Made by a program: the position numbers and the translations under genes
IMG/VR virus record: IMGVR_UViG_3300031565_000018
Span: 1-64,000 of that record
DNA length: 64,000 bases
DNA from: a virus
Strand: one strand, 5' to 3'
Notes under the pieces: model-generated
The model's database searches: none
What the model was told of the DNA's origin: nothing
The model's input: the letters and a program-made list of their open reading frames with translations, nothing else
Part shown: one piece after another, positions 1-64,000 of the stretch
Layout of the letters: every line of letters starts with the position of its first letter
Numbering within the stretch: position 1 is the stretch's first letter

Positions 1-333
1 AAGCTGACTGCCAGTCAAAGGGTTGACCCCGATAAAAGCTCTACCCGCCTCTTCCTCTTCAGGGACAACACCGTAGGGAGAACGTGATGTGTAACCTACC
101 TGCACACCCTTATCCCTAGGGTCTACAGTGACACTGAAGTTACCCTTATCAAACCCGATCCTCCCTGAACGAGGATCAAAGCGCACGGCTCCTGAAGGAT
201 CCTCCATTTCGATGGCGCCTCCTTGCAAGAGTCGGAGGGCACGAGCGAGCTCCTCTCCGTACCCTGCACGCATGATCTGATCCGTCGGACCCATAGCGGG
301 ATCCAAGGCCTGGCCTGCGTAGCGAATGTCCAT
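1..333 (-). CDS. Partial CDS (N-terminal 111 codons), unknown phage protein
   Basis: An open minus-strand frame starts at ATG 333-331 and runs off the left edge without a stop. The product begins MDIRYAGQALDPAMG and is hydrophilic, rich in G, R and E, with no membrane segment or domain I recognise. It points away from the plus-strand early genes, so it is probably the start of a minus-strand, possibly virion, block lying outside the window. The frame is certain; the function is unknown. Confidence 0.7.
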   Translation of the reverse strand, partial: MDIRYAGQALDPAMGPTDQIMRAGYGEELARALRLLQGGAIEMEDPSGAVRFDPRSGRIGFDKGNFSVTVDPRDKGVQVGYTSRSPYGVVPEEEEAGRAFIGVNPLTGSQL

Positions 334-366
334 TACTTAATTCTCGTTAAGTTAAGTCTACCAACC

Positions 367-618
367 ATGAACAAGCACACCAAAGGAACTCCTTACTCCT
401 TTATTTCCTTACTTCCTTACTTCCTTGCAGCAATGGGTGGCGTTGCACTCACCACCTGGGGAACTGTCGAGATCCAGCGTGAGTTGAACGCACAGGCTCA
501 GCGAGCTTGTAAGAGTGACCACTATCGCCGACTTGTTACGTTCCGAGGAGCTGCAGGTGACACCAGCTACTGCATCCCTGCCTACTTCACCAACGGTTCT
601 GTTTCTCACCCTGACTGA
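367..618 (+). CDS. Small single-pass membrane protein
   Basis: This 83-residue protein has a basic N-terminus (MNKHTKG), one hydrophobic segment at about residues 11-33 (FISLLPYFLAAMGGVALT) and a polar C-terminal half with two Cys. I chose ATG 367 because it places the membrane segment directly after the basic residues; an upstream in-frame start at 223 adds an unconvincing extension. Its stop overlaps the ATG of the next gene by one base, so the two are probably co-translated. I do not recognise the family. The likely location is the host inner or thylakoid membrane, from topology only. Confidence 0.65.
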   Translation: MNKHTKGTPYSFISLLPYFLAAMGGVALTTWGTVEIQRELNAQAQRACKSDHYRRLVTFRGAAGDTSYCIPAYFTNGSVSHPD

Positions 619-935
619 TGCTGTCCTCTGCTCTTCTACCTTTCGCTCGACTAAACCCACGAGAGATCAACTGCAACACACTGGTCGTATTTCTGGCTAT
701 CGCTGAATCAGGCGAGCAAGGGGTCAAGCAAGCAGACCTGGCTCTGCGTCTCCGGATTGCAAAGTCCAGTGTTTCTAGGAACTGCGGGATTCTTGGACTT
801 AAAACCCAGAAGAACAAAGATGGACTCGGACTGATCAAAGTAGATCCGTGGCCCAAAGACCCACGCATCAATCTCTTGAGTCTCACAGATAAGGGCTACG
901 ATCTTTACGAGACCATGACCGCATACCTCCCCTGA
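618..935 (+). CDS. Winged-helix (MarR-like) DNA-binding protein
   Basis: The 105-residue product has the layout of a MarR-type winged helix: a helical N-terminus (TLVVFLAIAESGEQGVKQAD), a recognition-helix region (LRLRIAKSSVSRNCGILG) and a C-terminal wing ending in SLTDKGYDLYE, where 'LT.kG..l' is typical of MarR proteins. ATG overlaps the preceding TGA by one base. It is the first of several small DNA-binding proteins here and probably controls early transcription. The fold assignment is by eye; the target is unknown. Confidence 0.7.
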   Translation: MLSSALLPFARLNPREINCNTLVVFLAIAESGEQGVKQADLALRLRIAKSSVSRNCGILGLKTQKNKDGLGLIKVDPWPKDPRINLLSLTDKGYDLYETMTAYLP

Positions 936-999
936 GGTAAGGGGTTGTACTGTTTGTTTAACTGTACTTGCTTAGTTCTACACACTACGAGGTTCACCA

Positions 1000-1401
1000 A
1001 TGATTTCTAACTCCGCCGAACGACGGCAACGCATTAAAGAACAAAGCAAAGAGGTTGCTAATTACATGAACTGCATCGAACCATCGCCTGAACTTGTCCG
1101 TAAATGGCAGATCAAGATTGAATACTGCAGTAAACGCGCAGACCGCGAAGCTGCTGTAGTCAAGATTTTTCAGCTTGGTGCGGATATGGAGCTGGAGGCG
1201 TGCATAAAACTGTTGTCTGATCTTGGTGGCGATGGTGAAATGATCCGCCGCTATCGCCGCCCCAAGCCGCCGAGCTTGAAGGAGCAGGCGCTGCAGGCAG
1301 CACAGCGTTTCTACGCAAATGGTCACGAAGACTGCAACGACGAAGAGGTAAAGGATGACTTTGACATCATCCGCCGCGCTCTTGAATCCCTGCCCGATTA
1401 G
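1000..1401 (+). CDS. Hypothetical protein, 133 aa, helical
   Basis: A soluble, mostly helical, charged protein (MISNSAERRQRIKEQSKEVA) with basic N-terminal and acidic C-terminal regions (HEDCNDEEVKDDFD). No signal peptide, membrane segment or known motif. It stands alone between gaps of 64 and 186 bp in the early plus-strand cluster. Function not recognised. Confidence 0.6.
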   Translation: MISNSAERRQRIKEQSKEVANYMNCIEPSPELVRKWQIKIEYCSKRADREAAVVKIFQLGADMELEACIKLLSDLGGDGEMIRRYRRPKPPSLKEQALQAAQRFYANGHEDCNDEEVKDDFDIIRRALESLPD

Positions 1402-1552
1402 TCAACATCACTAGTTGTTCAACATCGCACGCATTAACCCAAGTGCTGTTCGCGTTGATGAACATAAAGCCTACTTTGTGTCCTGTCGTCTAACCTCATT
1501 GGCTCGATTAACTTGTAAGGCGTGCTTACACGTTGCCCGAACGTGTCAAACA

Positions 1553-1568
1553 TTCCGGATTTTCCGGA
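1553..1568. promoter_or_regulatory. Tandem TTCCGGA palindromes upstream of the 1588 gene
   Basis: Two copies of the palindromic heptamer core TTCCGGA lie nine bases apart (1553-1559 and 1562-1568), 20 bp before the ATG of the next gene. The spacing is just under one helical turn, as for a dimeric operator or a 5'-UTR hairpin. A regulatory role is inferred from position only. Confidence 0.35.
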
Positions 1569-1587
1569 CAGTTCATCTACCCCTCAA

Positions 1588-1911
1588 ATGACTGACATCC
1601 TTGACGACTCCTACGAAAGCGACCTCACCGAAGAGGAGCACGAACGGCTGATCCTGATGAGTGAGCACGCCATCGCACCACCGCTTTCACCTGCTGCCCA
1701 GGCGGTGTTTCACGCCTTCAACAGCAAGTTTGATTGGGTGGACGACGGAGTGCCTGGCCCCCAGTTCGAGGCAATCGCCGCCGCCATTCGTGCTGCTGCG
1801 GATCAGGTGGTGCCAGTGCCGATCGAAGCTCAAACTCCAGAAGAGCACTGGGCACTGCTTGGCGTTAAGAACCGCTTGCTCGCCATCGCTGACGAGCTTA
1901 AAACTTGGTAG
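1588..1911 (+). CDS. Small acidic protein of a picocyanobacterial repeat family
   Basis: The 107-residue product contains the pattern LSPAAQAVFHAF, then AIAAAIRAAADQVVPV, then LLAIADELKTW at the C-terminus. From memory this layout recurs in multi-copy hypothetical proteins of Synechococcus/Cyanobium genomes and their phages, so it hints at the host lineage. I chose ATG 1588 over an upstream GTG (1522) because the homologous part begins downstream and tandem palindromes lie just 5' of 1588. It is acidic and alpha-helical; its role is unknown. Confidence 0.65.
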   Translation: MTDILDDSYESDLTEEEHERLILMSEHAIAPPLSPAAQAVFHAFNSKFDWVDDGVPGPQFEAIAAAIRAAADQVVPVPIEAQTPEEHWALLGVKNRLLAIADELKTW

Positions 1912-1962
1912 CCGCAGTACAATCCACCCGTACACTGTCGTAACACACCTCCTCACAAGAAC

Positions 1963-2271
1963 ATGATCCTCAACATTTCACTCTCCGAAAGGTTTGACGA
2001 CGAGCTGTCTAAACCTCAGCACATTTCAACAAACATCATGGCAGATCTTAAGCACAGAGACGTCCATGCTTACTTTGAGGTCTTCGTTCGTGTTCTGAAG
2101 TTCGCAGGTTTCTACGAAAAATCGATCGCAGTTGGTGCAGCAGAGATTGCTTTGAACACTACAGACGAAACTTTGAAATACATTCTCGATGAATACGATC
2201 TGCTTAGAGCAGATGAGATTCTCGGTGAACAACTAACTGAAGAAGAGAGAAGAAGCTTACGAAAAAGTTGA
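1963..2271 (+). CDS. Hypothetical protein, 102 aa
   Basis: A soluble helical protein with an acidic C-terminus (EQLTEEERRSLRKS). Starts at ATG 1963 or at ATG 2038 (MADLKHRDVHAYF) are both possible; the longer form is given. It sits 42 bp before the dCTP deaminase gene in the same direction, so it may share its transcript. No recognised domain. Confidence 0.5.
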   Translation: MILNISLSERFDDELSKPQHISTNIMADLKHRDVHAYFEVFVRVLKFAGFYEKSIAVGAAEIALNTTDETLKYILDEYDLLRADEILGEQLTEEERRSLRKS

Positions 2272-2313
2272 AGAGGTCACGGATAAACTCAGCAACGGTT
2301 GAAGTTAAAGACT

Positions 2314-2832
2314 GTGGCAGTTCTCTGTGATTGGCAGATCAAGGCTCTCTGTAACGGGGGCGCGATAACTCCCTTCGACCCCACGCTGGTGAATCCCGCT
2401 TCCTTAGACGTTCGATTGGGTACTCACATCTTTGTGGAAGACGAGGAGGTAGGTCTGCATGCCGCTTCGTTAGAAGGACATACACAAGACAACCCTTATT
2501 ACCTGTACCCCAATGAGTTCATGCTCGCAGAGACTATGGAGACTTTTAACATCCCAGAGAATGTGTGCGCTCAGTATGCGTTGAAAAGTTCTCTAGCAAG
2601 AGCGGGATTTGAACATCTTCTCGCTGGTTGGATTGACCCAGGGTTCAGTAATTCTGTACTTACACTCGAGCTGAAGAACGCTCGCAAATACCAACCAATC
2701 CCCCTCTGGCCTGGTATGCGTATCGGACAGATCATCTTTATGCAGATGGATGAAACTCCTCAAGTTAGCTACAAACAATCTGGTCGCTACAACGGTGACA
2801 GAAAGGTAGCTATGTGTAAGGGGCTTATGTAA
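2314..2832 (+). CDS. dcd: dCTP deaminase (dUTPase superfamily)
   Basis: The product converts dCTP to dUTP, feeding dUMP and then dTMP synthesis; the thyX gene at 21.0-21.7 kb would complete the route. Family hallmarks in order: PFDPTLVNPASLDVRLG near residues 20-36, the phosphate-binding KSSLAR at 91-96, and AGWIDPGF followed by LTLELKN, with the catalytic Glu of this motif near residue 119. The length of 172 aa is normal. GTG 2314 gives an N-terminus (MAVLCDWQIKAL) that fits the family; a TTG at 2299 would add five residues. No clear ribosome binding site precedes either. Confidence 0.85.
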   Translation: MAVLCDWQIKALCNGGAITPFDPTLVNPASLDVRLGTHIFVEDEEVGLHAASLEGHTQDNPYYLYPNEFMLAETMETFNIPENVCAQYALKSSLARAGFEHLLAGWIDPGFSNSVLTLELKNARKYQPIPLWPGMRIGQIIFMQMDETPQVSYKQSGRYNGDRKVAMCKGLM

Positions 2833-3009
2833 TATCTGGAGAGAACATCACATCGGTTTGTATACGTAACAACAAATGTAAATGTAATCAAACAAGTGCA
2901 AACTTGATGAGCATTGTTTAATTAGAAAAGTCTTTAATAACTAGAAAGTTGAACATACTATAGCTCCAAGTAAATTTATGTAAAACCAACTCGCCCTATT
3001 TAAAAGGGG

Positions 3010-3038
3010 TTGACACCATGAGCTCTATGCTCTAGATT
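3010..3038 (+). promoter_or_regulatory. Sigma70-type promoter for the RavA/ViaA-like unit
   Basis: A perfect -35 box TTGACA (3010-3015) is separated by exactly 17 bases from a -10-like TAGATT (3033-3038, four of six matches to TATAAT). It ends a 170-bp AT-rich gap after dcd. Transcription would begin near 3045, which makes ATG 3094 a better start for the first gene than ATG 3046. The unit it opens appears to end at the terminator 9106-9127. Confidence 0.65.
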
Positions 3039-3093
3039 CATTTACATGGGTGGCACCGACCCGAACGCGGCGCGTACCATCACATCACACATC

Positions 3094-3519
3094 ATGAGTA
3101 AGATCACCGCTGCATCACTGATCACTAAAGCCCGCAAAACGGCAGCTGTCTGGAACGAAGCTGACGCAGCTTTATCTGAATGGAACGAGGGCTTCGGGCT
3201 AGAGCTCGACTGCCACAGGGATCTGCTGAAGAAAGAGTTCACCAAAGCCGATGCCCAAGGTCTCGATTTCAGTTGCTTCCAAGGCGAGCACTCCAGGCTG
3301 ATCTACCCAGAGCTGGCAACTAGGATCATCGTCTCGATCCGAAAGGCACCGGCTGGGCATGAAACCATCGAGGAAATGACTGCAGAGATCGACGAGCTCG
3401 AGTCGAAGCTCCGTCTCCTCAAGAAGAAGCGGAAGAACCGCATGGAGGAGATTGAACAAGAAGGAGAGTTCAACTTCCCTACCGAAAACATCACCATCGC
3501 TTTCAAGCGCACAAAGTAA
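3094..3519 (+). CDS. Hypothetical protein with C-terminal coiled coil
   Basis: First gene after the promoter at 3010-3038. The 141-residue product starts MSKITAASLITKARKT and has a heptad-like charged helix at about residues 90-125 (TAEIDELESKLRLLKKKRK). An upstream in-frame ATG at 3046 would lie at the predicted transcription start and so is less likely. Its stop is one base before the ATG of the next gene, which suggests translational coupling and a shared role with the downstream ATPase module. Family not recognised. Confidence 0.65.
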   Translation: MSKITAASLITKARKTAAVWNEADAALSEWNEGFGLELDCHRDLLKKEFTKADAQGLDFSCFQGEHSRLIYPELATRIIVSIRKAPAGHETIEEMTAEIDELESKLRLLKKKRKNRMEEIEQEGEFNFPTENITIAFKRTK

Positions 3520-3520
3520 C

Positions 3521-4714
3521 ATGTCGGATCACATCTACCTGCTTCAAGTCGCAATCAGCGCCAAGGTCCGCCAAAGCACCACCATTCAATTCAAAGACCT
3601 GAAGCTCCCTGATTCCGTAGTCGACGCATTTGAGAAACAGAGAGCAGTCTCTGTACGCCCTGTGCTCTCCAGCAAGCTGAAGGATTACTTATCCGTCCTG
3701 CGGACTGAGCAACACAAGCTCTACGAAGAGTGCACCATCAATCAAGGCGACACCCATTTCCTCCACGGTGACTCGTTTAACGAAGCGATGGAGCGGATCG
3801 GATTCATCCGCAGCAAAGCAAAAGAGTTCAACAGTCTCCTGAATAATCTCTGGTACCAGGAGTACTCACAGTGGGTGACCACCGTGGACAACTTCTTGGA
3901 TCCTCTCTTCTCCGAAGAGCCTGAGGCGCTCAAACTTGCTAAGGAGTTGTACCTTTCTCTTTTCCCTACGAAGAAAGAGTTCGAGAATCCGATCCAGGTG
4001 TTCGTGGTTGGTCCTAACCCCGTGTGTCTGACGGAAGCTCGGCACGCTGACGATCACCCACTGGCTGATCAGATCTTCCACGCGTCTTTGTCGCACACCA
4101 CTGAGGTGTTGATGGCGGCGAAGGAAGGGGCAGCTGATCGTGCCTTCATGAAGGCAGCAAAGCTAATCGACGACCTCGATGTCCGGAAGGCAACTAACGT
4201 TTCCGAAAGGCAGACAGGGTCGACTAAATCTCGTGGCTCCTGGCAGCTTATCGCGCAGGATCTGCAACTGATTAGCAAGCACTGCGAGGGTTTTGATGGG
4301 GTGGCCTCTCTTGCCGAGAGGTTGCTTGAAGTCGGTGTGAACCTTCAGTCGTCAGTACCCAAGATTCGAAACGAGGCCTTCAATCAATTCAGCGAAGTCA
4401 AGCGAGCTATCAGACGCGAACTTGATTCAATCGTGGAGGCGCGTCACTCAACCAAGGGACTCGAAGCACTTCAAAAGTCTCTGTCCCTATCTGGAGAGTA
4501 CGCCGACCTACTTGCTCAGATCGAACAGGTCACCACGCGGGCTGAACTGGACGAGCTAAGCAGCTTTGTAGAAGTCGAAAAAGGCATCTACCAACAGCGG
4601 GCAAAAGAACTCCAAAAGTCCGTTAACGCTAAGGCCGAACTTCTAAAAGCTTCTTCAATCTCATTTGAGGACACTGTGAAAGAAGTCGTCTCCATAACTA
4701 CTCCTGACTTTTAG
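3521..4714 (+). CDS. Large helical protein in the RavA/ViaA-like operon
   Basis: A 397-residue, mainly alpha-helical protein with no motif I recognise. It begins MSDHIYLLQVAISAKV at ATG 3521; an in-frame ATG at 3452 lies inside the preceding gene and is rejected. The C-terminal half is rich in E, L, K and A (LLAQIEQVTTRAELDELSSF), consistent with helical bundles or coiled coil. It directly precedes the MoxR-type ATPase and VWA genes on the same transcript, so it is a candidate third subunit, substrate or adaptor of that system (inference from gene order only). Confidence 0.7.
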   Translation: MSDHIYLLQVAISAKVRQSTTIQFKDLKLPDSVVDAFEKQRAVSVRPVLSSKLKDYLSVLRTEQHKLYEECTINQGDTHFLHGDSFNEAMERIGFIRSKAKEFNSLLNNLWYQEYSQWVTTVDNFLDPLFSEEPEALKLAKELYLSLFPTKKEFENPIQVFVVGPNPVCLTEARHADDHPLADQIFHASLSHTTEVLMAAKEGAADRAFMKAAKLIDDLDVRKATNVSERQTGSTKSRGSWQLIAQDLQLISKHCEGFDGVASLAERLLEVGVNLQSSVPKIRNEAFNQFSEVKRAIRRELDSIVEARHSTKGLEALQKSLSLSGEYADLLAQIEQVTTRAELDELSSFVEVEKGIYQQRAKELQKSVNAKAELLKASSISFEDTVKEVVSITTPDF

Positions 4715-4717
4715 ACC

Positions 4718-4819
4718 ATGAAACATCCGCTGAACATCAAACTCCTTCTCTCAAGCAAAGCACTTACCTGCGTTTACAAACGACCCTCGTTGATCAAGCG
4801 TCTCTTCAAAATTATCTGA
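4718..4819 (+). CDS. Possible 33-aa basic peptide
   Basis: An ATG three bases after the previous stop opens a 33-codon frame that ends one base before the ATG of the ATPase gene, filling the gap exactly. The peptide (MKHPLNIKLLLSSKALTC...LFKII) is basic and hydrophobic. The tight fit argues for a real leader or small gene; its tiny size and lack of recognised homologs argue caution. Confidence 0.4.
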   Translation: MKHPLNIKLLLSSKALTCVYKRPSLIKRLFKII

Positions 4820-4820
4820 C

Positions 4821-6005
4821 ATGAACAAAACCCTGTTTGCCAACCTCCAGAACTTCCGCGCTTCTTTAAACGCTTCCTTCTTGGAGCGCAGCGTCGTCAT
4901 TGACGGCTTACTCGCCAGCCTCATCACAAAACAGAATGCTTTCCTTTTCGGTCGACCAGGGACAGGTAAGTCCGAGCTTGTCCGAGCTGTAGCGAAAGGC
5001 TTCACTGGCTGCAGTTTCTTCGGTTATCTCCTCTCTCCCACGACGGATCCATCTGAGTTGTTTGGTCCTGTCGCTGTATCCAAACTCCTCAAGGATGAGT
5101 ACACGAGAGACGTAGAGGGTTACCTACCTACAAGCAATATTGCTTTTCTCGACGAGCTCTTCCGAGGGAGTTCAGCCGTACTCAACTCTCTGTTGACGAT
5201 CCTCAACGAGCGGACCTTCAACAACGGTAAGGATGTAATCGAGACACCTATTCAATCGATCGTCGCCGCCACTAACTCGTTTCCTCAGGAAGAATCTCTT
5301 CAGGCATTCTGTGATCGCTTCCTTTTCAGGCCGACTGTTGAGTCCCTACTTAAGCCTGTATCGAAACGGATTCTTGACCAGTGGACGTTCGGTATTCAGC
5401 AACGACCTGCAGTCGAATCAGATCTCAAGTTCGAAGACTTGCTACAGCTTCAAAAAGATGTAAATGAGATCAAAGTCGACGAGGAGTTCTTAGATCGTTT
5501 CAACCAAGTAATCGATCTCCTATCTGCTCGAGGAGTGTCGATTAGTGATCGGCGAAGAGTCCAGATCCTCAGGTTTATGCGTGGTTGGGCTCTTGTGCAG
5601 GGTGACGATTGTCTCTACGCGGAACACCTACATCGACCCTTCCCCCACATCGTCTACCAAAACAAAGAGGACATTCGAGCTATCAAGGAAGTCTTGATGC
5701 AGGCGATCCCAACTGCTGAGAAGCAGATGGAGGACATCAAGAAAGCTCAAAACGCAATCATGACTGAGTACCACGGGGTCTTTACAAAGACATCTAAGTC
5801 TTTGAGCGAACTCAGCTCGAATGTAGAGAAACTAAAACGACACCATAAAGATCTCTCGACCCTCGCGAATAAGCTCGATGAGATACTCGATGGCGGAAGC
5901 TACAGAGTTACCGCAGCTGCACGCAGGGAAGCAACAAAAGTATCTCAGCTGATCGAACAGTCCAAACAACTTGTAGCTAAATCAATCTCAGACATCACAC
6001 CATGA
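4821..6005 (+). CDS. MoxR-family AAA+ ATPase, RavA-like
   Basis: A 394-residue AAA+ ATPase. Walker A is GRPGTGKS (44-51). Walker B IAFLDE (107-112) is followed by LFRGSSAVLNSLLTILNER, the characteristic MoxR/RavA continuation. Sensor 1 is Asn152 in AATNSFPQEESLQ and the likely arginine finger lies in FCDRFLFR (163-170). The helical C-terminus (about 270-390) is coiled-coil-like. MoxR ATPases act with VWA proteins as chaperone-like remodelling machines; E. coli RavA pairs with ViaA. The VWA partner here overlaps this gene by four bases. T4-like cyanophages carry a related MoxR-type gene called cobS, but the Walker B neighbourhood here looks closer to RavA. Confidence 0.88.
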   Translation: MNKTLFANLQNFRASLNASFLERSVVIDGLLASLITKQNAFLFGRPGTGKSELVRAVAKGFTGCSFFGYLLSPTTDPSELFGPVAVSKLLKDEYTRDVEGYLPTSNIAFLDELFRGSSAVLNSLLTILNERTFNNGKDVIETPIQSIVAATNSFPQEESLQAFCDRFLFRPTVESLLKPVSKRILDQWTFGIQQRPAVESDLKFEDLLQLQKDVNEIKVDEEFLDRFNQVIDLLSARGVSISDRRRVQILRFMRGWALVQGDDCLYAEHLHRPFPHIVYQNKEDIRAIKEVLMQAIPTAEKQMEDIKKAQNAIMTEYHGVFTKTSKSLSELSSNVEKLKRHHKDLSTLANKLDEILDGGSYRVTAAARREATKVSQLIEQSKQLVAKSISDITP

Positions 6006-7552
6006 CTATCGAAAAACAAACCGAGTTTCTTCGTCTTGTTAACAACGAGCCATTGGTTCTCGCTGTCTCTGCACTGTCAGATTTTCTCTGGGATGACTTC
6101 GTAAGAGAGACGAGGCCTTCTGTCACATACTTAATAAACCAGTACGACTTTGTTCAGCTTTCTCGTTTCGGCAAAGAGCTCTTCGACTATCTGTACAACG
6201 GAGAGGTGACCACGCCTCTCATCACGTTTGATGCACTAGAGAATTACTTCCGTCAGAAACAAAACGGAGACCCGGTTACTCTCCCTGAGGGTTATAAACC
6301 AGAAAACTCTCTCTGGTATGGCTTATTTGCAGACGTAATTAGCTCACCAGCATGGGAATACATTCTCGGTTTATCTGTGGGAGATCAATTCACCTCAGGT
6401 AACAATGCGGTGAATATCCTGAATGAAATAAGTGAACTTCTTGAGGACTACATCGAGAGCAACAAGATCGATGTACAACTGATTGCAAGTGGGGGAGACA
6501 GACTTAAAAAGCTTCGCGAGGAGTTCACTCAGGCGAAGGAAAGAGGTGATGATGAGGCTGCAGCGGAGCTGCGGAAACAAGGCAAAGAGCTCGGCGCAGC
6601 TATCGAGAAAGCAGTCGACAGTGTGAAGGCAGAACTACAAACAGAGATATCAAAAGCCATGGAAGGCGTCCGAGAAGACGCGCAGGAGCTGAAAGAAGCG
6701 ATGGATTCACTTGCGGGTAATCAAGAGGGTGTCGGTGGCCACGGTGATGATCTAGCGGCAAAAAAGAAACTCGCCAAAAAGCTCGCGCACAACCCGAGCA
6801 TGAAACAATTCATCCAAAAACTCGGTGCACTTCGTCGGGCATGGAATGACCGCAAACGCGCCAAACGTGCAGAGTCAAACTACAGCGACATCGTTGGCGC
6901 CTCTTTCACAGATGACGTCATTCACACTTTTCCGTCCGAGTTAGCGCTCGCTGCGACCGAGCAAGGAAAAGCTCTCTTCGCCCTTAAATACTCTCAGAAA
7001 ACACTCCTCACTAAAAATTACGAGGCGAAAGTAAAGGACATCTCCAAAGGACCGGTAGTTATGTACGTAGACATCAGTGGATCCATGGCTGGTGCCGCTG
7101 AACTATGGAGTAAAGCTATCGCCTACACAGTCGCAGAGGAGTGCTTGAAAGAGAAGAGAGATGTTCAAATACACCTCTTCGACACCAAGATTCAAAAGAC
7201 AGTCGACCTAACAGCAGGAGACCCCAGTAACGCCGAAGAGCTTCTGAACTTCATCCTCACCTGGGTCACTCACGGGGGCACGTCTTTTGCAGAGGTAATT
7301 AACCACGCTCTAACAAAAGCTGCTATCGATTACAAAACGGACGTACTGATGATCACCGATGGAGATGCTACTGTCCCCGATGCTTTTATCCGCCGTTTAA
7401 ATAGATTCAAAGAAGATAGAGATCTGCAGTGGAACAGCTTCTGTATCGGGACAAAGGCCAAGGCACTCAAGGAGTTCAGTGATAACGTCCAGCTCGTGGA
7501 CATCCTGAACGACCCGTCCAGTGCGGGTCTGTTCCAAGATGCTCTACGTTGA
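6002..7552 (+). CDS. VWA-domain protein, ViaA-like partner of the MoxR ATPase
   Basis: A 516-residue protein: helical N-terminal region (1-240), a basic stretch near 255-290 (KKKLAKKLAH), and a C-terminal von Willebrand A domain from about 350. A complete metal-ion-dependent adhesion site is visible: Asp357-x-Ser359-x-Ser361 (YVDISGSM), Thr427 (HGGTSF) and Asp453 (MITDGD). Order and architecture match ViaA/CoxE-type partners of MoxR ATPases, which bind targets and stimulate the ATPase. Its ATG overlaps the end of the ATPase gene by four bases, supporting a stoichiometric complex. The cellular target is unknown. Confidence 0.85.
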   Translation: MTIEKQTEFLRLVNNEPLVLAVSALSDFLWDDFVRETRPSVTYLINQYDFVQLSRFGKELFDYLYNGEVTTPLITFDALENYFRQKQNGDPVTLPEGYKPENSLWYGLFADVISSPAWEYILGLSVGDQFTSGNNAVNILNEISELLEDYIESNKIDVQLIASGGDRLKKLREEFTQAKERGDDEAAAELRKQGKELGAAIEKAVDSVKAELQTEISKAMEGVREDAQELKEAMDSLAGNQEGVGGHGDDLAAKKKLAKKLAHNPSMKQFIQKLGALRRAWNDRKRAKRAESNYSDIVGASFTDDVIHTFPSELALAATEQGKALFALKYSQKTLLTKNYEAKVKDISKGPVVMYVDISGSMAGAAELWSKAIAYTVAEECLKEKRDVQIHLFDTKIQKTVDLTAGDPSNAEELLNFILTWVTHGGTSFAEVINHALTKAAIDYKTDVLMITDGDATVPDAFIRRLNRFKEDRDLQWNSFCIGTKAKALKEFSDNVQLVDILNDPSSAGLFQDALR

Positions 7553-7577
7553 AAATTGTTTCTAGGAAGCATTCCCT

Positions 7578-7805
7578 GTGCTCAGCAAACAACAAAAAGA
7601 CAACAGAGACATACAAGAGATCATAGAGTTTTATGAATATGAGATAGCACAGCTTGCACGTGAGGTAAAACTGGGCGACTTATGGCTCGGCGACGATGGC
7701 AAACTGCGGATCTGCAATAAGATCTTCGGAGGGGAGCGCTTCTGGACGGAAGTTAATAACGATGGAACGCTTAGCGATAAGCCACGAGGTCTCCAGGATC
7801 CTTAA
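7578..7805 (+). CDS. Hypothetical protein, 75 aa
   Basis: GTG-initiated small acidic protein (MLSKQQKDNRDIQEIIEFYE) lying 25 bp after the VWA gene in the same unit. It overlaps the next frame by 44 bases if that starts at ATG 7762. The N-terminal half is helical. No recognised domain; moderately likely to be real because it fills an otherwise empty 200-bp stretch. Confidence 0.5.
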   Translation: MLSKQQKDNRDIQEIIEFYEYEIAQLAREVKLGDLWLGDDGKLRICNKIFGGERFWTEVNNDGTLSDKPRGLQDP

Positions 7806-8208
7806 CGAGTACAACCCATTTACCACGAAGTTCGAGCTGGAAAACTGGGTACAGGATCAACTGGAGTGGTGTTACGCAGATCTAAGCTGCCCCAGCCTTG
7901 AAACTAGTATTAAATATCAAGGAGTTTATATAAAATTTTTGCGCGAATTTTACATATTTAACCTAACAAAGTTAACTGAGAGCTCAGAACTAATCGAGTA
8001 CTCAATACCTTTGAAGACTTTTATTGCGGAAAACTATGGAGTTGAGAACCTGACTACCAAGGACTGTGGAGTGCGCTTTGCGAGCTGCGACTTCGAGCTG
8101 ATGTCCATGCAGCTCACAGAGATGATAGTTGATTGGTGTGCGCATGTAGAGCTCGTCAACACCGTCGAAAGGAGCTACCCAAGAAAACAAAACCGAAGAG
8201 AACCTTAA
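7762..8208 (+). CDS. Hypothetical protein, 148 aa
   Basis: A soluble helical protein rich in E, Y and L (MERLAISHEVSRILNEYNPF). ATG 7762 is preferred over an in-frame ATG at 7696 to reduce overlap with the upstream gene. The stretch around 7900-7990 is noticeably AT-rich compared with its neighbours. It belongs to the plus-strand unit that ends at the terminator near 9.1 kb. Function not recognised. Confidence 0.5.
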   Translation: MERLAISHEVSRILNEYNPFTTKFELENWVQDQLEWCYADLSCPSLETSIKYQGVYIKFLREFYIFNLTKLTESSELIEYSIPLKTFIAENYGVENLTTKDCGVRFASCDFELMSMQLTEMIVDWCAHVELVNTVERSYPRKQNRREP

Positions 8209-8277
8209 GAAATCAACCCACTACTTCCATTTCACGGAAAGGTTTGTAAGCTCAAACGGCATCATTATGCATCTCAC

Positions 8278-9096
8278 ATGAAATTGCTCTTCAAGGTAGG
8301 CGAAACCAGCCTCGATAACACCGAAGCAGACGCCCTAATCAAAGCAGCCGCCAATACCAACGAGGTGGTGATCGATCTCGCAGACCACGTTGACTTCAGC
8401 AAGCTTGACGCTTCCAAGCTCTTTGCCCTCAGTGTCGAGTCAAAGAACCCCAAGCTTGCGTCGCTGGCAGCGAAGGTGGCAATCGAAGGCTTCCCTCAGG
8501 CCAGGGAGCGCAAGAAGAGGTCTCCAATGGTCCGTATCACGCAGCTTCAGCAGGACAAGCGGATCGCCATCAGCAGCGACCAAGCGATCATGGAACTTTG
8601 TTCCCAGGACAGCCTCAAGGCATTGGGCACTGCAATGATCCTCAACTCTCTGCATAAGTCAGACAAACTGACTCTGAGGCAGATCGCCGTTAGTACGGTC
8701 AACGAGCTTGCTTTCCGTGGTGAGGTTTCTGCAGACTCGTCTTGCTTCCGTGGTTTCGCTAGAGACTCCGATGGCAACCTCAAGCCGATCCTCGTGAAAG
8801 CTGGAGAAAGCAAAGCCGAGGCTTACCACGCGTCACCGGTTTACGTTGCTCTACGCGAAGGGCTGACTCAACTTGGTCAGTGGGGAATGGTCGAGACTCA
8901 CGAAACAACTGAGTTCGGCTCCAAAGATCGTCGCTTAAACGGAAACTCCAACCTCCTGCGACGAGTGGTTTATCAGGTCGAATTGACTGAAGAAGGCAAG
9001 GCGACAGCTAAGCTCTGGAACGACGTTAACGACTTCATCGCACGAGGTTGGTCTAAGCGTGTACGCACCAGAGCTCAGTACTCAGCTGCAGCTTGA
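8278..9096 (+). CDS. Hypothetical protein, 272 aa, last gene of the unit
   Basis: A basic, soluble 272-residue protein (MKLLFKVGETSLDNTEADAL) with no motif I recognise. The C-terminal part (VYVALREGLTQLGQWGMVE, then VYQVELTEEGKATAKLW) looks like a winged-helix layout, including a 'LTEEGK' pattern common in such domains, so DNA binding is possible. It ends nine bases before a strong intrinsic terminator and is followed by the DNA polymerase gene. Confidence 0.65.
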   Translation: MKLLFKVGETSLDNTEADALIKAAANTNEVVIDLADHVDFSKLDASKLFALSVESKNPKLASLAAKVAIEGFPQARERKKRSPMVRITQLQQDKRIAISSDQAIMELCSQDSLKALGTAMILNSLHKSDKLTLRQIAVSTVNELAFRGEVSADSSCFRGFARDSDGNLKPILVKAGESKAEAYHASPVYVALREGLTQLGQWGMVETHETTEFGSKDRRLNGNSNLLRRVVYQVELTEEGKATAKLWNDVNDFIARGWSKRVRTRAQYSAAA

Positions 9097-9105
9097 AGTC
9101 AAAAC

Positions 9106-9127
9106 GGGGTGCTTTAAGCACCCCTTT
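9106..9127 (+). terminator. Rho-independent terminator
   Basis: A perfect GC-rich stem GGGGTGC / GCACCCC (9106-9112 and 9118-9124) with a five-base loop is followed by TTT. It closes the unit that starts at the 3010 promoter and lies only 12 bp before the DNA polymerase ATG, so it may attenuate rather than fully stop transcription. Confidence 0.8.
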
Positions 9128-9138
9128 CGATTTATCTC

Positions 9139-11034
9139 ATGAAGATCTTTCTCGCATCAAACCAAGATCAGTTCGATCAGGCTCTTAAAGAACTTCAAAC
9201 GATTCCAAAGCTTTGCCTTGACTTCGAAACCACGGGGTTAGACGCCCGTATAGCCAAGGCAAGACTGCTTCAGCTCTGCAGCACTGATGACAAGATCGAA
9301 GACAGGACTGTCTACGTTCTTGATTTCTTTAAGATCCCTTCGACTGAGGGTCTCAAGGAGCTTATTGAATCCAGAGAGATGCTCCTCGGGCACAACCTCA
9401 ACTTCGATCTCCAGTTTCTGCTGGCAATGGGGATCGACTTTAAGGGAAAGATTTTTGATACCTTTATCGCGGAAAAGTGCCTCCGCGCTGGCTTTAAGGA
9501 GAAGCGGATATCGCCACAGGCAAAGAAGGCGTACTTCGCAGACGTCTCATGTTCGTTGAAAGCAGTGGTTGAGAGGCGCTTGGAGCTGGAGATCTCGAAG
9601 GAGCAGCAGGTAAGCGACTGGAGCAAAGAGGATCTCGATATTGAACAGATTGAATACGCAGCTAAAGACGTCGACCTACTCCCAGCTATAGCTGCAGACC
9701 AGCTGAAGGAACTCGTCGAAGAATCCTTAGTCGATGTCTACGGACTGGAGTCGAAATGTATTCGCCCAGTGGCATTAATGTGCCATAGAGGATTTAACGT
9801 AGATGTTAGTAAGTTAGTAGCACTAAAAGAAACTATTACCGAAGAGCTAAACGAAGTTACTATAGAATTTTGCACTGAGCTTGACCAGGCACTTCCTCCG
9901 GGACTGAAACTTCCGCGCAACCTAGATGGAACACTGGCTATCGGAAAGCGACAGCGAAAGGATTTCAATCCGGGATCTGGTGTGCAGTGCATCAGGTGCT
10001 TCGAGGCTCTCGGTGTTGAACTACCCATCGCTCCAGCAACAGGCAAACCAACGCTTAATCAAGTCACCTTGTCGGAATTCGACAGTGACGACAAATTTTT
10101 GAACCTCTATCGAAAGCGCACAAAGATCGAGACCAAACTGGAGCACGTCGAAAAACTCCTTTCGAACATCAACCCTGTATCCCAGCGGATACACAGCGGA
10201 TACAACCAGTACGGAGCTAACTCAGGACGCTTTACGTCCTCTGGAGCTAAAAAAGTCACAGCGAAAAAGACCAAAGACCACTTCGCTATCAACGCTCAGC
10301 AAATCCCACGGGGATCAGAGTTCAGGGAGTGTTTCGTAGCGACCCCTGGGTACGAGCTGATCATCTGCGACTTCAGTCAGATTGAGCTTCGCTTGGGCGC
10401 AGAGCTGATCAATATCCCTCAGATGATCAAGGCTTTCCAAGAGGGTCATGACCTTCATACGGTTACAGCAAGCCTGATCTACCAAGTCCCACTCGAGGAG
10501 GTCAAAAAACACCAAAGACAAGACGGCAAGACGCTCAACTTCGCGCTGCTGTACGGCATGGGCTACCGCAAATACAAAACGTATGCAGCGCAATCAGGGA
10601 AAGTGATATCACTATCGGAAGCTAAGGTCGCTCACTCCGCTTTCCACAGGGCATATCCGCGACTCAAGCAGTGGCACAGGGAACGCGCAGCGCTTGTCGA
10701 GGATGGGTGGACTTACGTCAGGACTCCAACTGGAAGGCGCAGGTTGCTGAGTTACGACGATGCGATGATGACCGTCAGCGCAAACACCTTGATCCAAGGA
10801 GCAGGAGCGGACATCCTCAAGCTGTCTCTGGCTAAGTTGAACGAACATCTAGGCGAAGATGCGTTCCTTGTAGCATGTGTTCACGATGAAATTGTGTTGG
10901 AAACTAAGCAAGATAAAGTAAAACAATACAAAGAAATTCTCGAGCGATGCATGCTCGAGGCTGCGGAGACTATCCTCAAAGTCGTGCCCGCAAAAGCGGA
11001 CGCCAGCACTGGACCTACATGGGCGGAGAAGTAA
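9139..11034 (+). CDS. Family A DNA polymerase with 3'-5' exonuclease
   Basis: A 631-residue replicative polymerase. Exonuclease motifs: DFETTGLD (from Asp28, Glu30), GHNLNFDLQF (Asp90) and the third motif around YAAKDVDLL (Asp177). Polymerase motif A is DFSQIELR (411-418), motif B is RQDGKTLNFALLYG (Arg460, Lys464, Phe468, Tyr472) and motif C is VHDEIVLE (His582-Asp583-Glu584). Phe468 occupies the E. coli Pol I F762 position. All catalytic residues are present, so it should be active with proofreading. It lacks a 5' nuclease domain, as in other phage Pol A proteins. ATG 9139 follows a terminator by 12 bp. Confidence 0.95.
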   Translation: MKIFLASNQDQFDQALKELQTIPKLCLDFETTGLDARIAKARLLQLCSTDDKIEDRTVYVLDFFKIPSTEGLKELIESREMLLGHNLNFDLQFLLAMGIDFKGKIFDTFIAEKCLRAGFKEKRISPQAKKAYFADVSCSLKAVVERRLELEISKEQQVSDWSKEDLDIEQIEYAAKDVDLLPAIAADQLKELVEESLVDVYGLESKCIRPVALMCHRGFNVDVSKLVALKETITEELNEVTIEFCTELDQALPPGLKLPRNLDGTLAIGKRQRKDFNPGSGVQCIRCFEALGVELPIAPATGKPTLNQVTLSEFDSDDKFLNLYRKRTKIETKLEHVEKLLSNINPVSQRIHSGYNQYGANSGRFTSSGAKKVTAKKTKDHFAINAQQIPRGSEFRECFVATPGYELIICDFSQIELRLGAELINIPQMIKAFQEGHDLHTVTASLIYQVPLEEVKKHQRQDGKTLNFALLYGMGYRKYKTYAAQSGKVISLSEAKVAHSAFHRAYPRLKQWHRERAALVEDGWTYVRTPTGRRRLLSYDDAMMTVSANTLIQGAGADILKLSLAKLNEHLGEDAFLVACVHDEIVLETKQDKVKQYKEILERCMLEAAETILKVVPAKADASTGPTWAEK

Positions 11035-11342
11035 TGACCACGGTGACCAAGCGAAAAAAACCTGACCCCAAGTTCAAGTTCAAAGCGGGAGACAGGGTCA
11101 AAGAGATTCGTAAGTTCCAGCACAACGTCACCAACCCGTTTAATAGAAAAACTGATCGCATTAAGAAGTGCCTTGAGATCGCAGCCAACCAACGTATAGG
11201 CACCGTGCTCAGGACTTTTTTAAAACCAAATCAAAACGGTGCTCGACACGTCTATGTCGAAGTGCTCTGGGACGGATTCAAGACCCCTTCAGAACACTTG
11301 CAAATTCGGCTAGCCCCACTCGACTCACCGCCAGAAGACTGA
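11034..11342 (+). CDS. SH3/KOW-like small basic protein
   Basis: The ATG at 11034 overlaps the polymerase stop (TAATG). The 102-residue product has a basic N-terminus (TKRKKPDPKFKF) followed by FKAGDRVKEI and, later, RIGTVLRTF and VYVEVLWDG, a pattern of short strands and a 'GdrV...GtV...v.WDg' core typical of small SH3/KOW-like beta-barrels in phages. It could bind nucleic acid or the polymerase; this is inferred from fold and position only. Confidence 0.6.
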   Translation: MTTVTKRKKPDPKFKFKAGDRVKEIRKFQHNVTNPFNRKTDRIKKCLEIAANQRIGTVLRTFLKPNQNGARHVYVEVLWDGFKTPSEHLQIRLAPLDSPPED

Positions 11343-11373
11343 TAAGGTCATCGACAGCAGATCAGACCACTTC

Positions 11374-11892
11374 GTGGAAATTACAAAAATTCTAAAAACC
11401 ACTGATAAAACTATATTTACAGCCAAAACAGATGAAGGTTATGTGGGCTGTGTAAGAAAAGAAGAGTACGTATGCTTTACCGTAGACGTATATGACTCAG
11501 TACTAAAGGCGGCAAACGGAGCACGAAGTTTAGAAAAAAAACTCAGGGGTGCTCAGGTAAGCAGCAAACCTGCAAAAGATAAAAAAATTCAAATAACTAC
11601 CAAAAGTAAAAAAAAGAAAGTAAGGTGTTCGGAAAAGCTCTACACCCTTGCGGACACCCAAGCGATGCCGCTTCTTAGTTTCCAAGAGGTGTGGGTCATC
11701 GTAAGAGGTGAGGAGTACGTAAGCGACTGCCTAAATAAAGAGAAGAAGAAGCTGGTTTCGTTCACCAGCGAAAGGGAAAGCGCTAAATACTTTGTTGACC
11801 ACGAGAAAGCAAAAATGACAATGCGAGTGCTTAAAGGTGTCGTAGGTCCTGGGTTCGATCTAAAGCGATTCTTTATTCAACTGAAGCCTTAG
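11374..11892 (+). CDS. Hypothetical protein, 172 aa, lysine-rich
   Basis: GTG-initiated protein (MEITKILKTTDKTIFTAKTD) with a lysine-rich middle (about 65-88) and a C-terminal part with aromatic and basic residues (FQEVWVIVRGEEYVSD). Base composition is more AT-rich than the flanking genes (11380-11620). No family recognised. It lies between the KOW-like gene and a small acidic gene in the replication cluster. Confidence 0.5.
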   Translation: MEITKILKTTDKTIFTAKTDEGYVGCVRKEEYVCFTVDVYDSVLKAANGARSLEKKLRGAQVSSKPAKDKKIQITTKSKKKKVRCSEKLYTLADTQAMPLLSFQEVWVIVRGEEYVSDCLNKEKKKLVSFTSERESAKYFVDHEKAKMTMRVLKGVVGPGFDLKRFFIQLKP

Positions 11893-11914
11893 ACTGAATA
11901 AAAATCTAGGTTTC

Positions 11915-12187
11915 ATGGCTCGCTTCGCAGGAGATTACTTTGGGTTCGCCTTAACACCTCAGAGCGACAGTGGTTCCGAGCTAATTAAATACTACCCAGA
12001 GCTGGCTCAAGTCGGTAAAGCAAAGAAGAAAACAGCTTTCGAGCAGTTCGAATCAGACCAAACTCGTTACAGCGCCCCGAAAACTCCAGAAGCTTTTGGA
12101 GGTTTCCGACAGTTTGAGAAGAAGGAAGACGCAGAAAGCGCACCACCCTCCTTCGGAGGCATGCCTTCGTACACCGCAAGATATTAA
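11915..12187 (+). CDS. Hypothetical protein, 90 aa
   Basis: A small polar protein rich in F, S and G (MARFAGDYFGFALTPQ; later EAFGGFRQFEKK) and probably partly disordered. It resembles short accessory structural proteins in composition, but no homology is visible. The AT-rich gap after it contains a -10-like TATACT (12209-12214) without a convincing -35. Confidence 0.5.
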   Translation: MARFAGDYFGFALTPQSDSGSELIKYYPELAQVGKAKKKTAFEQFESDQTRYSAPKTPEAFGGFRQFEKKEDAESAPPSFGGMPSYTARY

Positions 12188-12236
12188 ATTACGTCGCGGG
12201 AATTATCTTATACTGGAGCCAAAGACAAAGTAGACG

Positions 12237-13310
12237 ATGACCGCTTCTCGCTATAAGGCTCCTAAAGGTTTCCTTGCGGGAAACCGTTTTGGCCTGAACC
12301 TCTTTGATCTTTTTAAAGAAGATGAAGAAGGCGACGGTTACTCCCTGAGCGGGTTTGAGGGTCTTGCTCCTTCGTTCACCACGCAGAACCTCGAGAAAGG
12401 TCGGGGCGGTGTTGTTGGTTATAAAACGAGTCCTGCTGCTCCTAAGTTCTCGCGGGTATCCACCTTTTCTTTAACGCCTGAACAAGGCGTTTCGGGAGGG
12501 CCTTCCTCGGCGACGGCAACCGCAACAATCGAAGCCCCTGAGGTCGAGGAAAAACCCGAGGAGTTAGATCTGGGTCCCTTGGCCGCAAAGTACGGTGCCA
12601 CGGGGCTGTTCGGCCACATGGATTACATGAAGGCAAAGGAGCAGGGATATAGCAACGAACAAATTAGTGACTGGATGAGGAAGAATCCTCAACTAGTGCA
12701 GAGCACTAATCAACCGGGTGCTGGCTCCCAGAGCCTCTATGAACAAATTATTCGAGGCAAAGTAGACACCTCGATGGGTCAGACCCGTGAGTGGGCTAAT
12801 GCTCAGGCAGCTTTCCAACCCCCCGGTGGGGAGCTCGGTGCTACACAGGCTTTTAGGGAAGCTCGGACCTACGAAAACGCACCTCAAGTCTCCGCGAGGT
12901 TTGGTCAAGACCCGACTTATTTCGGCGCAGAGGACCTGAAAGCCGCACGGATGTCTGGCTACAGCGACACGGGCATCAAGGACTTCTTAGAGGAAAACAT
13001 CAATCTGCTTCGCGGGCAGAACGTTCCCGGAGGCAGCACTGAACTCGGACAACTGACTGCCGAGTTTAAGCAGCCCGAACCGCAGCCTTCGAATGGTGGT
13101 GGCGGTGGAAGCTCTGCACCATCCATTAGTGCAGGAGCAGGTCAGAGCGCAGAGTACTTCGGCCACGCAGATGTAGAGGCAGCTAAATCGGGCGGTGCTT
13201 CTAACGAACAGATTGCTGAATTCATCAAACAGAATCAGAATCTGTTACGTGGAGGCAACGTCGCTGGTGGCGGTGGTCTCTACGACGAGTACAAGCAGTA
13301 CATGCGATGA
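12237..13310 (+). CDS. Repeat protein with three ~50-aa GY..eqI..fi..N..LL modules
   Basis: A 357-residue protein. After a disordered N-terminus it has three related modules: around 121-170 (FGHMDYMKAKEQGYSNEQI), 223-270 (FGAEDLKAARMSGYSDTGI) and 307-357 (FGHADVEAAKSGGASNEQI). Each continues with a helix and N..LLR(G)xNVxG. The modules are joined by Gly/Pro/Ser linkers. The helix-turn-helix spacing suggests small three-helix domains that might bind DNA, peptides or peptidoglycan. The family's role is unknown to me. The stop overlaps the start of a 44-aa gene. Confidence 0.7.
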   Translation: MTASRYKAPKGFLAGNRFGLNLFDLFKEDEEGDGYSLSGFEGLAPSFTTQNLEKGRGGVVGYKTSPAAPKFSRVSTFSLTPEQGVSGGPSSATATATIEAPEVEEKPEELDLGPLAAKYGATGLFGHMDYMKAKEQGYSNEQISDWMRKNPQLVQSTNQPGAGSQSLYEQIIRGKVDTSMGQTREWANAQAAFQPPGGELGATQAFREARTYENAPQVSARFGQDPTYFGAEDLKAARMSGYSDTGIKDFLEENINLLRGQNVPGGSTELGQLTAEFKQPEPQPSNGGGGGSSAPSISAGAGQSAEYFGHADVEAAKSGGASNEQIAEFIKQNQNLLRGGNVAGGGGLYDEYKQYMR

Positions 13311-13441
13311 AACTCATCAAGCAGGTTAAAGATCGGTTGAGGGTGTGGCGGACGCTGTGTCCTCTCCTCTTTGCTCCTGCTTGGAACGTTAATCTGATGC
13401 TAAAACAGGCTGCGGACTGGCAGCCGAATGACGTTTATTAA
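13307..13441 (+). CDS. Small basic protein, 44 aa
   Basis: ATG 13307 overlaps the stop of the preceding gene (ATGA) and the frame ends inside the start of the next, 14 bases past its ATG, so it fills the 117-bp gap exactly. The peptide (MKLIKQVKDRLRVWRTLCPL) has a basic amphipathic N-terminus and a short hydrophobic middle. The tight coupling supports a real gene; function unknown. Confidence 0.55.
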   Translation: MKLIKQVKDRLRVWRTLCPLLFAPAWNVNLMLKQAADWQPNDVY

Positions 13442-13985
13442 GTACTGTCTGATTCTCGAACGAGACAATCAAGAGATAGCACTTGATCTGACAGCAAACG
13501 ACGGAAGCCACGCTCAGGCTCAGGCGTCCGATATTGCCAGGGCTTTAAAGGCAGATGCTTTCTCGCTGACCTATGAGGAGATCGCTCCCTGCAAACTCAG
13601 CGAGCTATTTAGAAGACTCGCCTACAGCGATTTCCCCAAGAAAGAATGCTGCCCCTGGACGGGTAGCTACACGAACGGAACGCCTGCCATATACGCACTC
13701 AAGAGAAGGTACTACGTGCGCAGATTAGTACAAGATTACTTAGACATCGGTAAGGATGTGTTTGTGATGAACAGTTGCAAACGGAAGAACTGTGTGAACC
13801 CCTTCCACAATTCTTACAAGAACATGAAGGCGTCCAAAACCACTGGCGCTGACAAGGATTTAGCCTTAGCCTTCGCTAGCCAAGGCGTCCCTGTCAAAGA
13901 GATCGCCAAGGCGCTTAAAGTCCACACTTCAACGGTATACCGAATCCTCAAACATGAACGTTTTTATTCTTGGACTCAAAGTTAA
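13428..13985 (+). CDS. Degenerate HNH domain fused to HTH; probable regulator
   Basis: A 185-residue protein. The middle (about 75-130) has the pattern of an HNH-type nuclease: CCPWTGSYTNGTP, a basic helix, then VMNSCKRKNCVNPFHN. The 'v.H.C...CvNP.H' motif is clear, but Asn replaces the catalytic His before the first Cys. The C-terminus (VPVKEIAKALKVHTSTVYRI) is a classic helix-turn-helix. Loss of the catalytic residue plus the HTH suggests a zinc-stabilised DNA-binding regulator rather than a nuclease. A second protein with the same plan is at 37989-38687. Confidence 0.65.
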   Translation: MTFIKYCLILERDNQEIALDLTANDGSHAQAQASDIARALKADAFSLTYEEIAPCKLSELFRRLAYSDFPKKECCPWTGSYTNGTPAIYALKRRYYVRRLVQDYLDIGKDVFVMNSCKRKNCVNPFHNSYKNMKASKTTGADKDLALAFASQGVPVKEIAKALKVHTSTVYRILKHERFYSWTQS

Positions 13986-14598
13986 AGATGAACCGCTCGA
14001 AGATGAAGGCACTGTGAACGTCAATGCGGTTGCATTGCCCTCGAGTGACAAGAAGACGACCACGAAGATCTCTCTCGTACAGAAAGCAGATCACTATGTG
14101 GGAAAGCTTCTGAAGGAACTTAAAGAAGACGAAACCTTCCTCGCGATCGGACCTACTAAGTCAGACCCCGATGGAATTCTGAAGATGCAGCCGATCCTGA
14201 TTGTCCGTAAGGACAACTGGGATGACTTGCTCGCCGTCAATCTCTTCCTGGCCACTGGTGGTCTCGGACCCAAAGCAGAGGAAACTCAACTAGGGGACGC
14301 CACTGTTACCAACAGGTCTATCGCCTGGCGCGAGGAAGAACAAGAGACTTCTTGGATGAAACTGAGCTGCTGGAACGAACTCTCCGGTCAGCTCGCAGAA
14401 CTTCCACCCGGAACACCGACTATTGCTGTCGGTCGGGTCAGCACCTCGGAGAAAGAGGAGAAGAAGTTCATCAACTACGGAGTAGACAAGATCGTCTACC
14501 TGCCACGGACTCAGCGTTCCGCACCCAAAAAAGCTGCCGATCCCGAAAAGGGTCGCGTTTCAACTGCCGCTCTCGGTTCTCTGGATTTTTCGCTCTGA
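13954..14598 (+). CDS. Probable single-stranded DNA-binding protein (OB fold)
   Basis: A 214-residue protein in the replication cluster. The N-terminal part (MNVFILGLKVKDEP) and the later WMKLSCWNELSGQLAE with TPTIAVGRVSTSE resemble OB-fold strands of SSB proteins ('w..v..w..la.......v.v.Gr'). The C-terminus is basic, then ends GSLDFSL, an acidic-aromatic tip reminiscent of the SSB protein-interaction tail. It overlaps the preceding gene by 32 bases. The assignment rests on pattern and context, not on a decisive motif. Confidence 0.5.
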   Translation: MNVFILGLKVKDEPLEDEGTVNVNAVALPSSDKKTTTKISLVQKADHYVGKLLKELKEDETFLAIGPTKSDPDGILKMQPILIVRKDNWDDLLAVNLFLATGGLGPKAEETQLGDATVTNRSIAWREEEQETSWMKLSCWNELSGQLAELPPGTPTIAVGRVSTSEKEEKKFINYGVDKIVYLPRTQRSAPKKAADPEKGRVSTAALGSLDFSL

Positions 14599-14604
14599 TT
14601 CGTC

Positions 14605-15429
14605 ATGGTTTTTATCGCAGGCAAATTTTCGGCTGATGAAATTCTCTGCCAAGTACCGCCGCACACGCTCCGCATCGATCTTCAAGCGCGTCGTTGGAAG
14701 TCCGACACTGACCCTGACGCGGCCATCGTGGACAGCAACGACAATGGTATCCCCATCGAGTTTGTCCTACTTGGGTTCACGCCGTTTTTTGGCAACCTTG
14801 GCATGCGCTCGCATGAGGAGTTTATTCGTATTAGTTACATCGGTGTTACACCTTCTCACCGTCTTCTTCCTCCACGCTGCGTTTGCACGAGCATCATTAG
14901 TGGTAAGTCGAGCCAGAAGAACTTTATTTCGTTCTTCCAGACGCTCTACAACAACCGTATCAATGTTGGTGAGGTGATTACCAGCACCAAGTTTGTGCAA
15001 AAATCTTTCACTGAAAGGGACCCTGTGACAGGTGCTGATGGTGCCAAGATCAATTACAACGCTCTTGAATTCAAAGATCGCCCTGCACAGAGCGACGACG
15101 AGAAGAAACTCATTGAAGACATCTCGAACTGGCTGGAGTCGGATGGAGGAGAGCTGGTATCAGCTGCACTTCGTTCTCATATCCCCGGTGCGAATCTGGT
15201 TGAGCTTCCTCTGGGAGAAGATCACGCGGCGCTGAAGGCTTCCTTCATGGAAGCCAACCCGAAGCGTCTTGAAGGAGAGGCTCCTGCTTCTCTCCAGTCT
15301 CTCCCTCCCTCAGCAGGCGACCCCAAGAAAGCCAAGGCAGAGCCTCCCTCTGCAGACAAGAAGAGCGCTCCCAAGGAGCTGACCGACGACCAGAAAGCAG
15401 CCCTCAAGGCCGCTGGGTTAGAGTTCTGA
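14605..15429 (+). CDS. Replication-cluster protein of unknown function
   Basis: A 274-residue protein, seven bases after the SSB-like gene. The N-terminal two thirds look globular (MVFIAGKFSADEILCQVPPH; FVLLGFTPFFGNLGMR). The last 50 residues are Lys/Pro/Glu-rich and end TDDQKAALKAAGLEF, an acidic-hydrophobic tip similar in style to interaction tails. It is the last gene before a strong terminator. A partner of SSB or recombination is possible but unproven. Confidence 0.6.
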   Translation: MVFIAGKFSADEILCQVPPHTLRIDLQARRWKSDTDPDAAIVDSNDNGIPIEFVLLGFTPFFGNLGMRSHEEFIRISYIGVTPSHRLLPPRCVCTSIISGKSSQKNFISFFQTLYNNRINVGEVITSTKFVQKSFTERDPVTGADGAKINYNALEFKDRPAQSDDEKKLIEDISNWLESDGGELVSAALRSHIPGANLVELPLGEDHAALKASFMEANPKRLEGEAPASLQSLPPSAGDPKKAKAEPPSADKKSAPKELTDDQKAALKAAGLEF

Positions 15430-15450
15430 ACTCCTTGCAACCGCACCCAC

Positions 15451-15478
15451 GGGGAGGCGACAGCCTCTCCTTTTTTTT
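15451..15478 (+). terminator. Strong rho-independent terminator
   Basis: An eight-base-pair stem GGGGAGGC / GCCTCTCC with a GACA loop (15451-15470, one G-U pair) is followed by eight T residues (15471-15478). It ends the polymerase to 14605 unit. The convergent nblA-like gene stops three bases beyond it. Confidence 0.9.
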
Positions 15479-15480
15479 GG

Positions 15481-15717
15481 CTACATGCTGATCAGGTCGC
15501 CGAAGCAAGGAAGATCGACATCATTCGTGAGGCACCACTTAACGATATTTTCAAGCAAAGCACCCCGAATTAAATAGTTGGCGTAGACTATGCTGAGCGC
15601 CTCAGCTGTTTCTTTGGTCTCAAGTTTAGCTAAAGAGTCCTGAAACCTACGAAGCGCAAAATCTTGCTCAAGAGTCATGTAACTCCTCAGCGTCTCAACC
15701 ATATCTTTCTCTGCCAT
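15481..15717 (-). CDS. nblA: NblA-like phycobilisome degradation protein
   Basis: A 78-residue helical protein. Residues 14-62 read MTLEQDFALRRFQDSLAKLE, then an Ala/Leu helix, then NYLIRGALLENIVKWCL, matching the NblA layout 'LtlEQeF..r.f.d....l..eqaqe.l..ly...mvr..l....lk'. NblA is a small adaptor that binds phycobilisomes and ClpC to trigger antenna proteolysis during starvation; some cyanophages, such as Microcystis phage Ma-LMM01, carry it. Internal ATGs at residues 6 and 14 would give the more usual 65-73 aa length. The longest form is listed; its ATG overlaps that of the divergent gene at 15716. The match is by eye. Confidence 0.75.
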   Translation of the reverse strand: MAEKDMVETLRSYMTLEQDFALRRFQDSLAKLETKETAEALSIVYANYLIRGALLENIVKWCLTNDVDLPCFGDLISM

Positions 15718-16249
15718 GTCCTTCTATCAAGTCCCTAAATTTGTTTTCGACCCTATCGGGAAGTCGGGTCTCTGTTATGGAAACATTTTACTTCCTTCAG
15801 ATTTCACAGGAGGCCTCAAAAAACAAGTAGAGAAGTACAGTGTCGACAGTGTTACTACAAACGAACACCCTGACAATATTGAAGACCCCGAATGGTGGGA
15901 AGCTCAAAGAGGAAGGTTTGACTGGGTCATCGCCATTACCCAGGGATTAGGTGATAAGACAAACTGGATACTTGAGTACGGTCTGGACGTGACACGACAC
16001 GGGGTGATCGTGCTCGATCGGTTGTCCCTGCTAGAGCCCACGCGGAAGCGAGAGTCGTTTCTTAAAGAAAGTAACCTTGTAAACCTAAAGATTCTCAGTC
16101 CTCGTCCGTCATTTCGTGCGGATAACAAACAACTAAAAGACTCTGTGACTTCTGCGTGGTTTGTGTTCTTTCCACTAGGAGCAGCACCTACTAATACAAC
16201 TATTGAATACGAAGTAGGCTGGCAGCAACCAAAAATCTTAGCCCCGTGA
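15716..16249 (+). CDS. Methyltransferase-like protein lacking the NPPY motif
   Basis: The 177-residue product resembles phage DNA adenine methyltransferase-like proteins in its second half: FDWVIAITQGLGDKTNWILE occupies the place of 'yDwiitNPPys.a..fl..al', followed by GVIVLDRLSLLEPTRKRESF, a segment characteristic of this group, and AWFVFF. The catalytic NPPY is replaced by ITQG, so enzymatic activity is doubtful. It is divergent from nblA, with the two start codons overlapping. A binding or decoy role is conceivable (inference). Confidence 0.55.
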   Translation: MSFYQVPKFVFDPIGKSGLCYGNILLPSDFTGGLKKQVEKYSVDSVTTNEHPDNIEDPEWWEAQRGRFDWVIAITQGLGDKTNWILEYGLDVTRHGVIVLDRLSLLEPTRKRESFLKESNLVNLKILSPRPSFRADNKQLKDSVTSAWFVFFPLGAAPTNTTIEYEVGWQQPKILAP

Positions 16250-16560
16250 GCAAGCAGCTCCTTCACAAGCTTGATCAGATCAGCGAGCTGCTCAAAGAGC
16301 AGAACGTAAAGCTGGATAAGATCACCGGTCTGATGGCCGGAAACCAGCTACTGACGGAATGTGTTGACTACGAAGGTAAAGCTCGAGGACCTGAAGCGTG
16401 TGCGGAGATTGTGCTCGAGGGATTCTCAGCAGCACTTTGCTTGATGTCTGAGCTAGATCAGAGAAATCGTGAGTATCAGTATCAAAAGCAGGAGTTCTTC
16501 TTGGAGACGGAGGACGACGAGGAGGAGCCAGGTTCAAACGAAATGACCGGAATTTTCTGA
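16246..16560 (+). CDS. Coiled-coil acidic protein, 104 aa
   Basis: GTG start overlapping the previous TGA (GTGA). The N-terminus forms a heptad helix (LHKLDQISELLKEQNVKLDK) and the C-terminus is strongly acidic (LETEDDEEEPGSNEMTGIF). This amphipathic helix plus acidic tail could mediate oligomerisation and binding to a DNA-processing partner. The next gene, a nuclease, begins 11 bases later. Family not recognised. Confidence 0.6.
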   Translation: MSKQLLHKLDQISELLKEQNVKLDKITGLMAGNQLLTECVDYEGKARGPEACAEIVLEGFSAALCLMSELDQRNREYQYQKQEFFLETEDDEEEPGSNEMTGIF

Positions 16561-16571
16561 CTTGTAAAGAA

Positions 16572-17354
16572 GTGTCTGATACTAGAGTAACTGTAAACGG
16601 ACTACGACATTACGTTTGTAATGGTGTACCTAAGCCACTTCCGTCGGTAACGTCGATACTTAGCGCGACGCAATCAGAGGCCACGCGGAAGAAACTTGCT
16701 CACTGGAACAAGATGAATCCCGGTGGGGCTGAACAAGCAGCCGAACGAGGGACCTGGATCCACAACAGTGTGGAGAACTATCTTCGAGGTCTCAGGGTCG
16801 TTCCTCCAGAGATGTATCGTCTCTACTGGGAGGGGATGCCTGAACTCCTAGACAATCTTCTCGAGGGAGGCAGAGTTCTTTGGTCCGAACAACCGTTCAA
16901 CCAACCAGCCTGGTCAAAGTACGTCGGTGACGACGGAGTCGGCAGGATCCACTACTACGACCCCGAAACCGGTCACGGATATGCAGGCTGCTGTGATCTC
17001 ATCTACATGGATCGAAACGCAGACATAATCCTTGCCGACTTTAAAACTAGCAACGGTCCCTACTCAGCTAGATTCCCCAAGAAGGATCAGAATCTCGACG
17101 AAAAAACCAAAAGGGCACTCATCTCAGGAGTGTTTAAAACGAAGAAGACAAGACTACAGCTGGCCGCTTATAAAGCTGCAGCAGAAGCCTGCTTCGGAAT
17201 TAAAATTAAAAAGACTCAGATCATTGTTACCACGGCGATCAAAGAGTACAACACTCAAATATTCACTTTTAACGAGGAAGATGTAGAGAAAGATGAGGCA
17301 AGTTGGTTTGAAGTCGTAAAACAGTATTACGACAATCAGAACGCTTTACCTTAG
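16572..17354 (+). CDS. PD-(D/E)XK nuclease, RecB/Cas4-like exonuclease
   Basis: A 260-residue protein from GTG 16572. The N-terminal LPSVTSIL and ERGTWIHNSVENYL (His64) are typical of RecB-like phage nucleases. The catalytic core is GYAGCCDLIYMD (Asp142) and ILADFKTS (Asp156, Lys158), followed by RLQLAAYKAAAE (Gln196, Tyr200). This His-Asp-Asp-x-Lys-Gln-Tyr set is the active site of PD-(D/E)XK exonucleases. It sits directly before the primase-helicase, so a role in recombination, replication or host DNA degradation is likely. Confidence 0.85.
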   Translation: MSDTRVTVNGLRHYVCNGVPKPLPSVTSILSATQSEATRKKLAHWNKMNPGGAEQAAERGTWIHNSVENYLRGLRVVPPEMYRLYWEGMPELLDNLLEGGRVLWSEQPFNQPAWSKYVGDDGVGRIHYYDPETGHGYAGCCDLIYMDRNADIILADFKTSNGPYSARFPKKDQNLDEKTKRALISGVFKTKKTRLQLAAYKAAAEACFGIKIKKTQIIVTTAIKEYNTQIFTFNEEDVEKDEASWFEVVKQYYDNQNALP

Positions 17355-17472
17355 GGAAGGTTAGTGACAAAATAACTGAACCCAGGGGAAAGGAAGGGCG
17401 GGCGCTCCATAATCTTTTTAGGTTTGCAGCCTTGGCTTTTTTGCGCACCAGCGCCATAATACACGTCACTCC

Positions 17473-20253
17473 GTGAGTTCCATGAAGTTCATCTGCTCAG
17501 TCAACTCTGTAGTCGCTAAGCACGTCGATGCGATTACGGGCAAGATTGAAGCAAAAGGTAACTTCACCGCCTTCAACGAGAACTGGGAAGCTCTGGAGGC
17601 TTCCACGGGGGAGCTGGCAGCTCACTTAAAGCAGAAGAGTGGTCTATGCGCGTGGCACCTTCACGAAGGCAAACGTAAAGCAAATAGAACGGGTGTAATA
17701 AAAGCAGGCTTAATTATTGTCGATATCGACAATCAAGCAGATCACAAAGATAAGGATGGAAACAAAGTACAAAAACAAGAGCTGACAGTTGAGGAAGCTC
17801 TTGAGCTTGATATCTGTAAAAAGTATCTGACAATCGCTTACTACTCACCTTCTACGTCTGAAGGTTGGCCTCGCTTTCGTTTGGTCTTTGGCTTAGAGAA
17901 ACCAATAATCGATGCCAATTTTTATCAGTGGTTCTCAAAGGAGATTTATAAACAGATTCCTGGGTCAGACGTCAGGGCCACTACGATCCCGAACCTTTTC
18001 TACGGACCCAAAAAAGAGACTGATCTGATCTGCGCTCCAGGTCGATTCATCCCCGCGAAGAAGACCGACGATGCTTTGCGGTTTTTTGCCACGCTTCCCG
18101 TAGAAAGCACCGATGAAGGCGACGAAGCGGTCGAGATACTTAAAAGTGCTGAGGTTTCTCCACGAGGGATTGACCTCACCGCTCTTGTCTCTCACACCGT
18201 CCGCTCAGTCTTGGATGGAGAAGAGGTTCTTGACCGGAGCTCAACGATGGCTTCTGTCGCCAAGGAGCTAGTCGGTTGGGTGAACTGGCTGAACGAGCAC
18301 AAGATCGCTGTGCGCGTCTCACCCTTGACAACAGCACAGGATGCGTTCTATAACATCTATGAGTACCATCACGATGAAAATGGCAAGTTCTACCGCATCC
18401 TCTCTTCGGTAAGAGACACTGCTTCCCTTCTGCCAGCGATCTCGCTCGCCTCTGAGCTTGGTCCTTTGGCGATCTGGAAGAAAGTAAAGTCGGTAAGCCG
18501 GTCGACCTTTGATCGGTACGCCACCGACGAAGAGAAGGAGAAACTCGCTTCGGCTCGCAAGAAGCAGATCAACTCGGTGCTCGATGCGTCAATTTTCGAG
18601 CTCTCCACCTCTACTCAGGTAGAGGACACATCAGATCAAATCAAATCAGACCCTACAAAAATGAAGACTCCTAACTCCCCGAAGGAGCTGGTCGACCTCC
18701 AAGGAGGTGGTTCTGCAAACCAGAAGGTCACAGAGAATACTATTGCAGACACACTTATCTCCAATCTCGGAGGTAACCTTCTTTACGACAACACGCTCGA
18801 TCAGTTCTACAGATACGACCAAGACCTAGGTGTCTGGTACCTATACGACGAGCAACATACCCGTCTCTATATCACCGACTGCCTGGACATCGTTGTCAAG
18901 GCTGGTCTGCTATCGCGCTATACGGCAGCCACGGTCTCGAGTATTTACCAGCTTCTCAAGCCAAAACTGCTGAAGTCTGTCCGTAACGGTAGGGAAAGCA
19001 TCTGGACGACCTCTAAAAATGTCGTGCCCTTCAGCAACGGAGTGCTTGACCTGAAGACTCTCGAGTTCAAAGAAGGACTTCACAAGGAGCTCTACCTGCG
19101 CCACAAGCTCGGTTACGAGTACATAGAGAACTCCTCGTGCCCCAAGTTCCTCACTTGGCTTAAGAAGGCTCTCGACCCAGGACAGGACATCCTGATCCAG
19201 GCTTTTTGCCGAGCAATTCTTACGGGATATACATCAGGCGAGCGGTTCTTACACCTTGTAGGTCCTGGTGGCACCGGTAAATCCACGATGCAGCAGCTGC
19301 TGGTCGCACTTGCAGGTTTCCACTCAACCCACACCTCAAGCCTCCAGACCCTTCACGACAACCAGTTCGAGACCTTCAACCTCATCGGTAAAAAGCTGCT
19401 CCTGCTTACTGACGAAAGCAACTACAACAAACGGATGGACACGCTTAAGAAGCTGACGTCCGCCTCTGACACGCTCCGAGCCGAGCGAAAGTACGGAAAG
19501 GAAATCATTAACTTCAAACCTGAGTGCTTGGTCTGTATCGCCAGTAATGAGCACATCTCGTCGAGTGACTCGACAAGTGGTCTTGAGCGTCGGCGCTTGA
19601 CGATCGTGATGGACAAGGTTGTCCCGGCCAGCAGCCGCGTAGAACTAATCAGTGTCCACGACGATCGGATCGAAGGAGAATTTGTTCCGGAGCTCAGCGG
19701 TATCGTGAGCTGGGCACTCAAGATGACTCATGAGGAAATGCGTGATGTCCTCGCCAATCCCTCCAAGCATGCACCCTCCATCAACAAGACGAATATCGAA
19801 GCTCTGGTATTCAACAGTCAATTTGCTGCTTGGCTTGCTGACTGCACTCTCTACGCACCAAACTCTGTAACCCCTATCGGTCGAGGTGCTCTCACGCCCA
19901 ATACCGACGAGAAAGAAAAAGGTTGGTTTGTGTCCAACGCATATGGTGCTCTCTATCCCAGTTACGTCAATTTCTGCAAGGCGTGTCAGTACAAACCCGC
20001 AGCAAAGCCACGGTTTGTTGAGCGGACTCGTGAGGTGCTTACGAACATGCTCAAGGTGCCCGGTATCGAACTTGTGCTTAATGACGGAATTCCCTCTTTG
20101 AAAGGGCTGCGTCTCAAAGCATTTGATCTAAACTCCGACAGGGCATCTAAAGGTCCCGAGCGCCTACCCTCACCCGTTGAGTTTGCTCAGGACCCCACAA
20201 CTACTAAATGGGAACCCGCTTTCAAAAAACATGACCCAGAGCCTGAATCGTAA
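17473..20253 (+). CDS. Primase-helicase (AEP-like N-terminus, D5/SF3 helicase)
   Basis: A 926-residue replication protein. The N-terminus has the acid pair IIVDIDN (Asp84, Asp86) and EGWPRFRLVFGL (130-141), consistent with an archaeo-eukaryotic primase fold. The C-terminal SF3 helicase has Walker A GPGGTGKS (597-604), Walker B LLLLTDES (about 642-649) and motif C CIASNEH (Asn692), followed by GLERRR. This is the phage/plasmid P4/D5 type, which makes primers and unwinds the fork for the Pol A enzyme upstream. GTG 17473 or ATG 17482 could be the start. Confidence 0.88.
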   Translation: MSSMKFICSVNSVVAKHVDAITGKIEAKGNFTAFNENWEALEASTGELAAHLKQKSGLCAWHLHEGKRKANRTGVIKAGLIIVDIDNQADHKDKDGNKVQKQELTVEEALELDICKKYLTIAYYSPSTSEGWPRFRLVFGLEKPIIDANFYQWFSKEIYKQIPGSDVRATTIPNLFYGPKKETDLICAPGRFIPAKKTDDALRFFATLPVESTDEGDEAVEILKSAEVSPRGIDLTALVSHTVRSVLDGEEVLDRSSTMASVAKELVGWVNWLNEHKIAVRVSPLTTAQDAFYNIYEYHHDENGKFYRILSSVRDTASLLPAISLASELGPLAIWKKVKSVSRSTFDRYATDEEKEKLASARKKQINSVLDASIFELSTSTQVEDTSDQIKSDPTKMKTPNSPKELVDLQGGGSANQKVTENTIADTLISNLGGNLLYDNTLDQFYRYDQDLGVWYLYDEQHTRLYITDCLDIVVKAGLLSRYTAATVSSIYQLLKPKLLKSVRNGRESIWTTSKNVVPFSNGVLDLKTLEFKEGLHKELYLRHKLGYEYIENSSCPKFLTWLKKALDPGQDILIQAFCRAILTGYTSGERFLHLVGPGGTGKSTMQQLLVALAGFHSTHTSSLQTLHDNQFETFNLIGKKLLLLTDESNYNKRMDTLKKLTSASDTLRAERKYGKEIINFKPECLVCIASNEHISSSDSTSGLERRRLTIVMDKVVPASSRVELISVHDDRIEGEFVPELSGIVSWALKMTHEEMRDVLANPSKHAPSINKTNIEALVFNSQFAAWLADCTLYAPNSVTPIGRGALTPNTDEKEKGWFVSNAYGALYPSYVNFCKACQYKPAAKPRFVERTREVLTNMLKVPGIELVLNDGIPSLKGLRLKAFDLNSDRASKGPERLPSPVEFAQDPTTTKWEPAFKKHDPEPES

Positions 20254-20806
20254 TTTTCTTCTCGCTTCTCTTGCCACGCTTGGTGTTGGGTGCGCCACTG
20301 CGATCAATGCTCCTGACTTCTTAGGGGCTTCTTTCGCTTTCGGTGGTGGTCTTCTTGGCGGCGCCAGCATCGCCAACGACCGCGCACGCCGCAAAGATAC
20401 CCAGGCAAGGCAAAGCGAACGAGTTACGTCAACCTTCTCCGCGCTTTACGAACTGAACAGAGGTGTACTAGATCCTGTACAACTCAGCTTCATGGCGAAC
20501 ATTCCGCTCGAGCAGGCTCACGGGTTTCTGACCAATGTTGCGGAAAGCACTGGAGGGCAAAAGATTCCGACCAAAACCAACAACGGCGTGCTCTTCGCTT
20601 TCCCTCACTCACAGAACGCTCTAGACGAACTGTCCAAGAACGCTGAGAACTGGGCTAAGGCTCAGAATCAACAGCTTCAGGAGCAACTGGAGCAACAACA
20701 AAAAATTCTCCAGATGATGCAGTTACGTCAGGCCGCTGCTCAACAACAAGCCGCCGTCAACAAGGACCCTGATCCCTGGACAGCAACGGGGCAGCCGGGG
20801 CTTTAA
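20231..20806 (+). CDS. Membrane-anchored protein with winged-helix-like middle
   Basis: ATG 20231 overlaps the primase-helicase end by 23 bases. The 191-residue product has two hydrophobic stretches near the N-terminus (LLASLATLGVGCATA and FLGASFAFGGGLLGGA), then VTSTFSALYELNRGVLDP with LEQAHGFLTNVAE and a strand GVLFAF that look like a winged helix, then a Gln-rich coiled coil. An upstream in-frame ATG (20177) would overlap the preceding gene more. Membrane tethering of a DNA-binding module is inferred. Confidence 0.55.
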   Translation: MTQSLNRNFLLASLATLGVGCATAINAPDFLGASFAFGGGLLGGASIANDRARRKDTQARQSERVTSTFSALYELNRGVLDPVQLSFMANIPLEQAHGFLTNVAESTGGQKIPTKTNNGVLFAFPHSQNALDELSKNAENWAKAQNQQLQEQLEQQQKILQMMQLRQAAAQQQAAVNKDPDPWTATGQPGL

Positions 20807-20811
20807 CAGCC

Positions 20812-20949
20812 CTAGCTGACGTTGTTGACGGTCAGGATGATTGAGGGAATGTCTGGGTGTGCCGGAACAGCATGCCCACTAGCAGCAAGAACTACAACGT
20901 CTAAATCATCAGAGTGCCAGTAGAGCTCAGCATGCTCGTTGGCATCCAT
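20812..20949 (-). CDS. Small acidic protein, 45 aa
   Basis: A minus-strand frame from ATG 20949 to TAG 20814-20812, downstream of thyX in the same direction. The product (MDANEHAELYWHSDDLDVVV...ILTVNNVS) reads like a real folded peptide. Without it, the 200 bp between two convergent genes would be empty. Function unknown. Confidence 0.45.
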   Translation of the reverse strand: MDANEHAELYWHSDDLDVVVLAASGHAVPAHPDIPSIILTVNNVS

Positions 20950-21002
20950 ACTCAGAAAGAAGTTCCACGCGGCAACCTGCCTAGAAGATCGATATTAAAA
21001 AT

Positions 21003-21695
21003 TTACTTCAAAAAGTCCCACCCTGAGAGAGAACTTTCTTCGGACTCCTTAATTGCAGCAAAAACCACGGGTAAATGGTTTGCGAGGTTGTACCCGATAG
21101 CTCGAGCGATCTGACGATGCTCTAGTTGAGTATCCTCTTTGCCGCGAAGGCCAACGTAGTGGATAAAACTTCTGATGGTACCTGACATATGCAGGCGAGT
21201 AGGAGTATATAAAGGGAGTACATTTCTGGAACACTCACGAGATACTCCTGCAGCCAACAACTCATTGTAGACCTCCTGTGAGTGGCGATCTAATTCTTTA
21301 ATCTTGTCCCAATAAATTTCTCGGAGGTACAGCGGCAGCTGCTCTCCACTGCACTGGCGGTTCGTCTCACCTTGAAAACGAAGGTCGACCTTGTACGGCT
21401 CTTCTAGTCTCTCCTCTTCAAGGGTTTCCCACGGATTGGTGTACCTCTGGGAAAGCTCTTGATATACGAAACTCCGGTGACGCAAGATCTGAGGGCTTAT
21501 CGCACGCGTCGTGGTAATTCCAAAGGACGCCGAAGCTTGCTCAAACACAGACCAGTGACCGTGTTTGATGCAGAAGGCGAGGAGACGAGCGTATTCATCT
21601 CGATCGGGGTTCTTGGTCGAAACCCGAGCGTGACGAGCAATTACTTTTTCTGCTTCAGGAGTAATCCAGTCGAGCTCAGCAGAGTGAAGACCCAT
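21003..21695 (-). CDS. thyX: Flavin-dependent thymidylate synthase
   Basis: A 230-residue ThyX making dTMP from dUMP using methylenetetrahydrofolate, FAD and NAD(P)H. The signature RHRxxxxxxxS is present: Arg72-His73-Arg74 in ILRHRSFVYQELSQRY with Ser82 and Arg84. The N-terminal ARVSTKNPDRDEYARLL and C-terminal EHRQIARAIGYNLANHLP also match the family, and length is normal. It is oriented against the replication genes and lies upstream of the lysis and oxygenase region. With dcd at 2.3-2.8 kb it completes a phage route to dTMP. Confidence 0.95.
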   Translation of the reverse strand: MGLHSAELDWITPEAEKVIARHARVSTKNPDRDEYARLLAFCIKHGHWSVFEQASASFGITTTRAISPQILRHRSFVYQELSQRYTNPWETLEEERLEEPYKVDLRFQGETNRQCSGEQLPLYLREIYWDKIKELDRHSQEVYNELLAAGVSRECSRNVLPLYTPTRLHMSGTIRSFIHYVGLRGKEDTQLEHRQIARAIGYNLANHLPVVFAAIKESEESSLSGWDFLK

Positions 21696-21733
21696 CGAGG
21701 GAGCCAGTAAGCATTAACAATACTAGTTTAAGC

Positions 21734-22312
21734 TCAACAGTAAGTAGCAACCAGGGCGATACGACGCTTTCCAACAGCCGGTTGACCAGCAGAATGAAGC
21801 CCCTGAAATGAGATAACAACATCCTCTCTGGGCAGCGACGTAAGAACAGGAGCTCCCTCTTTACGAATGAATGAGAAAGGAACTTCTTCCTCGTAAACCT
21901 TAGTCTCTCCCTCAGAGTTATTTAAATAAATTAAAATATTCTTGTGTGGAAAAGAATGATCATAATGAGGAATAGAATCTCTACTATCAATCCTATGAAT
22001 ACAGTTAAAATTAAGCCTAAACAAACAATTAAGTTCCAAATTATTAAACTCCATTATTTCACGAATAACTAGATCAGTAAGATCTACATAATCACTACTG
22101 GCAACTTTAGGGTAAGCGCAACCTCCTGGTACAAAGTTAGGACGTTGGATTAGTGTATGTGAATAAATGGGTAAGTTTATATGGCCTGGCACTTCAGGCC
22201 CGCACGTAGAGTCGCCGAAGTAAAACCACGGAAACTCACGGGACAGTACACGCGCTTTAAGCTCTAGGTAATTAGGTGTCTTGGGGTTCTGTAGTTCCTC
22301 AAGATAGGCCAC
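21734..22312 (-). CDS. 2OG-Fe(II) oxygenase 1
   Basis: GTG start at 22312 overlaps the stop of the 46-aa gene by one base. The 192-residue product has a double-stranded beta-helix layout with Fe(II) ligands HYD in SIPHYDHSFPHKN and a distal His in FQGLHSAGQPAVGKRRIAL, where the Arg would bind 2-oxoglutarate. These enzymes hydroxylate protein side chains, nucleobases or small molecules; the substrate is unknown. It is one of four unlike 2OG oxygenases in this 8-kb stretch. Confidence 0.8.
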   Translation of the reverse strand: MAYLEELQNPKTPNYLELKARVLSREFPWFYFGDSTCGPEVPGHINLPIYSHTLIQRPNFVPGGCAYPKVASSDYVDLTDLVIREIMEFNNLELNCLFRLNFNCIHRIDSRDSIPHYDHSFPHKNILIYLNNSEGETKVYEEEVPFSFIRKEGAPVLTSLPREDVVISFQGLHSAGQPAVGKRRIALVATYC

Positions 22313-22452
22313 TAGGACTTAGGAAAAGTTTGTTGGTACCTCAACCTAGCAGTAATCTCACGCGGGTTCGAGACCATACGAACGATATCCGCAGGACCAG
22401 CACCCAGACGCATACCTGCCATACGGACAGTATCGGCTTGCGAACTCATCAT
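22312..22452 (-). CDS. Small protein, 46 aa, tightly coupled
   Basis: Starts at ATG 22452 within the previous stop (ATGA overlap) and stops one base into the GTG of the oxygenase gene. The product (MMSSQADTVRMAGMRLGAG...TFPKS) is basic and helical. The four-base and one-base overlaps on either side are strong evidence that it is a real gene in this minus-strand series. Function unknown. Confidence 0.75.
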   Translation of the reverse strand: MMSSQADTVRMAGMRLGAGPADIVRMVSNPREITARLRYQQTFPKS

Positions 22453-22964
22453 TTCTTTTCTACGACACCAAGTTGAAGAGGAAGGCTGTCAGGCATAGCG
22501 TAGTTATTAGGGAGGCCCAAAGCTCCCTGGTCAGGAGTATTAAGGAAGCTCTGCTGAGGAACCGAAGTCAAGATCTGCATCTGAGCCCGCAGATTGGGGT
22601 CCATCGTATTCTGAGTCTTGACCAGATAGTCAGCGGTGGAAAGGTCGGCGGCTCGCTCAGGAAGCTTCATCTCCCCACGCTGGTTGTAACCGGCTAACCC
22701 AGTGATCTGAGCAGAAGGCATCACGTTACCTTCTTCGTAGTTGGTGGGTCCTACGGCTTCACGAGCTCGCTCACCACGATCGGTTTGGTACTGCGACGTG
22801 ACCCTATTGATATTGTCGAGAGCGATAGCGCGGTTCAGCTCAATGGTGGCGGGAGTCGACTGGTACATCGAGGGAGACCCGGTCGCCAGCTGCCCGAGGG
22901 GCTTAACCCGCTGGGAGGTAGGTCCTAAACCACCGGGGCGCTGAAGGAAGTTCATGTTTTCCAT
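22449..22964 (-). CDS. Hypothetical polar protein, 171 aa
   Basis: A Pro-, Gln- and Asn-rich protein (MENMNFLQRPGGLGPTSQRV) with no domain recognised and probably extended or disordered, a composition common among minor virion proteins. It overlaps the 46-aa gene by four bases and follows a small HNH gene by nine bases. Confidence 0.6.
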   Translation of the reverse strand: MENMNFLQRPGGLGPTSQRVKPLGQLATGSPSMYQSTPATIELNRAIALDNINRVTSQYQTDRGERAREAVGPTNYEEGNVMPSAQITGLAGYNQRGEMKLPERAADLSTADYLVKTQNTMDPNLRAQMQILTSVPQQSFLNTPDQGALGLPNNYAMPDSLPLQLGVVEKK

Positions 22965-22973
22965 TGTCTTAGT

Positions 22974-23213
22974 TTAGCTTCGTTTCGGTTGTTTCTCGCG
23001 ATTAGTTTTTTTAGAAACTACACGGAGATTGGACGGAGAATTGTTTTCGGGGTTGTGATCGATGTGATCGACTTCCTTACCGTCTCCTTTCCTTACACGA
23101 CCGTTCTTCTCCATATACCTACGAGCCTTTACCCGAGCAGCTTGTCTTTTCAGCTGCTCAGGTGTGCTTCCGTACTCACGGTATTCTTTGTCGTAGTCTC
23201 TTTTATGAGCCAA
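22974..23213 (-). CDS. Minimal HNH endonuclease-like protein
   Basis: A 79-residue basic protein. The C-terminal half has an intact HNH-type core: KEVDHIDHNPENNSPSNLRV, with catalytic His in 'VDHID', two Asn in 'NPENN' and the 'NLRVVS' helix. The N-terminal half is a basic helix rich in K, R and Y (YDKEYREYGSTPEQLKRQAA). Such small HNH proteins act as homing endonucleases or in packaging; there is no sign of an interrupted gene here, so the role is open. Confidence 0.75.
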   Translation of the reverse strand: MAHKRDYDKEYREYGSTPEQLKRQAARVKARRYMEKNGRVRKGDGKEVDHIDHNPENNSPSNLRVVSKKTNREKQPKRS

Positions 23214-23227
23214 AGGACTGCAACTAT

Positions 23228-23464
23228 TTACCCTAGTTTAGCTGTAAAGAGAAAAGTCTCAGAGATATCACAAACCCCTTCGGTAACCAGAAGCCTCGCG
23301 GTAGAGGTTAGATCACGTTGAAAACGCTGAAACAACCCGGTATAGAGACCGTTGTCAGGACGATAAAAATCGTAGAGAGCTTCGAGAAAGTCTGCTTTAC
23401 GCTGTTCAGCTTGGGTGTCCCAATTTGCGAGGATATCCTCCAGATCGAAGTCTCCGACTGACAT
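23228..23464 (-). CDS. Hypothetical protein, 78 aa
   Basis: An acidic helical protein (MSVGDFDLEDILANWDTQAE) between the HNH and endolysin genes on the minus strand. Spacing to both neighbours is short (14 and 25 bp), consistent with one transcript. No recognised domain. Confidence 0.6.
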   Translation of the reverse strand: MSVGDFDLEDILANWDTQAEQRKADFLEALYDFYRPDNGLYTGLFQRFQRDLTSTARLLVTEGVCDISETFLFTAKLG

Positions 23465-23489
23465 TGAACAGCTAGAAAGGCACTCAAGC

Positions 23490-24731
23490 TTAGCAAGCTC
23501 GAATCATCCAACCACTCTTAGGACCCTCAACTAACCAACGAGGTCCAAGATTCTTAATGGAGTACTGGAGGTACTCCCCGTCAGTGCTCCCGTAAGAACC
23601 CGACACAAGATCTAACTCCCCATAGGGGTCGTGGACCCAAAGTTTTGTTCTGTCTGCGTTTACGCCCACGCAGCAAATCCAATGACCCCCTCCGGTGGGT
23701 TTCGAAACTGGACCTTTATGGAGAATCCCAATCGGGACAGGCACACCTTTCTCGAGAAGTTTGAAAACTGCGTCCCAATCACCGTTAGTGACAAATTCGG
23801 TTTTTAGTCCGAATCGATCTAGCGCTTGCACCTGTACTGCAGAGCTTGTAGTGTCGCCTAACTCAAAAACTTCTTGAATATATTCGTCGTCACCTGTGAT
23901 CGCTCCAGGAATCTGAGAGCTCAACAGCATGGCACAGCTACTCGAAAAGCAAGTGCGTTGGGAGTCTCTGTAGTTGTCTAATTGGCTGTAATAAGGAACC
24001 TCTAATTTGATCTCTTTCTGCTTGGTTTCTTTCTTCTCCTCAATAACATTCGTGTCGTTGATTATCTTCCAGTGGTCTGGGTAGATCCACCAGGATTTAT
24101 CTGGTTGTTTTGAGAGAATGACCTCTTTGTGTACCTGCCCTGGGTACATACTGATTTTGTCCCACTCCCACGCGCTGTTTTTAGGGATAAAAAGTTTCTC
24201 CTCCGCCGTCAAAAGGGAGGAATCAATTGGTTTCCTCTTCAGCCAGGTGTCGTGTTTCGACAGAATTGAGTGACCCAAGAGAGGATGTTTATCAGGCTTA
24301 GTCAAGAATAGTCTTTTTTCTTGCTCACGACGCCTGACCAAACCAGGGATAGTTTTATCTCCGCCTTTGACCCAACGACCAAATTCGTCGGCGATCCGTA
24401 TCTTGTCTGCGCCCTCGTTCAGCAGACGTAAGAGAGTCGAACCCTCGAATGCTCCGCAACCAACGTTGTACGTAAACGAGACTAGAGCGTCGTACTCATT
24501 CTGATTCAGGTGTACTTTTACCTTACTTTTTACACATTTTTCAAAACGAACTAAATCCTTCAGCAGAAGATCTTCCGCCTCGTCTTCAGTAATTCGTTGA
24601 TTAGAGATAACGTCGGGACCCGTGTGTCCGTAACCAATAGTTAAAACACCTACACAGTCGACATAACTCGTTAAACGCAGACCTTCAAAGCGTTTAATCA
24701 GGCTTATTCCTTGAGCGCTTAACTGAGTCAT
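23490..24731 (-). CDS. Bifunctional endolysin: GH24 muramidase + C39-like peptidase
   Basis: A 413-residue lysin. Residues 1-150 are a T4-type lysozyme with the catalytic triad Glu16, Asp25 and Thr31 at the exact T4L spacing (FEGLRLTSYVDCVGVLTIGY) and the NVGCGAF motif. Residues 150-240 form a linker with aromatic residues. Residues 241-413 resemble C39-family cysteine peptidases: Gln250 (VPYYSQLDN), Cys261 (RTCFSSSCAM), His350 (GGGHWICCVGV) and Asp368 (VHDPYGE). It would cut both glycan and peptide parts of the wall. There is no signal peptide, so it needs the overlapping upstream holin gene. Confidence 0.88.
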   Translation of the reverse strand: MTQLSAQGISLIKRFEGLRLTSYVDCVGVLTIGYGHTGPDVISNQRITEDEAEDLLLKDLVRFEKCVKSKVKVHLNQNEYDALVSFTYNVGCGAFEGSTLLRLLNEGADKIRIADEFGRWVKGGDKTIPGLVRRREQEKRLFLTKPDKHPLLGHSILSKHDTWLKRKPIDSSLLTAEEKLFIPKNSAWEWDKISMYPGQVHKEVILSKQPDKSWWIYPDHWKIINDTNVIEEKKETKQKEIKLEVPYYSQLDNYRDSQRTCFSSSCAMLLSSQIPGAITGDDEYIQEVFELGDTTSSAVQVQALDRFGLKTEFVTNGDWDAVFKLLEKGVPVPIGILHKGPVSKPTGGGHWICCVGVNADRTKLWVHDPYGELDLVSGSYGSTDGEYLQYSIKNLGPRWLVEGPKSGWMIRAC

Positions 24732-25104
24732 GCTGATAACCTTTCCGACTTATTTTTACAACAACTAGGTGAAATATCAACGCCAAAAAAGAAGCTCCGA
24801 AACCTGTCGCAACAGCTTCTGACCACGCTGAACCAAAATGCGTGGGATGATTAACAAGGTCAGCGAAGGAGGTAAGAACACCGGTCAGAGCTATAGCTCC
24901 AAAAGCGCTGATGCGCCTCAAGAGAAGACAGCATATAGCGTAGGTGATCGCAGTCTTAATACCGATATTGTAAGCAACTACAACATGTTTCCACGTAAGA
25001 CTATCAAGGTCACCCTGAGTCATGGCGACCATACAAGATAACCAAGCCTCCCCGAACTTCTCAGGGAGACTATTTACGGCTCTGCTAATCCTCTGCGATA
25101 TCAC
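24694..25104 (-). CDS. Probable holin
   Basis: A 136-residue membrane protein whose end overlaps the endolysin start by 38 bases. Hydrophobic segments lie at about residues 48-62 (IGIKTAITYAICCLL), 67-85 (AFGAIALTGVLTSFADLV) and 96-115 (VATGFGASFLALIFHLVVV), with a basic C-terminus (KISRKGYQHDSVKRSRNK). Size, two to three membrane spans, charged tail and coupling to the lysin gene fit a class I or II holin. No sequence motif proves it. Confidence 0.7.
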   Translation of the reverse strand: MISQRISRAVNSLPEKFGEAWLSCMVAMTQGDLDSLTWKHVVVAYNIGIKTAITYAICCLLLRRISAFGAIALTGVLTSFADLVNHPTHFGSAWSEAVATGFGASFLALIFHLVVVKISRKGYQHDSVKRSRNKPD

Positions 25105-25496
25105 CCAACGAGCATGGTAAGCAGGTATTCGGAAGCGCTGCGGTCGGAACGGTGGATATAGAGGGTAGCGGTATCGCTAGAAGAAGCGCTGAAGCCAATG
25201 CCACCGCTGGTACGGCGAGTCGTTTTAGGTGCCGTATAGGTGCCGTCTTCGACGCCGTCAGAACCCACGACGGTAAAACCTGTAATACCAAACGATTCGG
25301 CGAGCAGGATAATCGCATTACCCGTTGCGCCGTAGGTTATCTCAAAAACATCTGAGAGAGGGTATTTGCCGTCACCAGCAAAAGCACGATACGAGTCAAT
25401 GGTCACATTCAGACCATTGTAAGTGCGGATCTGACCAAACCGAGTGATACCGGCAGGCGCCGCGCCTAACTCACGGTTGAAAGTAATCTCTGCCAT
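25101..25496 (-). CDS. Probable minor virion protein, 131 aa
   Basis: A beta-rich protein (MAEITFNRELGAAPAGITRF; DTATLYIHRSDRSASEYLLT) with high Gly, Ser and Thr content, typical of small phage structural proteins. It overlaps the holin start by four bases and is first in the minus-strand lysis series. The 39-bp gap to the divergent gene at 25536 probably holds promoters for both directions, but none is clear. Confidence 0.55.
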   Translation of the reverse strand: MAEITFNRELGAAPAGITRFGQIRTYNGLNVTIDSYRAFAGDGKYPLSDVFEITYGATGNAIILLAESFGITGFTVVGSDGVEDGTYTAPKTTRRTSGGIGFSASSSDTATLYIHRSDRSASEYLLTMLVG

Positions 25497-25535
25497 GGCT
25501 AGAGTCTTATATCACCAATAATCAAATTCTAGTTC

Positions 25536-25856
25536 ATGTACAACAAGTTCAATGCTTTTACGTATGAGCTAATTATCTTTCTCTGTAGATTTTACCCACT
25601 TAAGAGAAAACCTTTTATCCAAAAAATACTTGATTACTGCTTAGACGACTGGGCTGCGTTCAGAGCTGAAGTCGCGATGAAAGAAGTTGACGAGCAGGTT
25701 CAGAACATACAACGAGAATGGGAGCAAGAAGAGAAGGAGAAACTCCAGCCAACTTATCTCGAATCAAAACCCGACGGCTCCAAAGCGCAAGCGCTCCTGG
25801 GAGGTGAAATAAGGCTCACGTCGCCCTGGGTGGAGAGCAAACGAAAAGACGTGTAG
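25536..25856 (+). CDS. Hypothetical protein, 106 aa
   Basis: A plus-strand gene divergent from the lysis series. The N-terminal third contains an aromatic hydrophobic stretch (FTYELIIFLCRFYPLKRKP), possibly a membrane contact. The middle is an acidic coiled coil (DEQVQNIQREWEQEEKEK). It is 29 bp before a 2OG oxygenase gene and may be co-transcribed with it. Family not recognised. Confidence 0.55.
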   Translation: MYNKFNAFTYELIIFLCRFYPLKRKPFIQKILDYCLDDWAAFRAEVAMKEVDEQVQNIQREWEQEEKEKLQPTYLESKPDGSKAQALLGGEIRLTSPWVESKRKDV

Positions 25857-25885
25857 TATCCCTAAGTTCACCACGAGGGGTTCGC

Positions 25886-26461
25886 GTGACAGATTTCATA
25901 GGTAGGTATTATCTAAAAAACCATTCAGTATGCGACAAGGCAATAGATTGGTTCGAGCGTAATAAAGACAAGGCAAGCGAGGGAAAAATAATATCGTCTA
26001 AAGGAGAGGTGCTAGTAGACGATAAAGTTAAATGCTCAGACGATATTAAAGGTTATTTAAACGACTTCTATCAGCTCGGTGATGAGTTTAAAACTTTATT
26101 AGATTTCTTATGGGGTAGTGTACAAAATTATATTTCTGAATACAGCGAACTGGCTTCCATAAATTTTCATATGCCAGACGTTATTAATTTTCAAAAATAC
26201 ACTCCTCCTTTGGGAGGCTATAAAATATTTCACTACGAGAGACCAAGCAGAGCAGTAAGTAACCGCTGTTTAGTTTGGATGATTTACTTAAACACTGTTG
26301 AAGCTGGAGGAGGTACTGAGTTTAAATACTACAAGCACACAGAAAAAGCAGAGAAAGGTAAGTTACTTATATGGCCCCCAGATTTTACCCATACACATAG
26401 GGGTATCCCATCACCAACAGAGGTAAAATATATTTTAACTGGGTGGTATGACCTCTATTAA
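25886..26461 (+). CDS. 2OG-Fe(II) oxygenase 2
   Basis: GTG-initiated, 191 residues. The core reads GGYKIFHYERPSR, giving an HxE metal pair, then LVWMIYLNTVEAGGGTEF, a typical prolyl-4-hydroxylase-like strand and loop, and the distal His in DFTHTHRGIPSPTEVKYILT with Lys as the likely 2-oxoglutarate contact. An HxE in place of HxD occurs in relatives found in cyanophages. The sequence is AT-rich. The substrate is unknown. Confidence 0.78.
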   Translation: MTDFIGRYYLKNHSVCDKAIDWFERNKDKASEGKIISSKGEVLVDDKVKCSDDIKGYLNDFYQLGDEFKTLLDFLWGSVQNYISEYSELASINFHMPDVINFQKYTPPLGGYKIFHYERPSRAVSNRCLVWMIYLNTVEAGGGTEFKYYKHTEKAEKGKLLIWPPDFTHTHRGIPSPTEVKYILTGWYDLY

Positions 26462-26464
26462 TAA

Positions 26465-26677
26465 TTATTTTGAGTGTGTTTTTTTATAAGCTCTTGCTTT
26501 TCTACCAGCTCTTTTAGCGGTCTCTGTATTAGCAACGTGAGTATTAACAGGCTTCCCACGGGTAGCTTGCTTTTTCTTCTCATCCGTAGCTCGACGCTCT
26601 TCCTTAGACATCGCTGCCCAGGCGGCCTTAGGGAGATACCGTTCGGTACGCCCTTTTTCGCGTGCTAAGTCAGCCAT
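26465..26677 (-). CDS. Small basic protein, C-terminal part of the DUF5872-like family
   Basis: A 70-residue protein (MADLAREKGRTERYLPKAAW) whose RYLPKAAWAAMSKEERRATD segment followed by a Lys/Arg-rich tail looks like the C-terminal half of phage and environmental DUF5872-type proteins, as I recall them. I use ATG 26677; a longer frame upstream is less likely. It overlaps the preceding 39-aa gene by eight bases. Its strongly basic character suggests DNA or nucleoprotein binding. Confidence 0.65.
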   Translation of the reverse strand: MADLAREKGRTERYLPKAAWAAMSKEERRATDEKKKQATRGKPVNTHVANTETAKRAGRKARAYKKTHSK

Positions 26678-26789
26678 AAAGTTCCTCCTCCTCAAAAGGT
26701 TCGAATAAGGGACAAGGCTCCTCAAATAAAAGAGAGTTTCGCATCTGCTGAATTCTCTCCTGAAGTTCCTCTAGGTCTTCCTCATTCAT
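26670..26789 (-). CDS. Small acidic protein, 39 aa
   Basis: ATG 26789 overlaps the previous stop (ATGA), and the frame ends eight bases into the next gene. The product (MNEEDLEELQERIQQMRNSL) is a short acidic helix ending FEEEELYG. Overlaps on both sides support it. It could pair with its two very basic neighbours (inference from charge). Confidence 0.6.
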   Translation of the reverse strand: MNEEDLEELQERIQQMRNSLLFEEPCPLFEPFEEEELYG

Positions 26790-27010
26790 TTATCTTTTTC
26801 GTACTCCTCTCTAGTCTGCCAGTCTTCCTTAGACCACTTAGAGAGCCTATTACTACTCGATTTCTTGCCCTCGTACTTACCTCCCATCTCCTTGTAGTAC
26901 TTGGTGGCAAGCTGCATGGCTCGTGCACTATGGCCACCGAGCTTTTTGCGGGCTTTGGCCTTAGCTCGAGCCCACTTTTCAGGGTGTTTTTTCTTCGCGA
27001 CTTCAGCCAT
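26786..27010 (-). CDS. Small basic protein, central part of the DUF5872-like family
   Basis: A 74-residue Lys-rich protein (KHPEKWARAKAKARKKLGGH) with GHSARAMQLATKYYKEMGG and LSKWSKEDWQT, resembling the middle of DUF5872-type proteins ('g..Wsark.q....yk..GG.y......L.kWt.edW.t'). The C-terminal half of that family is encoded separately at 26465-26677, so the domain appears split into two genes with a 39-aa gene between. Likely nucleic-acid associated. Confidence 0.65.
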   Translation of the reverse strand: MAEVAKKKHPEKWARAKAKARKKLGGHSARAMQLATKYYKEMGGKYEGKKSSSNRLSKWSKEDWQTREEYEKDK

Positions 27011-27270
27011 CAGTTTCGCCCCGAAGTGTCACGCTCTTCCTTACGTCCCATTTTACGTTCGGTTTTGTACTTCCGGGCACGAGTTTTTGCTCGGGTTGCT
27101 TTCGACATCTCGCCACGACGCTTACCTTTTTTAGTTGCCTCAACGGTACCTTCCTTGAGATCACCCGATTTTTGCAGGGACTTAGTCGCAATAGCGTAAG
27201 CAGAGGATTTCTCCATACCCGGATTATCCTTCATGATGCTTTTGACAGCGTCCTCGAGAATCGCGGGCAT
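27010..27270 (-). CDS. Small basic protein, 86 aa
   Basis: The N-terminal half (AILEDAVKSIMKDNPGMEKS, then AYAIATKSLQKSGDLKEGT) is a compact helical module seen in other phage proteins; the C-terminal half is very basic (KATRAKTRARKYKTERKMG). It overlaps the next gene by one base and is first of a run of four short charged genes. A DNA-condensing or virion-associated role is possible; unproven. Confidence 0.65.
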   Translation of the reverse strand: MPAILEDAVKSIMKDNPGMEKSSAYAIATKSLQKSGDLKEGTVEATKKGKRRGEMSKATRAKTRARKYKTERKMGRKEERDTSGRN

Positions 27271-27316
27271 AGGATTAGTAATGCTCGTATAATTTTAATA
27301 GATCTTCAATAGACCA

Positions 27317-27496
27317 ATGCTCGAATATCTGCTGAACAACTGGGCAGAGGTGGCGGGTATCGCAGGTGCTCTGCACATCCTCGCTCTGGCTGTCGTCAAC
27401 CTGACTCCCACGCCGAGAGATGATGAAATCTACGGCAAGGTTTACAAGGTGATCGAGATGATCGCCGGGATCGTTAGCAAAACCGCTAAGAAGTGA
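27317..27496 (+). CDS. Single-pass membrane protein, 59 aa
   Basis: A plus-strand gene from ATG 27317 that ends exactly one base before the convergent HNH gene's stop. The product has one membrane helix (VAGIAGALHILALAVVNLTP) followed by PTPRDDEIYGKVYKVIEMIA. The 'LTPTP.DDEi.GK.YK..E..AG' pattern is, to my knowledge, widespread in small phage membrane proteins of unknown function, some annotated as holin-like. Confidence 0.85.
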   Translation: MLEYLLNNWAEVAGIAGALHILALAVVNLTPTPRDDEIYGKVYKVIEMIAGIVSKTAKK

Positions 27497-27919
27497 TTAC
27501 GCAGTCAGCGGTAATAACTGCTGAGCCCAAGGCGTAGGTACTAAAACGGGAGGAAGAATCTCAGGCTGGTTAACCCAGCGCAGGATTCTATCCTCCCTTT
27601 CTAATGACCAAAAATCTTGAGCTCTGTACCACTCAAACCAAGGTTGTGAACTCTTCTCAAGGTTGCAGGCGCCGCAAGCGGCAATCAAGTTCTCCTTGGT
27701 CGTCTTGCCTCCACGCGCCTTAGGGACAACGTGGTCCAGAGTCGAAGGCTTGGATCTACCGCAGTAGGCGCAGCAGCCCCACTCATCTAGTAGTTGTCGT
27801 CGGAACTTCTTACGTGCAGACCTTTTTTGTAAACATGTGAGATCAAAAATAAGGTCCCGTTCGCTCACAAATGTGAGTGCGGCTGAAATCAGTCTATCAA
27901 AAGTATGTCCAGGAAACAA
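27497..27919 (-). CDS. HNH endonuclease (McrA-like, zinc-binding)
   Basis: A 140-residue protein with a full HNH core: CCAYCGRSKPSTLDHVVPKA, RGGKTTKENLIAACGACNLE. The two CxxC pairs bind zinc; the catalytic His is in 'LDHVVP' and the Asn in 'ENLIAAC'. It is probably an active nuclease, either a homing type or involved in genome cleavage. It overlaps the 2OG oxygenase gene by 23 bases. Confidence 0.85.
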   Translation of the reverse strand: MFPGHTFDRLISAALTFVSERDLIFDLTCLQKRSARKKFRRQLLDEWGCCAYCGRSKPSTLDHVVPKARGGKTTKENLIAACGACNLEKSSQPWFEWYRAQDFWSLEREDRILRWVNQPEILPPVLVPTPWAQQLLPLTA

Positions 27920-28499
27920 AGGAATCCCTCGTACCCTTCTTGACAGGTTTCACTTCGTGTTTATATAAAAACGAAGAAGGAAATATAAGTAACTCCCCCT
28001 CATCAGTTAAGAACTGTTCATTACTTTCTTTAAAATTCATAAAAAACTCACCACCTTCTTCAGCTTTATTCACAAGGCCCACGATGGATAAAACAGGTAC
28101 ACCTCTAGCATTGCCATCAAACAGACTTGTAATGTGATCAACATGTGGCTTCATTAATTGACCCTTTTCATACCTATTAAGTCGCACTGCAGATACTGTG
28201 GGAGTGTAACTACTCGGAAAAATGCTGTAATAAGAGCTTAAACAGTCAAATATAAAGGTTAAAAGTTCTGGATACTCTCCCCAGCAATTTGATATTAGAG
28301 GTTCGACGTCATAATTAGACTCAATTTCGGAAGTACCTTCCCTACCGCTACGAATATAGTAATGCTTATCCCAGGTGCGATAAGAGTCACTAAAAAGACT
28401 TCGAGCGTACTCTAATAAACTAGAAGTCATTCTATACGTTTTAACAAAAGACGATAAGTCTTCAAGAGGCATAGCACCGATTTCGTTTAATGGTATCAT
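27897..28499 (-). CDS. 2OG-Fe(II) oxygenase 3 (PKHD-like)
   Basis: A 200-residue protein with RLNRYEKGQLMKPHVDHITS (HxD metal pair), a strand GVPVLSIVGLVNKAEEGGEF, and the distal ligand in FLYKHEVKPVKKGTRDSFV, where Arg should bind 2-oxoglutarate. This set matches prolyl/lysyl hydroxylase-type enzymes. It is very AT-rich relative to the virion genes, and divergent from the next oxygenase gene 21 bp away. Confidence 0.82.
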   Translation of the reverse strand: MIPLNEIGAMPLEDLSSFVKTYRMTSSLLEYARSLFSDSYRTWDKHYYIRSGREGTSEIESNYDVEPLISNCWGEYPELLTFIFDCLSSYYSIFPSSYTPTVSAVRLNRYEKGQLMKPHVDHITSLFDGNARGVPVLSIVGLVNKAEEGGEFFMNFKESNEQFLTDEGELLIFPSSFLYKHEVKPVKKGTRDSFVSWTYF

Positions 28500-28520
28500 A
28501 CAGCCACTAGAACCAGCGAA

Positions 28521-29132
28521 ATGAAGAAAGTAGGTATCCTGCCTCTAGAGCTATATAAATTCAAGCTGCCTAAAAAACTTTTTGAGTCAGTAAGAGCTAG
28601 GTGCCACGCTATACCTTGGGATAATGTCGAAACTCGCGATAAAAAGCCCCATCATGGGAAGTCTTACCCATATGAAGGTGGGTTACACGAAAACGAAGAC
28701 TGGCTGGACCTTACCAAGTGGGCACAGAAGAAGGTCGATGCTGTAGTAAAAGATCTTGACTACCGTCAGATGGAACAATTAAAAATTAATCTGATGTGGG
28801 CTAATAGAAGTGAATATCTTCAATGGCATCATCCTCACACACATCCAAATTCTATCCTGAGCGGGATTATTTACATACAGGGTTTGAGTGGTGCTACGTG
28901 GTTTAGCAGGCAGAGCGATTACGACATCCAAAACAGATATCATGTGCTGTTACCGGACGATGCACGGATCATCCATAAACAAGAACCAGAAGAAGGCGTT
29001 TTACTTATATTCCCATCTACTTTGTATCACTCAGCAGAAGAGAATATGAGCGCCGTTGATCGAATCACTATTAGTTTTAATACTTTCTTTAAAGGGAAAA
29101 TAGGAACCCTTTTAACCGAATTAATTATATAA
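28521..29132 (+). CDS. 2OG-Fe(II) oxygenase 4 (putative 2OG-FeII_Oxy_5 type)
   Basis: A 203-residue plus-strand protein. HHPHTHPNSILSGIIYIQ carries the metal-binding His pair and the 'SG..Y' strand of the cyanophage-type putative 2OG family; the distal His is in TLYHSAEENMS and Arg in DRITISFNTF. It pairs divergently with oxygenase 3, convergently with the tail-collar block. The substrate is unknown; such enzymes are common cyanophage accessory genes. Confidence 0.75.
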   Translation: MKKVGILPLELYKFKLPKKLFESVRARCHAIPWDNVETRDKKPHHGKSYPYEGGLHENEDWLDLTKWAQKKVDAVVKDLDYRQMEQLKINLMWANRSEYLQWHHPHTHPNSILSGIIYIQGLSGATWFSRQSDYDIQNRYHVLLPDDARIIHKQEPEEGVLLIFPSTLYHSAEENMSAVDRITISFNTFFKGKIGTLLTELII

Positions 29133-29136
29133 AAGC

Positions 29137-29658
29137 TCAGCGCAGACAAATGTAAGGGTAAGCCTTCATGTGCGCAAGGTCGAAATCGGTAGCGTCTGTA
29201 GCACCCTGCACATGAGCGATGACACCGTCGAAACCCATACTAGTTGAAGTAATAGGTGTAGCGCTAGCGCCCGTGACTCCAAAAACAGGACCACCTGAGC
29301 CTGCGAACGTAAAAGGTGCAGAGCTTCCAGACGGGTGTGCGTGAGAAGCCATGTTGGCCACTTGATACGAGCCAATCTGAACACCGGACGGTGCTACACC
29401 AGATAAGGCAATACGCTTAGTGGAGTCATGCGCTACACCACGGCTATAGTCATGGCCACGGATATAGATATTGCTCAGGTTAGGTAGATGGATGTTGCTC
29501 GCATCACTACCGTAGGTGCCTACGGGCCAGATTTCGCTCAGTTCAAAGTACGTAGCACGCGGAAACGACTGACCGTTGCAAAGAGCGAACTCGCGACCAT
29601 CAGCGGTGGTAAAGGTCGTCCCTAAGTTAACCGACGAAAGATGAATCTGTCCCTTCAT
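29137..29658 (-). CDS. Tail-collar-domain fibre protein
   Basis: A 173-residue virion protein with the phage tail collar motif: GREFALCNGQSFPRATYFEL, then IHLPNLSNIYIRG, followed by an Ala/Gly/Ser-rich beta region with HAH in ASHAHPSG. Collar domains sit at the tips of short tail fibres and often carry adhesion or chaperone-dependent folding roles. It ends the minus-strand fibre block. Confidence 0.85.
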   Translation of the reverse strand: MKGQIHLSSVNLGTTFTTADGREFALCNGQSFPRATYFELSEIWPVGTYGSDASNIHLPNLSNIYIRGHDYSRGVAHDSTKRIALSGVAPSGVQIGSYQVANMASHAHPSGSSAPFTFAGSGGPVFGVTGASATPITSTSMGFDGVIAHVQGATDATDFDLAHMKAYPYICLR

Positions 29659-29676
29659 GGTCTTCAGATTTTGAGT

Positions 29677-30738
29677 TTATTCTACAACCAAGACGTAGAC
29701 ACAGGTTATGTTGTCAGGTCTGCTTTCTTCATTAGCTCCGATGCTAGAGAGCGAGCTGTCGGGAGGGTTCTGACTTGAAGTAGCACCAGTAGGTCCACCG
29801 CTTCTCTGACCTGTGTAATAGAAACTGGCTGACGTATAGCCGTGAATATGCGAGGCTATATTGTTAGGCAAAAATCCGCTCGGGCCAGCGGAATGTCCAG
29901 AAGGAACTTGAATATCGTAGTAGGGGGCGCTAATAAAGAGTCCCCGCAGATCAGGAGCGTTGAAAGTTGTCGACCCATCTCCCTGGCCAAAAAGATTGCC
30001 GACTAACGTATAAAGATGGGAGTAAGTTGTCCTGCTAAGCTCCTGCCCACTACAGATAATTGTATTAGGAGGAAGCGCAGCAGCTACTTCAGCAACATCC
30101 GGGATTAATAACGGGGCGATTAAACCCACGGGGGATCTGACATCCGCTGTGGCGATAAGGGGGACCATTTCCATGGTCGCCCCTCGATTACCTTCTTTAG
30201 TGCCTTGGAGTTTACTGCTAGAACCAAAGTTACCGGCACCGTATCCTCCAGGACTTCCTGGGCTAGCGCCGCCGCCAGACCAGCTATTGGGCTGGCTAAA
30301 AGTATGTGTATGGTAAGGAAGACGGCCCGTCCCCGAGGCGTTTGTAATCGTAAGACTAGCTTCGTAAGGAAAGGGTTTTAAGTGAATATAGGGTTTCTGA
30401 AGATTAGGTAAATTGAAAGTAGTTAAACCATCCCCTGCGCCGTAATTCTCACCGATGGAGTCGAAAAGATCAGAATATGTAGTACGGGAAACCGCTTGCC
30501 CACTTGGAATAAGGTACCCACTGGGAAGAGACTCAAATGCTGCACCAGAAGCAGCAGCGTAAGTGTATTCTCCAATATTATTGAAAATATACACACTAGG
30601 GAAGCTAACCTTAGGCCACTCGCCAAGTCCTCTCTGGCGTGCAATCTCTGAAGGCGCTTGCCACGAACCGGTAGCAGCGCTCGAACTAGGATCGCTCGCT
30701 GAAGGATTACCAGTGTATCCGCCGTACTTCTTGACCAT
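29677..30738 (-). CDS. Fibre protein with two tail-collar domains
   Basis: A 353-residue protein with two tandem collar modules: first near 80-115 (GQAVSRTTYSDLFDSIGENY then TTFNLPNL), second near 230-270 (GQELSRTTYSHLYTLVGNLF then TTFNAPDLRGLF). Each is followed by Gly/Ser-rich segments containing His pairs (YHTHTF, SHIHGY), typical of metal-binding fibre tips. The duplication with diverged sequence points to an old internal repeat. Its start overlaps the previous gene's stop by one base. Confidence 0.88.
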   Translation of the reverse strand: MVKKYGGYTGNPSASDPSSSAATGSWQAPSEIARQRGLGEWPKVSFPSVYIFNNIGEYTYAAASGAAFESLPSGYLIPSGQAVSRTTYSDLFDSIGENYGAGDGLTTFNLPNLQKPYIHLKPFPYEASLTITNASGTGRLPYHTHTFSQPNSWSGGGASPGSPGGYGAGNFGSSSKLQGTKEGNRGATMEMVPLIATADVRSPVGLIAPLLIPDVAEVAAALPPNTIICSGQELSRTTYSHLYTLVGNLFGQGDGSTTFNAPDLRGLFISAPYYDIQVPSGHSAGPSGFLPNNIASHIHGYTSASFYYTGQRSGGPTGATSSQNPPDSSLSSIGANEESRPDNITCVYVLVVE

Positions 30739-31508
30739 CAGAAGAACTTGTAGTTTGTTCCGATGATGAAATTATAGACTAGATCCATACCGGAAAGTAC
30801 TGAGGAGCCCGAGGGATAGCAGGGATTATAGATAACTTGACCGGAAGGATCGATCCCGCTATAAACAGCTATACCGTTGGGATAGTCATATATGTGCTGA
30901 CCCTCCATCGGCTTTCTGTTTAAAACCCAATCAGATGGTGGGATAAAATACGGAGCCCATTGAGGGTCCAAACCGATAATAAAACCGTAAGTCTCGTAGG
31001 TATATTTCCAAAAGTCTTTTTGCTTCTCAAAAGCGTCAGTAAGATACTCTTTATAAACAGCGTTTCTAGTGATAGGAGGAAGATTAAAAGAAGGAAGGTC
31101 GGCGTTAGTTAATAACTTAGAGGAGTTAAGAAGAACCCAAGCAGCATCTTTGATGTTATTTAAACAGACAAGAAACTCAGGAGTAGCGTCAGTCAGAATA
31201 GCGTTGTTAATACTCTCTATAACAGACTGAATGTACTGTCGAATACGAGCGTCTTCAAAAATCGGATCAGGTGACGTATCCCCAACGACAACAATAAAAG
31301 TTTTAGTGTCGGCGTCCCACGCAACAGTGTCAGTGCCCGAAACGGAAGGTACCTCAAAAGGACCTTCATATCCGGCAGCGTTTAAGTCCTCCTTAGTACA
31401 AGAATAGGTATAACGGGTATTACCGTTAGGAAGACGGATCCTTAGTGGAGGATACGAAGGAGTATCCGCACCCGGTGCTAAGAAAAACTGATTTCTAAAA
31501 TCCGCCAT
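30738..31508 (-). CDS. Probable tail fibre or baseplate protein, 256 aa
   Basis: A protein with a beta-rich N-terminus (MADFRNQFFLAPGADTPSYP, then RYTYSCTKEDLNAAGYEGPF) and a helical middle (IRQYIQSVIESINNAI). It lies between two small structural genes and the collar proteins, so it is likely an attachment or linker component of the fibre complex. Family not recognised. Confidence 0.6.
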   Translation of the reverse strand: MADFRNQFFLAPGADTPSYPPLRIRLPNGNTRYTYSCTKEDLNAAGYEGPFEVPSVSGTDTVAWDADTKTFIVVVGDTSPDPIFEDARIRQYIQSVIESINNAILTDATPEFLVCLNNIKDAAWVLLNSSKLLTNADLPSFNLPPITRNAVYKEYLTDAFEKQKDFWKYTYETYGFIIGLDPQWAPYFIPPSDWVLNRKPMEGQHIYDYPNGIAVYSGIDPSGQVIYNPCYPSGSSVLSGMDLVYNFIIGTNYKFF

Positions 31509-31510
31509 TG

Positions 31511-31834
31511 TTACACCACAACGTAGGAAATCTGAACATCAACGGTGCCGCTTGTACTCGTAAGCAGATTCAGCTTACGTCCGCTAGGAAGAACGTACTT
31601 ATTGCCGAGGACGTCGAGGTTGGAGTCGGCAGGGATAGCAATCGTATAAGCTAGATAACCTTCATCGTTATTAGATGCATCTCTACGGACCACGGTGATG
31701 TCCGTGTTGTCAGTACCGTTAGTATTAGCGGCTAAAATACTAAGAACAATAGTGCTGTCGGAATCGGACGTGACAGCAGTGATCTCCGCCGCATCATCTA
31801 CGTTCTTAACAACTTGATTATAGAAAGTTGCCAT
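31511..31834 (-). CDS. Small beta-sandwich virion protein, 107 aa
   Basis: A beta-rich protein (MATFYNQVVKNVDDAAEITA) whose C-terminal KYVLPSGRKLNLLTSTSG resembles small phage tail or head proteins that form one beta-sandwich. It is separated by two bases from the next gene in the same direction and is part of the fibre block. Confidence 0.65.
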   Translation of the reverse strand: MATFYNQVVKNVDDAAEITAVTSDSDSTIVLSILAANTNGTDNTDITVVRRDASNNDEGYLAYTIAIPADSNLDVLGNKYVLPSGRKLNLLTSTSGTVDVQISYVVV

Positions 31835-31886
31835 GAACCCTACGTCGGGTGTACTTGATTAAATTTTAGCAGACCAAAAAGCCTAA

Positions 31887-33392
31887 TCAAGCTAGACCCA
31901 TGATTAAGCCGATAAGTTGATCCGCATCAACAGGAGGATTGTTAATAATTAGAGTCAAAGCTGCGTTGCCAGATGCAAGAGCTGTGTCTGCATCTTGGAT
32001 AAGAGCATTCCCTGAAGCTAACGCTGTCTCTGCGTTGAGTACCGCAGTTTCAGCGTAACTAATACCTCCAAGACCACTCGCAATCGCCGTGTTGGAAGTA
32101 CTAATTGCGGCTAAACCACTGACAATCGCAGTGTCAGCTGTCGAAATAGCCGCAAGAGCATCGGTTATACCTGCATTACCCGACGCTTGAGCAGTTTCTA
32201 CAAGTACTAAAGCGGCATTACCCGAAGCAAGAGCAACAGAGGCAACCTCCAGAGACGCATTACCAGAAGCAATGGGTGCAGGGGTTAACTCAAGCGCAGC
32301 GTTACCAGAAGCTTGAGCAGTAGCCGATAAAGGATACGAAGCCTGACCCGAAGCAATCGCTACGGAGGCGATAGCTTCCCCAGCTAGACCAGAGGCAATC
32401 GCCTCGATCGAATTCTCAATCGAATCGTCAGAAATGACGAAGACGAATGACGTTTTGACTACTGCATCGTCACCACGGTCGATAGCTTCAACCGAATTTG
32501 CCAGAGCTAAGTTACCTGAGGCCTGCGCCTGAATAGCCTGGAACACAGCTGCGTTACCAGAAGCCAAAGCTGTGCTTGCATCAGTAACTGCAGCGCTTCC
32601 TGACGCAAAGGCAATACTTGCATTAAGTAAGGAGGCATTACCAGAAGCAAGCGCTACGGCACTATCAGCAAGAGCTGCAGCACCCGAAGCAACTGCCACG
32701 GCTGCAACGGTGATTCCGGCAGAACCGGAAGCAATTGCCGCCTGAGAATCAACAATCGCAGCATCACCAGAGGCAATGGTCGACTGGAGATCAAATAGAG
32801 CTGCGTTACCGGAGGCTAAAGCGGAACCTGCGATAAAAGAGGCACCAAAACCTGACGCGGCAGCGATATTTGCGTCGACAAGAGCAGCGTTCCCAGACGA
32901 CTGAGCGACTGCGGCATCAACAAGTGCTGCGTTTCCAGATGCGAGTGCGATCTCGTTGAACGGAATGCCCAGATTGCCTGAAGCCTGAGCGATCTCCCCT
33001 GATGCAAGTGCGTTATTAGAAGTAGTTTGCCCAACAAGAGCTTCGGAAATAGCAGCGTTTCCGGAAGCAAGCGAAGTCTGACTCGCAGCAGACGCCGCTA
33101 GACCTGATGCAAGAGCAATTTCCGAGAAGGCTATCGCAGCAGTACCAGAGGCAGTCGCTACATCACCTGTAGCTAGATCAAGACCGTCAAGTCCGATCTT
33201 TCCATCAGCTGTATATAAGAGACCTGAGGTCCCAGCAACTACAAGCTGTACAAACCCATCGGTACCTAAAGGAACTAGTCCACCACCTAATCCACTTCCA
33301 AGGACTAAGTCGCCAACAATAGGGATTACGTCCTCGTCGGTATGCTCCGTAATGAAGCCACCGGAATAAATTAGGCCGCGACGAGCAGTCAT
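31887..33392 (-). CDS. Fibre protein B with 29 x 14-residue repeats
   Basis: A 501-residue protein: N-terminal domain 1-78, then residues 79-484 made of exactly 29 consecutive 14-residue units with consensus A-L-A-S-G-N-A-A-L-x5, then a 17-residue tail ending QLIGLIMGLA. Two units near 303-330 are strongly diverged yet keep the register. It is a paralog of the next gene (33394-34905), with matching N-terminal pattern (GSGLGGG, then IGLDG). The repeat is probably a rod, as beta-solenoid or coiled coil. It belongs to the tail-fibre block; no catalytic motif is present. Confidence 0.85.
   Translation of the reverse strand: MTARRGLIYSGGFITEHTDEDVIPIVGDLVLGSGLGGGLVPLGTDGFVQLVVAGTSGLLYTADGKIGLDGLDLATGDVATASGTAAIAFSEIALASGLAASAASQTSLASGNAAISEALVGQTTSNNALASGEIAQASGNLGIPFNEIALASGNAALVDAAVAQSSGNAALVDANIAAASGFGASFIAGSALASGNAALFDLQSTIASGDAAIVDSQAAIASGSAGITVAAVAVASGAAALADSAVALASGNASLLNASIAFASGSAAVTDASTALASGNAAVFQAIQAQASGNLALANSVEAIDRGDDAVVKTSFVFVISDDSIENSIEAIASGLAGEAIASVAIASGQASYPLSATAQASGNAALELTPAPIASGNASLEVASVALASGNAALVLVETAQASGNAGITDALAAISTADTAIVSGLAAISTSNTAIASGLGGISYAETAVLNAETALASGNALIQDADTALASGNAALTLIINNPPVDADQLIGLIMGLA
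31941..33158 (-). repeat. 29 coding repeats of 42 bp (protein period 14 aa)
   Basis: The 1,218 bp encode 29 in-register units of protein 31887-33392. Codons vary freely between units, so the period is held by selection on the protein rather than by recent DNA duplication. Confidence 0.85.
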
Positions 33393-33393
33393 A

Positions 33394-34905
33394 TCACGAG
33401 AGGGCGATGATCAAACCGATGGCTTCACCGGTCTGAAGCCCAGGGTTAGCTGCGTAAGCCTCAAGTGCTGCGTTTCCGGATGCTTGAGCTTCGGGAACAA
33501 TGACGAGACCGGCGTTACCCGAAGCAAGAGCCGTATTACCGACAACGATGGCGGCGTCCCCAGAAGCAAGTGCAGTATTAGCAAGGACTAATGCAGCATT
33601 ACCAGAAGACTGAGCGACTGCAGCATCAACAATCGCGGCATCCCCGGAAGCCTGAGCAGTCTGAGCTAACAGAATCCCCGCATTACCCGAAGAAAGAGCA
33701 ACCAGACCATCGACAATCGCGGCGTTTCCAGACGCAAGTGCGATGATTGCTAACTCAATACCAGCGTTACCAGAAGCAGCTGCGCCTGCAAGATCGGCAA
33801 GCGCCGCATTACCGGAAGCAAAAGCAGCTGCAGCAGTCGCTAGAGCAGCATTACCGGAGGCTAAAGCGTCAAGAGAAACGACGACTGAAGCGTTACCAGA
33901 AGCCTGAGCACTCTGTGAGAAACTTAAGGCAGCATTACCAGAGGCAAGCGCCGTGTCTGCCACAGCGAGGGCAGCCGCACCCGAGGCAAGAGCGACGTTC
34001 GAGAGAGTTACAGCTGCATTGCCAGAGGCAAGAGCAGATGCCGAATCGACTAGAGCCGCATTACCGGAAGCAAGAGCGGCCTGAGAGTCAAACAGCGCAG
34101 CGTTACCAGAAGCCAGTGCAGCGACTGAAACTTCAACAGCAGCAATACCAGAAGCAAGAGCTTCTGACGAGTTAGTTAAGGCAGCGTTGCCTGAGGCAAG
34201 CGCGTCCACAGAGATCGAGAGACTCGCGTTACCGGAACTGAGAGCTGCGACAGCGTCGGTAAGGGCAGCGTTACCCGAGGAAAGTGCAGTATTACTGTCG
34301 GCTAATGCAGCGTTGCCAGAGGCAAGTGCCTCAACAGAAACAACTAGACCAGCATTACCCGAAGCAAGAGCCGTAGAGGCGAGGAGAATCCCAGCGTTTC
34401 CGGAAGCTAAGGCGGTTGCACTGTCGACAAGACCCGCGTTACCCGAGGCAAGCGCTGCAACACCAATAGATAGGGAGGCGTTACCGGAACTTAAAGCCGA
34501 TTCAGCAACGAGTAAGGCAGCATTACCAGAGGCAATCGCAGTCGCAGCCTCTACAAGACCAGCGTTACCAGAAGAAAGAGCTACTGCAGAATCAACTAAA
34601 GCTGCATTACCAGAAGCAAGAGCAGCAGTAGCGTTACTTAAAGCTGCATTACCGGAAGCGAGGGCATCTTCCGAGCGCTTTAAAGCGACACCATCAATAG
34701 CTAATTCGTCACCGGCAAAAATTAAACCGCTTGCCGAAGCAGTTAAAGCGACATCTAAACGAATGGTGGCATCAGTATTACCGCCACCGACTAGGCCACT
34801 ACCAGCAGTAAGTTCTCCGCCAGAAGCAGTGGTGATGATGCTGTCACCAAAAGGGAGCTCAGCTAACGCTCCACTAACTAAAACAACTGGCCTTCTTAAA
34901 ACCAT
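33394..34905 (-). CDS. Fibre protein A with 29 x 14-residue repeats
   Basis: A 503-residue protein: N-terminal domain 1-80 (with GSGLVGGG and LAIDGVAL), then residues 81-486 as exactly 29 units of 14 residues (A-L-A-S-G-N-A-A-L-x5, with very few substitutions at the SGN core), then a 17-residue tail ending AIGLIIALS. It ends one base before the paralog at 31887-33392. The equal unit number in the two diverged paralogs suggests length matching. A trimeric tail-fibre shaft or rod is the most likely role. No enzymatic motif. Confidence 0.88.
   Translation of the reverse strand: MVLRRPVVLVSGALAELPFGDSIITTASGGELTAGSGLVGGGNTDATIRLDVALTASASGLIFAGDELAIDGVALKRSEDALASGNAALSNATAALASGNAALVDSAVALSSGNAGLVEAATAIASGNAALLVAESALSSGNASLSIGVAALASGNAGLVDSATALASGNAGILLASTALASGNAGLVVSVEALASGNAALADSNTALSSGNAALTDAVAALSSGNASLSISVDALASGNAALTNSSEALASGIAAVEVSVAALASGNAALFDSQAALASGNAALVDSASALASGNAAVTLSNVALASGAAALAVADTALASGNAALSFSQSAQASGNASVVVSLDALASGNAALATAAAAFASGNAALADLAGAAASGNAGIELAIIALASGNAAIVDGLVALSSGNAGILLAQTAQASGDAAIVDAAVAQSSGNAALVLANTALASGDAAIVVGNTALASGNAGLVIVPEAQASGNAALEAYAANPGLQTGEAIGLIIALS
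33448..34665 (-). repeat. 29 coding repeats of 42 bp (protein period 14 aa)
   Basis: The 1,218 bp encode the 29 units of protein 33394-34905, from codon 81 to codon 486. On the opposite strand the periodicity creates long spurious open frames. Synonymous variation among units is high. Confidence 0.88.
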
Positions 34906-34916
34906 GATCTAGTCTC

Positions 34917-35432
34917 CTAGCCCCCAGTATAAAGAAGAACAGGTGGAGCAATCTCCACACTAAGTTGAGTTGACGTCAAAGCCAAACCAACTGGTGTAGC
35001 TGCCGCATAAGCATTCGAGCCAGAACCTGTAACGGTGCCCGAAGCTGTCTCATAGCGGACAACTTCGCCCTGATATTTAGAAAGGTAGTAGTACTGACCA
35101 GGGATTAAAGCTGTTTCTGCAGTGATATTTCTTGCGCTAAGCGTAACCACGCCGTCTAAATTAATGATTACCGAGCTTCCGTTCGAAGCAGCGGCACTAG
35201 CGAAGCCAATCGGTGAGAACTGAGTTACGTCAGCTCCACTAATTGCTATAGCAGGAACAACAAAGTTTCCGCTTGCCGAAACACATTCACCAGCAACTAA
35301 ATCTCCACCCGCCGTAAGCGTTGCTTCAGGAGCTGGATTAGTTACGACACCTTGCCCGTTAGCAAGGTATACAGTTGTACCGTCAGCTTGGTAACTGGTG
35401 TAATTTCGGTTGAAAATCGACCTGTTTGACAC
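34917..35432 (-). CDS. Fibre-associated beta-rich virion protein, 171 aa
   Basis: A protein rich in V, A, S and G with alternating strands (MSNRSIFNRNYTSYQADGTT; GQYYYLSKYQGEVVRYETAS). The '..PGQyYYlSk..G....y' segment is shared in style with the next gene (GHRYYVSPSGAY), a pattern of small beta-barrel fibre proteins. It lies immediately upstream of the twin repeat fibres, so it may be their adaptor. Confidence 0.65.
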   Translation of the reverse strand: MSNRSIFNRNYTSYQADGTTVYLANGQGVVTNPAPEATLTAGGDLVAGECVSASGNFVVPAIAISGADVTQFSPIGFASAAASNGSSVIINLDGVVTLSARNITAETALIPGQYYYLSKYQGEVVRYETASGTVTGSGSNAYAAATPVGLALTSTQLSVEIAPPVLLYTGG

Positions 35433-35470
35433 CGGTCACAACCCTACGTTGCTTCATATTCTACACCTTA

Positions 35471-35863
35471 TCAAAGAGCTCCACTGACAACATATCTAGG
35501 CTCAACTGGTGAAACTTTTAAGGTTGTCGGACTAATAGCTGTGCCGATCTGAGTTAAATAAGAACCAGAAACTCCGATCTGATTAAACTCAACAATAAAG
35601 GTGTCGTAATCAACTGCGTAAGCTCCACTAGGACTTACGTAGTACCGATGACCAGGATTCAGGCCACTAAAAGCTTGAGCACCAGCGTCAGAGACCACAC
35701 GGCACAAAGTCCCGGCTGACACTGCATCTACAGCGACACCAACAACCGTCGCCGAAGGGATACCCGAGGGATGAGCGGGAATAATTTGACCAGAAGTAGT
35801 GGTGCTGATCGTGACCGCATCACCAAGAGCGATGGCTTCAGCAGCGATAAACGATAAAAGCAC
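35471..35863 (-). CDS. Small fibre or decoration protein, 130 aa
   Basis: GTG-initiated at 35863. Beta-rich, with AIALGDAVTISTTTSGQIIP, a pattern like phage decoration proteins ('a.al..Gd.v..'), and PGHRYYVSPSGAY shared with its downstream neighbour. Probably one beta-barrel per chain. Function inferred from position in the fibre block. Confidence 0.6.
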   Translation of the reverse strand: MLLSFIAAEAIALGDAVTISTTTSGQIIPAHPSGIPSATVVGVAVDAVSAGTLCRVVSDAGAQAFSGLNPGHRYYVSPSGAYAVDYDTFIVEFNQIGVSGSYLTQIGTAISPTTLKVSPVEPRYVVSGAL

Positions 35864-35890
35864 AGCTACTTCCAGTCCTAACTATTAACT

Positions 35891-36010
35891 TTAGCGCCCC
35901 TGTCCGCGAGTTTTTTTGCGGCCATGGTTTTTGAGGCTATTGCGCCCCTGACCCTGTCTAGTCTTTTTGGACTTGGACTCAATTTGTTGAACGTTCTTAG
36001 GCTTAGACAT
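35891..36010 (-). CDS. Small very basic protein, 39 aa
   Basis: Frame from ATG 36010 to TAA 35893-35891. The product (MSKPKNVQQIESKSKKTRQG...RKKTRGQGR) has two KTR(G)QGxGR-type motifs. I recall small phage proteins with such paired basic motifs encoded near structural genes. It lies between fibre genes on the same strand. Nucleic-acid binding is likely from charge. Confidence 0.7.
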   Translation of the reverse strand: MSKPKNVQQIESKSKKTRQGQGRNSLKNHGRKKTRGQGR

Positions 36011-36035
36011 TGAACTCTTAGGGATCGCTCAGAGG

Positions 36036-37358
36036 TTAGCCGAGACCCATGATCAGGCCAATAGTCTCACCCTCAGAGACACCCGCCGTAATATCTGTCC
36101 ACTGAGTGCCATTCCAGTAACGAATAGTACTGGTAGAAGGCTCAGTCCACAGAGTGCCATCAACTGCGCTAACGGGTGCGGTGTCACCGTAGACAGGGGT
36201 ACGAGATGCGGCGGATTCGTACCAGCCACTCGTAGCTGCGTCGTAGATGAACAGAGAGCCCATGAGCGTGTTGAACCACAGGCTGCCATCGAGAGGCGGA
36301 GCGTTGAACCCGCCGGTACCAGAAGGTGGTACTTCGCTCTTGATGGCCAGAGCCTCAGCATTAGCGATGTACCAATCGGGCTCGGCGACGTCGTTGCCCG
36401 AGGCATAGATGAACAGACGACCTTCGTTAGTGTCGAACCAAAGGGAACCAGCGAGGTAGTTGTCTCCAGGTTCACCGGACACCGTAACGACAGCAGCTCC
36501 AGCTTCAGCCGTGCTGTTGTATGTAACAAAGGAACCGGAGTAACCAACCGTGACGTTGGCGCCGCCGAGCGAACCGACATTAATTTCTCTATAGGTGCCG
36601 CTAGTTGAGATAGCAGTACCAGAGCCGGGAGCTAATTTATTTTCTAAGAAGATCTGCGGACCAGAGTAAGTAACACCGATTCCAGGCAATCCGAGAATGC
36701 CAACGTCGACAATTTGATAATCACCACTAGAGCTAACAGTTGTACCAGAACCAGCAACAAGTAACTGCTGAGCTTGGCCGGAGATAACGCCTACACCAGC
36801 ACCGGTATAAGAGAAATCGACGGAGCCTTGACCGATCAGGTCAGTCGAAACAATCGCGGTATCTCCACTAGCAGTAATGCTGATTCCGTTACCACCAACA
36901 AGACCGCTAACAACAGCAACCGCACCCTCGTTCGAACCGGAGATCGCAATGAGCGTACCGTCATACTCAACAGAGTTGTTCCCTTGGCCAGCAATATTTA
37001 CATCAAATATCGTGGCGGCTCCGCTGTAAGTAGGAGTAACGCCGGACCCAGGTAAAGACTGGGTGATCAGGCTGGAAACAATTTCGTAGTTACCGCTCGA
37101 AACGATGCTGATACCTGAACCAGCAACGATATCCGCACCAGCGATAATCCCGCTGGCCGTTAGGTTTAAGTCTTCAAGCGCACGAACTACTCCTTCAAAG
37201 TTGTAGGTGTAACCTACGGGACACCGAGAGAAAGAAGCAGTTCCCACGCCACTCAGGGTTGCAATAATTTCGTCAATGACATCAACGATGCCTTTGAACG
37301 AGTGTTCGTGTAGCGCACGGTAGTTACTCCCGTGAACCGGGCAAGGATCAAGAGCCAT
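36036..37358 (-). CDS. Large fibre protein with SG-rich beta repeats
   Basis: A 440-residue protein. After a helical N-terminus (MALDPCPVHGSNYRALHEHS), it has several irregular beta modules with 'aGsGi.i..SG.y.iv' (IVAGSGISIVSSGNYEIVSS; VAGSGTTVSSSGDYQIVDVG), then three 'GslWfdt..g.lfiy' modules near 310-420 (GSLWFDTNEGRLFIY, GSLWFNTLMGSLFIY), and the same tail as the twin fibres (GETIGLIMGLG). It is the first gene of the fibre block and probably links the fibres to the virion. Confidence 0.75.
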   Translation of the reverse strand: MALDPCPVHGSNYRALHEHSFKGIVDVIDEIIATLSGVGTASFSRCPVGYTYNFEGVVRALEDLNLTASGIIAGADIVAGSGISIVSSGNYEIVSSLITQSLPGSGVTPTYSGAATIFDVNIAGQGNNSVEYDGTLIAISGSNEGAVAVVSGLVGGNGISITASGDTAIVSTDLIGQGSVDFSYTGAGVGVISGQAQQLLVAGSGTTVSSSGDYQIVDVGILGLPGIGVTYSGPQIFLENKLAPGSGTAISTSGTYREINVGSLGGANVTVGYSGSFVTYNSTAEAGAAVVTVSGEPGDNYLAGSLWFDTNEGRLFIYASGNDVAEPDWYIANAEALAIKSEVPPSGTGGFNAPPLDGSLWFNTLMGSLFIYDAATSGWYESAASRTPVYGDTAPVSAVDGTLWTEPSTSTIRYWNGTQWTDITAGVSEGETIGLIMGLG

Positions 37359-37434
37359 TGAACAAGTCTAGATCTTACCCTCCTGTAATCTCGATTCTAC
37401 CCCACCTAAAAACGTATAAGTAATCTTCAGATAG

Positions 37435-37581
37435 TTACTTTTTAGTCTTACTACTGACTAATTTTTTGTGGAACGCCAGTTCCTCAGCCAGCTTCCAGGC
37501 TGGTATTCCGAGCAAAGAAGACTCTCTGCGCAGCTGTTCCCAGGAGATTGTTTCTAAGATCTCGACGTCCGTCTTGGACAC
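37435..37581 (-). CDS. Possible small protein, 48 aa
   Basis: GTG 37581 opens a frame to TAA 37437-37435. The product (MSKTDVEILETISWEQLRRE...KTKK) is helical, acidic at the start and basic at the end, with the protein-like segment LGIPAWKLAEELAFHK. It is the only convincing frame in the large gap and is oriented like the fibre genes. No homolog recognised. Confidence 0.45.
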   Translation of the reverse strand: MSKTDVEILETISWEQLRRESSLLGIPAWKLAEELAFHKKLVSSKTKK

Positions 37582-37988
37582 GATGCTGTTAACAGTTACT
37601 AAGAGTATACACAATCATTAACCTTGGTCGTCACCACGATTGTTCTCTCGGAACACAATTGAAGAAAAAAACCTGTCAGAGGTCGATTCTCTACGACTTT
37701 GTACTGCCCTCGAAAATGTAACTTTGTAGTGGGTCGAGTCTTAATTCGAGTCTCATAATCGTATATGTGGTAAATCGTCCAAATCGACTCTTCGGCACAC
37801 GACCGAATAAAACTTTTAAATAAGGCGAGACGAGAGCAAACCTGATGAGCATCTCCTTTTAGATAAAGGTAAAATTCTCAGAAAATCCGAACATACCCAT
37901 CGTTCTGTGCGCTCTGTGATGAGTATGAGTACCTACGCACATCCCAACGTTCCCCGTGCTACAATGAGCACACAGTGCGTTTAAGCGC
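37582..37988. promoter_or_regulatory. 407-bp non-coding region with direct repeats; probable control region
   Basis: The longest gene-free stretch in the window, between the minus-strand fibre block and plus-strand regulators. It has a perfect direct repeat TCGAGTCT (37734-37741 and 37746-37753) at 12-base spacing, about one helical turn, and an extended -10-like TGCTACAAT (37957-37965) 23 bp before the 37989 ATG. I see no tRNA or clear terminator. Probable divergent promoter and operator region, possibly an origin; unproven. Confidence 0.45.
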
Positions 37989-38687
37989 ATGGAAGTTTCA
38001 ATACGTGCCTTAGCCCTCTTGGGGCTCCTCGACTTTCCGAAGACACCCCAGGAAGTCCCTGCTGCCATCCCCACAGCGGTTGAGAGGCGTGGGCACTGGC
38101 AGGTAGAGCACCACGCTGAGGTGGCTGCATGGCGCTGCCTTTGTGGACGCTCTGAGCCTCTTGTCGTACCCCAGGAGCTCATGCCTCGCGTCTGCTTCCT
38201 AGGCGGCCTCTTTCAAGGTTGTGAGGTTTGTCGGAACGATCTCAAGCTCGCGACCTCCAAGGCTGGTCTCCTAAGAGCATGGCTCGAGAGGAATCGACCT
38301 CTTATCGGAAGTGAACAGCACTTCGAACTGCCCGACACCTACGTCTGGACCGATCGCGAGGAGGCCAAGAGCATCCGCGTCCTTCGGTTTGTCTACGAAG
38401 CCTTCTGGGAGAAAAAGTTAAGTCCAAGTGACTGTGTGAGCAGGACGTGCTCTCATGCGTTCTGTATAAACCCTCACCACTTATGCGTGACTTCCAACTT
38501 CTCCGCCAAAGTGACGGACCAGACCAAGAGCTACATACTGCGCCTTACGGAGGAGGGGATCCGGGCGCAAACCATCAAAACGCTATTGCGAGAACAGCAC
38601 TCCTTAGATCTTTCTCTGAGCACGATCCACTCCGTAAGAAGGAGAGGCGGGAAAACCAAAAACTCTGTATGCTCATCGAGGAGCTGA
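37989..38687 (+). CDS. Zinc-binding degenerate HNH fused to HTH; probable regulator
   Basis: A 232-residue protein. The N-terminal part has a Cys-rich stretch (WRCLCGRSEP; VCFLGGLFQGCEVCRNDLKL). The middle has SRTCSHAFCINPHHLCVTSN, the 'C...CvNP.Hl' end of an HNH domain, but the catalytic His before the first Cys is replaced. The C-terminal LTEEGIRAQTIKTLLREQHS, then LSLSTIHSVRRR, looks like an HTH. The plan matches the protein at 13428-13985. It lies first after the putative control region, so it is probably a transcription regulator. Confidence 0.65.
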   Translation: MEVSIRALALLGLLDFPKTPQEVPAAIPTAVERRGHWQVEHHAEVAAWRCLCGRSEPLVVPQELMPRVCFLGGLFQGCEVCRNDLKLATSKAGLLRAWLERNRPLIGSEQHFELPDTYVWTDREEAKSIRVLRFVYEAFWEKKLSPSDCVSRTCSHAFCINPHHLCVTSNFSAKVTDQTKSYILRLTEEGIRAQTIKTLLREQHSLDLSLSTIHSVRRRGGKTKNSVCSSRS

Positions 38688-38890
38688 AGTGCTTGCAACC
38701 TGCCCATCTGTCAGAGCTTTCTGAGTCACTTGGGCAGTCGACCACAACCACAAGAACTCAATTAGAAAAACTAAAACGTATTAACCTCGTTGTTAGTACA
38801 CACTTTGAGCATTACACCCTTTTCTGTTTAAATGGCGATTTCAACCTATTCTTCTCCCAGCTACTCAGCGCGTTCTACGAACACGCATGA
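38669..38890 (+). CDS. Small winged-helix protein, 73 aa
   Basis: ATG 38669 overlaps the upstream gene by 19 bases; a longer in-frame extension inside that gene is rejected. The product (MLIEELKCLQPAHLSELSES, LGQSTTTTRTQLEKLKRINL) has the helix-turn-helix of an ArsR/MarR-type winged helix with a wing (STHFEHYTLFCL). Probably a second regulator in the same unit. Confidence 0.65.
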   Translation: MLIEELKCLQPAHLSELSESLGQSTTTTRTQLEKLKRINLVVSTHFEHYTLFCLNGDFNLFFSQLLSAFYEHA

Positions 38891-39290
38891 TCAAAAACCC
38901 TTTTTGTGGGACAAAGAGTTTGTAATAGACAACCTCCCGTCCTGGATTTATACCGATAACGAGAGCCCTAAATCGATTAAGGACTGCCAGGCGACTATTA
39001 GCTCTCTTGAATTTACGATCCGGGACATCGACCTCCAGATAGAGGTGCGTGAGCTTGAGCTAAAGACCGGTGACTCTCGCCATCAGAACAGTTTTGACTT
39101 CGAGCGATGGCGTGCCCAGGCTCTTAAGGCCAAGCAAACGCACTTCTATCTCTTAAACGCACATAAGTACTGGTTAATCAAAAAGACACCTCAAGAACAT
39201 GACATCACACCAAAACTCGCTAAGCTGATCGAGATCCTTATTGAGGACGCTCCCGACTTCCAGCAAAAACTCAAAGCCCTCTTAGACTGA
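38832..39290 (+). CDS. Helical hypothetical protein, 152 aa
   Basis: Begins at ATG 38832, overlapping the winged-helix gene by 59 bases. The middle is a long heptad helix (FTIRDIDLQIEVRELELKTG) and the C-terminus is another helix (LAKLIEILIEDAPDFQQKLK). It may oligomerise. No family recognised; its place among regulators suggests a control role. Confidence 0.55.
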   Translation: MAISTYSSPSYSARSTNTHDQKPFLWDKEFVIDNLPSWIYTDNESPKSIKDCQATISSLEFTIRDIDLQIEVRELELKTGDSRHQNSFDFERWRAQALKAKQTHFYLLNAHKYWLIKKTPQEHDITPKLAKLIEILIEDAPDFQQKLKALLD

Positions 39291-39319
39291 TCGCGTCAAC
39301 GTGTAACAACGACCACGCT

Positions 39320-39333
39320 GACCCCTGAGGGTC
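39320..39333 (+). other. Weak hairpin, possible terminator
   Basis: GACCC / GGGTC with a four-base loop (39320-39333) lies 27 bases after the stop of the 38832 gene, and a run of five T begins nine bases further on. The stem is short and the T-run is displaced, so termination is uncertain. Confidence 0.3.
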
Positions 39334-39382
39334 CGAGTACCGTTTTTGTCGTTTCCGGCTCGGCGTTAAGTCGCTCTGATTG

Positions 39383-39394
39383 CCAAGCGCTTGG
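39383..39394. promoter_or_regulatory. 12-bp perfect palindrome, possible operator
   Basis: CCAAGCGCTTGG is a perfect inverted repeat 36 bp before ATG 39430. Position suits an operator or the 5' leader of the next gene. No promoter boxes are clear around it. Confidence 0.3.
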
Positions 39395-39429
39395 TGATCA
39401 AGGGGAGCCCTCTGCCGTTTTCTATTTAC

Positions 39430-39756
39430 ATGGACATCAATCTTCGAGAAATCAAGGACATCAGGGACGCACTCAACAGCATCGACGTCTCACTTCAGTT
39501 ATTAGCTTCTGAAAGAAACAACGAACGGAGAACCACGGGGTTTGTCTCCAAAAAAATCATCTGCCAGCGCTTGAACATTCCTGGAATCGCTTTAGACAAA
39601 CTCATTCATCAAGGTCTGGCGACTGGGGGAAAATCCGGCCTTGTAGAGGGAACTCACTTCTGTAAACTCGATCCAGAAGAGCGAAACTCCTCTAAGTTTC
39701 TCTACGACGTTCACACGATTATCCACTCCGCCTGGTCTAATTTTAAAAATGTCTGA
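39430..39756 (+). CDS. Small protein with HTH-like segment, 108 aa
   Basis: ATG 39430 is preferred over a TTG 39 bases upstream. The product contains VSKKIICQRLNIPGIALDKL followed by IHQGLATGGKSG, which resembles an excisionase/MerR-like helix-turn-helix with a wing. It may bind DNA. It overlaps the next gene by eight bases. Confidence 0.55.
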   Translation: MDINLREIKDIRDALNSIDVSLQLLASERNNERRTTGFVSKKIICQRLNIPGIALDKLIHQGLATGGKSGLVEGTHFCKLDPEERNSSKFLYDVHTIIHSAWSNFKNV

Positions 39757-40168
39757 TTTATCTAAGAACGCTTCCCGTCTCGTCAAGCATCTTTTCTCCG
39801 GTTCTGAGACCGAGAATATGATCGCGGCGGGCGTAGTCAGAACCATTCTGTCTGACGTAACTAGGCTCTACTTCGAAAACAAACGAGCGAAGGGGAAAGG
39901 GATCTTAGTCTTCAACCCGGAAGACCCAGAGAACAGTAAGTACATGACTGTTCGGGACTTTGAAGATGATCTATCGGTCGCCCAAGAAGCGATGGACAAT
40001 CAGACTTCCGAAATGTTTAAACGAATAATCAACTTCATCGAAGCGGAACGTGAGAGCGATCTTGCTCTCCTCGCCATGATCCAACCTAACGAGATCTGCC
40101 TCCACATCCTGGATCCTATTGAAGTGAATAAAAAGATCGACGAATATTCGAATGGTCTTATCTTCTAG
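39749..40168 (+). CDS. Hypothetical protein, 139 aa
   Basis: A soluble, acidic, helical protein (MSDLSKNASRLVKHLFSGSE) overlapping genes on both sides by 8 and 17 bases. It contains FNPEDPENSKYMTVRDFEDD and a long C-terminal helix. Family not recognised. Translation appears coupled with the HTH-like and Dam-like genes. Confidence 0.6.
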   Translation: MSDLSKNASRLVKHLFSGSETENMIAAGVVRTILSDVTRLYFENKRAKGKGILVFNPEDPENSKYMTVRDFEDDLSVAQEAMDNQTSEMFKRIINFIEAERESDLALLAMIQPNEICLHILDPIEVNKKIDEYSNGLIF

Positions 40169-40733
40169 AGATTTTGTCTCTCCTCTAGAGCTCATTGCTG
40201 TAACCACAGCTTTGTTCGGAGGAGAGATAGACCTAGATCCAGCCTCGAGTCCTCACGCAAATTCTCTTGTCCAATCGAACAGATTTTTCGATTGGAAAGA
40301 CAACGGATTAGTTCAACCGTGGCGAGCTAAGAACGTCTACCTCTACCCGCCAAGGGATATTCTTCTCAAACACGAGCAGCCAAAGAGCAACAAACTCTTT
40401 CGTAAGAATCTTGGCTTTAAAAAGTCGAGTCAGCGGGTATGGCTTGAACTTGCTTACGAAAAATGGATCCGAAAGGAATTTAGCGAAGCGATTATCTTCT
40501 TGACCTCAACCGAGGTCGCTTTACTGGTTACCCAGAAGTTGAACTTTGATTTTCCTCTCTGCGTACTAAAGGAGAGACCAAAACTATTTGAAGACAACGA
40601 AGAACTTAGACCTCTAAAACAGAGTAAAGTTCTTGGTTTTGTATATTACTTACCGCCAGTAGATAACTACCAAGACAAACTAGAAGAGTTTGTCAGACTT
40701 TATAGTAGTCTGGGACGGGTTTATGCTCAATAG
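40152..40733 (+). CDS. Degenerate Dam-like (phage N6-adenine MTase family) protein
   Basis: A 193-residue protein with the phage Dam-family layout: an N-terminal 'sP..li....fgg.idlDPAS' (FVSPLELIAVTTALFGGEID then LDPASS), FDWKDNGLVQPW, and VYLYPPRD at the position of the catalytic (D/N)PPY motif. NPPY is replaced by YPPR, so methylation is unlikely or altered. Later EAIIFLTSTEVALLVTQKL is a conserved strand-helix of this group. The C-terminus overlaps the convergent gene by 41 bases. Confidence 0.65.
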   Translation: MVLSSRDFVSPLELIAVTTALFGGEIDLDPASSPHANSLVQSNRFFDWKDNGLVQPWRAKNVYLYPPRDILLKHEQPKSNKLFRKNLGFKKSSQRVWLELAYEKWIRKEFSEAIIFLTSTEVALLVTQKLNFDFPLCVLKERPKLFEDNEELRPLKQSKVLGFVYYLPPVDNYQDKLEEFVRLYSSLGRVYAQ

Positions 40734-40983
40734 GATCTTTAGTATCCCAGTTCTCGTCTGGACCGTAGGTGTCTCGTTCACCAAAACCTAACCCCACGGG
40801 TCTTGAAGCTTGAAGACGCTGTCTTTCTGCTTTTCGAAGACTACGAAGTTTTTCCTTAGGTTCGGTGTTAAAAACTTCTCCGGCAAAACGAAAAGTTTTA
40901 GGAGACTTGTCTCCGTGGCGATAGCGACGCTCTTGGTGACTTTTAGCCCGCCTTTCGATTGCTAAACGAGGAATCGAAGTCAT
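40693..40983 (-). CDS. Small basic protein, 96 aa
   Basis: A basic, polar protein (MTSIPRLAIERRAKSHQERR) with an Arg-rich N-terminal helix and an acidic, Pro-rich end (DPIEHKPVPDYYKV). It shares one base with the next structural gene (stop and start overlap) and its 3' end converges on the Dam-like gene. Probably a minor virion or assembly protein by position. Confidence 0.6.
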   Translation of the reverse strand: MTSIPRLAIERRAKSHQERRYRHGDKSPKTFRFAGEVFNTEPKEKLRSLRKAERQRLQASRPVGLGFGERDTYGPDENWDTKDPIEHKPVPDYYKV

Positions 40984-41729
40984 CAGACTTTGTATTCCAT
41001 CATTCCGCGAACTTCAGGGCTGTTTGCAAAGAAACTTGCATACTCCTGCACGGCAGTAGGACGTCCGCGTACAAGACTTTGAGTTTCGGGGTCAGCGTAG
41101 GAGTAATGCTGACGATATTCGGGACCTAGAGTCATCACGTCCTTAATTGCGTTGACATCAGTCTGGCTCATGTAGTCCTGAGGACGCTTAGCAATATCCA
41201 TAAACTGCTGACTATTTAGGAGGTTAAGATCCGAAGCACGAACATCGCCGATTCGAGTTTTAAGAGTGTCGTATTGACGAGTCAAATCAGGTTGAGTGGC
41301 TAAGTCTGCGCGAGCTTGATCCATCGCGACAGTCATGTAGTCATCAAAACGCTTGTAATAATCCTGGACCGCATCTTGGGTAGCAACCCCGGTAAGGCCC
41401 CGAATCTCGTCAAAAATATCTCTAATTTGCCCAAGAGTTTCTTGGGCTCGTGTATCTAGTTTTTCAGTTGATTTGCCGATAATTTTTTCGAGTTGCTCAA
41501 TATCACCACCTCGAGCAATATCGCCCACAGCTCCTGCTATCCGGGTAACGTTACCCAGATTCGGAAGTAGGGTGTTGGTTACGAAACCACCTAAACCACC
41601 TCCACCAGAGGTGGCTGTTCCAGGGGTTCTCCCGGAAAAGACACTGGAGTAGTCAGGGAAGTCGTTGTAACTTCCATAGTTAACCCCAAGATCAAGATCC
41701 GTACCGAAGGGGATGTAGGTTTCCGCCAT
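40983..41729 (-). CDS. Probable minor virion protein, 248 aa
   Basis: An N-terminus rich in Y, G and S (MAETYIPFGTDLDLGVNYGS) is followed by a Gly-rich linker and a largely helical body (GQIRDIFDEIRGLTGVATQD; DPETQSLVRGRPTAVQEYAS). The location next to the transglycosylase and the helical nature fit an internal or ejected virion protein. No family recognised. Confidence 0.6.
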   Translation of the reverse strand: MAETYIPFGTDLDLGVNYGSYNDFPDYSSVFSGRTPGTATSGGGGLGGFVTNTLLPNLGNVTRIAGAVGDIARGGDIEQLEKIIGKSTEKLDTRAQETLGQIRDIFDEIRGLTGVATQDAVQDYYKRFDDYMTVAMDQARADLATQPDLTRQYDTLKTRIGDVRASDLNLLNSQQFMDIAKRPQDYMSQTDVNAIKDVMTLGPEYRQHYSYADPETQSLVRGRPTAVQEYASFFANSPEVRGMMEYKV

Positions 41730-41759
41730 TACCCGATTCTATTTAACGTAATTATACGA

Positions 41760-42644
41760 CTAGAAGACAGTAGGAATCGTCTTAAACGAGTCCATTGCCT
41801 GCCTCATGAGGTTCGACATATTCGCCTTCTGAGCAAGTTGCTGGCTTTGAATTTGTGCGCCCATGAGCTCTCGCCGACGAGCTTCGTCTTCCGCTCGATT
41901 GGTTTTTAAGGTTGATTTGACTAGTTCAGCAAGCTCTGAATAATCTGCACTATTTTCGAGATCTTCGACGTCAGCTTCATTGCTGTGAGGAACAGCTGGT
42001 TGAGTAGGAGAGCTGTAATCAATAATGGACTGATCTCCACCAGCAAAATTTCTGAGGATGGAGTTAAGTAATGCTTGCCCTACCGTAGCGTTGAGTTGTT
42101 GGCGTGACGAATCAAAGGATCCTTGTGGGAGTTGCGAACTACTGGTTGTTTGTCCTCCTTCAGGTGAGTAAGAGGCGAGAAGGGTGCCTTCTTGGGCATC
42201 TCCAAGTGTTCCCTTAGCTCGCTGATAGAGAGCGCCGCCAGGACGGAACGAACCGACAGCATTAGCTACGGAAGTACCATTAGCATCTTTTGAATAGATA
42301 TTTGCGTTTGGATTTCCTCCCAAAATGGTTGCGTATAGTTTCTGCACACCCATACCAGGGCGATAACCACGGCCAGCCAACCACTTTTCAACGTGGGGTA
42401 GCTGCTCACGAATTGTGTAGGACCCGATGCGTTTGGGGTTAAGACCAGCCTCTCCACGCTCGGTTGTTCCAAACTGGATAAGTCCGTAGTACTTGCCACC
42501 GGCACCGCCCCAGACGTTTGGGTTAAAACCTGACTCCTTGTGGATAACAGCGCCTAGCTCGTAAGGATCTATTTGAAGGCGCTTAGCCGCCTCATAAACC
42601 GCAGCGCGGTCCTCAGGACGAAGAGTACCGATACGGTCAGCCAT
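41760..42644 (-). CDS. Virion lytic transglycosylase (SLT-like)
   Basis: A 294-residue protein. The N-terminal 130 residues match lytic transglycosylases: LQIDPYELGAVIHKESGFNP with catalytic Glu37, then NVWGGAGGKYYGLIQFGTTE, and later VEKWLAGRGYRPGMGVQKLY. It would cut peptidoglycan glycan strands during genome entry. The C-terminal half is Ser/Gln-rich, then helical (LVKSTLKTNRAEDEARRREL), and may anchor it in the particle. The endolysin at 23.5 kb serves lysis, so this one is probably for infection. Confidence 0.85.
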   Translation of the reverse strand: MADRIGTLRPEDRAAVYEAAKRLQIDPYELGAVIHKESGFNPNVWGGAGGKYYGLIQFGTTERGEAGLNPKRIGSYTIREQLPHVEKWLAGRGYRPGMGVQKLYATILGGNPNANIYSKDANGTSVANAVGSFRPGGALYQRAKGTLGDAQEGTLLASYSPEGGQTTSSSQLPQGSFDSSRQQLNATVGQALLNSILRNFAGGDQSIIDYSSPTQPAVPHSNEADVEDLENSADYSELAELVKSTLKTNRAEDEARRRELMGAQIQSQQLAQKANMSNLMRQAMDSFKTIPTVF

Positions 42645-42870
42645 CTACCAATTCGTCGAATACATCAATATTAGTATCAATAACTAAACCGATTTCCTGC
42701 ATGACGGACTTGTAGGCTCGCTCCCGACATACAAACCGGTAGATAGTTTTCCAGAGGTACTGATCTCGAGCGTCTCCTTTGAGCTCATGGGCTTTGTTCT
42801 TCAACCGAGTCAGAACAAAGTCGTCTTCAAGAGTCAACCCGACGGTGATCTTGTCAAACTCATCGCCCAT
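42637..42870 (-). CDS. Small structural-region protein, 77 aa
   Basis: Overlaps the transglycosylase start by eight bases. The product (MGDEFDKITVGLTLEDDFVL, then LWKTIYRFVCRERAYKSVMQ) is helical and charged. Such short conserved genes are common before virion lytic enzymes in cyanophages, to my knowledge, but I cannot name a family. Confidence 0.65.
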   Translation of the reverse strand: MGDEFDKITVGLTLEDDFVLTRLKNKAHELKGDARDQYLWKTIYRFVCRERAYKSVMQEIGLVIDTNIDVFDELVDG

Positions 42871-42924
42871 TTGCTCGAAGGCTTCTAACTTAAGTGTAAG
42901 TCAATTAACAAAACACTCTAAACC

Positions 42925-43194
42925 TCACCAAGCTTTACAGCTCCAATAGCGTGCTTTTAACTTGCTTCCAGGGTTGTCGCAGTTATGTCGCGCTCTGAAA
43001 CTCTTGCGACGCTCTGGTATGTGTTTCTTGATAGTCATATCAGGGTCCCCAAAACGTACAAGGCGAACATCATCACCTTCTTTCGCGGCCACGGCGAACT
43101 TCTTGCCTCCGTCTGAGTCTCGTTTGGGATTGTTGTAACCACTAAAAACCTCGCCAGCAATCCTGATGGACATTGGGTTTAGGTCGATATCCAA
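42925..43194 (-). CDS. Conserved phage protein with RFGDP / RYWSC.W motifs, 89 aa
   Basis: A basic protein with FAVAAKEGDDVRLVRFGDPD, then RRKSFRARHNCDNPGSKLKA and a C-terminal RYWSCKAW. The 'v.fGDp.m......RR.sf.aRH.c......ARYWsc..W' pattern belongs to a small protein family that I have seen in many phages near structural genes; its role is unknown. Start may be residue 8 (MSIRIAGEVF). It faces the divergent HTH gene across a putative operator. Confidence 0.7.
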   Translation of the reverse strand: MDIDLNPMSIRIAGEVFSGYNNPKRDSDGGKKFAVAAKEGDDVRLVRFGDPDMTIKKHIPERRKSFRARHNCDNPGSKLKARYWSCKAW

Positions 43195-43251
43195 CTAGTC
43201 TAACCCTTAGAATCGAAAGAAAATGTAAAGTCATACTGCATCTAATCATTT

Positions 43252-43281
43252 AACGCAAAATCCTGCTAATGTCTTTGCGTT
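43252..43281. promoter_or_regulatory. Perfect 8-bp dyad, operator-like
   Basis: AACGCAAA (43252-43259) and its exact inverse TTTGCGTT (43274-43281) are separated by 14 bases, so half-sites repeat every 22 bases, about two helical turns. It lies 26 bp before the HTH gene at 43307, in the divergent intergenic region. This is the usual layout of an operator for a dimeric regulator, perhaps that HTH protein itself (inference). Confidence 0.5.
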
Positions 43282-43306
43282 GACCTCACCAAAGTCTTTA
43301 AAGTTG

Positions 43307-43540
43307 ATGGAAGCCGCACGACTTCTGACCATCGCGCAAACTGCTGAGCTCCTGAACTGCTCTGCTGGTTTTGTGCGTAAGCGTATTGCTTTGACCGTAT
43401 CTAACCAGCCCGGTGGTTGGCCTAAAGGGATCTTCGTTAACCTTCAGCCTAATGGTGCGAAGTCTCTCTATCGCATCAACCAGGACGCTCTTCAGGAGTT
43501 CCTTAAAGGCGAATCCGAAGCTAATAACGAAGCTGAGTGA
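43307..43540 (+). CDS. HTH (excisionase/MerR-like) regulator, 77 aa
   Basis: MEAARLLTIAQTAELLNCSA followed by GFVRKRIALTVSNQ is a typical excisionase-type helix-turn-helix, with a wing containing PNGAKSLYRINQDALQEFL. I use ATG 43307; a TTG 27 bases earlier would place the start inside the dyad. It is 45 bp before the Dps-like gene and likely controls this small plus-strand unit. Confidence 0.7.
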   Translation: MEAARLLTIAQTAELLNCSAGFVRKRIALTVSNQPGGWPKGIFVNLQPNGAKSLYRINQDALQEFLKGESEANNEAE

Positions 43541-43553
43541 TCAAGCTAAACTA

Positions 43554-43578
43554 AAGAGATCTGGTTATACGATCTCTT
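43554..43578. promoter_or_regulatory. Perfect 8-bp dyad before the Dps-like gene
   Basis: AAGAGATC (43554-43561) and GATCTCTT (43571-43578) flank nine bases that include TTATAC. It lies seven bases before the Dps-like ATG. It could be an operator overlapping a -10 element or an mRNA hairpin that occludes the start; there is no T-run, so it is not a terminator. Confidence 0.5.
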
Positions 43579-43585
43579 AATAGCG

Positions 43586-44125
43586 ATGACTTCCTCCAGC
43601 GCTTTAGATATGTTCGCAGAAGCTTTGGAAGCCCCTAAGGCTGAGGTCCTTACCGAGGAAGTCATCATCAAGAAGGAGACCAGCGTAGATAATCTCGTCT
43701 ATGCCACGGTCTCCTTTTCTTCGTATCTGTATCAGTTAAACACCCAAGCGCATCTCCTGCACTTAAACGTCGAGTGCCGAGAGTTTCTTGCTCTCCATAA
43801 GTTTCTGAAGAAACAGTACGAACAACACATCGCGGACTTTGATCTGCTTGCCGAAATTGTCCGGAGCATGGATTATCTGCTGCCGTCTTGTCAGTGCGGG
43901 CTTATGGACTCGTACAAGAAATTTAAGAGCGTTAAGTCCTATGACGCTCGTGAAGGTCTAATGATCTACACCAAGAACCTAGAAGACGGAGGGATGATGG
44001 CAAAGGACTTGACCGAACAAGCCCGCGCTACCGGTACTCCCGATCTAGAAAACGCCGCTGCAGGTGTCTGCGGAAACCTCTTTAAAGGAGCGTGGATGCT
44101 TAAAGCGACTCTGCGTAACGCTTAA
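43586..44125 (+). CDS. Dps-like ferritin with complete ferroxidase site
   Basis: A 179-residue protein with the Dps core helices. The ferroxidase ligands appear at canonical spacing: His59 and His71 (HLLHLNVECREFLALHKFL), Asp86 and Glu90 (HIADFDLLAEIV), matching E. coli Dps His51, His63, Asp78 and Glu82. Also conserved are Asn two residues after the first His and Phe eight residues after. Dps dodecamers oxidise and store iron with peroxide and can protect DNA. The N-terminal 30 residues are acidic, unlike DNA-binding Dps tails. A later Cys pair (SCQCG) is unusual. A protective role during infection is inferred. Confidence 0.78.
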   Translation: MTSSSALDMFAEALEAPKAEVLTEEVIIKKETSVDNLVYATVSFSSYLYQLNTQAHLLHLNVECREFLALHKFLKKQYEQHIADFDLLAEIVRSMDYLLPSCQCGLMDSYKKFKSVKSYDAREGLMIYTKNLEDGGMMAKDLTEQARATGTPDLENAAAGVCGNLFKGAWMLKATLRNA

Positions 44126-44766
44126 ACCAAAATCCAACCGCCGTTCGCGGATACGTATAAACCGCTTACGCCAGCGTTGAGATAAACAACGCCTCCGGTA
44201 TAAGCTGCGGGTAGAGCACCTACCACGTTGATTCCAGAAGCTAAGTTAGCTTCGAGAGCACCGGAGGAAGACACAGCTCCGATCGCTCCCGAAGCAGCGA
44301 GAGCTCCGGAAGCAATAAGAGCTCCAATGGCTCCCGAGGCCAGTAGAGCTCCTGACGCACTGACGGCTCCTAAAGAACCTGAAGCGACGATTGCTGAGTT
44401 TGCGACAATTGCGCCAGAGGCAATCGTGACGTTTGCAGACGCTGCGTTATCTGCAAAAGCTGCACCGACCTTCTGCCAGGACGCTCCGTCCCAGACTTTC
44501 ATGTAATAAGCCGAGCTTGAGGAGTCAACCCAGAGCTCACCTACAGAGTTTCCCGTAGATCCCACAGGGCTTGAGTTAGGCGCATTAGTCCCGTAGAAAG
44601 TGGGGCCAATCTTCCTAATTGCACCAGCAGAATCTTTGAAGTACATCCCTGGTTCGGCGCCACCGAAGCTCAAGGCAGGCTCACCCGTCTGTACCGTCGC
44701 TGTATCCGGACGATCGGCAGAATTACCAGATCTCTTTAAGAGAAGAATGACAGGTGTAGAAGCCAT
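44122..44766 (-). CDS. Fibre protein with 15-residue ASG repeats
   Basis: A 214-residue protein. The N-terminal part (LLLKRSGNSADRPDTATVQT, then GELWVDSSSSAYYMKVWDG) is of the tail-fibre type. Residues about 118-180 form alternating 'ASGA(I/L)GA(V/L).ASGAL.' units with a 15-residue period, unlike the 14-residue period of the twin fibres. It ends with a beta segment (GLYVSANGGWILV). Its 3' end overlaps the convergent Dps-like gene by four bases. Confidence 0.75.
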   Translation of the reverse strand: MASTPVILLLKRSGNSADRPDTATVQTGEPALSFGGAEPGMYFKDSAGAIRKIGPTFYGTNAPNSSPVGSTGNSVGELWVDSSSSAYYMKVWDGASWQKVGAAFADNAASANVTIASGAIVANSAIVASGSLGAVSASGALLASGAIGALIASGALAASGAIGAVSSSGALEANLASGINVVGALPAAYTGGVVYLNAGVSGLYVSANGGWILV

Positions 44767-44769
44767 GAG

Positions 44770-46311
44770 TTAATAAGTGCCTCCGTTGATGTTTGACGGT
44801 TGTGTAACAGGCGGGATTAGAGCACCGTTAGCGTAAGAACCACCATCGAAGATTAAGGCGGAACCGCTCGTAAGCACCCCTGATGCGTAGGTTCCCCCAT
44901 CGTACTTCTGAAGGGTTGCCGGATCGATCGGTTCAAACGGGTTGTACTGATCAAACTGGAACATTTCGAATCCGCTTGCGGACATTGGACTCGAAATACC
45001 AGAAACCAACGTGTCAAAGTTCAGAGTTTTGACCATCGTTGGGTGCATGTCCGCATACATCATGTGGACAGGCACGGTGTTTTGAGAGGGAGAGTACTTT
45101 TCCCACCACCGGAGATGCTCTTGTCTCTTCTCAAACGTTGTCTGTTTTTCTAAGTTCCTCTGGAATTCCTCGCGGTAGCGATCATCCATTGGTTCATCGC
45201 TTGGCTGATCGAGCCAAACGTAAGGGAACATATCCTTACCAAATCGATTTTGTAGATCCCAGAAAGACGCATAGATGTGTTTGCACCAGCGCGGAGCAAA
45301 GTAAAGAAGATTCGGATCCGAGTAAGTAACTGCGCTATCGGTGTAGCTGGGTAAGTTGATTAGCTTCTTGACGTAAAGGAAACCAAAATCTCTTGTAAAA
45401 CCGGGAAGATCCCTCGAAGGTGAAGTTCGGTCAGCAAAATAATCAGACCCAGCGTCGTAGCTCCCTGGTTTTAAATCTTGCGGCAGCGTGTAGGGATAGC
45501 GCCTCTTAAGGTTGTACTTATATAAATTGAAGTCTTCCCGAGCCAGGTAATCCGGGCAGTTACAACCGAAACGCATCTCCGTGGTGAAGTAATCACCGAC
45601 AGTCGGAAGACCAGCAGGAGCCTGGAGAGTTTCGTTATTTATGACGGACCAGCTGTTATCCGTATCAATAGAAATAAATATGCTGTTAAAAATTGGAGCG
45701 AACGAGGGGACTAAGGGTGTAGTTCCATTGCCCACGCCGACAACTTTGTAGTTGTTGTACGTGGTTTTCTCGGTGCCATCAGAAGCAAATCGATCAGAGA
45801 TAACCTCCCCCGTGAAGAAAGAAATTGGCGGTCCAAAGTTACTGGAAAGTTGAACCGCGTAAACATTGCCTGAAGTCTGCGTTACTGACTGGATCGAGTA
45901 ACCGAAATCAAGAAAGTTGAAAGAGTCCCTCGGTCGGATCGCAACCATCCGCATGGCCATATCCTGGCTCATGGATGGGTACATGTAACAGGCACCAGGA
46001 AGGGCAGTCCCTATGCCAGCAGTGCCTGAGATGAAGTATCTAAATGAGTAATTAAGACCTACATACGCTTGGTTAGCGTACATATAGAGCTCATAACCAC
46101 GCCTCCAACGGGTCCACATGGACGCGTAGTTATAGTCAAAAAGGATGCTGAAATCCTTTAAGTTAAAGTCAGGACGGAATTTTTGCTTGAAAGGTAAAGG
46201 GCGGTTTAGCTTTGAAGCGTTGCTAGCGCCCTGAATCTTGTCAAACGCGAAGCTTGACTTTTTTGGCTGGTGTCCCTTCCAGCCAAAGTCGTTTCCGCGC
46301 TTGGGTGCCAT
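44770..46311 (-). CDS. Virion protein with SWIM-like CxC...CxH motif, 513 aa
   Basis: A 513-residue structural protein rich in aromatics (FSILFDYNYASMWTRWRRGY). It contains GCNCPDYLAREDF and, about 80 residues later, RWCKHIYASFWDL, giving CxC...CxH as in SWIM zinc fingers. The C-terminus has repeats KYDGGTYASG and FDGGSYANG and ends NINGGTY. By position between fibre and internal proteins it is probably a tail or tail-fibre component. Zinc binding is inferred from the motif only. Confidence 0.65.
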   Translation of the reverse strand: MAPKRGNDFGWKGHQPKKSSFAFDKIQGASNASKLNRPLPFKQKFRPDFNLKDFSILFDYNYASMWTRWRRGYELYMYANQAYVGLNYSFRYFISGTAGIGTALPGACYMYPSMSQDMAMRMVAIRPRDSFNFLDFGYSIQSVTQTSGNVYAVQLSSNFGPPISFFTGEVISDRFASDGTEKTTYNNYKVVGVGNGTTPLVPSFAPIFNSIFISIDTDNSWSVINNETLQAPAGLPTVGDYFTTEMRFGCNCPDYLAREDFNLYKYNLKRRYPYTLPQDLKPGSYDAGSDYFADRTSPSRDLPGFTRDFGFLYVKKLINLPSYTDSAVTYSDPNLLYFAPRWCKHIYASFWDLQNRFGKDMFPYVWLDQPSDEPMDDRYREEFQRNLEKQTTFEKRQEHLRWWEKYSPSQNTVPVHMMYADMHPTMVKTLNFDTLVSGISSPMSASGFEMFQFDQYNPFEPIDPATLQKYDGGTYASGVLTSGSALIFDGGSYANGALIPPVTQPSNINGGTY

Positions 46312-46314
46312 GGA

Positions 46315-46872
46315 TCAATAAAAGCCGCCTTGAGCGAAGATAGTCACTCCAGAAGGACTCAATCCACCGGAGACAGCGGCAGGGCCATCACCGATATAAC
46401 CGATAGCAAGGATGTAGCCCTTCTCCAGATAAAGAGCTTCAGACTTACCGATCTCAATAGGACGGATGAGGTTTGTGTCCCCAGTTTGAGGTGTCGGGGC
46501 GACTGTGGCAGGGAGCTCAACACGCTGAATAAGTCCCTCAGTATCGCCTGAAAGTCCCACTTCGAACTTACCGATCATCATCGATGCGGAAGTTGAAGGG
46601 GATGCTTGATTCGGTGCGTAGATGTAAACACCGAATGCAGCGCTCCGGACACCACCGTCGTTCGGATACCCTTCGTTGGAAACAATAAAGAGGTCCTCAA
46701 CCAGAGCACCGTCCTCAGAAGGCACGTCGCCTACACGAACGAGTTGGATAAGACTTCCAAACTCGGGGCTGCTCGTGCTCGAGATTGTCCCAGTGCCACT
46801 GTTGATCTTGGCGCCCCGAATAAAGGGACGGTCAACCATTAGCGGTTGTTTGTTCGTGCTAGTCGAGGCCAT
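46315..46872 (-). CDS. Beta-rich virion protein, 185 aa
   Basis: A protein with strands and Gly/Ser loops (LIQLVRVGDVPSEDGALVED; ALYLEKGYILAIGYIGDG). The 'l.keg..l.v..' segment and position suggest a tail or decoration protein. It is three bases upstream of the SWIM-like gene on the same strand. No family recognised. Confidence 0.65.
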   Translation of the reverse strand: MASTSTNKQPLMVDRPFIRGAKINSGTGTISSTSSPEFGSLIQLVRVGDVPSEDGALVEDLFIVSNEGYPNDGGVRSAAFGVYIYAPNQASPSTSASMMIGKFEVGLSGDTEGLIQRVELPATVAPTPQTGDTNLIRPIEIGKSEALYLEKGYILAIGYIGDGPAAVSGGLSPSGVTIFAQGGFY

Positions 46873-46896
46873 TACGTGCTCTAGTTAAAGGTGGTG

Positions 46897-47394
46897 CTAC
46901 TGAACAGGTGTAGCCTGTTGCAAAGGGGTAGAGGCCCCACGAAGCTCGTCTTCCTTCTGCTTTTTTTTATACTCCTCAGTCTTGACGATTAAGTCGGCAA
47001 GCACCTCTGGGTCAGCAAAAAGACTGCTGATAACTTCTTTGTAATCCTCCAATCTCCGGTCTTTTTCTGGAGATCTAGTCTCGTCTTGCTCCATACGCTG
47101 CATGAACTCACCGAGTCGGTTGCCAGCAGACCTGTAACCACCATAAGGTCTTTGGGGGAAACCTTTATAGGCACGGATAGTGTTGTTAATGCCCTCCGCT
47201 AAATCAGCGGCGGCTCCAAGGAAGCTACCGATACCGTTAGTTTCTTTAGGTGGTTCTGCAGACGAAGGAACGCTGAAAATAGCGGCACCAGCAGCTTGAC
47301 CCGCATCTCCATAGCGGGGAATATCAATACCGAAATCCATACCGGATGTATAAAAGTCCAGTGGATCAAGATTGTACTGACCAGTAATAGACAT
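46897..47394 (-). CDS. Probable virion protein, 165 aa
   Basis: N-terminal part is extended and rich in Y, D and G (MSITGQYNLDPLDFYTSGMD); residues about 50-75 contain a small Ala-rich helix, and the C-terminus is a charged helix (YKEVISSLFADPEVLADLIV; KTEEYKKKQKEDELR). Located between the 590-aa internal protein and a beta-rich protein. Function unknown. Confidence 0.6.
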   Translation of the reverse strand: MSITGQYNLDPLDFYTSGMDFGIDIPRYGDAGQAAGAAIFSVPSSAEPPKETNGIGSFLGAAADLAEGINNTIRAYKGFPQRPYGGYRSAGNRLGEFMQRMEQDETRSPEKDRRLEDYKEVISSLFADPEVLADLIVKTEEYKKKQKEDELRGASTPLQQATPVQ

Positions 47395-47424
47395 CGAACC
47401 AATCTCCCTACTTAGAGTTTACTA

Positions 47425-49197
47425 TCAGCGTCCCATAAGGACACTTTCAAGTAGATCTTGACCCCTTTGTAGCTTTACGCCCTGGATCATCCGAGTTGCG
47501 TCCTCAAGGTCAGCTCCTCCCGCAGTGGGGTTGACGGCTTGAGAACCAACCGCTTCAGCTGCACCAATAGGGTTGGCCATTGTGTTATCGGAACCCATCT
47601 GGGTGCCTACCACAGTGGGTGTACTAACAGCTTCGGGGGATTGCTGGTTAGCAGCAGGATTAGCGAGAGCACGGCGCTGCATTTCGTAAGCCAGACCAGG
47701 GAACTTCTGTGCCCAAATCTCAAGGTCTGCAGACATCTGCGGGGAGCCGCCAGTCCCGCCGACATACTTCAGAAGTTCACGATTAACTTCCGGTTGAGCG
47801 GAATAAGCTGCGCGAGCACGGTAATAGTCAGCGATGTTCTTATATCGCTCAGGACTCATAGGCTCCATCAGGCGCTCAGCCGCAGCAACCCGTGGATCGG
47901 CCTGAGCAAGTTGCTCCCGCCTTTCACTTGCACGGTCACCGTTGGTTACGACGGGAGCGGGAAGCGTGGGGTCAACGTTGGAGCCACCGGGAGGAACTGC
48001 GCCAGGAAAGGTGGGAGGAGCAACCGTCGGGTCGATTGGAGGAACTCCAGGAGGTTGAGCGGTCACAGGAGTTTCAAGAGTCGGGCTGGGTTGCGTTTCA
48101 GGCTGGCCAGCCATTTGATCGACTGCCTCGTTAATACCTTGAGGCATCGAGGGGGCTCTATCGCCGCCTCCAGCCATACGGCTAAGACCAGCAACGCCAA
48201 GACCACCAGCGGTCAAACCAAGACCAGCCAGAATCGCGGGGTCGACATTTCGGAGAAGACCGAAATCAGCCTTCTGGACGCCAGGAACAGCAGCTGAAAG
48301 CATCTCAGGGTCAAGGACGCGAACACTGACGTCTTCGGCGGTCTGATTAACAACGCTACCGCCGGGTGAGCGGACCAAAGCACCCGGATCGCCAGGGCGA
48401 GTCATGGCAGAGCCACGGGTGGGAACCATCGGTCCTCCCTGAGCCAAACGAACGGCAGTGGGAAGGTCGTTACCTGCTTCGATAAAGTTAATAACCTTAT
48501 TTCCGTTAGGACCAGTAATAGCTTCGACGACTTCAAGCATCGGAGCACCGGTCTTCTGCGCTAAAGGAGCAGAAAGCTCAGCAATTGCACGGAAAGTACC
48601 AGGGTCAGCCTGACGCAGCGACATAAGCTCATCGCTCATGCGTTGAACGTTGAACTGAGGTTCAGGAGCGGGAGCACCACTCATTCGAGCGGGACCCTGG
48701 ACCGCCGTGGTACGGGGGACTTGACTCAAGCGAGCCTGACGAGCAGCTTCCTCAAGGAAGGAAGGGCTAGCGCCACCCCGCTGAAGACGCATCAAGATCT
48801 CAGGGTCAACCCGTCCCATAAGACCTGCTTGCTCCGCTTCGGTGGCAATGCCGCGCATCCGAGAAGCAGAAGATTCAGCAGGAAGAGCACGCTGCTCAGA
48901 ACGAATAACATCCGTAACGTCTTCACCCGCAGATTTTGCGGGGGAATAAGCCCGTGCTCCTCCTCCGGGTTGACGGAGATCAAGACGAAGTTGACTACCC
49001 TGAAGAGGTTCAGGGGCACGAGAAGGACGGATTTGCTCAATAGCTTCCTTTACTTCTCGTGCTTGCTGAGGCGTAATTCCTTTACCGCCAAGAGCACGCT
49101 GAATAAGATCAAGAGTATCGTCCGCACTTGACTTGGCACCCCTTGCAAAGTCGGAAAGACCTTGGACAATATTTAAAAACCCTTCGGGAGACGCCAC
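47425..49197 (-). CDS. Large internal virion-like protein, 590 aa
   Basis: A Pro/Ala/Gln-rich protein. The first 200 residues are helical and charged (FLNIVQGLSDFARGAKSSAD). About residues 330-355 hold a hydrophobic stretch (AILAGLGLTAGGLGVAGLSR), followed by a long Pro-rich linker (LETPVTAQPPGVPPIDPTVA) and a helical C-terminus. Such a plan suits an ejected internal virion protein that inserts in membranes; it is too poor in long coiled coil for a confident tape-measure call. No enzymatic motif seen. Confidence 0.6.
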   Translation of the reverse strand: MASPEGFLNIVQGLSDFARGAKSSADDTLDLIQRALGGKGITPQQAREVKEAIEQIRPSRAPEPLQGSQLRLDLRQPGGGARAYSPAKSAGEDVTDVIRSEQRALPAESSASRMRGIATEAEQAGLMGRVDPEILMRLQRGGASPSFLEEAARQARLSQVPRTTAVQGPARMSGAPAPEPQFNVQRMSDELMSLRQADPGTFRAIAELSAPLAQKTGAPMLEVVEAITGPNGNKVINFIEAGNDLPTAVRLAQGGPMVPTRGSAMTRPGDPGALVRSPGGSVVNQTAEDVSVRVLDPEMLSAAVPGVQKADFGLLRNVDPAILAGLGLTAGGLGVAGLSRMAGGGDRAPSMPQGINEAVDQMAGQPETQPSPTLETPVTAQPPGVPPIDPTVAPPTFPGAVPPGGSNVDPTLPAPVVTNGDRASERREQLAQADPRVAAAERLMEPMSPERYKNIADYYRARAAYSAQPEVNRELLKYVGGTGGSPQMSADLEIWAQKFPGLAYEMQRRALANPAANQQSPEAVSTPTVVGTQMGSDNTMANPIGAAEAVGSQAVNPTAGGADLEDATRMIQGVKLQRGQDLLESVLMGR

Positions 49198-49225
49198 AGG
49201 GATACAGAGCTAGCTGTATATGAGT

Positions 49226-49846
49226 TTAGCGCCAATTAGCGTAAAAATAGAGTCGATCAGAACGAGAGACATCCGGAGGACCCGGAATAGCTTGAATAAA
49301 CTCTCCGCCGCTTCTCTCAAAACGGTAGCGAGAGGCCACGGGATCTCGATAGTTAGCCACATAGAGCATCTGTGCCAAGCGATCACACTCGTAGAGATAG
49401 TTCTCGCGCCAGATACGCGCAGTCTCACGTTTATCTTGAATATTGATCGAGCGGCTGACGTCGCCAAGAATCGTTTCCTGGCGGCTAGTTGCGCGACCTG
49501 TTGCTAATTCAGTCAGACGCTCAGCGTCTTCGCAACGTTCGACCTGTTGAACAATTTTGTCGTAATAAAACTCACTCGGAATGCTGTTGCAAGCCTCAAG
49601 AAGTCTTGCGTAATCGCCAGCCGGGACTGTGGCGATGTTATACGCTAAATGGTACGCAACACGACTGAAATTAAAGTCATCAAGCGCATAACCAAAGACC
49701 TGCGCCGGATTTCGCGTCAGCTGATTAACAGCTGAGTAGATAATTTCTCGCTTAGACGCGTCAGTGGTCGTGGCGTTAAATACAACGCCTTGTTGAGCTA
49801 AATAACTCTGAATCTGTTCAAGTTCGTTCGGAGTTAATTGCGCCAC
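49226..49846 (-). CDS. Structural-region protein, 206 aa
   Basis: A helical protein (MAQLTPNELEQIQSYLAQQG) rich in Y, R and E with many charged helices (ENYLYECDRLAQMLYVANYR). It lies between the HhH protein and the 590-aa protein. Position suggests a head-tail connector or internal protein; no motif supports either. Confidence 0.6.
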   Translation of the reverse strand: MAQLTPNELEQIQSYLAQQGVVFNATTTDASKREIIYSAVNQLTRNPAQVFGYALDDFNFSRVAYHLAYNIATVPAGDYARLLEACNSIPSEFYYDKIVQQVERCEDAERLTELATGRATSRQETILGDVSRSINIQDKRETARIWRENYLYECDRLAQMLYVANYRDPVASRYRFERSGGEFIQAIPGPPDVSRSDRLYFYANWR

Positions 49847-49868
49847 GACCTAAAGACACCTATTTCTT

Positions 49869-50327
49869 TTATTCTACGTACACCGAACCCGTAGCAAACA
49901 CTTCTTGCCAATCAACTCGTTTGATTGATTCAAGCTGCTCGAGCTTGCTGAAGCGTTCGCCAGGCAGCGACTGTCTTAATTCGACGATTTCTTTAGCTGT
50001 TTTTAGGCCGACGCCAGGGAGACACTGAGTCAGACCCTCAGGAGTCAGATTATTTAAGTTAATTCGATCGTCGACAGGAGGGAGGGGCTTCACAACCTTG
50101 GGAGCTTCCTCTGAGCTCTGGACTCTCTTGCGGCCACGGCGTGTACTCAACGAGTTTGCACCGGGTTGAGGCTCTTTATCTTCTTTGAAGTCTTCAACTT
50201 GGTCTTTATGTGCAAAAAACACCTTGCCTGAGGTGCTAGACCGCACCATCAAGAACTCACCTTCATCATGGGTGGAAATCACGTCAACCTTGATTCCACT
50301 GGGCTTGTAAAGATGTGCAGCCATCAT
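49869..50327 (-). CDS. Helix-hairpin-helix (ComEA-like) protein
   Basis: A 152-residue protein. The C-terminal 60 residues are a ComEA-type HhH domain: INLNNLTPEGLTQCLPGVGL, then KTAKEIVELRQSLPGERFSK, a non-specific DNA-backbone binder. The N-terminus is a small beta domain (GIKVDVISTHDEGEFLMVRS) and the linker is basic (STRRGRKRVQ). In the virion block this suggests DNA binding during packaging or ejection. The start could be either of two adjacent ATGs (50327 or 50324). Confidence 0.78.
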   Translation of the reverse strand: MMAAHLYKPSGIKVDVISTHDEGEFLMVRSSTSGKVFFAHKDQVEDFKEDKEPQPGANSLSTRRGRKRVQSSEEAPKVVKPLPPVDDRINLNNLTPEGLTQCLPGVGLKTAKEIVELRQSLPGERFSKLEQLESIKRVDWQEVFATGSVYVE

Positions 50328-50394
50328 CTGAGGCAGTATGTAGGCAGTACTTTAGTTCAAACTTAGGTAAAATAAACACACTAGTCGTAGAAAG

Positions 50395-50868
50395 ATGCCT
50401 AAACCGCGTTTCGCAGGTGCAAGATTAGGTTTTCTCAAGGCACTCCCAGTTGTAGGTGATGTAATTGCCGTTGCTTCAGAGTTAGCTAACCCCGAAGCAA
50501 GCCCTGCGCAGCGTGTTGTTAATGCAGGTATTGTCGGTGGAGGTGGTTTATTCTTGAGTGCGGCTACCGCAGGCCTAGATTTTATTCCTCAAGCAGTTGA
50601 CTTCGCAAATGACCTTACGGGTGGCCCAAAAGGACCAGAAAAATTAAGGCAAATGCAGGCATGCGCTACAGTTACAAACCCCGATAAGCATTTACGAGCA
50701 CTTTCGACAAAATTAGGACCAGATAAGTACAACAACTTTTATGGAACTGACTTCGCACGGGCGGCTGATCAATGTGGACAGAGTATGATCCCCCCTCAGT
50801 ACAAAACTGAAGAGGAGAAAATCAAGTACCTCCAATATCTTGGCTCCGGAATGGGTCGTATGTTCTAA
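50395..50868 (+). CDS. Lone plus-strand membrane-associated protein, 157 aa
   Basis: Inside the minus-strand virion block but on the plus strand, preceded by a -10-like TAAAAT (50368-50373). The N-terminal half is hydrophobic (FLKALPVVGDVIAVASELAN; GIVGGGGLFLSAATAGLDFI), the C-terminal half polar and basic. It converges on a small zinc-ribbon gene with a four-base overlap. Probably an independently expressed accessory gene; function unknown. Confidence 0.6.
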   Translation: MPKPRFAGARLGFLKALPVVGDVIAVASELANPEASPAQRVVNAGIVGGGGLFLSAATAGLDFIPQAVDFANDLTGGPKGPEKLRQMQACATVTNPDKHLRALSTKLGPDKYNNFYGTDFARAADQCGQSMIPPQYKTEEEKIKYLQYLGSGMGRMF

Positions 50869-51128
50869 CTTTCGAAACAATTGTCGATATCTTTAGTTAA
50901 CTGACCTAAGAACTCAGCCCTTTTCTCCCAGGTGTCCCCTCCCACCTGGCCTTTTTTTGGGTTGATACACTCTGGATCGTTGACCTTGTTGCAAACAAGA
51001 CCCGCAAGGTCTAATTCGTTGCCTTTGCAACCAGTTCGCCAGTGGTGAACGCCGTTTAACCACAGAGCGCCACATTCTTTGCACTCTTTACGATCTAGTT
51101 TTAGATCAGAAAACTCCCGATCGTCCAT
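50865..51128 (-). CDS. Small Cys-rich zinc-ribbon-like protein, 87 aa
   Basis: Has CKECGALWLNGVHHWRTGCK and, later, CNKVNDPECINPKKG. The CxxC, HH and further Cys residues fit zinc binding. From memory, small proteins of this pattern (CxxCGALW, NxxDLAGLVC, CINP) occur in cyanophages near structural genes with unknown role. It converges on the lone plus-strand gene. Confidence 0.7.
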   Translation of the reverse strand: MDDREFSDLKLDRKECKECGALWLNGVHHWRTGCKGNELDLAGLVCNKVNDPECINPKKGQVGGDTWEKRAEFLGQLTKDIDNCFES

Positions 51129-51219
51129 ATTACACAGTCAATATGGTACACATAAAGAACTCTAGGCTTGGAATATCTTAAATAAGCCGAAGATATCGTT
51201 AAAAAGGTCATACCAAGAC

Positions 51220-51245
51220 AAAAAAAACCCCTCCCGAAGGAGGGG
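51220..51245 (-). terminator. Strong terminator after the capsid genes
   Basis: Read on the minus strand: CCCCTCC, TTCG tetraloop, GGAGGGG, then eight T residues (hairpin 51245-51228, T-run 51227-51220). It lies 27 bp past the stop of the 51272 gene. A seven-pair GC-rich stem with a UUCG loop is as strong as intrinsic terminators get. Confidence 0.93.
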
Positions 51246-51271
51246 CTCCGTGGTTTCGCGAGGAAACTCTA

Positions 51272-52150
51272 TCAGGAAGGAGAGGTCGAGGTGTAGATCT
51301 GCGACTCGACGACACCATCGGGCTGCAGAGCCAGATCCTGACGCTCGGGGGGCTCGTCGGCAACGATCCAGCAGACTTCGCAGATTGCGAGAGCCTTGTC
51401 CTTGCCGGACAGCTTGCCAGCACCAGCGCGGGGATCGTAGATACCCGAACCTTGAGCCAGACCGGAGGCAGAGGCGCCACCCAGGTCGGTGGTGGTGAAC
51501 AGCTTCCACTGAGTCTCGGAACCCAGAGCAGCGAGGCTGCTGGAGTCGATGATGTTGGTGGAAGCAGTGCTGCCGTTAGCAATGCGGCTGGAGGAGCCGG
51601 TGATCGAAGCACCGAACTGACCAGACACCACAGTGCCGTCGTCAAGCAGACCTTGACCCACAGCGGGGATCAGGGTCAGCTGAGGGGTGGCAGAACCACC
51701 GGCAACGCCGGAGCTCACAATGTCGCCGCCATCAACGCGCAGGGAAGCGCGATAGACGTAAGCGCCAGCGGGAGCTTTGATGCCATCGGTGATATCAGCC
51801 CGGACATCCTTATGGAAGTCGGGAGAAGGAACGATGACTTCGGCGTTCAGGAAGGGCTGTTCGGCGCTGTTCTGACCCGAGCCATAAGGACGGGTGTAGT
51901 AGGACAGCTGGTTGGTAGAACCCAGATCCTGATAGCTCAGGTCCACGTAACCAACGGCCTGCTGAGCGATCCAACCGGGGCGGAAGACCACGCCGACAGG
52001 ACCACCAACGGGCTGGTTGGTGTAGCTGGTTTGAACGCCGTTTGCGTTCTCGAACTGAACGGTCTTTTCTTCGTGCCAGTAACGAAGAACGTTCGTGTAG
52101 TTGCCAGGATAAATCTTGGCAACGTGTAACTGGTTAGAGTTGATCGCCAT
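51272..52150 (-). CDS. Abundant virion protein (possible decoration or tail protein), 292 aa
   Basis: A beta-rich protein (MAINSNQLHVAKIYPGNYTN; AEVIVPSPDFHKDVRADITD) following the major capsid gene by 14 bp. It has the strongest ribosome binding site in the window and a strong terminator, and its codons are conspicuously GC-ending like those of the capsid gene, all signs of very high expression. That suits a capsid decoration or second major virion protein. No family recognised. Confidence 0.65.
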   Translation of the reverse strand: MAINSNQLHVAKIYPGNYTNVLRYWHEEKTVQFENANGVQTSYTNQPVGGPVGVVFRPGWIAQQAVGYVDLSYQDLGSTNQLSYYTRPYGSGQNSAEQPFLNAEVIVPSPDFHKDVRADITDGIKAPAGAYVYRASLRVDGGDIVSSGVAGGSATPQLTLIPAVGQGLLDDGTVVSGQFGASITGSSSRIANGSTASTNIIDSSSLAALGSETQWKLFTTTDLGGASASGLAQGSGIYDPRAGAGKLSGKDKALAICEVCWIVADEPPERQDLALQPDGVVESQIYTSTSPS

Positions 52151-52158
52151 TGTTAGTT

Positions 52159-52167
52159 ACCTCCTTA
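52159..52167 (-). promoter_or_regulatory. Consensus Shine-Dalgarno site
   Basis: Minus strand reads TAAGGAGGT eight bases before ATG 52150. Most genes here lack a clear ribosome binding site, so this perfect one marks the 292-aa protein for strong translation. Confidence 0.85.
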
Positions 52168-53280
52168 AGCGTCGAAAGAGTAACCAACGGTGACGAAGTC
52201 AGCGTTCAGGAGTTCGAAACCTGCGTACAGGCTCCAAATCATCATGATGAAGCGGCTGAAATCGTCGTTGTTGTTGAGGAGCACCTGGGCATTGTTGCCA
52301 CCGATGCCAACGCCAACGGCCTGGGGACCAAAGAAGATACCGACAGCTGCGTTGTAATCAGCGGCGGTAGCAGCGATGGTCGCGTTCTGGGTTTGGGTAG
52401 GCATGTTGGTCGATTCGAAGAATCGCACGCCTTCAAACACGAAGCCGGTGGGCATGATGGGCTCGCCAGCCACGAAGGTGGCTTGACCGAAGCCCTGACC
52501 CATGTACAGCGCAGCGTTGGGCTGCATGCCGGACATGAGGGGGTTGATCTGACCGTTGCCAGGGTAACGAGCAACTTCGCGGAAGTCGCTGTTCTGACGC
52601 AGGTGCATCAGGAAGGTGGGATCGCAAACGCAGCGATAGAAACCATCCTGGAAGGTGGGGGTGTTCCGCTTACGCAGGGACTTGACCACGCGGAGGAGGT
52701 CGTCCTTGACGTCGAACTTAGCTTGCTCGGCGTTGGTGTAAGTCAGAGCACCGGTAGCCAGATCGCCGGGGAAGTAGTAACCACCCTGGGAATCAGTGGC
52801 TTGACCCTTGGAGACAGCTTTCAGGAGTTCGTTGATGAACACCCGATCACGCCACCGACGGTAGTCATCCAGCAGAGTCAGGCTGCCGATGGACTGGTGG
52901 AAGGTGGTGAGGTTGCCGGTGTCCAGCAGAAGACGCTGGGCGGTGATCAGAGTCTCGCGAGCAATCTTAAAGGTGCTCGGCTGAGTCGGATCGGACGGGT
53001 CGGCAGGTCCGGTGTACTCCTTAAGAGTAACCAGAACCTTGTCTTTCACGATATTGCGGCTGTTTGCAGTACCGATGGTCTGCTCAGCAGTGCGCTCGCG
53101 AGATTCTTTGGAGCCGGGGTTACCGAAGAAGCGGTAACGATCCAGTTGTACAGTCTGGCCGGGTTGCTTCGAGAAATCGTGAACAACCACAGGCTCCGCA
53201 GCCATCTCAACGATGTATGCGGGGTGCGGACGGTACAGTTCAGCACCAAGAATCTTCGGAAAATCATTATCGATAAACAT
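52165..53280 (-). CDS. Major capsid protein
   Basis: A 371-residue protein with features of HK97-fold, N4 gp56-like coat proteins: an extended N-terminus (MFIDNDFPKILGAELYRPHP), a spine-like helix region (DVKDDLLRVVKSLRKRNTPT), FYRCVCDPTFLMHLRQNSDF typical of the peripheral domain, and the conserved end LNADFVTVGYSFDA. Position after scaffold and portal and the high-expression codon use agree. No cleaved N-terminal delta domain or protease is evident, consistent with a separate scaffold protein. Confidence 0.8.
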   Translation of the reverse strand: MFIDNDFPKILGAELYRPHPAYIVEMAAEPVVVHDFSKQPGQTVQLDRYRFFGNPGSKESRERTAEQTIGTANSRNIVKDKVLVTLKEYTGPADPSDPTQPSTFKIARETLITAQRLLLDTGNLTTFHQSIGSLTLLDDYRRWRDRVFINELLKAVSKGQATDSQGGYYFPGDLATGALTYTNAEQAKFDVKDDLLRVVKSLRKRNTPTFQDGFYRCVCDPTFLMHLRQNSDFREVARYPGNGQINPLMSGMQPNAALYMGQGFGQATFVAGEPIMPTGFVFEGVRFFESTNMPTQTQNATIAATAADYNAAVGIFFGPQAVGVGIGGNNAQVLLNNNDDFSRFIMMIWSLYAGFELLNADFVTVGYSFDA

Positions 53281-53364
53281 CGATATGACTCGGAAGAAAC
53301 TACAAGATAAATATTAACCGGTCTAAGTACACATACTACTCTTAAACAGTTGCATACTTAGCGT

Positions 53365-54180
53365 TTAGACACTTTTTTGGTTTGAACTATTAACTCCAGG
53401 GCTAAAGGTGCGCACCATGTTCCTGACCCCCTCGCCCAGGACACCGTATACAGAACCATAGTTCGGAACATATCGCGTGGACTTACCTCTGTAAGAGCTT
53501 CTTGTAACCGTGCTCATAGAGCCCGGCACATCGCTTCGAACTGACTCAACGTAGGTCTTGCAATAAGCGGGGTAGTTGTATTGCCATGCGGCTCTAGACC
53601 CCGAAGTATCGTTCGTCGGGTTAGTGAGCATGGGGGTCTTAACACGCTCGTAAGACCCCGGTCCTCCTGTGATACCTCCAGTACTAGATGTGTTATCTGA
53701 AGGTGTCTGAAAAGGTGCGTAATTTTGGTTGTCCGGCACACTGCCGCCGAACCAAGTGTACGCACCAAAATTTCTCAGACCTGGCTGTGGGCCTAGAGCA
53801 GTCTGAACTGTACGACCGGCAACGCTATACAAACCTTGCGCTCTAAAACCGTCGTAGACAGTGAGGAGACCTGACGCAGCCGCATAAGAGTTGTTGTAAT
53901 CAGTCCAATAACCAGATACAGCAGGAGGGACAAAGCGCCATTCAGTATTTAAAAACCCACTGATATTTGGGGGACCTACAGGAATATTTCCGAAATCTGC
54001 CCCCTCGTCGTTTACCCCATACCAAGTCTGTTTGAGCCCACTCGGCGTTACGTAACCACTCGACACAACTACATAGGTATCCCTGACATCCAAGTTGTCA
54101 GCCGTCCTCTGGGGACCTGACTGAATACGGTGATACAGGTTTTTATCGTATTTCCAGTTTGTTTGAGGCGTGTAACTCAT
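53365..54180 (-). CDS. Head-region structural protein, 271 aa
   Basis: A protein rich in Y, G, S and N (MSYTPQTNWKYDKNLYHRIQ; VSSGYVTPSGLKQTWYGVND) with mostly beta/loop character. It lies directly upstream of the capsid gene. Likely a minor head or head-vertex protein. No motif recognised. Confidence 0.6.
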   Translation of the reverse strand: MSYTPQTNWKYDKNLYHRIQSGPQRTADNLDVRDTYVVVSSGYVTPSGLKQTWYGVNDEGADFGNIPVGPPNISGFLNTEWRFVPPAVSGYWTDYNNSYAAASGLLTVYDGFRAQGLYSVAGRTVQTALGPQPGLRNFGAYTWFGGSVPDNQNYAPFQTPSDNTSSTGGITGGPGSYERVKTPMLTNPTNDTSGSRAAWQYNYPAYCKTYVESVRSDVPGSMSTVTRSSYRGKSTRYVPNYGSVYGVLGEGVRNMVRTFSPGVNSSNQKSV

Positions 54181-54241
54181 GGGTCGGCCCTTTTTAAATA
54201 CATTTTACTTGGTCTAAAATTTATACAGATATAAAAAGTAG

Positions 54242-54604
54242 ATGCAGCTACCAGCTGAAGAGACTGTGTCTTACTTTCTGGCAGACCCAGAGATGGCAGC
54301 AGCCTCGTTTTCAGGCTCTGTCACAGATGTCCTAGTGCACCCTCAAAAATTCAAAAAATTTCTTCCTTACTTAATTAAAACCGTCTTGGCTGGGTACTTA
54401 CTCGCTACCTATGTAAGTCCCGCTATAGTTGAAAAATTCAAGCTGACACAAAAAGAGGCCTTAGCGGCCTCCTTCGTGGTTGGTTATGCAGGTATTCGAA
54501 TTCTTAACCATCTGGAGAGAGTCGCAGAAGAAGAACTCAAAAAAAGAATGGGTTCTAGAGCTCAGTCAATGACCAAGGATTCATCAAACGAGTCGGAAGA
54601 CTGA
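54242..54604 (+). CDS. Lone plus-strand membrane protein, 120 aa
   Basis: A plus-strand gene inside the capsid block. It has a hydrophobic helix at about 40-60 (YLIKTVLAGYLLATYVSPAI) and another near 74-88 (ALAASFVVGYAGIRIL), with a charged C-terminal tail (EEELKKRMGSRAQSMTKDSS). It converges on a 46-aa minus gene with a 43-base overlap. The topology would suit a holin-like or host-membrane protein; unproven. AT-rich upstream DNA holds a possible -10 (TATAAA, 54230-54235). Confidence 0.6.
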   Translation: MQLPAEETVSYFLADPEMAAASFSGSVTDVLVHPQKFKKFLPYLIKTVLAGYLLATYVSPAIVEKFKLTQKEALAASFVVGYAGIRILNHLERVAEEELKKRMGSRAQSMTKDSSNESED

Positions 54605-54702
54605 GGCTCCTGGGTAGGTTGCTGAGCAGGCTGCTCGGAGGTAGCTGCGGGCTTAGGTGCCTCAACAGGATTTTTACGACGAATGTCGCCTAAAGCACGC
54701 AT
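54562..54702 (-). CDS. Small acidic protein, 46 aa
   Basis: Frame from ATG 54702 to TGA 54564-54562. The product (MRALGDIRRKNPVEAPKPAA...DESLVID) has a basic N-terminus, a Pro/Gln linker and an acidic end. It is located after the scaffold gene's terminator, converging on the membrane protein gene. Plausible but unproven. Confidence 0.5.
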   Translation of the reverse strand: MRALGDIRRKNPVEAPKPAATSEQPAQQPTQEPQSSDSFDESLVID

Positions 54703-54738
54703 GGTGTTTCTCTGGTTCTTTTAAAAGATTAGCAAGAA

Positions 54739-54764
54739 AAAACCCCTCCTTTTCAGGAGAGGCT
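54739..54764 (-). terminator. Terminator after the scaffold gene
   Basis: Minus strand: CCTCTCCT, GAAA tetraloop, AGGAGGGG (54764-54745, one G-U pair), then six T (54744-54739). It lies 20 bp past the stop of the scaffold gene and would separate portal/scaffold transcripts from the capsid genes. Confidence 0.88.
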
Positions 54765-54784
54765 GATCACCTAGTTTTTCTGAA

Positions 54785-55714
54785 TCAAGCGGCGTCCATG
54801 AACAGAAGCTTGCTACGCAGAGCTTCGGGCTGCATACCGCTGAGATAACGCCAGGCGTTCTCAGGGCTGCGGTTCATGACATCGCTGAATTGCTCCCACT
54901 GGTGTTGAGGAGCTGCACCCTGCTGCTGACCACCAACGTTGGCGGGAGGGGCAGGCATGTCGTACTGCGGCTTATAAGCCGCAGGAGCTTGCTGAGCCAC
55001 AGGTGCTTCATCGATATCGACGGGAACGACTTCGGTGAAGAAACGATCGGTGTAATTAGCGAGATGATCCGGGCTAGTCAGGATCGTCTGCATGGCGTTG
55101 TGACGCTCAGTCAGATTGTCAAACTCGCCAGCCTGATTGATCAGAAGATCTTCCAGTGCGCAAGCGTACTGGTTCAGGATGCCAGGAGCCTCAATACCGA
55201 AGTGGTTAACGACGGCTTGAGTTGCGTCGCTGAGACCGTTGGCGCCGTTCGTCTGGGCCGTAGAAGCCTGAGAGGAAAGCGGGGTCTGTGAGGCGTTGGT
55301 AGACGAGGTCTGCGCTACCTGCTGTTCCTGGTAAGCCCAGGGCTGGGCCTGTAAATTCTGACTGTTCTGTTGAGTAGCCAGCTGAGGTGCCGCCTGGGAG
55401 AGCGACTGTGGTGCCTGGCTGAGGGATTGCGAGTTGACCTGGGACAGGACCCGCTCCAGGGAACCCATCGCTGCTTCCCAAGGATTGCTCGGGGAGGAGC
55501 TGGACGTTAACTGGCTGAACTGGTTGCTGGAAGAAGGGACCGTAGCCGGTGCCACCTGCGACGGCGGTTGGGCTGTAGGTACCGAAGCTACCGCCGGGGT
55601 AGCTGTTTGCGCCACCCACTGCGGGTAGGCGGTTGAGCCCTGGTCCGAGGTTGCCGCCGGGGCTGCCGCCGGGGAGACCGGGCTCGGGGTCGAAGCTTGG
55701 ATCTGCTGGCTCAT
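54785..55714 (-). CDS. Probable capsid scaffold protein
   Basis: A 309-residue protein between portal and capsid. The N-terminal 150 residues are Ala/Pro/Gln/Ser-rich and disordered (STPSPVSPAAAPAATSDQGS), with SNPWEAAMGSLERVLSQVNS in the middle. The C-terminal part is helical (YACALEDLLINQAGEFDNLT) and ends in a compact helix (NAWRYLSGMQPEALRSKLLF), a plan typical of phage scaffolds. Strikingly, its first 509 bases overlap the 3' end of the portal gene in another frame. A later start at Met83 (55468) would shorten the overlap to 263 bases. Confidence 0.65.
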   Translation of the reverse strand: MSQQIQASTPSPVSPAAAPAATSDQGSTAYPQWVAQTATPAVASVPTAQPPSQVAPATVPSSSNQFSQLTSSSSPSNPWEAAMGSLERVLSQVNSQSLSQAPQSLSQAAPQLATQQNSQNLQAQPWAYQEQQVAQTSSTNASQTPLSSQASTAQTNGANGLSDATQAVVNHFGIEAPGILNQYACALEDLLINQAGEFDNLTERHNAMQTILTSPDHLANYTDRFFTEVVPVDIDEAPVAQQAPAAYKPQYDMPAPPANVGGQQQGAAPQHQWEQFSDVMNRSPENAWRYLSGMQPEALRSKLLFMDAA

Positions 55715-57446
55715 AGCTACCCGAGTAGGTTAATTCTTCCGCTAGGTGATCGAATGTCCTGTAAAGGAGCGGAGTGATATTCAGTCTAGGATCAGCCGCA
55801 AGCGGTTGGTTAGGCGCAAGCGGATGTGGAGACTGCAACATCTGGGATAATAATACCAGAAATTGTTGCATTGCAGATTGAGTCTGTTGCACCATGCGGA
55901 AGGGGAAACCCTTCAACATTTCAGCTCTTTCAGAGTCAGTTTTTTCGGGGAAAAGGAACTTCAGAGCTTCGACGCTGTGTACACCTAACTCCTGCAGGTT
56001 CCTGACCACGACTGACTTCTGCTGCACGTCATATGCAGTGTCCTCGTAAACATCTCCCTGATATCGGTAATCAACTTCTCGATCACCATCCTCAGGAAGA
56101 CCCACCACGCCTAGTGGTACTTTGTTTTCCGCGAGAGCTTGTTTCATAACCGCATCGAGTTTTTGCTCGAAGCGCATTACGGCTCTTTGATACTTCTCGG
56201 TTGCTTCTTGATCCGCGTCATTAGCGGGCGGTTTGGGTTCTTTAAGCCCACTAGCCAGCAAAAATGACTCACGGAAGATAGTCTCCTGGTGATAAATCAT
56301 CATCTCCAGAAGACGGCAGAAACCGTAGATAAGGAAACTCTTATTTTTACGAAGTGCGGTCGCTTGGGCACGACCCATCAGACCTTTGATCTCAGTTGCC
56401 GTGGCACCCGCCGAAATAGAGATCTCGTCAACACCGCCAAGAGCTGTACGAATTTCTTCTCGCAAAAGCAACGTGTAACGGTTCATATCACCGTTAACCG
56501 GGTCTGGCGTCATGTAACCGACGCGATCAGACGCCTCAACGTTGGCGATGATCCGAGGAACTCGGAGACCACCGCCCATAGCAGTGCCAAAAGGCTCGCT
56601 TACTCGAGTAGAGGGCGAGTCCATGCCCGCAAAACCACTCTGACTGCTGATGGTCGGGCGGAAATTGCTCTGGCTATCACCTGCTTCGACCAGATCGCTA
56701 CGAGGACGAGAGCTGATGAGCGTGGGGTTACCGAAAAACTCGATATTTTTGGCGATATTGCGAGTCAGTTGGTCATGAAGCACGATCTGCTCCATGAAGG
56801 GGTCGAATTCACCCTCACCTTCCGTCCCACTTGCGCTGGGTTTGTTTAAAACCTCCACAGCGGGGATAAACCCAAGCGTATTGGGGCGATTTTTGGCTGG
56901 AGTTAGAACAGAACCCGGTTCTAAGTCGAAACTAAGCTCTGTATCAGTCTCAATCTCACTAATTGTTTCGGCAGTAATAGAAAGTCGGACGTATCGCTTG
57001 TTTTGACCGGACGTAGTGCTCGGTAAACCAAGGCTACCCGCCTTAACCTTGTAGCTATAGATAATGATGACTTCTTCGACCTCACCATTCAGGTCGTGAT
57101 AGACCCGGTACTGGTTCTTGTTGAAGAAATAGATTTGATATTTGAGTTTTGCGTCTGGCCGAAAGTAAAAAAGACCGCAACCGTCGATTAAAAAGTTCCG
57201 AATAATCGCTGGAAAGCGAATATCGATCTTATTGAGGGTAATTACATCGTCGAGAAACCTAGTTCGACTCTTATAGGTGTCTTGATCGCAGTAAAAAGTC
57301 AGACCCTTCTTGATCATCAAGAGGACCATCTGCTGAATATGACTCAGCACAACCATCGTGGACGATTGGCTGCTTCGATCCTGAGTGCGAGCCGCCTCAA
57401 GAATCTCTGAAAACCTATTTCGAGTATCTGCGGAGGCGGTCGACAT
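55206..57446 (-). CDS. Portal protein
   Basis: A 746-residue protein, large like podovirus portals. The N-terminal 550 residues form the core: IQQMVLLMIKKGLTFYCDQD, a nucleotide-like loop region, EQIVLHDQLTRNIAKNIEFF, and EEIRTALGGVDEISISAGAT, a region conserved in portals. Residues 600-746 are Gly/Pro/Gln-rich (GLPGGSPGGNLGPGLNRLPA) and end in a very basic tail (ERRQRSQRRNSSRR). This extension overlaps the scaffold gene by 509 bases. The portal forms the DNA-translocation channel and binds terminase (61010-62533). Confidence 0.82.
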   Translation of the reverse strand: MSTASADTRNRFSEILEAARTQDRSSQSSTMVVLSHIQQMVLLMIKKGLTFYCDQDTYKSRTRFLDDVITLNKIDIRFPAIIRNFLIDGCGLFYFRPDAKLKYQIYFFNKNQYRVYHDLNGEVEEVIIIYSYKVKAGSLGLPSTTSGQNKRYVRLSITAETISEIETDTELSFDLEPGSVLTPAKNRPNTLGFIPAVEVLNKPSASGTEGEGEFDPFMEQIVLHDQLTRNIAKNIEFFGNPTLISSRPRSDLVEAGDSQSNFRPTISSQSGFAGMDSPSTRVSEPFGTAMGGGLRVPRIIANVEASDRVGYMTPDPVNGDMNRYTLLLREEIRTALGGVDEISISAGATATEIKGLMGRAQATALRKNKSFLIYGFCRLLEMMIYHQETIFRESFLLASGLKEPKPPANDADQEATEKYQRAVMRFEQKLDAVMKQALAENKVPLGVVGLPEDGDREVDYRYQGDVYEDTAYDVQQKSVVVRNLQELGVHSVEALKFLFPEKTDSERAEMLKGFPFRMVQQTQSAMQQFLVLLSQMLQSPHPLAPNQPLAADPRLNITPLLYRTFDHLAEELTYSGSYEPADPSFDPEPGLPGGSPGGNLGPGLNRLPAVGGANSYPGGSFGTYSPTAVAGGTGYGPFFQQPVQPVNVQLLPEQSLGSSDGFPGAGPVPGQLAIPQPGTTVALPGGTSAGYSTEQSEFTGPALGLPGTAGSADLVYQRLTDPAFLSGFYGPDERRQRSQRRNSSRR

Positions 57447-57479
57447 TCATTTATTAGATAAGTGGACCCTTAGTCGGGA

Positions 57480-57638
57480 TCATTTTTTAGAACTCATCGC
57501 CTTAGCTTTGCGTGCCTTAGCGAGCGCGTCCTTACGCTTCTGATTTTTACCTTTAAGCTCTTCCCCGCTAGGAGCTTTTTCTTCCTCACGCTTCTCTTCG
57601 AAACGCTTGAGGAGTTCGGGAGGCATCTTATCAGCCAT
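57480..57638 (-). CDS. Small basic helical protein, 52 aa
   Basis: ATG 57638 overlaps the preceding glycosyltransferase stop by eight bases, and the TGA is 33 bp before the portal ATG. The product (MADKMPPELLKRFEEKREEE...KARKAKAMSSKK) is a highly charged helix. Short basic proteins of this kind are often found upstream of portal genes; the role is unknown. Confidence 0.7.
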   Translation of the reverse strand: MADKMPPELLKRFEEKREEEKAPSGEELKGKNQKRKDALAKARKAKAMSSKK

Positions 57639-58443
57639 CGGGAAGAAGATACTTTTTCACTCTGTCCAGTTTAACCGCTTCTTCGGGCAAATCCTCGATG
57701 GGGTACCTAGTTAATAGATGATCTTCTCGGCCAAGCATGTCCGTGGCACCTTCTTGAGGCACAAAATTAGCACACAAAGCCTGTACCTCAGGACGATCCC
57801 AGATGTAATGCTCTGCAATAGAGCTCAACTTACGTGCTCGTTGCCCTGGAGTACCCATCCAGCTGAAGTGCCAACCCGCATCGCGCAAACCGATAAATTT
57901 ACGATTCGGTTGCTCACGAATACGGGTTAAAGACCCGTGGTCTTTGAGTGTGCCAACAGTACACGCGGTCGCACATCGCCATTCGAACAACTCCCCTTCA
58001 GGCGAGAACAGCTGAAGGTCAGCACGTCCATAGTGCATAGACATATTCAGACCGAAGATCTTGGAGGGGTTCTCTGAAAGAGCACTCTTTAGATCGTCAA
58101 AACAGTCCCAGTTAGGCAGCTCATCGCAGTCAGAACAAATAAAGACTGCATCTTCCGGTAGGAAAAAGAGTGCCTTAGCCAGTGCGTCCCTCTGACCACG
58201 CTCTCTAACCCAAGGATCAGGAGCTTCCTCCTGAGATGGGAGTTTTACCTCAAGGACTTGGATGATATCAGAGGGTAGTTTGAGCTCTGAAATTGTGTCC
58301 TTGAGAGTAAAAGGCTTAGGGTCACCTCTATGAGTTCTATCACCCTCGGCGATAATGAAACCGTCAACGTGGTCCTTGAGGGCATTTATGCGGAGCTCAA
58401 GTAACTCTTTCTCGTTGAAGTAGGTGAAGGTGTCAACAAGCAT
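57631..58443 (-). CDS. GT17-like glycosyltransferase 1
   Basis: A 270-residue protein with the GT17-type start MLVDTFTYFNEKELLELRIN, then VDGFIIAEGDRTHRG, RERGQRDAL, VFICSDCDELPNWD (a DxD-like metal site) and GLRDAGWHFSWMGTPGQRAR, all conserved with the tandem paralog. The GT17 family adds N-acetylglucosamine to mannose in glycans. Start and stop overlap the neighbouring paralog and the 52-aa gene. Phage copies may decorate virion proteins or host surface glycans. The acceptor is unknown. Confidence 0.82.
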   Translation of the reverse strand: MLVDTFTYFNEKELLELRINALKDHVDGFIIAEGDRTHRGDPKPFTLKDTISELKLPSDIIQVLEVKLPSQEEAPDPWVRERGQRDALAKALFFLPEDAVFICSDCDELPNWDCFDDLKSALSENPSKIFGLNMSMHYGRADLQLFSPEGELFEWRCATACTVGTLKDHGSLTRIREQPNRKFIGLRDAGWHFSWMGTPGQRARKLSSIAEHYIWDRPEVQALCANFVPQEGATDMLGREDHLLTRYPIEDLPEEAVKLDRVKKYLLPDG

Positions 58444-59249
58444 CAGGCAGGAAGCAGGAACTTGTTTACGCGGGGGAGCGTGAATATGCCCTCAGGAAGT
58501 TTGTCGAGAGGAAAACTTTCAATAATGTGATCCTCTCTGCCGAGCATGTCTACGCCACCGGGCGTCGCTGAAAACTCAGCACATTTTTCCTCAACGTCAG
58601 AGGTGTCAGTTTCCCAGTGGGCGTAGGACTTCAACTTAGCCAGTCGGCGGTCTTTGTCCCCCATCCAGCTGAGGTGCCAACCAGCATCAAGTTCCCCGAA
58701 AGTCACATAGTCAGTCTCAGCTCGCATAGATGAGAGCGTGCTGTGAGCTTTAAGAGTATTTACTGTCGCAGCAAAGGCGTTACGCCAGTTGAAGGGAGAA
58801 CCGTCGGGAGTGACTAACTGGCGATCAGCACGTCCGTAGTGCATCGACATGCTTAGCTTTACAACCTTGCCAGGGTTTTCCTCAACAGTCGAAACAAGAT
58901 CGTTTAATTTATCCGGATTGGCTATCTCATCAAGATCCGAACAGATAAAGACGGCGTCATCAGGGACCATATGCAGTCCCACACTTGCTGCATCCCGCTG
59001 ACCCCGCTCTCGTAGCCACGGGTCTGGAGCTTCTTCCTTGGAGGGAAGCTCTACGTGTAGGACTTGAATATTATCGTCTGGAATACCGAGTTCTTTAAGA
59101 GTCTCCAAGCAAGTAAACGGTTTCTCTTCACCTCTGTGCGTTCTATTCGCTTCGGTAATAAGGAAACCGTCAACGTGCTTCTCTAGAGTGCGGATACGCA
59201 GCTCAAGAAGCTCCTTCTCGTTGAAGTAGGTGAAGACGTCTAAAAGCAC
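58443..59249 (-). CDS. GT17-like glycosyltransferase 2 (tandem paralog)
   Basis: A 268-residue paralog of the gene at 57631-58443, sharing the FTYFNEKELLELRI start, NRTHRGEEKPFT, RERGQRDA, VFICSDLDEIAN and DAGWHLSWMGDKDRR segments, and the end MLGREDHIIESFPLDKLPEG. The two genes share one base (stop/start overlap). Clear divergence outside the motifs points to an old duplication with specialised acceptors. Confidence 0.82.
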   Translation of the reverse strand: MLLDVFTYFNEKELLELRIRTLEKHVDGFLITEANRTHRGEEKPFTCLETLKELGIPDDNIQVLHVELPSKEEAPDPWLRERGQRDAASVGLHMVPDDAVFICSDLDEIANPDKLNDLVSTVEENPGKVVKLSMSMHYGRADRQLVTPDGSPFNWRNAFAATVNTLKAHSTLSSMRAETDYVTFGELDAGWHLSWMGDKDRRLAKLKSYAHWETDTSDVEEKCAEFSATPGGVDMLGREDHIIESFPLDKLPEGIFTLPRVNKFLLPA

Positions 59250-59281
59250 GCTGGCAGCATCAAGACTGCCAACATACTAGT

Positions 59282-59575
59282 TCAACCTGCTTCAGTTAAG
59301 TACTTTCCTGCTCGACGTTTAGCCCTGGACATAATTTCTCTGTCTTGCTCAAGGGCGTCAACGGGACCCTCGACACCATCGCCGTAAGTAACAGTCGGAG
59401 TAGAGGGTGCTTGAGGAGTGGGTTGCCCGATCAGTTCAGAATCTTCGTCAGCCGACATCTGAGCGAAAGCCGAGTCAGCAGTTTGATTAGCCCGACGCTG
59501 TTGGTCAGCTGCAAAAACTTGATCCTGGTAGGCCTTAGAGAAGTTAAAGGCGTAGGGAACAAATTGATTAGCCAT
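59282..59575 (-). CDS. Small helical protein, 97 aa
   Basis: An Ala/Gln/Asp-rich protein (MANQFVPYAFNFSKAYQDQV) with an N-terminal helix, a Pro-rich middle and a basic end (SRAKRRAGKYLTEAG). It shares a base with the preceding gene's stop. By position it may be a minor virion or assembly protein. Confidence 0.6.
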   Translation of the reverse strand: MANQFVPYAFNFSKAYQDQVFAADQQRRANQTADSAFAQMSADEDSELIGQPTPQAPSTPTVTYGDGVEGPVDALEQDREIMSRAKRRAGKYLTEAG

Positions 59576-59847
59576 CAGTAAAGCACCTTGACACTGTCGA
59601 CATTGCCGCCGCTAATAGCTGTGGCTGCGAAGGGAAGTACCTTGTTTGCACCAACCTCAGCAAGAATCCACTGGCCTGGAGCGTCGTTCAACTCGATGTA
59701 AAAGGTGTCGGTAGCGTCCCCTTCGATATATAAACCACGGCAGGTACTAAACCGCTTCTCCCCGTCAGCAGGTGCCCAGGCAAAACCGCTCGCATACGGC
59801 AGACTGGCCTGCTGAGGAAAGACAGAACCAAAAGCGCGGATATCCAT
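59575..59847 (-). CDS. Small beta-sandwich structural protein, 90 aa
   Basis: MDIRAFGSVFPQQASLPYAS is followed by RGLYIEGDATDTFYIELNDA and NKVLPFAATAISGGNVDSVK with VLY at the end. The pattern 'r.lyv.gdat......g...vlPf.a..i.....vd.v.vLy' is typical of small phage beta-sandwich proteins at the head or spike base. Virion role likely. Confidence 0.68.
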   Translation of the reverse strand: MDIRAFGSVFPQQASLPYASGFAWAPADGEKRFSTCRGLYIEGDATDTFYIELNDAPGQWILAEVGANKVLPFAATAISGGNVDSVKVLY

Positions 59848-59870
59848 AAGTAAGAAGCCTCAGTAATAGT

Positions 59871-60092
59871 TTAACCTTCTTGCTCAGCAATTTCGATGAG
59901 CTTGTTTATATACCATGCACACTTTTTGAGATCCTCAACACCGTTCTTGTGCTCGGTGCGCCATAGATACTTAATCGCCGAACCTCGGCAAAACCCTTTA
60001 AACCCTTCAGGTCCAAGAGACGCCCTCAGAGCATCGATGCATTCGATCTCACCTTGATTGTAATGAGACGGATGAGAGACACGATCGCTCAT
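59871..60092 (-). CDS. DUF3310 protein
   Basis: A 73-residue protein matching DUF3310: HPSHYNQGEIECIDALRASL, GPEGFKGFCRGSAIKYLWRT, then KNGVEDLKKCAWYINKLIE. This short phage family is related to part of T7 gp1.7, which has nucleotide-kinase-related activity. Its start overlaps the end of the glycosyltransferase gene by four bases. Confidence 0.88.
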   Translation of the reverse strand: MSDRVSHPSHYNQGEIECIDALRASLGPEGFKGFCRGSAIKYLWRTEHKNGVEDLKKCAWYINKLIEIAEQEG

Positions 60093-61006
60093 ACAACGAA
60101 CATCTCAGAAATATCCATGAGGGTACCATCCTCATCAGCTAGAAGCGTGCTGTACTTTTTATCTAAATGCTCCACTAGGCCACAGGGGGCGATGACAACC
60201 TTATCTTTGTCTCTCACAACTGGCACCACTCGACGATGTTCCTGCCCTTGCCTAAGTCCCTCAAAGGCAAGTCCCATAGAACTTCTGTCGGCAATCGGCC
60301 AACAACGGTGACGAGTCAGTTCGAAACTTCTGGCTGAGTCACAGCTCTGCGAATAGATATAAGTCTCCGCCATCTTCTGATCCAGGACCATTAGACCCAT
60401 GTAGGGGTTACCCAGAGAGACAAAACCCAGGAGATTCAGCGTGGGCGTCAGATACGCCTGCACTTGATAAGGTCGATCACCCCAAACATCTGGCGTAGGT
60501 CCCGTCAAACGCCATTTTCTGTAGTTATCAAACGGAACGCATTTATGGTCGTACCGCTCATAACGGCAGAAACCTGGCTCAAGATTTAACGGCTTAAGGA
60601 ACTGACGGTAAGTTAACCAATAGATATAGTGCTCACTGGTGAACACCATGTCATTTTCGCTGTAGACATAGATGTCATAAGACTTGGTTTCAACAGCCAA
60701 CTTCAGTGTCGGTTTGTGTGACCAGCAAAGAGCAAACCCCTGATACTCAGGACCCGCAACCAGAACACACAGACTCAGTGTCTCGAGGTTCGGTTCAAGA
60801 ACCGCTAAGAGGGTCTCCTTATCCTGTTTGTGCTCATGATCGATATAGATAAAAACATCCTTTTGAGCAGCAGGGATCTCCTCATAACCCCTCAAGACCT
60901 CTAAGAGCTGATCGACACGTGAAAGTGGGTCGTGAGCGGTGATGTTGAACATCACCCTGTAAGTGTTCATTACAGCTGCGTCGTAACGCCAGGATTCCAC
61001 GATCAT
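60089..61006 (-). CDS. Glycosyltransferase-like (GT-A) protein, 305 aa
   Basis: A GT-A-type layout: N-terminal RVMFNITAHDPLSRVDQLLE strand, FIYIDHEHKQDKETLLAVLE, and YDIYVYSENDMVFTSEHYIY with an acidic END at the usual metal-site position. The C-terminal part has LLGFVSLGNPYMGLMVLDQK. An internal Met at residue 13 may be the true start (MNTYRVMFN). Probably modifies phage or host glycans with the nearby GT17 and GT4 enzymes. The donor is unknown. Confidence 0.65.
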   Translation of the reverse strand: MIVESWRYDAAVMNTYRVMFNITAHDPLSRVDQLLEVLRGYEEIPAAQKDVFIYIDHEHKQDKETLLAVLEPNLETLSLCVLVAGPEYQGFALCWSHKPTLKLAVETKSYDIYVYSENDMVFTSEHYIYWLTYRQFLKPLNLEPGFCRYERYDHKCVPFDNYRKWRLTGPTPDVWGDRPYQVQAYLTPTLNLLGFVSLGNPYMGLMVLDQKMAETYIYSQSCDSARSFELTRHRCWPIADRSSMGLAFEGLRQGQEHRRVVPVVRDKDKVVIAPCGLVEHLDKKYSTLLADEDGTLMDISEMFVV

Positions 61007-61009
61007 TGA

Positions 61010-62533
61010 TCAGTACTCCGTGTGGTAGTTACCACGGCGCTGCAGGAAACACACGAGGTGTGTATAAGCGTCAAGCAAGTCGTCGTGAGAGGTGGCACCG
61101 ATGTTAATAATCTGATCAAAGAGCTGATCAAATCTTCGAAACCGGTTGAAGACCACCTTCTTGTTCTCCAGAAGCCCAAGGGTACCCCTGAACCGAGCGA
61201 TCTTGTCTCCTCTGAAGCCTTTCACTTCATGAATGTGAAGATTCCCAAGGCCCCACTCGTTCAACATCACTCGTTTTAGATCTGCTGCAAGCGATGCTTG
61301 GTAAGCCACGGACTCAACCACAAGGCTGCAGGTGGAATACGTAGGGAAGTACTGCCCTTCAGTGTTTTCTTGAAGAATCCCCCACTCAATAAGCATCTTG
61401 CACAAAAGATCGATCTTCTCAAGGTTCCCAATCGATCGAACCTGATGGGCATCAATGATGTAGTACTGATCTTTGACTCTCCCTCCAAGAACAAAAGCGG
61501 TGTAATCAGAGGTTTCGTTCTTACTCGCTGAGAGGTCGATTCCGACAGCAAGAGAATCAAACTCCGTAACAACATCTCCCTTCACCAGGAGATCTGGCGA
61601 AAGGATCAGATCCGAAGTCATCACTGGTTGCTGCTGGTACTGGAAGGCGAATGCCACGGGGTCCAGCTCCTTCTGCCCGAGCAAGTACTCAACACTCCAC
61701 TGCTCAGGCCAATAACTCACAGCCTCACCAGCGTTGTCATATGTAAGTGCTTCCTGCTGAACCTGCTTCCAGCCCTTCTCAGGCACGAACATCGTTTTAT
61801 GGATGTCGAGGGGGTGGAATCGAGTACCTAGGCAGATAGCTCGACCACCTTCAAAAATAATCGGAGCGATAACCGAGCTCCAATTACCGTTCATCTCCTC
61901 CCTAATCGAAGGGTTTTTAATGTCAGTGCTCGATTTAATAGGGTCATCCACGATGACCAAGTGGGCACGTTTCGACGTGATCGAGCCTCGAAGACCTGTT
62001 GCTCGGAGGGTAAATTCTTCATCGCCCACTCGGCTGATGCCTGCGTAGTCGAAATCGATCGACCAACCAATATCCGACTGCATGCCAGCACGCAGTTGAA
62101 CCTTTGGGAAGATTTTCTTAAATGTTGCAGAGTCGATGATCTGCTTAATAATTCGACTCTTCGGAATTGCTGTAGCGATGTTGTATGAGCAGTAAATGAT
62201 CTGGAGCGGAAGGCCAGCAGTTGTATGCCTACCGATAATCCAGGCAGTGAACATATTAAGCACCGTGGACTTTGCAGAGCCTCGTGGAGCAAGGATGTCC
62301 AGATTGGAGCCTGCAATATCTAGTAAGTATCTATTGCTCTCACCTGTAATCAAATGCTTGTGCCACTCCAGCATATGAGCTGCAGGAGCTTTATCCATAA
62401 TGGTACAGAACGTATGGAAGTCCTGTGATGCTCTAGTAAATATAGTATCTAACTCAGGTGCATCTGACTCAACAGCCTTAATAGCTCTAAGTTTTAGAGC
62501 ACGTCGATACGCAAAACTCTCTCTACTCGGCAT
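61010..62533 (-). CDS. terL: Terminase large subunit
   Basis: A 507-residue packaging motor. ATPase: Walker A LAPRGSAKST (81-90), Walker B LVIVDDP (192-198). RNase H-like nuclease: AVGIDLSASKNETSDYT (Asp333), VVESVAYQASLAADLKR, and HDDLLDAYTHL (Asp484, Asp485, Asp488). All required acidic residues are present, so it should both translocate and cut DNA. No small subunit is obvious next to it. The start is divergent from the GT4 gene across 49 bp. Confidence 0.93.
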   Translation of the reverse strand: MPSRESFAYRRALKLRAIKAVESDAPELDTIFTRASQDFHTFCTIMDKAPAAHMLEWHKHLITGESNRYLLDIAGSNLDILAPRGSAKSTVLNMFTAWIIGRHTTAGLPLQIIYCSYNIATAIPKSRIIKQIIDSATFKKIFPKVQLRAGMQSDIGWSIDFDYAGISRVGDEEFTLRATGLRGSITSKRAHLVIVDDPIKSSTDIKNPSIREEMNGNWSSVIAPIIFEGGRAICLGTRFHPLDIHKTMFVPEKGWKQVQQEALTYDNAGEAVSYWPEQWSVEYLLGQKELDPVAFAFQYQQQPVMTSDLILSPDLLVKGDVVTEFDSLAVGIDLSASKNETSDYTAFVLGGRVKDQYYIIDAHQVRSIGNLEKIDLLCKMLIEWGILQENTEGQYFPTYSTCSLVVESVAYQASLAADLKRVMLNEWGLGNLHIHEVKGFRGDKIARFRGTLGLLENKKVVFNRFRRFDQLFDQIINIGATSHDDLLDAYTHLVCFLQRRGNYHTEY

Positions 62534-62582
62534 GTTCTTTAAAAAACTGTCTGTATACTGTCAGAAAGATTTTAACCCTGGC

Positions 62583-63755
62583 ATGGCCAAAATTCTTTGG
62601 TACGGAGATATCCTTTCGAACACTGGCTTTGCTCGTGTAACACACAGTATTCTTGAGCACCTCGCGAAGGATAACGAGATTGTCGCTTTTGGAATTAACT
62701 ACACCGGAGATCCTCACGACCTTCCTTTTAAGGTCTACCCAGCCTCTGCGCTGAACCCCAGCGATCGTTTCGGTATTCATCGTCTGCCTCTTGTCGTGCA
62801 ACAAGAGAATCCAGATTTCGTCATCTGCCTGAACGACATCTGGATGGTGAATCAGGTGTGGGAGAGAATTCACCTCCTGAAGTCATCGATGAAGTTCAAG
62901 TTCATCGCTTACTTCCCCATCGATAGCGAGTGGTACATCGAAAACCACATGCGGTTTATCAAGGACTGGGATTTCGCGATCACATTCTCGATCGAGCAAG
63001 CTCAGCGAATTATAAAACATGGGGTCAAACCCAAGATGCTCGGGGTTATTCCCCATGGCTTAGACACTGGTAAGTTCCACGCTCTCGATAGAGATGAGTG
63101 CCGGAAGAAACTCAGTCTCCCTCTCGATAAATTTATTGTCCTTAACGCCAACAGGAACCAACCTCGCAAGAACATCGACCTAACGATCAAAACCTTCGTT
63201 AAGTTCGCAAAAGATAAACCTGATGCTTCGCTCTACCTGCATATGAGCGAGAAAGATCTCGGTTGGGATGTACGAGCCATCTTTAACACCGAAATGAAGC
63301 GTGCTGGTCTCGACCCAGACCAACGGTTAATCATGACCGCAAACAATATTGATTACACAAACGCCCCACCCGACGAGCTACTAAACATCATCTATAACGC
63401 TTGCGACGTGGGGCTTAACACCTGTAACGGTGAAGGCTGGGGGCTCGTGCCTTTCGAGCACGCGATTTGCAAAAAGCCTCAAGTCATGCCGAACCACACG
63501 TCATGCTCTGACGTCTGGAAGGGCAAAGCTCTACTGGCCGATGTCGCTGCCTGGATCTATGACAAGGATTTAGGGGTTGAACGTGGGATCGTCGACGTAG
63601 ATGACGCGGCAGAAAAACTCTCGACGTTGTACGAGGACAAAGAGTTTTATAAGAAAGTAGCCGACGATTGTTTTGAGGTGACTCAGAACCCCTCTTACCG
63701 TTGGGACAAGATCGCTGAAGGTTTCGAAAAGGCCATGCAGGAGCTGTCCAAATGA
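62583..63755 (+). CDS. GT4-family glycosyltransferase
   Basis: A 390-residue GT-B enzyme. ATG 62583 is preferred because the family N-terminus (AKILWYGDILSNTGFARVTH) begins there; a longer frame overlaps terL. The C-terminal Rossmann domain has NANRNQPRKNIDLTIKTFVK and the EX7E motif EGWGLVPFEHAI, which binds the nucleotide-sugar. The fold and motif indicate a retaining transferase. A -10-like TATACT (62554-62559) lies upstream. It overlaps the next gene by four bases. Confidence 0.88.
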   Translation: MAKILWYGDILSNTGFARVTHSILEHLAKDNEIVAFGINYTGDPHDLPFKVYPASALNPSDRFGIHRLPLVVQQENPDFVICLNDIWMVNQVWERIHLLKSSMKFKFIAYFPIDSEWYIENHMRFIKDWDFAITFSIEQAQRIIKHGVKPKMLGVIPHGLDTGKFHALDRDECRKKLSLPLDKFIVLNANRNQPRKNIDLTIKTFVKFAKDKPDASLYLHMSEKDLGWDVRAIFNTEMKRAGLDPDQRLIMTANNIDYTNAPPDELLNIIYNACDVGLNTCNGEGWGLVPFEHAICKKPQVMPNHTSCSDVWKGKALLADVAAWIYDKDLGVERGIVDVDDAAEKLSTLYEDKEFYKKVADDCFEVTQNPSYRWDKIAEGFEKAMQELSK

Positions 63756-64000
63756 GCGTTCAGTTCCACCGCTACCGTAATTACCACGCGCAGACTGTGG
63801 TTAAAGCGAGACTACGCAGCTCTGTAGGTTACCCATCTGTCTTTCAACAGGCTGAGGACATTGGAGGTACGTTTACTCGAATTACCAAAGGGTTGCCTGA
63901 GGGGAGCGTTGCTAACTTCAGCCCCAGCTTGATCAAGCATCGAGGATCATCTCTTATTGCTTGGCGCTCGCAGCCGGAACCTTTCTGTTTCCGGCACGAT
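63752..64000 (+). CDS. Partial CDS, possible glycoside-active beta-propeller
   Basis: ATG overlaps the GT4 stop (ATGA), and 83 codons run off the right edge. The visible part (TRITKGLPEGSVANFSPSLI, then HRGSSLIAWRSQPEPFCFRH) resembles the first blade of GH32/43/130-type five-bladed propellers ('NpSi...g..l..yR'). Coupling to a glycosyltransferase fits a sugar-related role. The assignment is tentative because most of the gene is missing. Confidence 0.55.
   Translation, partial: MSVQFHRYRNYHAQTVVKARLRSSVGYPSVFQQAEDIGGTFTRITKGLPEGSVANFSPSLIKHRGSSLIAWRSQPEPFCFRHD

Follow-up and report, generated by a model that had tools for sequence, protein, structure and literature searches.

Phage tail length is set by tape-measure proteins, and to our knowledge the setting of adsorption fiber length is little understood by comparison. 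The locus described here raises this question, since two adjacent genes on its minus strand, termed A and B, encode paralogous proteins whose repeat arrays are built from exactly the same number of units. Why should two such proteins have the same length, and is that length maintained by selection? Our preferred explanation, to which we give slightly better than even confidence, is that A and B are co-translated stalk subunits of one adsorption fiber of an S-EIV1-like cyanophage and that their lengths are both selected and matched.

Source phage

The analyzed stretch of 64,000 nucleotides (hereafter, the window) comes from a virus record of 66,477 bases. The window carries recognizable genes for a terminase, a portal-like protein, a major head protein, Collar-domain proteins, and an endolysin. 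Its portal-like protein matches Synechococcus phage S-EIV1 (KJ410740) at 47% identity over 78% of the query (E 5e-174) and has no match in the phage collection beyond S-EIV1, so the virus is an S-EIV1-like cyanophage. Besides the homologous portal-like gene, several structural genes are common to both phages; the products of 49226-49846 and 44770-46311 are 54% and 23% identical to S-EIV1, respectively. A periodicity scan of the S-EIV1 genome (lag-14 repeats together with SG) detected no A/B-like gene, and stalk genes of this type do not define the S-EIV1-like lineage. Elsewhere in the window, a 45-base tandem repeat of 2.4 copies (44253-44359) lies within the minor-tail-like gene 44122-44766.

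Anatomy of the two repeat genes

Gene B (33394..34905, minus strand) encodes a putative fiber-stalk protein of 503 aa, an assignment based upon its translation, its unit count, and its orthologs of the same length, while gene A (31887..33392, minus strand) encodes its 501-aa paralog. The original prediction had divided the proteins into an N-domain of 78 (A) or 80 (B) residues, 29 units of 14 residues, and a 17-residue tail, and direct translation yields precisely this division. In B, the N-domain (RRPVVLVSGALAELPFGDS...AGSGLVGGG...DG; 34666..34905), which by alignment is common to distant single-gene relatives and which presumably serves as an anchor, is followed by the array (33448..34665; consensus ALASGNAAL plus five residues) and the tail NPGLQTGEAIGLIIALS (33397..33447). 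The corresponding parts of A, all on the same strand, are the N-domain (33159..33392), which by translation and ortholog comparison comprises 78 aa here and 79 aa in most relatives, the 406-aa array (31941..33158), and the tail NPPVDADQLIGLIMGLA (31890..31940). From a DG motif (D69-G70 in A, D71-G72 in B) to the C-terminus, both proteins contain 433 residues and align with each other without a gap; therefore, the equal count is independent of the choice of domain boundaries. Gene A starts 1 nt past the B stop codon (TGATATG), and this stop and start are 1-2 nt apart in 9 of the 9 loci examined.

The units of both proteins had also been described as being in perfect register. This is correct for B, in which every one of the 29 units has SG at positions 4-5, and requires amendment for A, in which SG is in phase in 23 of 29. 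At units 4, 25, and 26 of A, the motif lies 7 residues out of phase (SG spacings of 21, 7, 14, and 21), while units 17-18 (residues 303-330; 32403..32486, minus strand) are charged and lack SG. As originally noted, translation finds the latter units altered without any insertion or deletion. They are a conserved feature of all A orthologs and not a product of decay. The half-period shifts are likewise conserved among A orthologs, with the exception of the most distant one (L022). Due to these shifts and to the occurrence of half-units in relatives, the elementary step of the array is the heptad, with “29 units” amounting to 58 heptads. On the opposite strand, long open frames run antisense to the B array (33747-34175 and 34187-34912, plus strand); these are a by-product of the codon pattern and not evidence for genes.

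Array length among orthologs

Scans of viral contigs recovered relatives on 13-14 contigs, one of which is identical to the window across both proteins, while no relative was found in the genome contig collection. All intact B sequences (at least 10, of which 9 are distinct) are 503 aa in length, all intact A sequences (10, of which 9 are distinct) are 501 or 502 aa, and every array comprises exactly 406 aa; the broken frames of A in L020 and of both A and B in L023 were left out of these counts. Not a single indel separates the arrays of the nine distinct A or the nine distinct B proteins, and the only A indel is located in the N-domain. This holds for pairs with array identities as low as 0.63 (B) and 0.46 (A). 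Where calculable, dN/dS is 0.05-0.30 and synonymous sites are near saturation, while units within an array are only 46% (A) or 58% (B) identical at the DNA level, which agrees with the wide synonymous variation originally noted. In the same genomes, protein C, encoded farther upstream in the gene block, varies from 440 to 463 aa, and three genes downstream of A (30738-31508, 29677-30738, and 29137-29658) exhibit 2.7-3.9 gap events per 100 residues versus none in the arrays. In line with the original proposal of selection on length, the absence of array indels among these orthologs lends good support to such selection within this clade and suggests that fiber length is selected. As for the broken frames (L020:2011-3508 for A; L023:7990-11022 for A and B), sequencing or assembly errors are likely, since L023 has a TGA stop in C as well.

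The stalk in the wider family

More distant relatives were reached via the 171-aa protein encoded next to B and via the fiber gene of relative L051. Like the window, they encode the N-domain (RRPLVLVSG..SELPPGD) and the 14-residue ALASGNAAL unit, as exemplified by the fiber genes of uncultured S-EIV1-like phages (L045, L048, L050, and L051), with a few relatives having another N-domain. Their unit numbers are about 3, 3.5, 5, 6, 6.5, 7, 7.5, 8, 12, and 13.5. Given this wide range, half-units included, it is evident that units can be gained and lost and that the number 29 does not characterize the family as a whole. Varying unit numbers, which the original prediction had set against its own claim of length selection, are encountered outside the clade and not inside it. 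Many distant relatives, such as L051, also carry a C-terminal domain that matches the PSS2 fiber protein and the S-CBP2 tail fiber. This speaks for the original identification of A and B as fiber proteins, as relatives that combine this N-domain with this repeat have C-terminal domains resembling those of cyanophage fibers. The window differs from these relatives in having two adjacent genes with far more units each, as well as a 17-residue tail where theirs have a fiber-tip domain, and no such tip domain was found in the window.

Judged from these comparisons, the array is a length-plastic stalk that within this clade has grown long, been doubled, and become fixed, and the A/B system would constitute phage fiber stalks of a new form: long, doubled, and length-locked. 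The contrast between a stalk module that is length-variable across a phage family and one that is locked and matched in two paralogs of a single clade makes length selection testable. Multiple repeat proteins also occur elsewhere in the family. Relative L049 encodes two in one phage with unequal unit numbers, which weighs against the preferred reading, although one of them has a different N-domain, while L043 (8520-13373) encodes three tandem paralogs of three stalk units each, two of which have C-terminal parts of ~500 aa (624- and 626-aa ORFs).

Origin of the equal unit number

According to hhalign, the N-domain of A is homologous to that of B (probability 97%, E 1.2e-10). In comparisons of orthologous arrays, each unit matches its counterpart (z 7-18), with A arrays at 0.46-0.48 identity still yielding z of about 8. 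Between A and B, the aligned register is not preferred (z -0.1 to -1.6) and no shared unit ancestry was detected at any offset or in blocks of 4-15 units, under conditions in which positive controls from the most distant ortholog (L022) were recovered for windows of at least 6 units. Since A and B exhibit no unit-by-unit correspondence in any register, there is no visible sign that they inherited their equal length. The two arrays either reached one length by separate growth or have had the ancestral trace fully erased. The former scenario would argue strongly for matched length.

In the latter scenario, a single duplication of a 29-unit ancestor was followed by the erasure of unit similarity, and the number simply persisted because a long helical rod generally tolerates indels poorly, in which case neither a ruler nor A/B pairing is needed. 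The homologous N-domains are in agreement with this, as are the indel-free arrays of both proteins and the array DNA units, which are too diverged for slippage. Moreover, with B being more homogeneous than A, a resampling of variable columns is conceivable. We nonetheless consider an inherited number somewhat unlikely, because the most diverged A orthologs keep their unit correspondence, whereas A and B have none at any offset, and because arrays of the wider family readily change length, even by half-units.

If the arrays did grow independently to exactly 58 heptads, they could have done so in register within one hetero-oligomeric fiber, each limiting the other. A and B would then form a two-chain molecular ruler that fixes fiber length, with the charged break of A (units 17-18) acting as a hinge or docking site. 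This elaborate version seems rather unlikely to us, and the per-unit charges of A and B exhibit neither in-register correlation nor complementarity. The lack of charge correlation and of unit similarity is more readily expected if A and B form two separate homo-oligomeric fibers of equal length that join the same two virion layers, such that length is selected and the two proteins never share a rod. Separate fibers would also account for the special A units that have no counterpart in B and for the differing N-domains, as that of A lacks the VLVSGALAELP motif. We regard this arrangement as possible, albeit doubtful, given that the near-abutting frames and the C-tail common to both proteins favor joint assembly, without proving it.

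Predicted fold of the arrays

In both arrays, heptad positions 1 and 5 are Ala, Gly, or Ser in 89-100% of cases and position 2 is a large hydrophobic residue in 74-89%, amounting to one large hydrophobic per heptad. The arrays are acidic (net charges of -27 and -22) and nearly devoid of Lys and Arg. Their hydropathy spectra are dominated by period 7 with a weak period of 3.5 (1.7-2.0 times the mean), so the arrays are no textbook coiled coils. AlphaFold models B as one helix with breaks at low confidence (residues 73-485; mean pLDDT 52) and the array of the 8-unit relative L051 as one helix spanning residues 28-142 (pLDDT 70-92 over ~45-120), bearing in mind that AlphaFold tends toward helix for Ala-rich sequence. 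The original prediction had left a choice between a helical rod and a short solenoid. Because the modeled arrays are continuous helices, the former is favored, which at the standard coiled-coil rise of 0.148 nm per residue would give 406 residues a length of ~60 nm rather than the 14 nm of the solenoid. Side-tail fiber stalks of the lambda Stf type similarly consist of Ala/Ser/Thr-rich heptads with few large hydrophobics and are helical by prediction, although they differ from the window arrays, which have a strict 14-residue unit with Gly.

A left-handed beta-roll, in which each 14-residue unit makes one turn of a stiff ~14 nm rod, would resemble YadA-type heads, which likewise have a 14-residue period with Gly at a fixed place and whose AQASGN motifs resemble the array residues. 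Power at period 2.0 in the B hydropathy spectrum and a Pfam LbR_Ice_bind match in relative L050 (E 0.0012, below cut-off) also point in this direction. However, we consider a beta-roll very improbable, since the short relative is confidently predicted as a continuous helix, heptad steps occur in both the window and its relatives, and A and B have no beta-roll match, YadA_head included, even at E 10. Other searches were similarly unproductive. Scanning A and B against Pfam, PHROGs, and NCBIfam returned nothing meaningful, with no PHROG or Pfam match at E 0.001 and no Pfam phage-fiber repeat even at E 10. The xxxLxxG heptad repeat (TIGR03057) scored solely in L051, and there below the curated cut-off (7.7 versus 18.6 bits), tblastn of B against phage records gave one composition-driven match, and PDB sequence searches gave only chance-level matches to helical, coiled-coil, or designed proteins.

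Gene context and the common C-tail

In order of transcription on the minus strand, the block comprises C, 35471-35863, 34917-35432, B, A, 31511-31834, 30738-31508, 29677-30738, and 29137-29658. Lysozyme- and minor-tail-type genes are located upstream of it, Collar-domain proteins downstream, and the endolysin farther downstream. The 30738-31508, 29677-30738, and 29137-29658 genes all diverge rapidly with many indels, and the latter two match the phage tail Collar domain; such fast-evolving Collar-type proteins are likely candidates for the receptor-facing parts. Directly upstream of B, 34917-35432 (minus strand) encodes the aforementioned 171-aa protein, a neighbor kept throughout the wider family. 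Its weak resemblance to a capsid cement protein (Phage_cement_2, E 0.0026, below cut-off) keeps a capsid location in consideration, with A and B as head fibers or decoration instead of tail fibers. This is improbable in our judgment, as the block lies between tail/lysozyme-type genes and the endolysin, tail Collar-domain proteins come after it, and the relatives carry fiber-type C-domains.

Gene C (36036..37358, minus strand) encodes a 440-aa protein with weak similarity to cyanophage tail-fiber proteins. A, B, and C all end in the motif xIGLIxxL (EGETIGLIMGLG in C), which ends no other protein of the window, and a search of phage records with the C-tail peptide yielded no match. In distant relatives, the motif is missing from both C and the stalk protein; the C-tail of C is present only in the clade having A and B. 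It follows that the tail was gained or kept by the three proteins together and therefore probably marks a common joint. The similarity between C and distant C proteins lies mainly across residues 200-423.

Proposed arrangement of the fiber

Returning to the preferred reading of a single fiber, the conserved N-domain would anchor A and B to the virion, while the 58-heptad Ala/Gly/Ser-rich array would form a continuous alpha-helical rod, most likely a tight coiled coil whose packing relies on the small side chains of heptad positions 1 and 5. Through their short hydrophobic C-tails, A, B, and C would bring their ends together at the common joint, which in turn would carry the fast-evolving downstream proteins. 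We infer the presence of A and B in virions, their anchoring end, and their oligomeric state. Coupled translation would produce A and B side by side, and it is plausible that they also lie side by side or co-assemble. Because both bridge an equal distance, probably as parts of one fiber, unit gain or loss in either protein would be selected against.

Three genes of the 2OG-Fe(II) oxygenase type (PF13640, PF13759) are located near the fiber genes, at 25886-26461 (plus strand), 27897-28499 (minus strand), and 28521-29132 (plus strand), and two of the three are also found beside the fiber genes of relative L019. Such enzymes might modify fiber residues, for example the conserved Asn of SGN.
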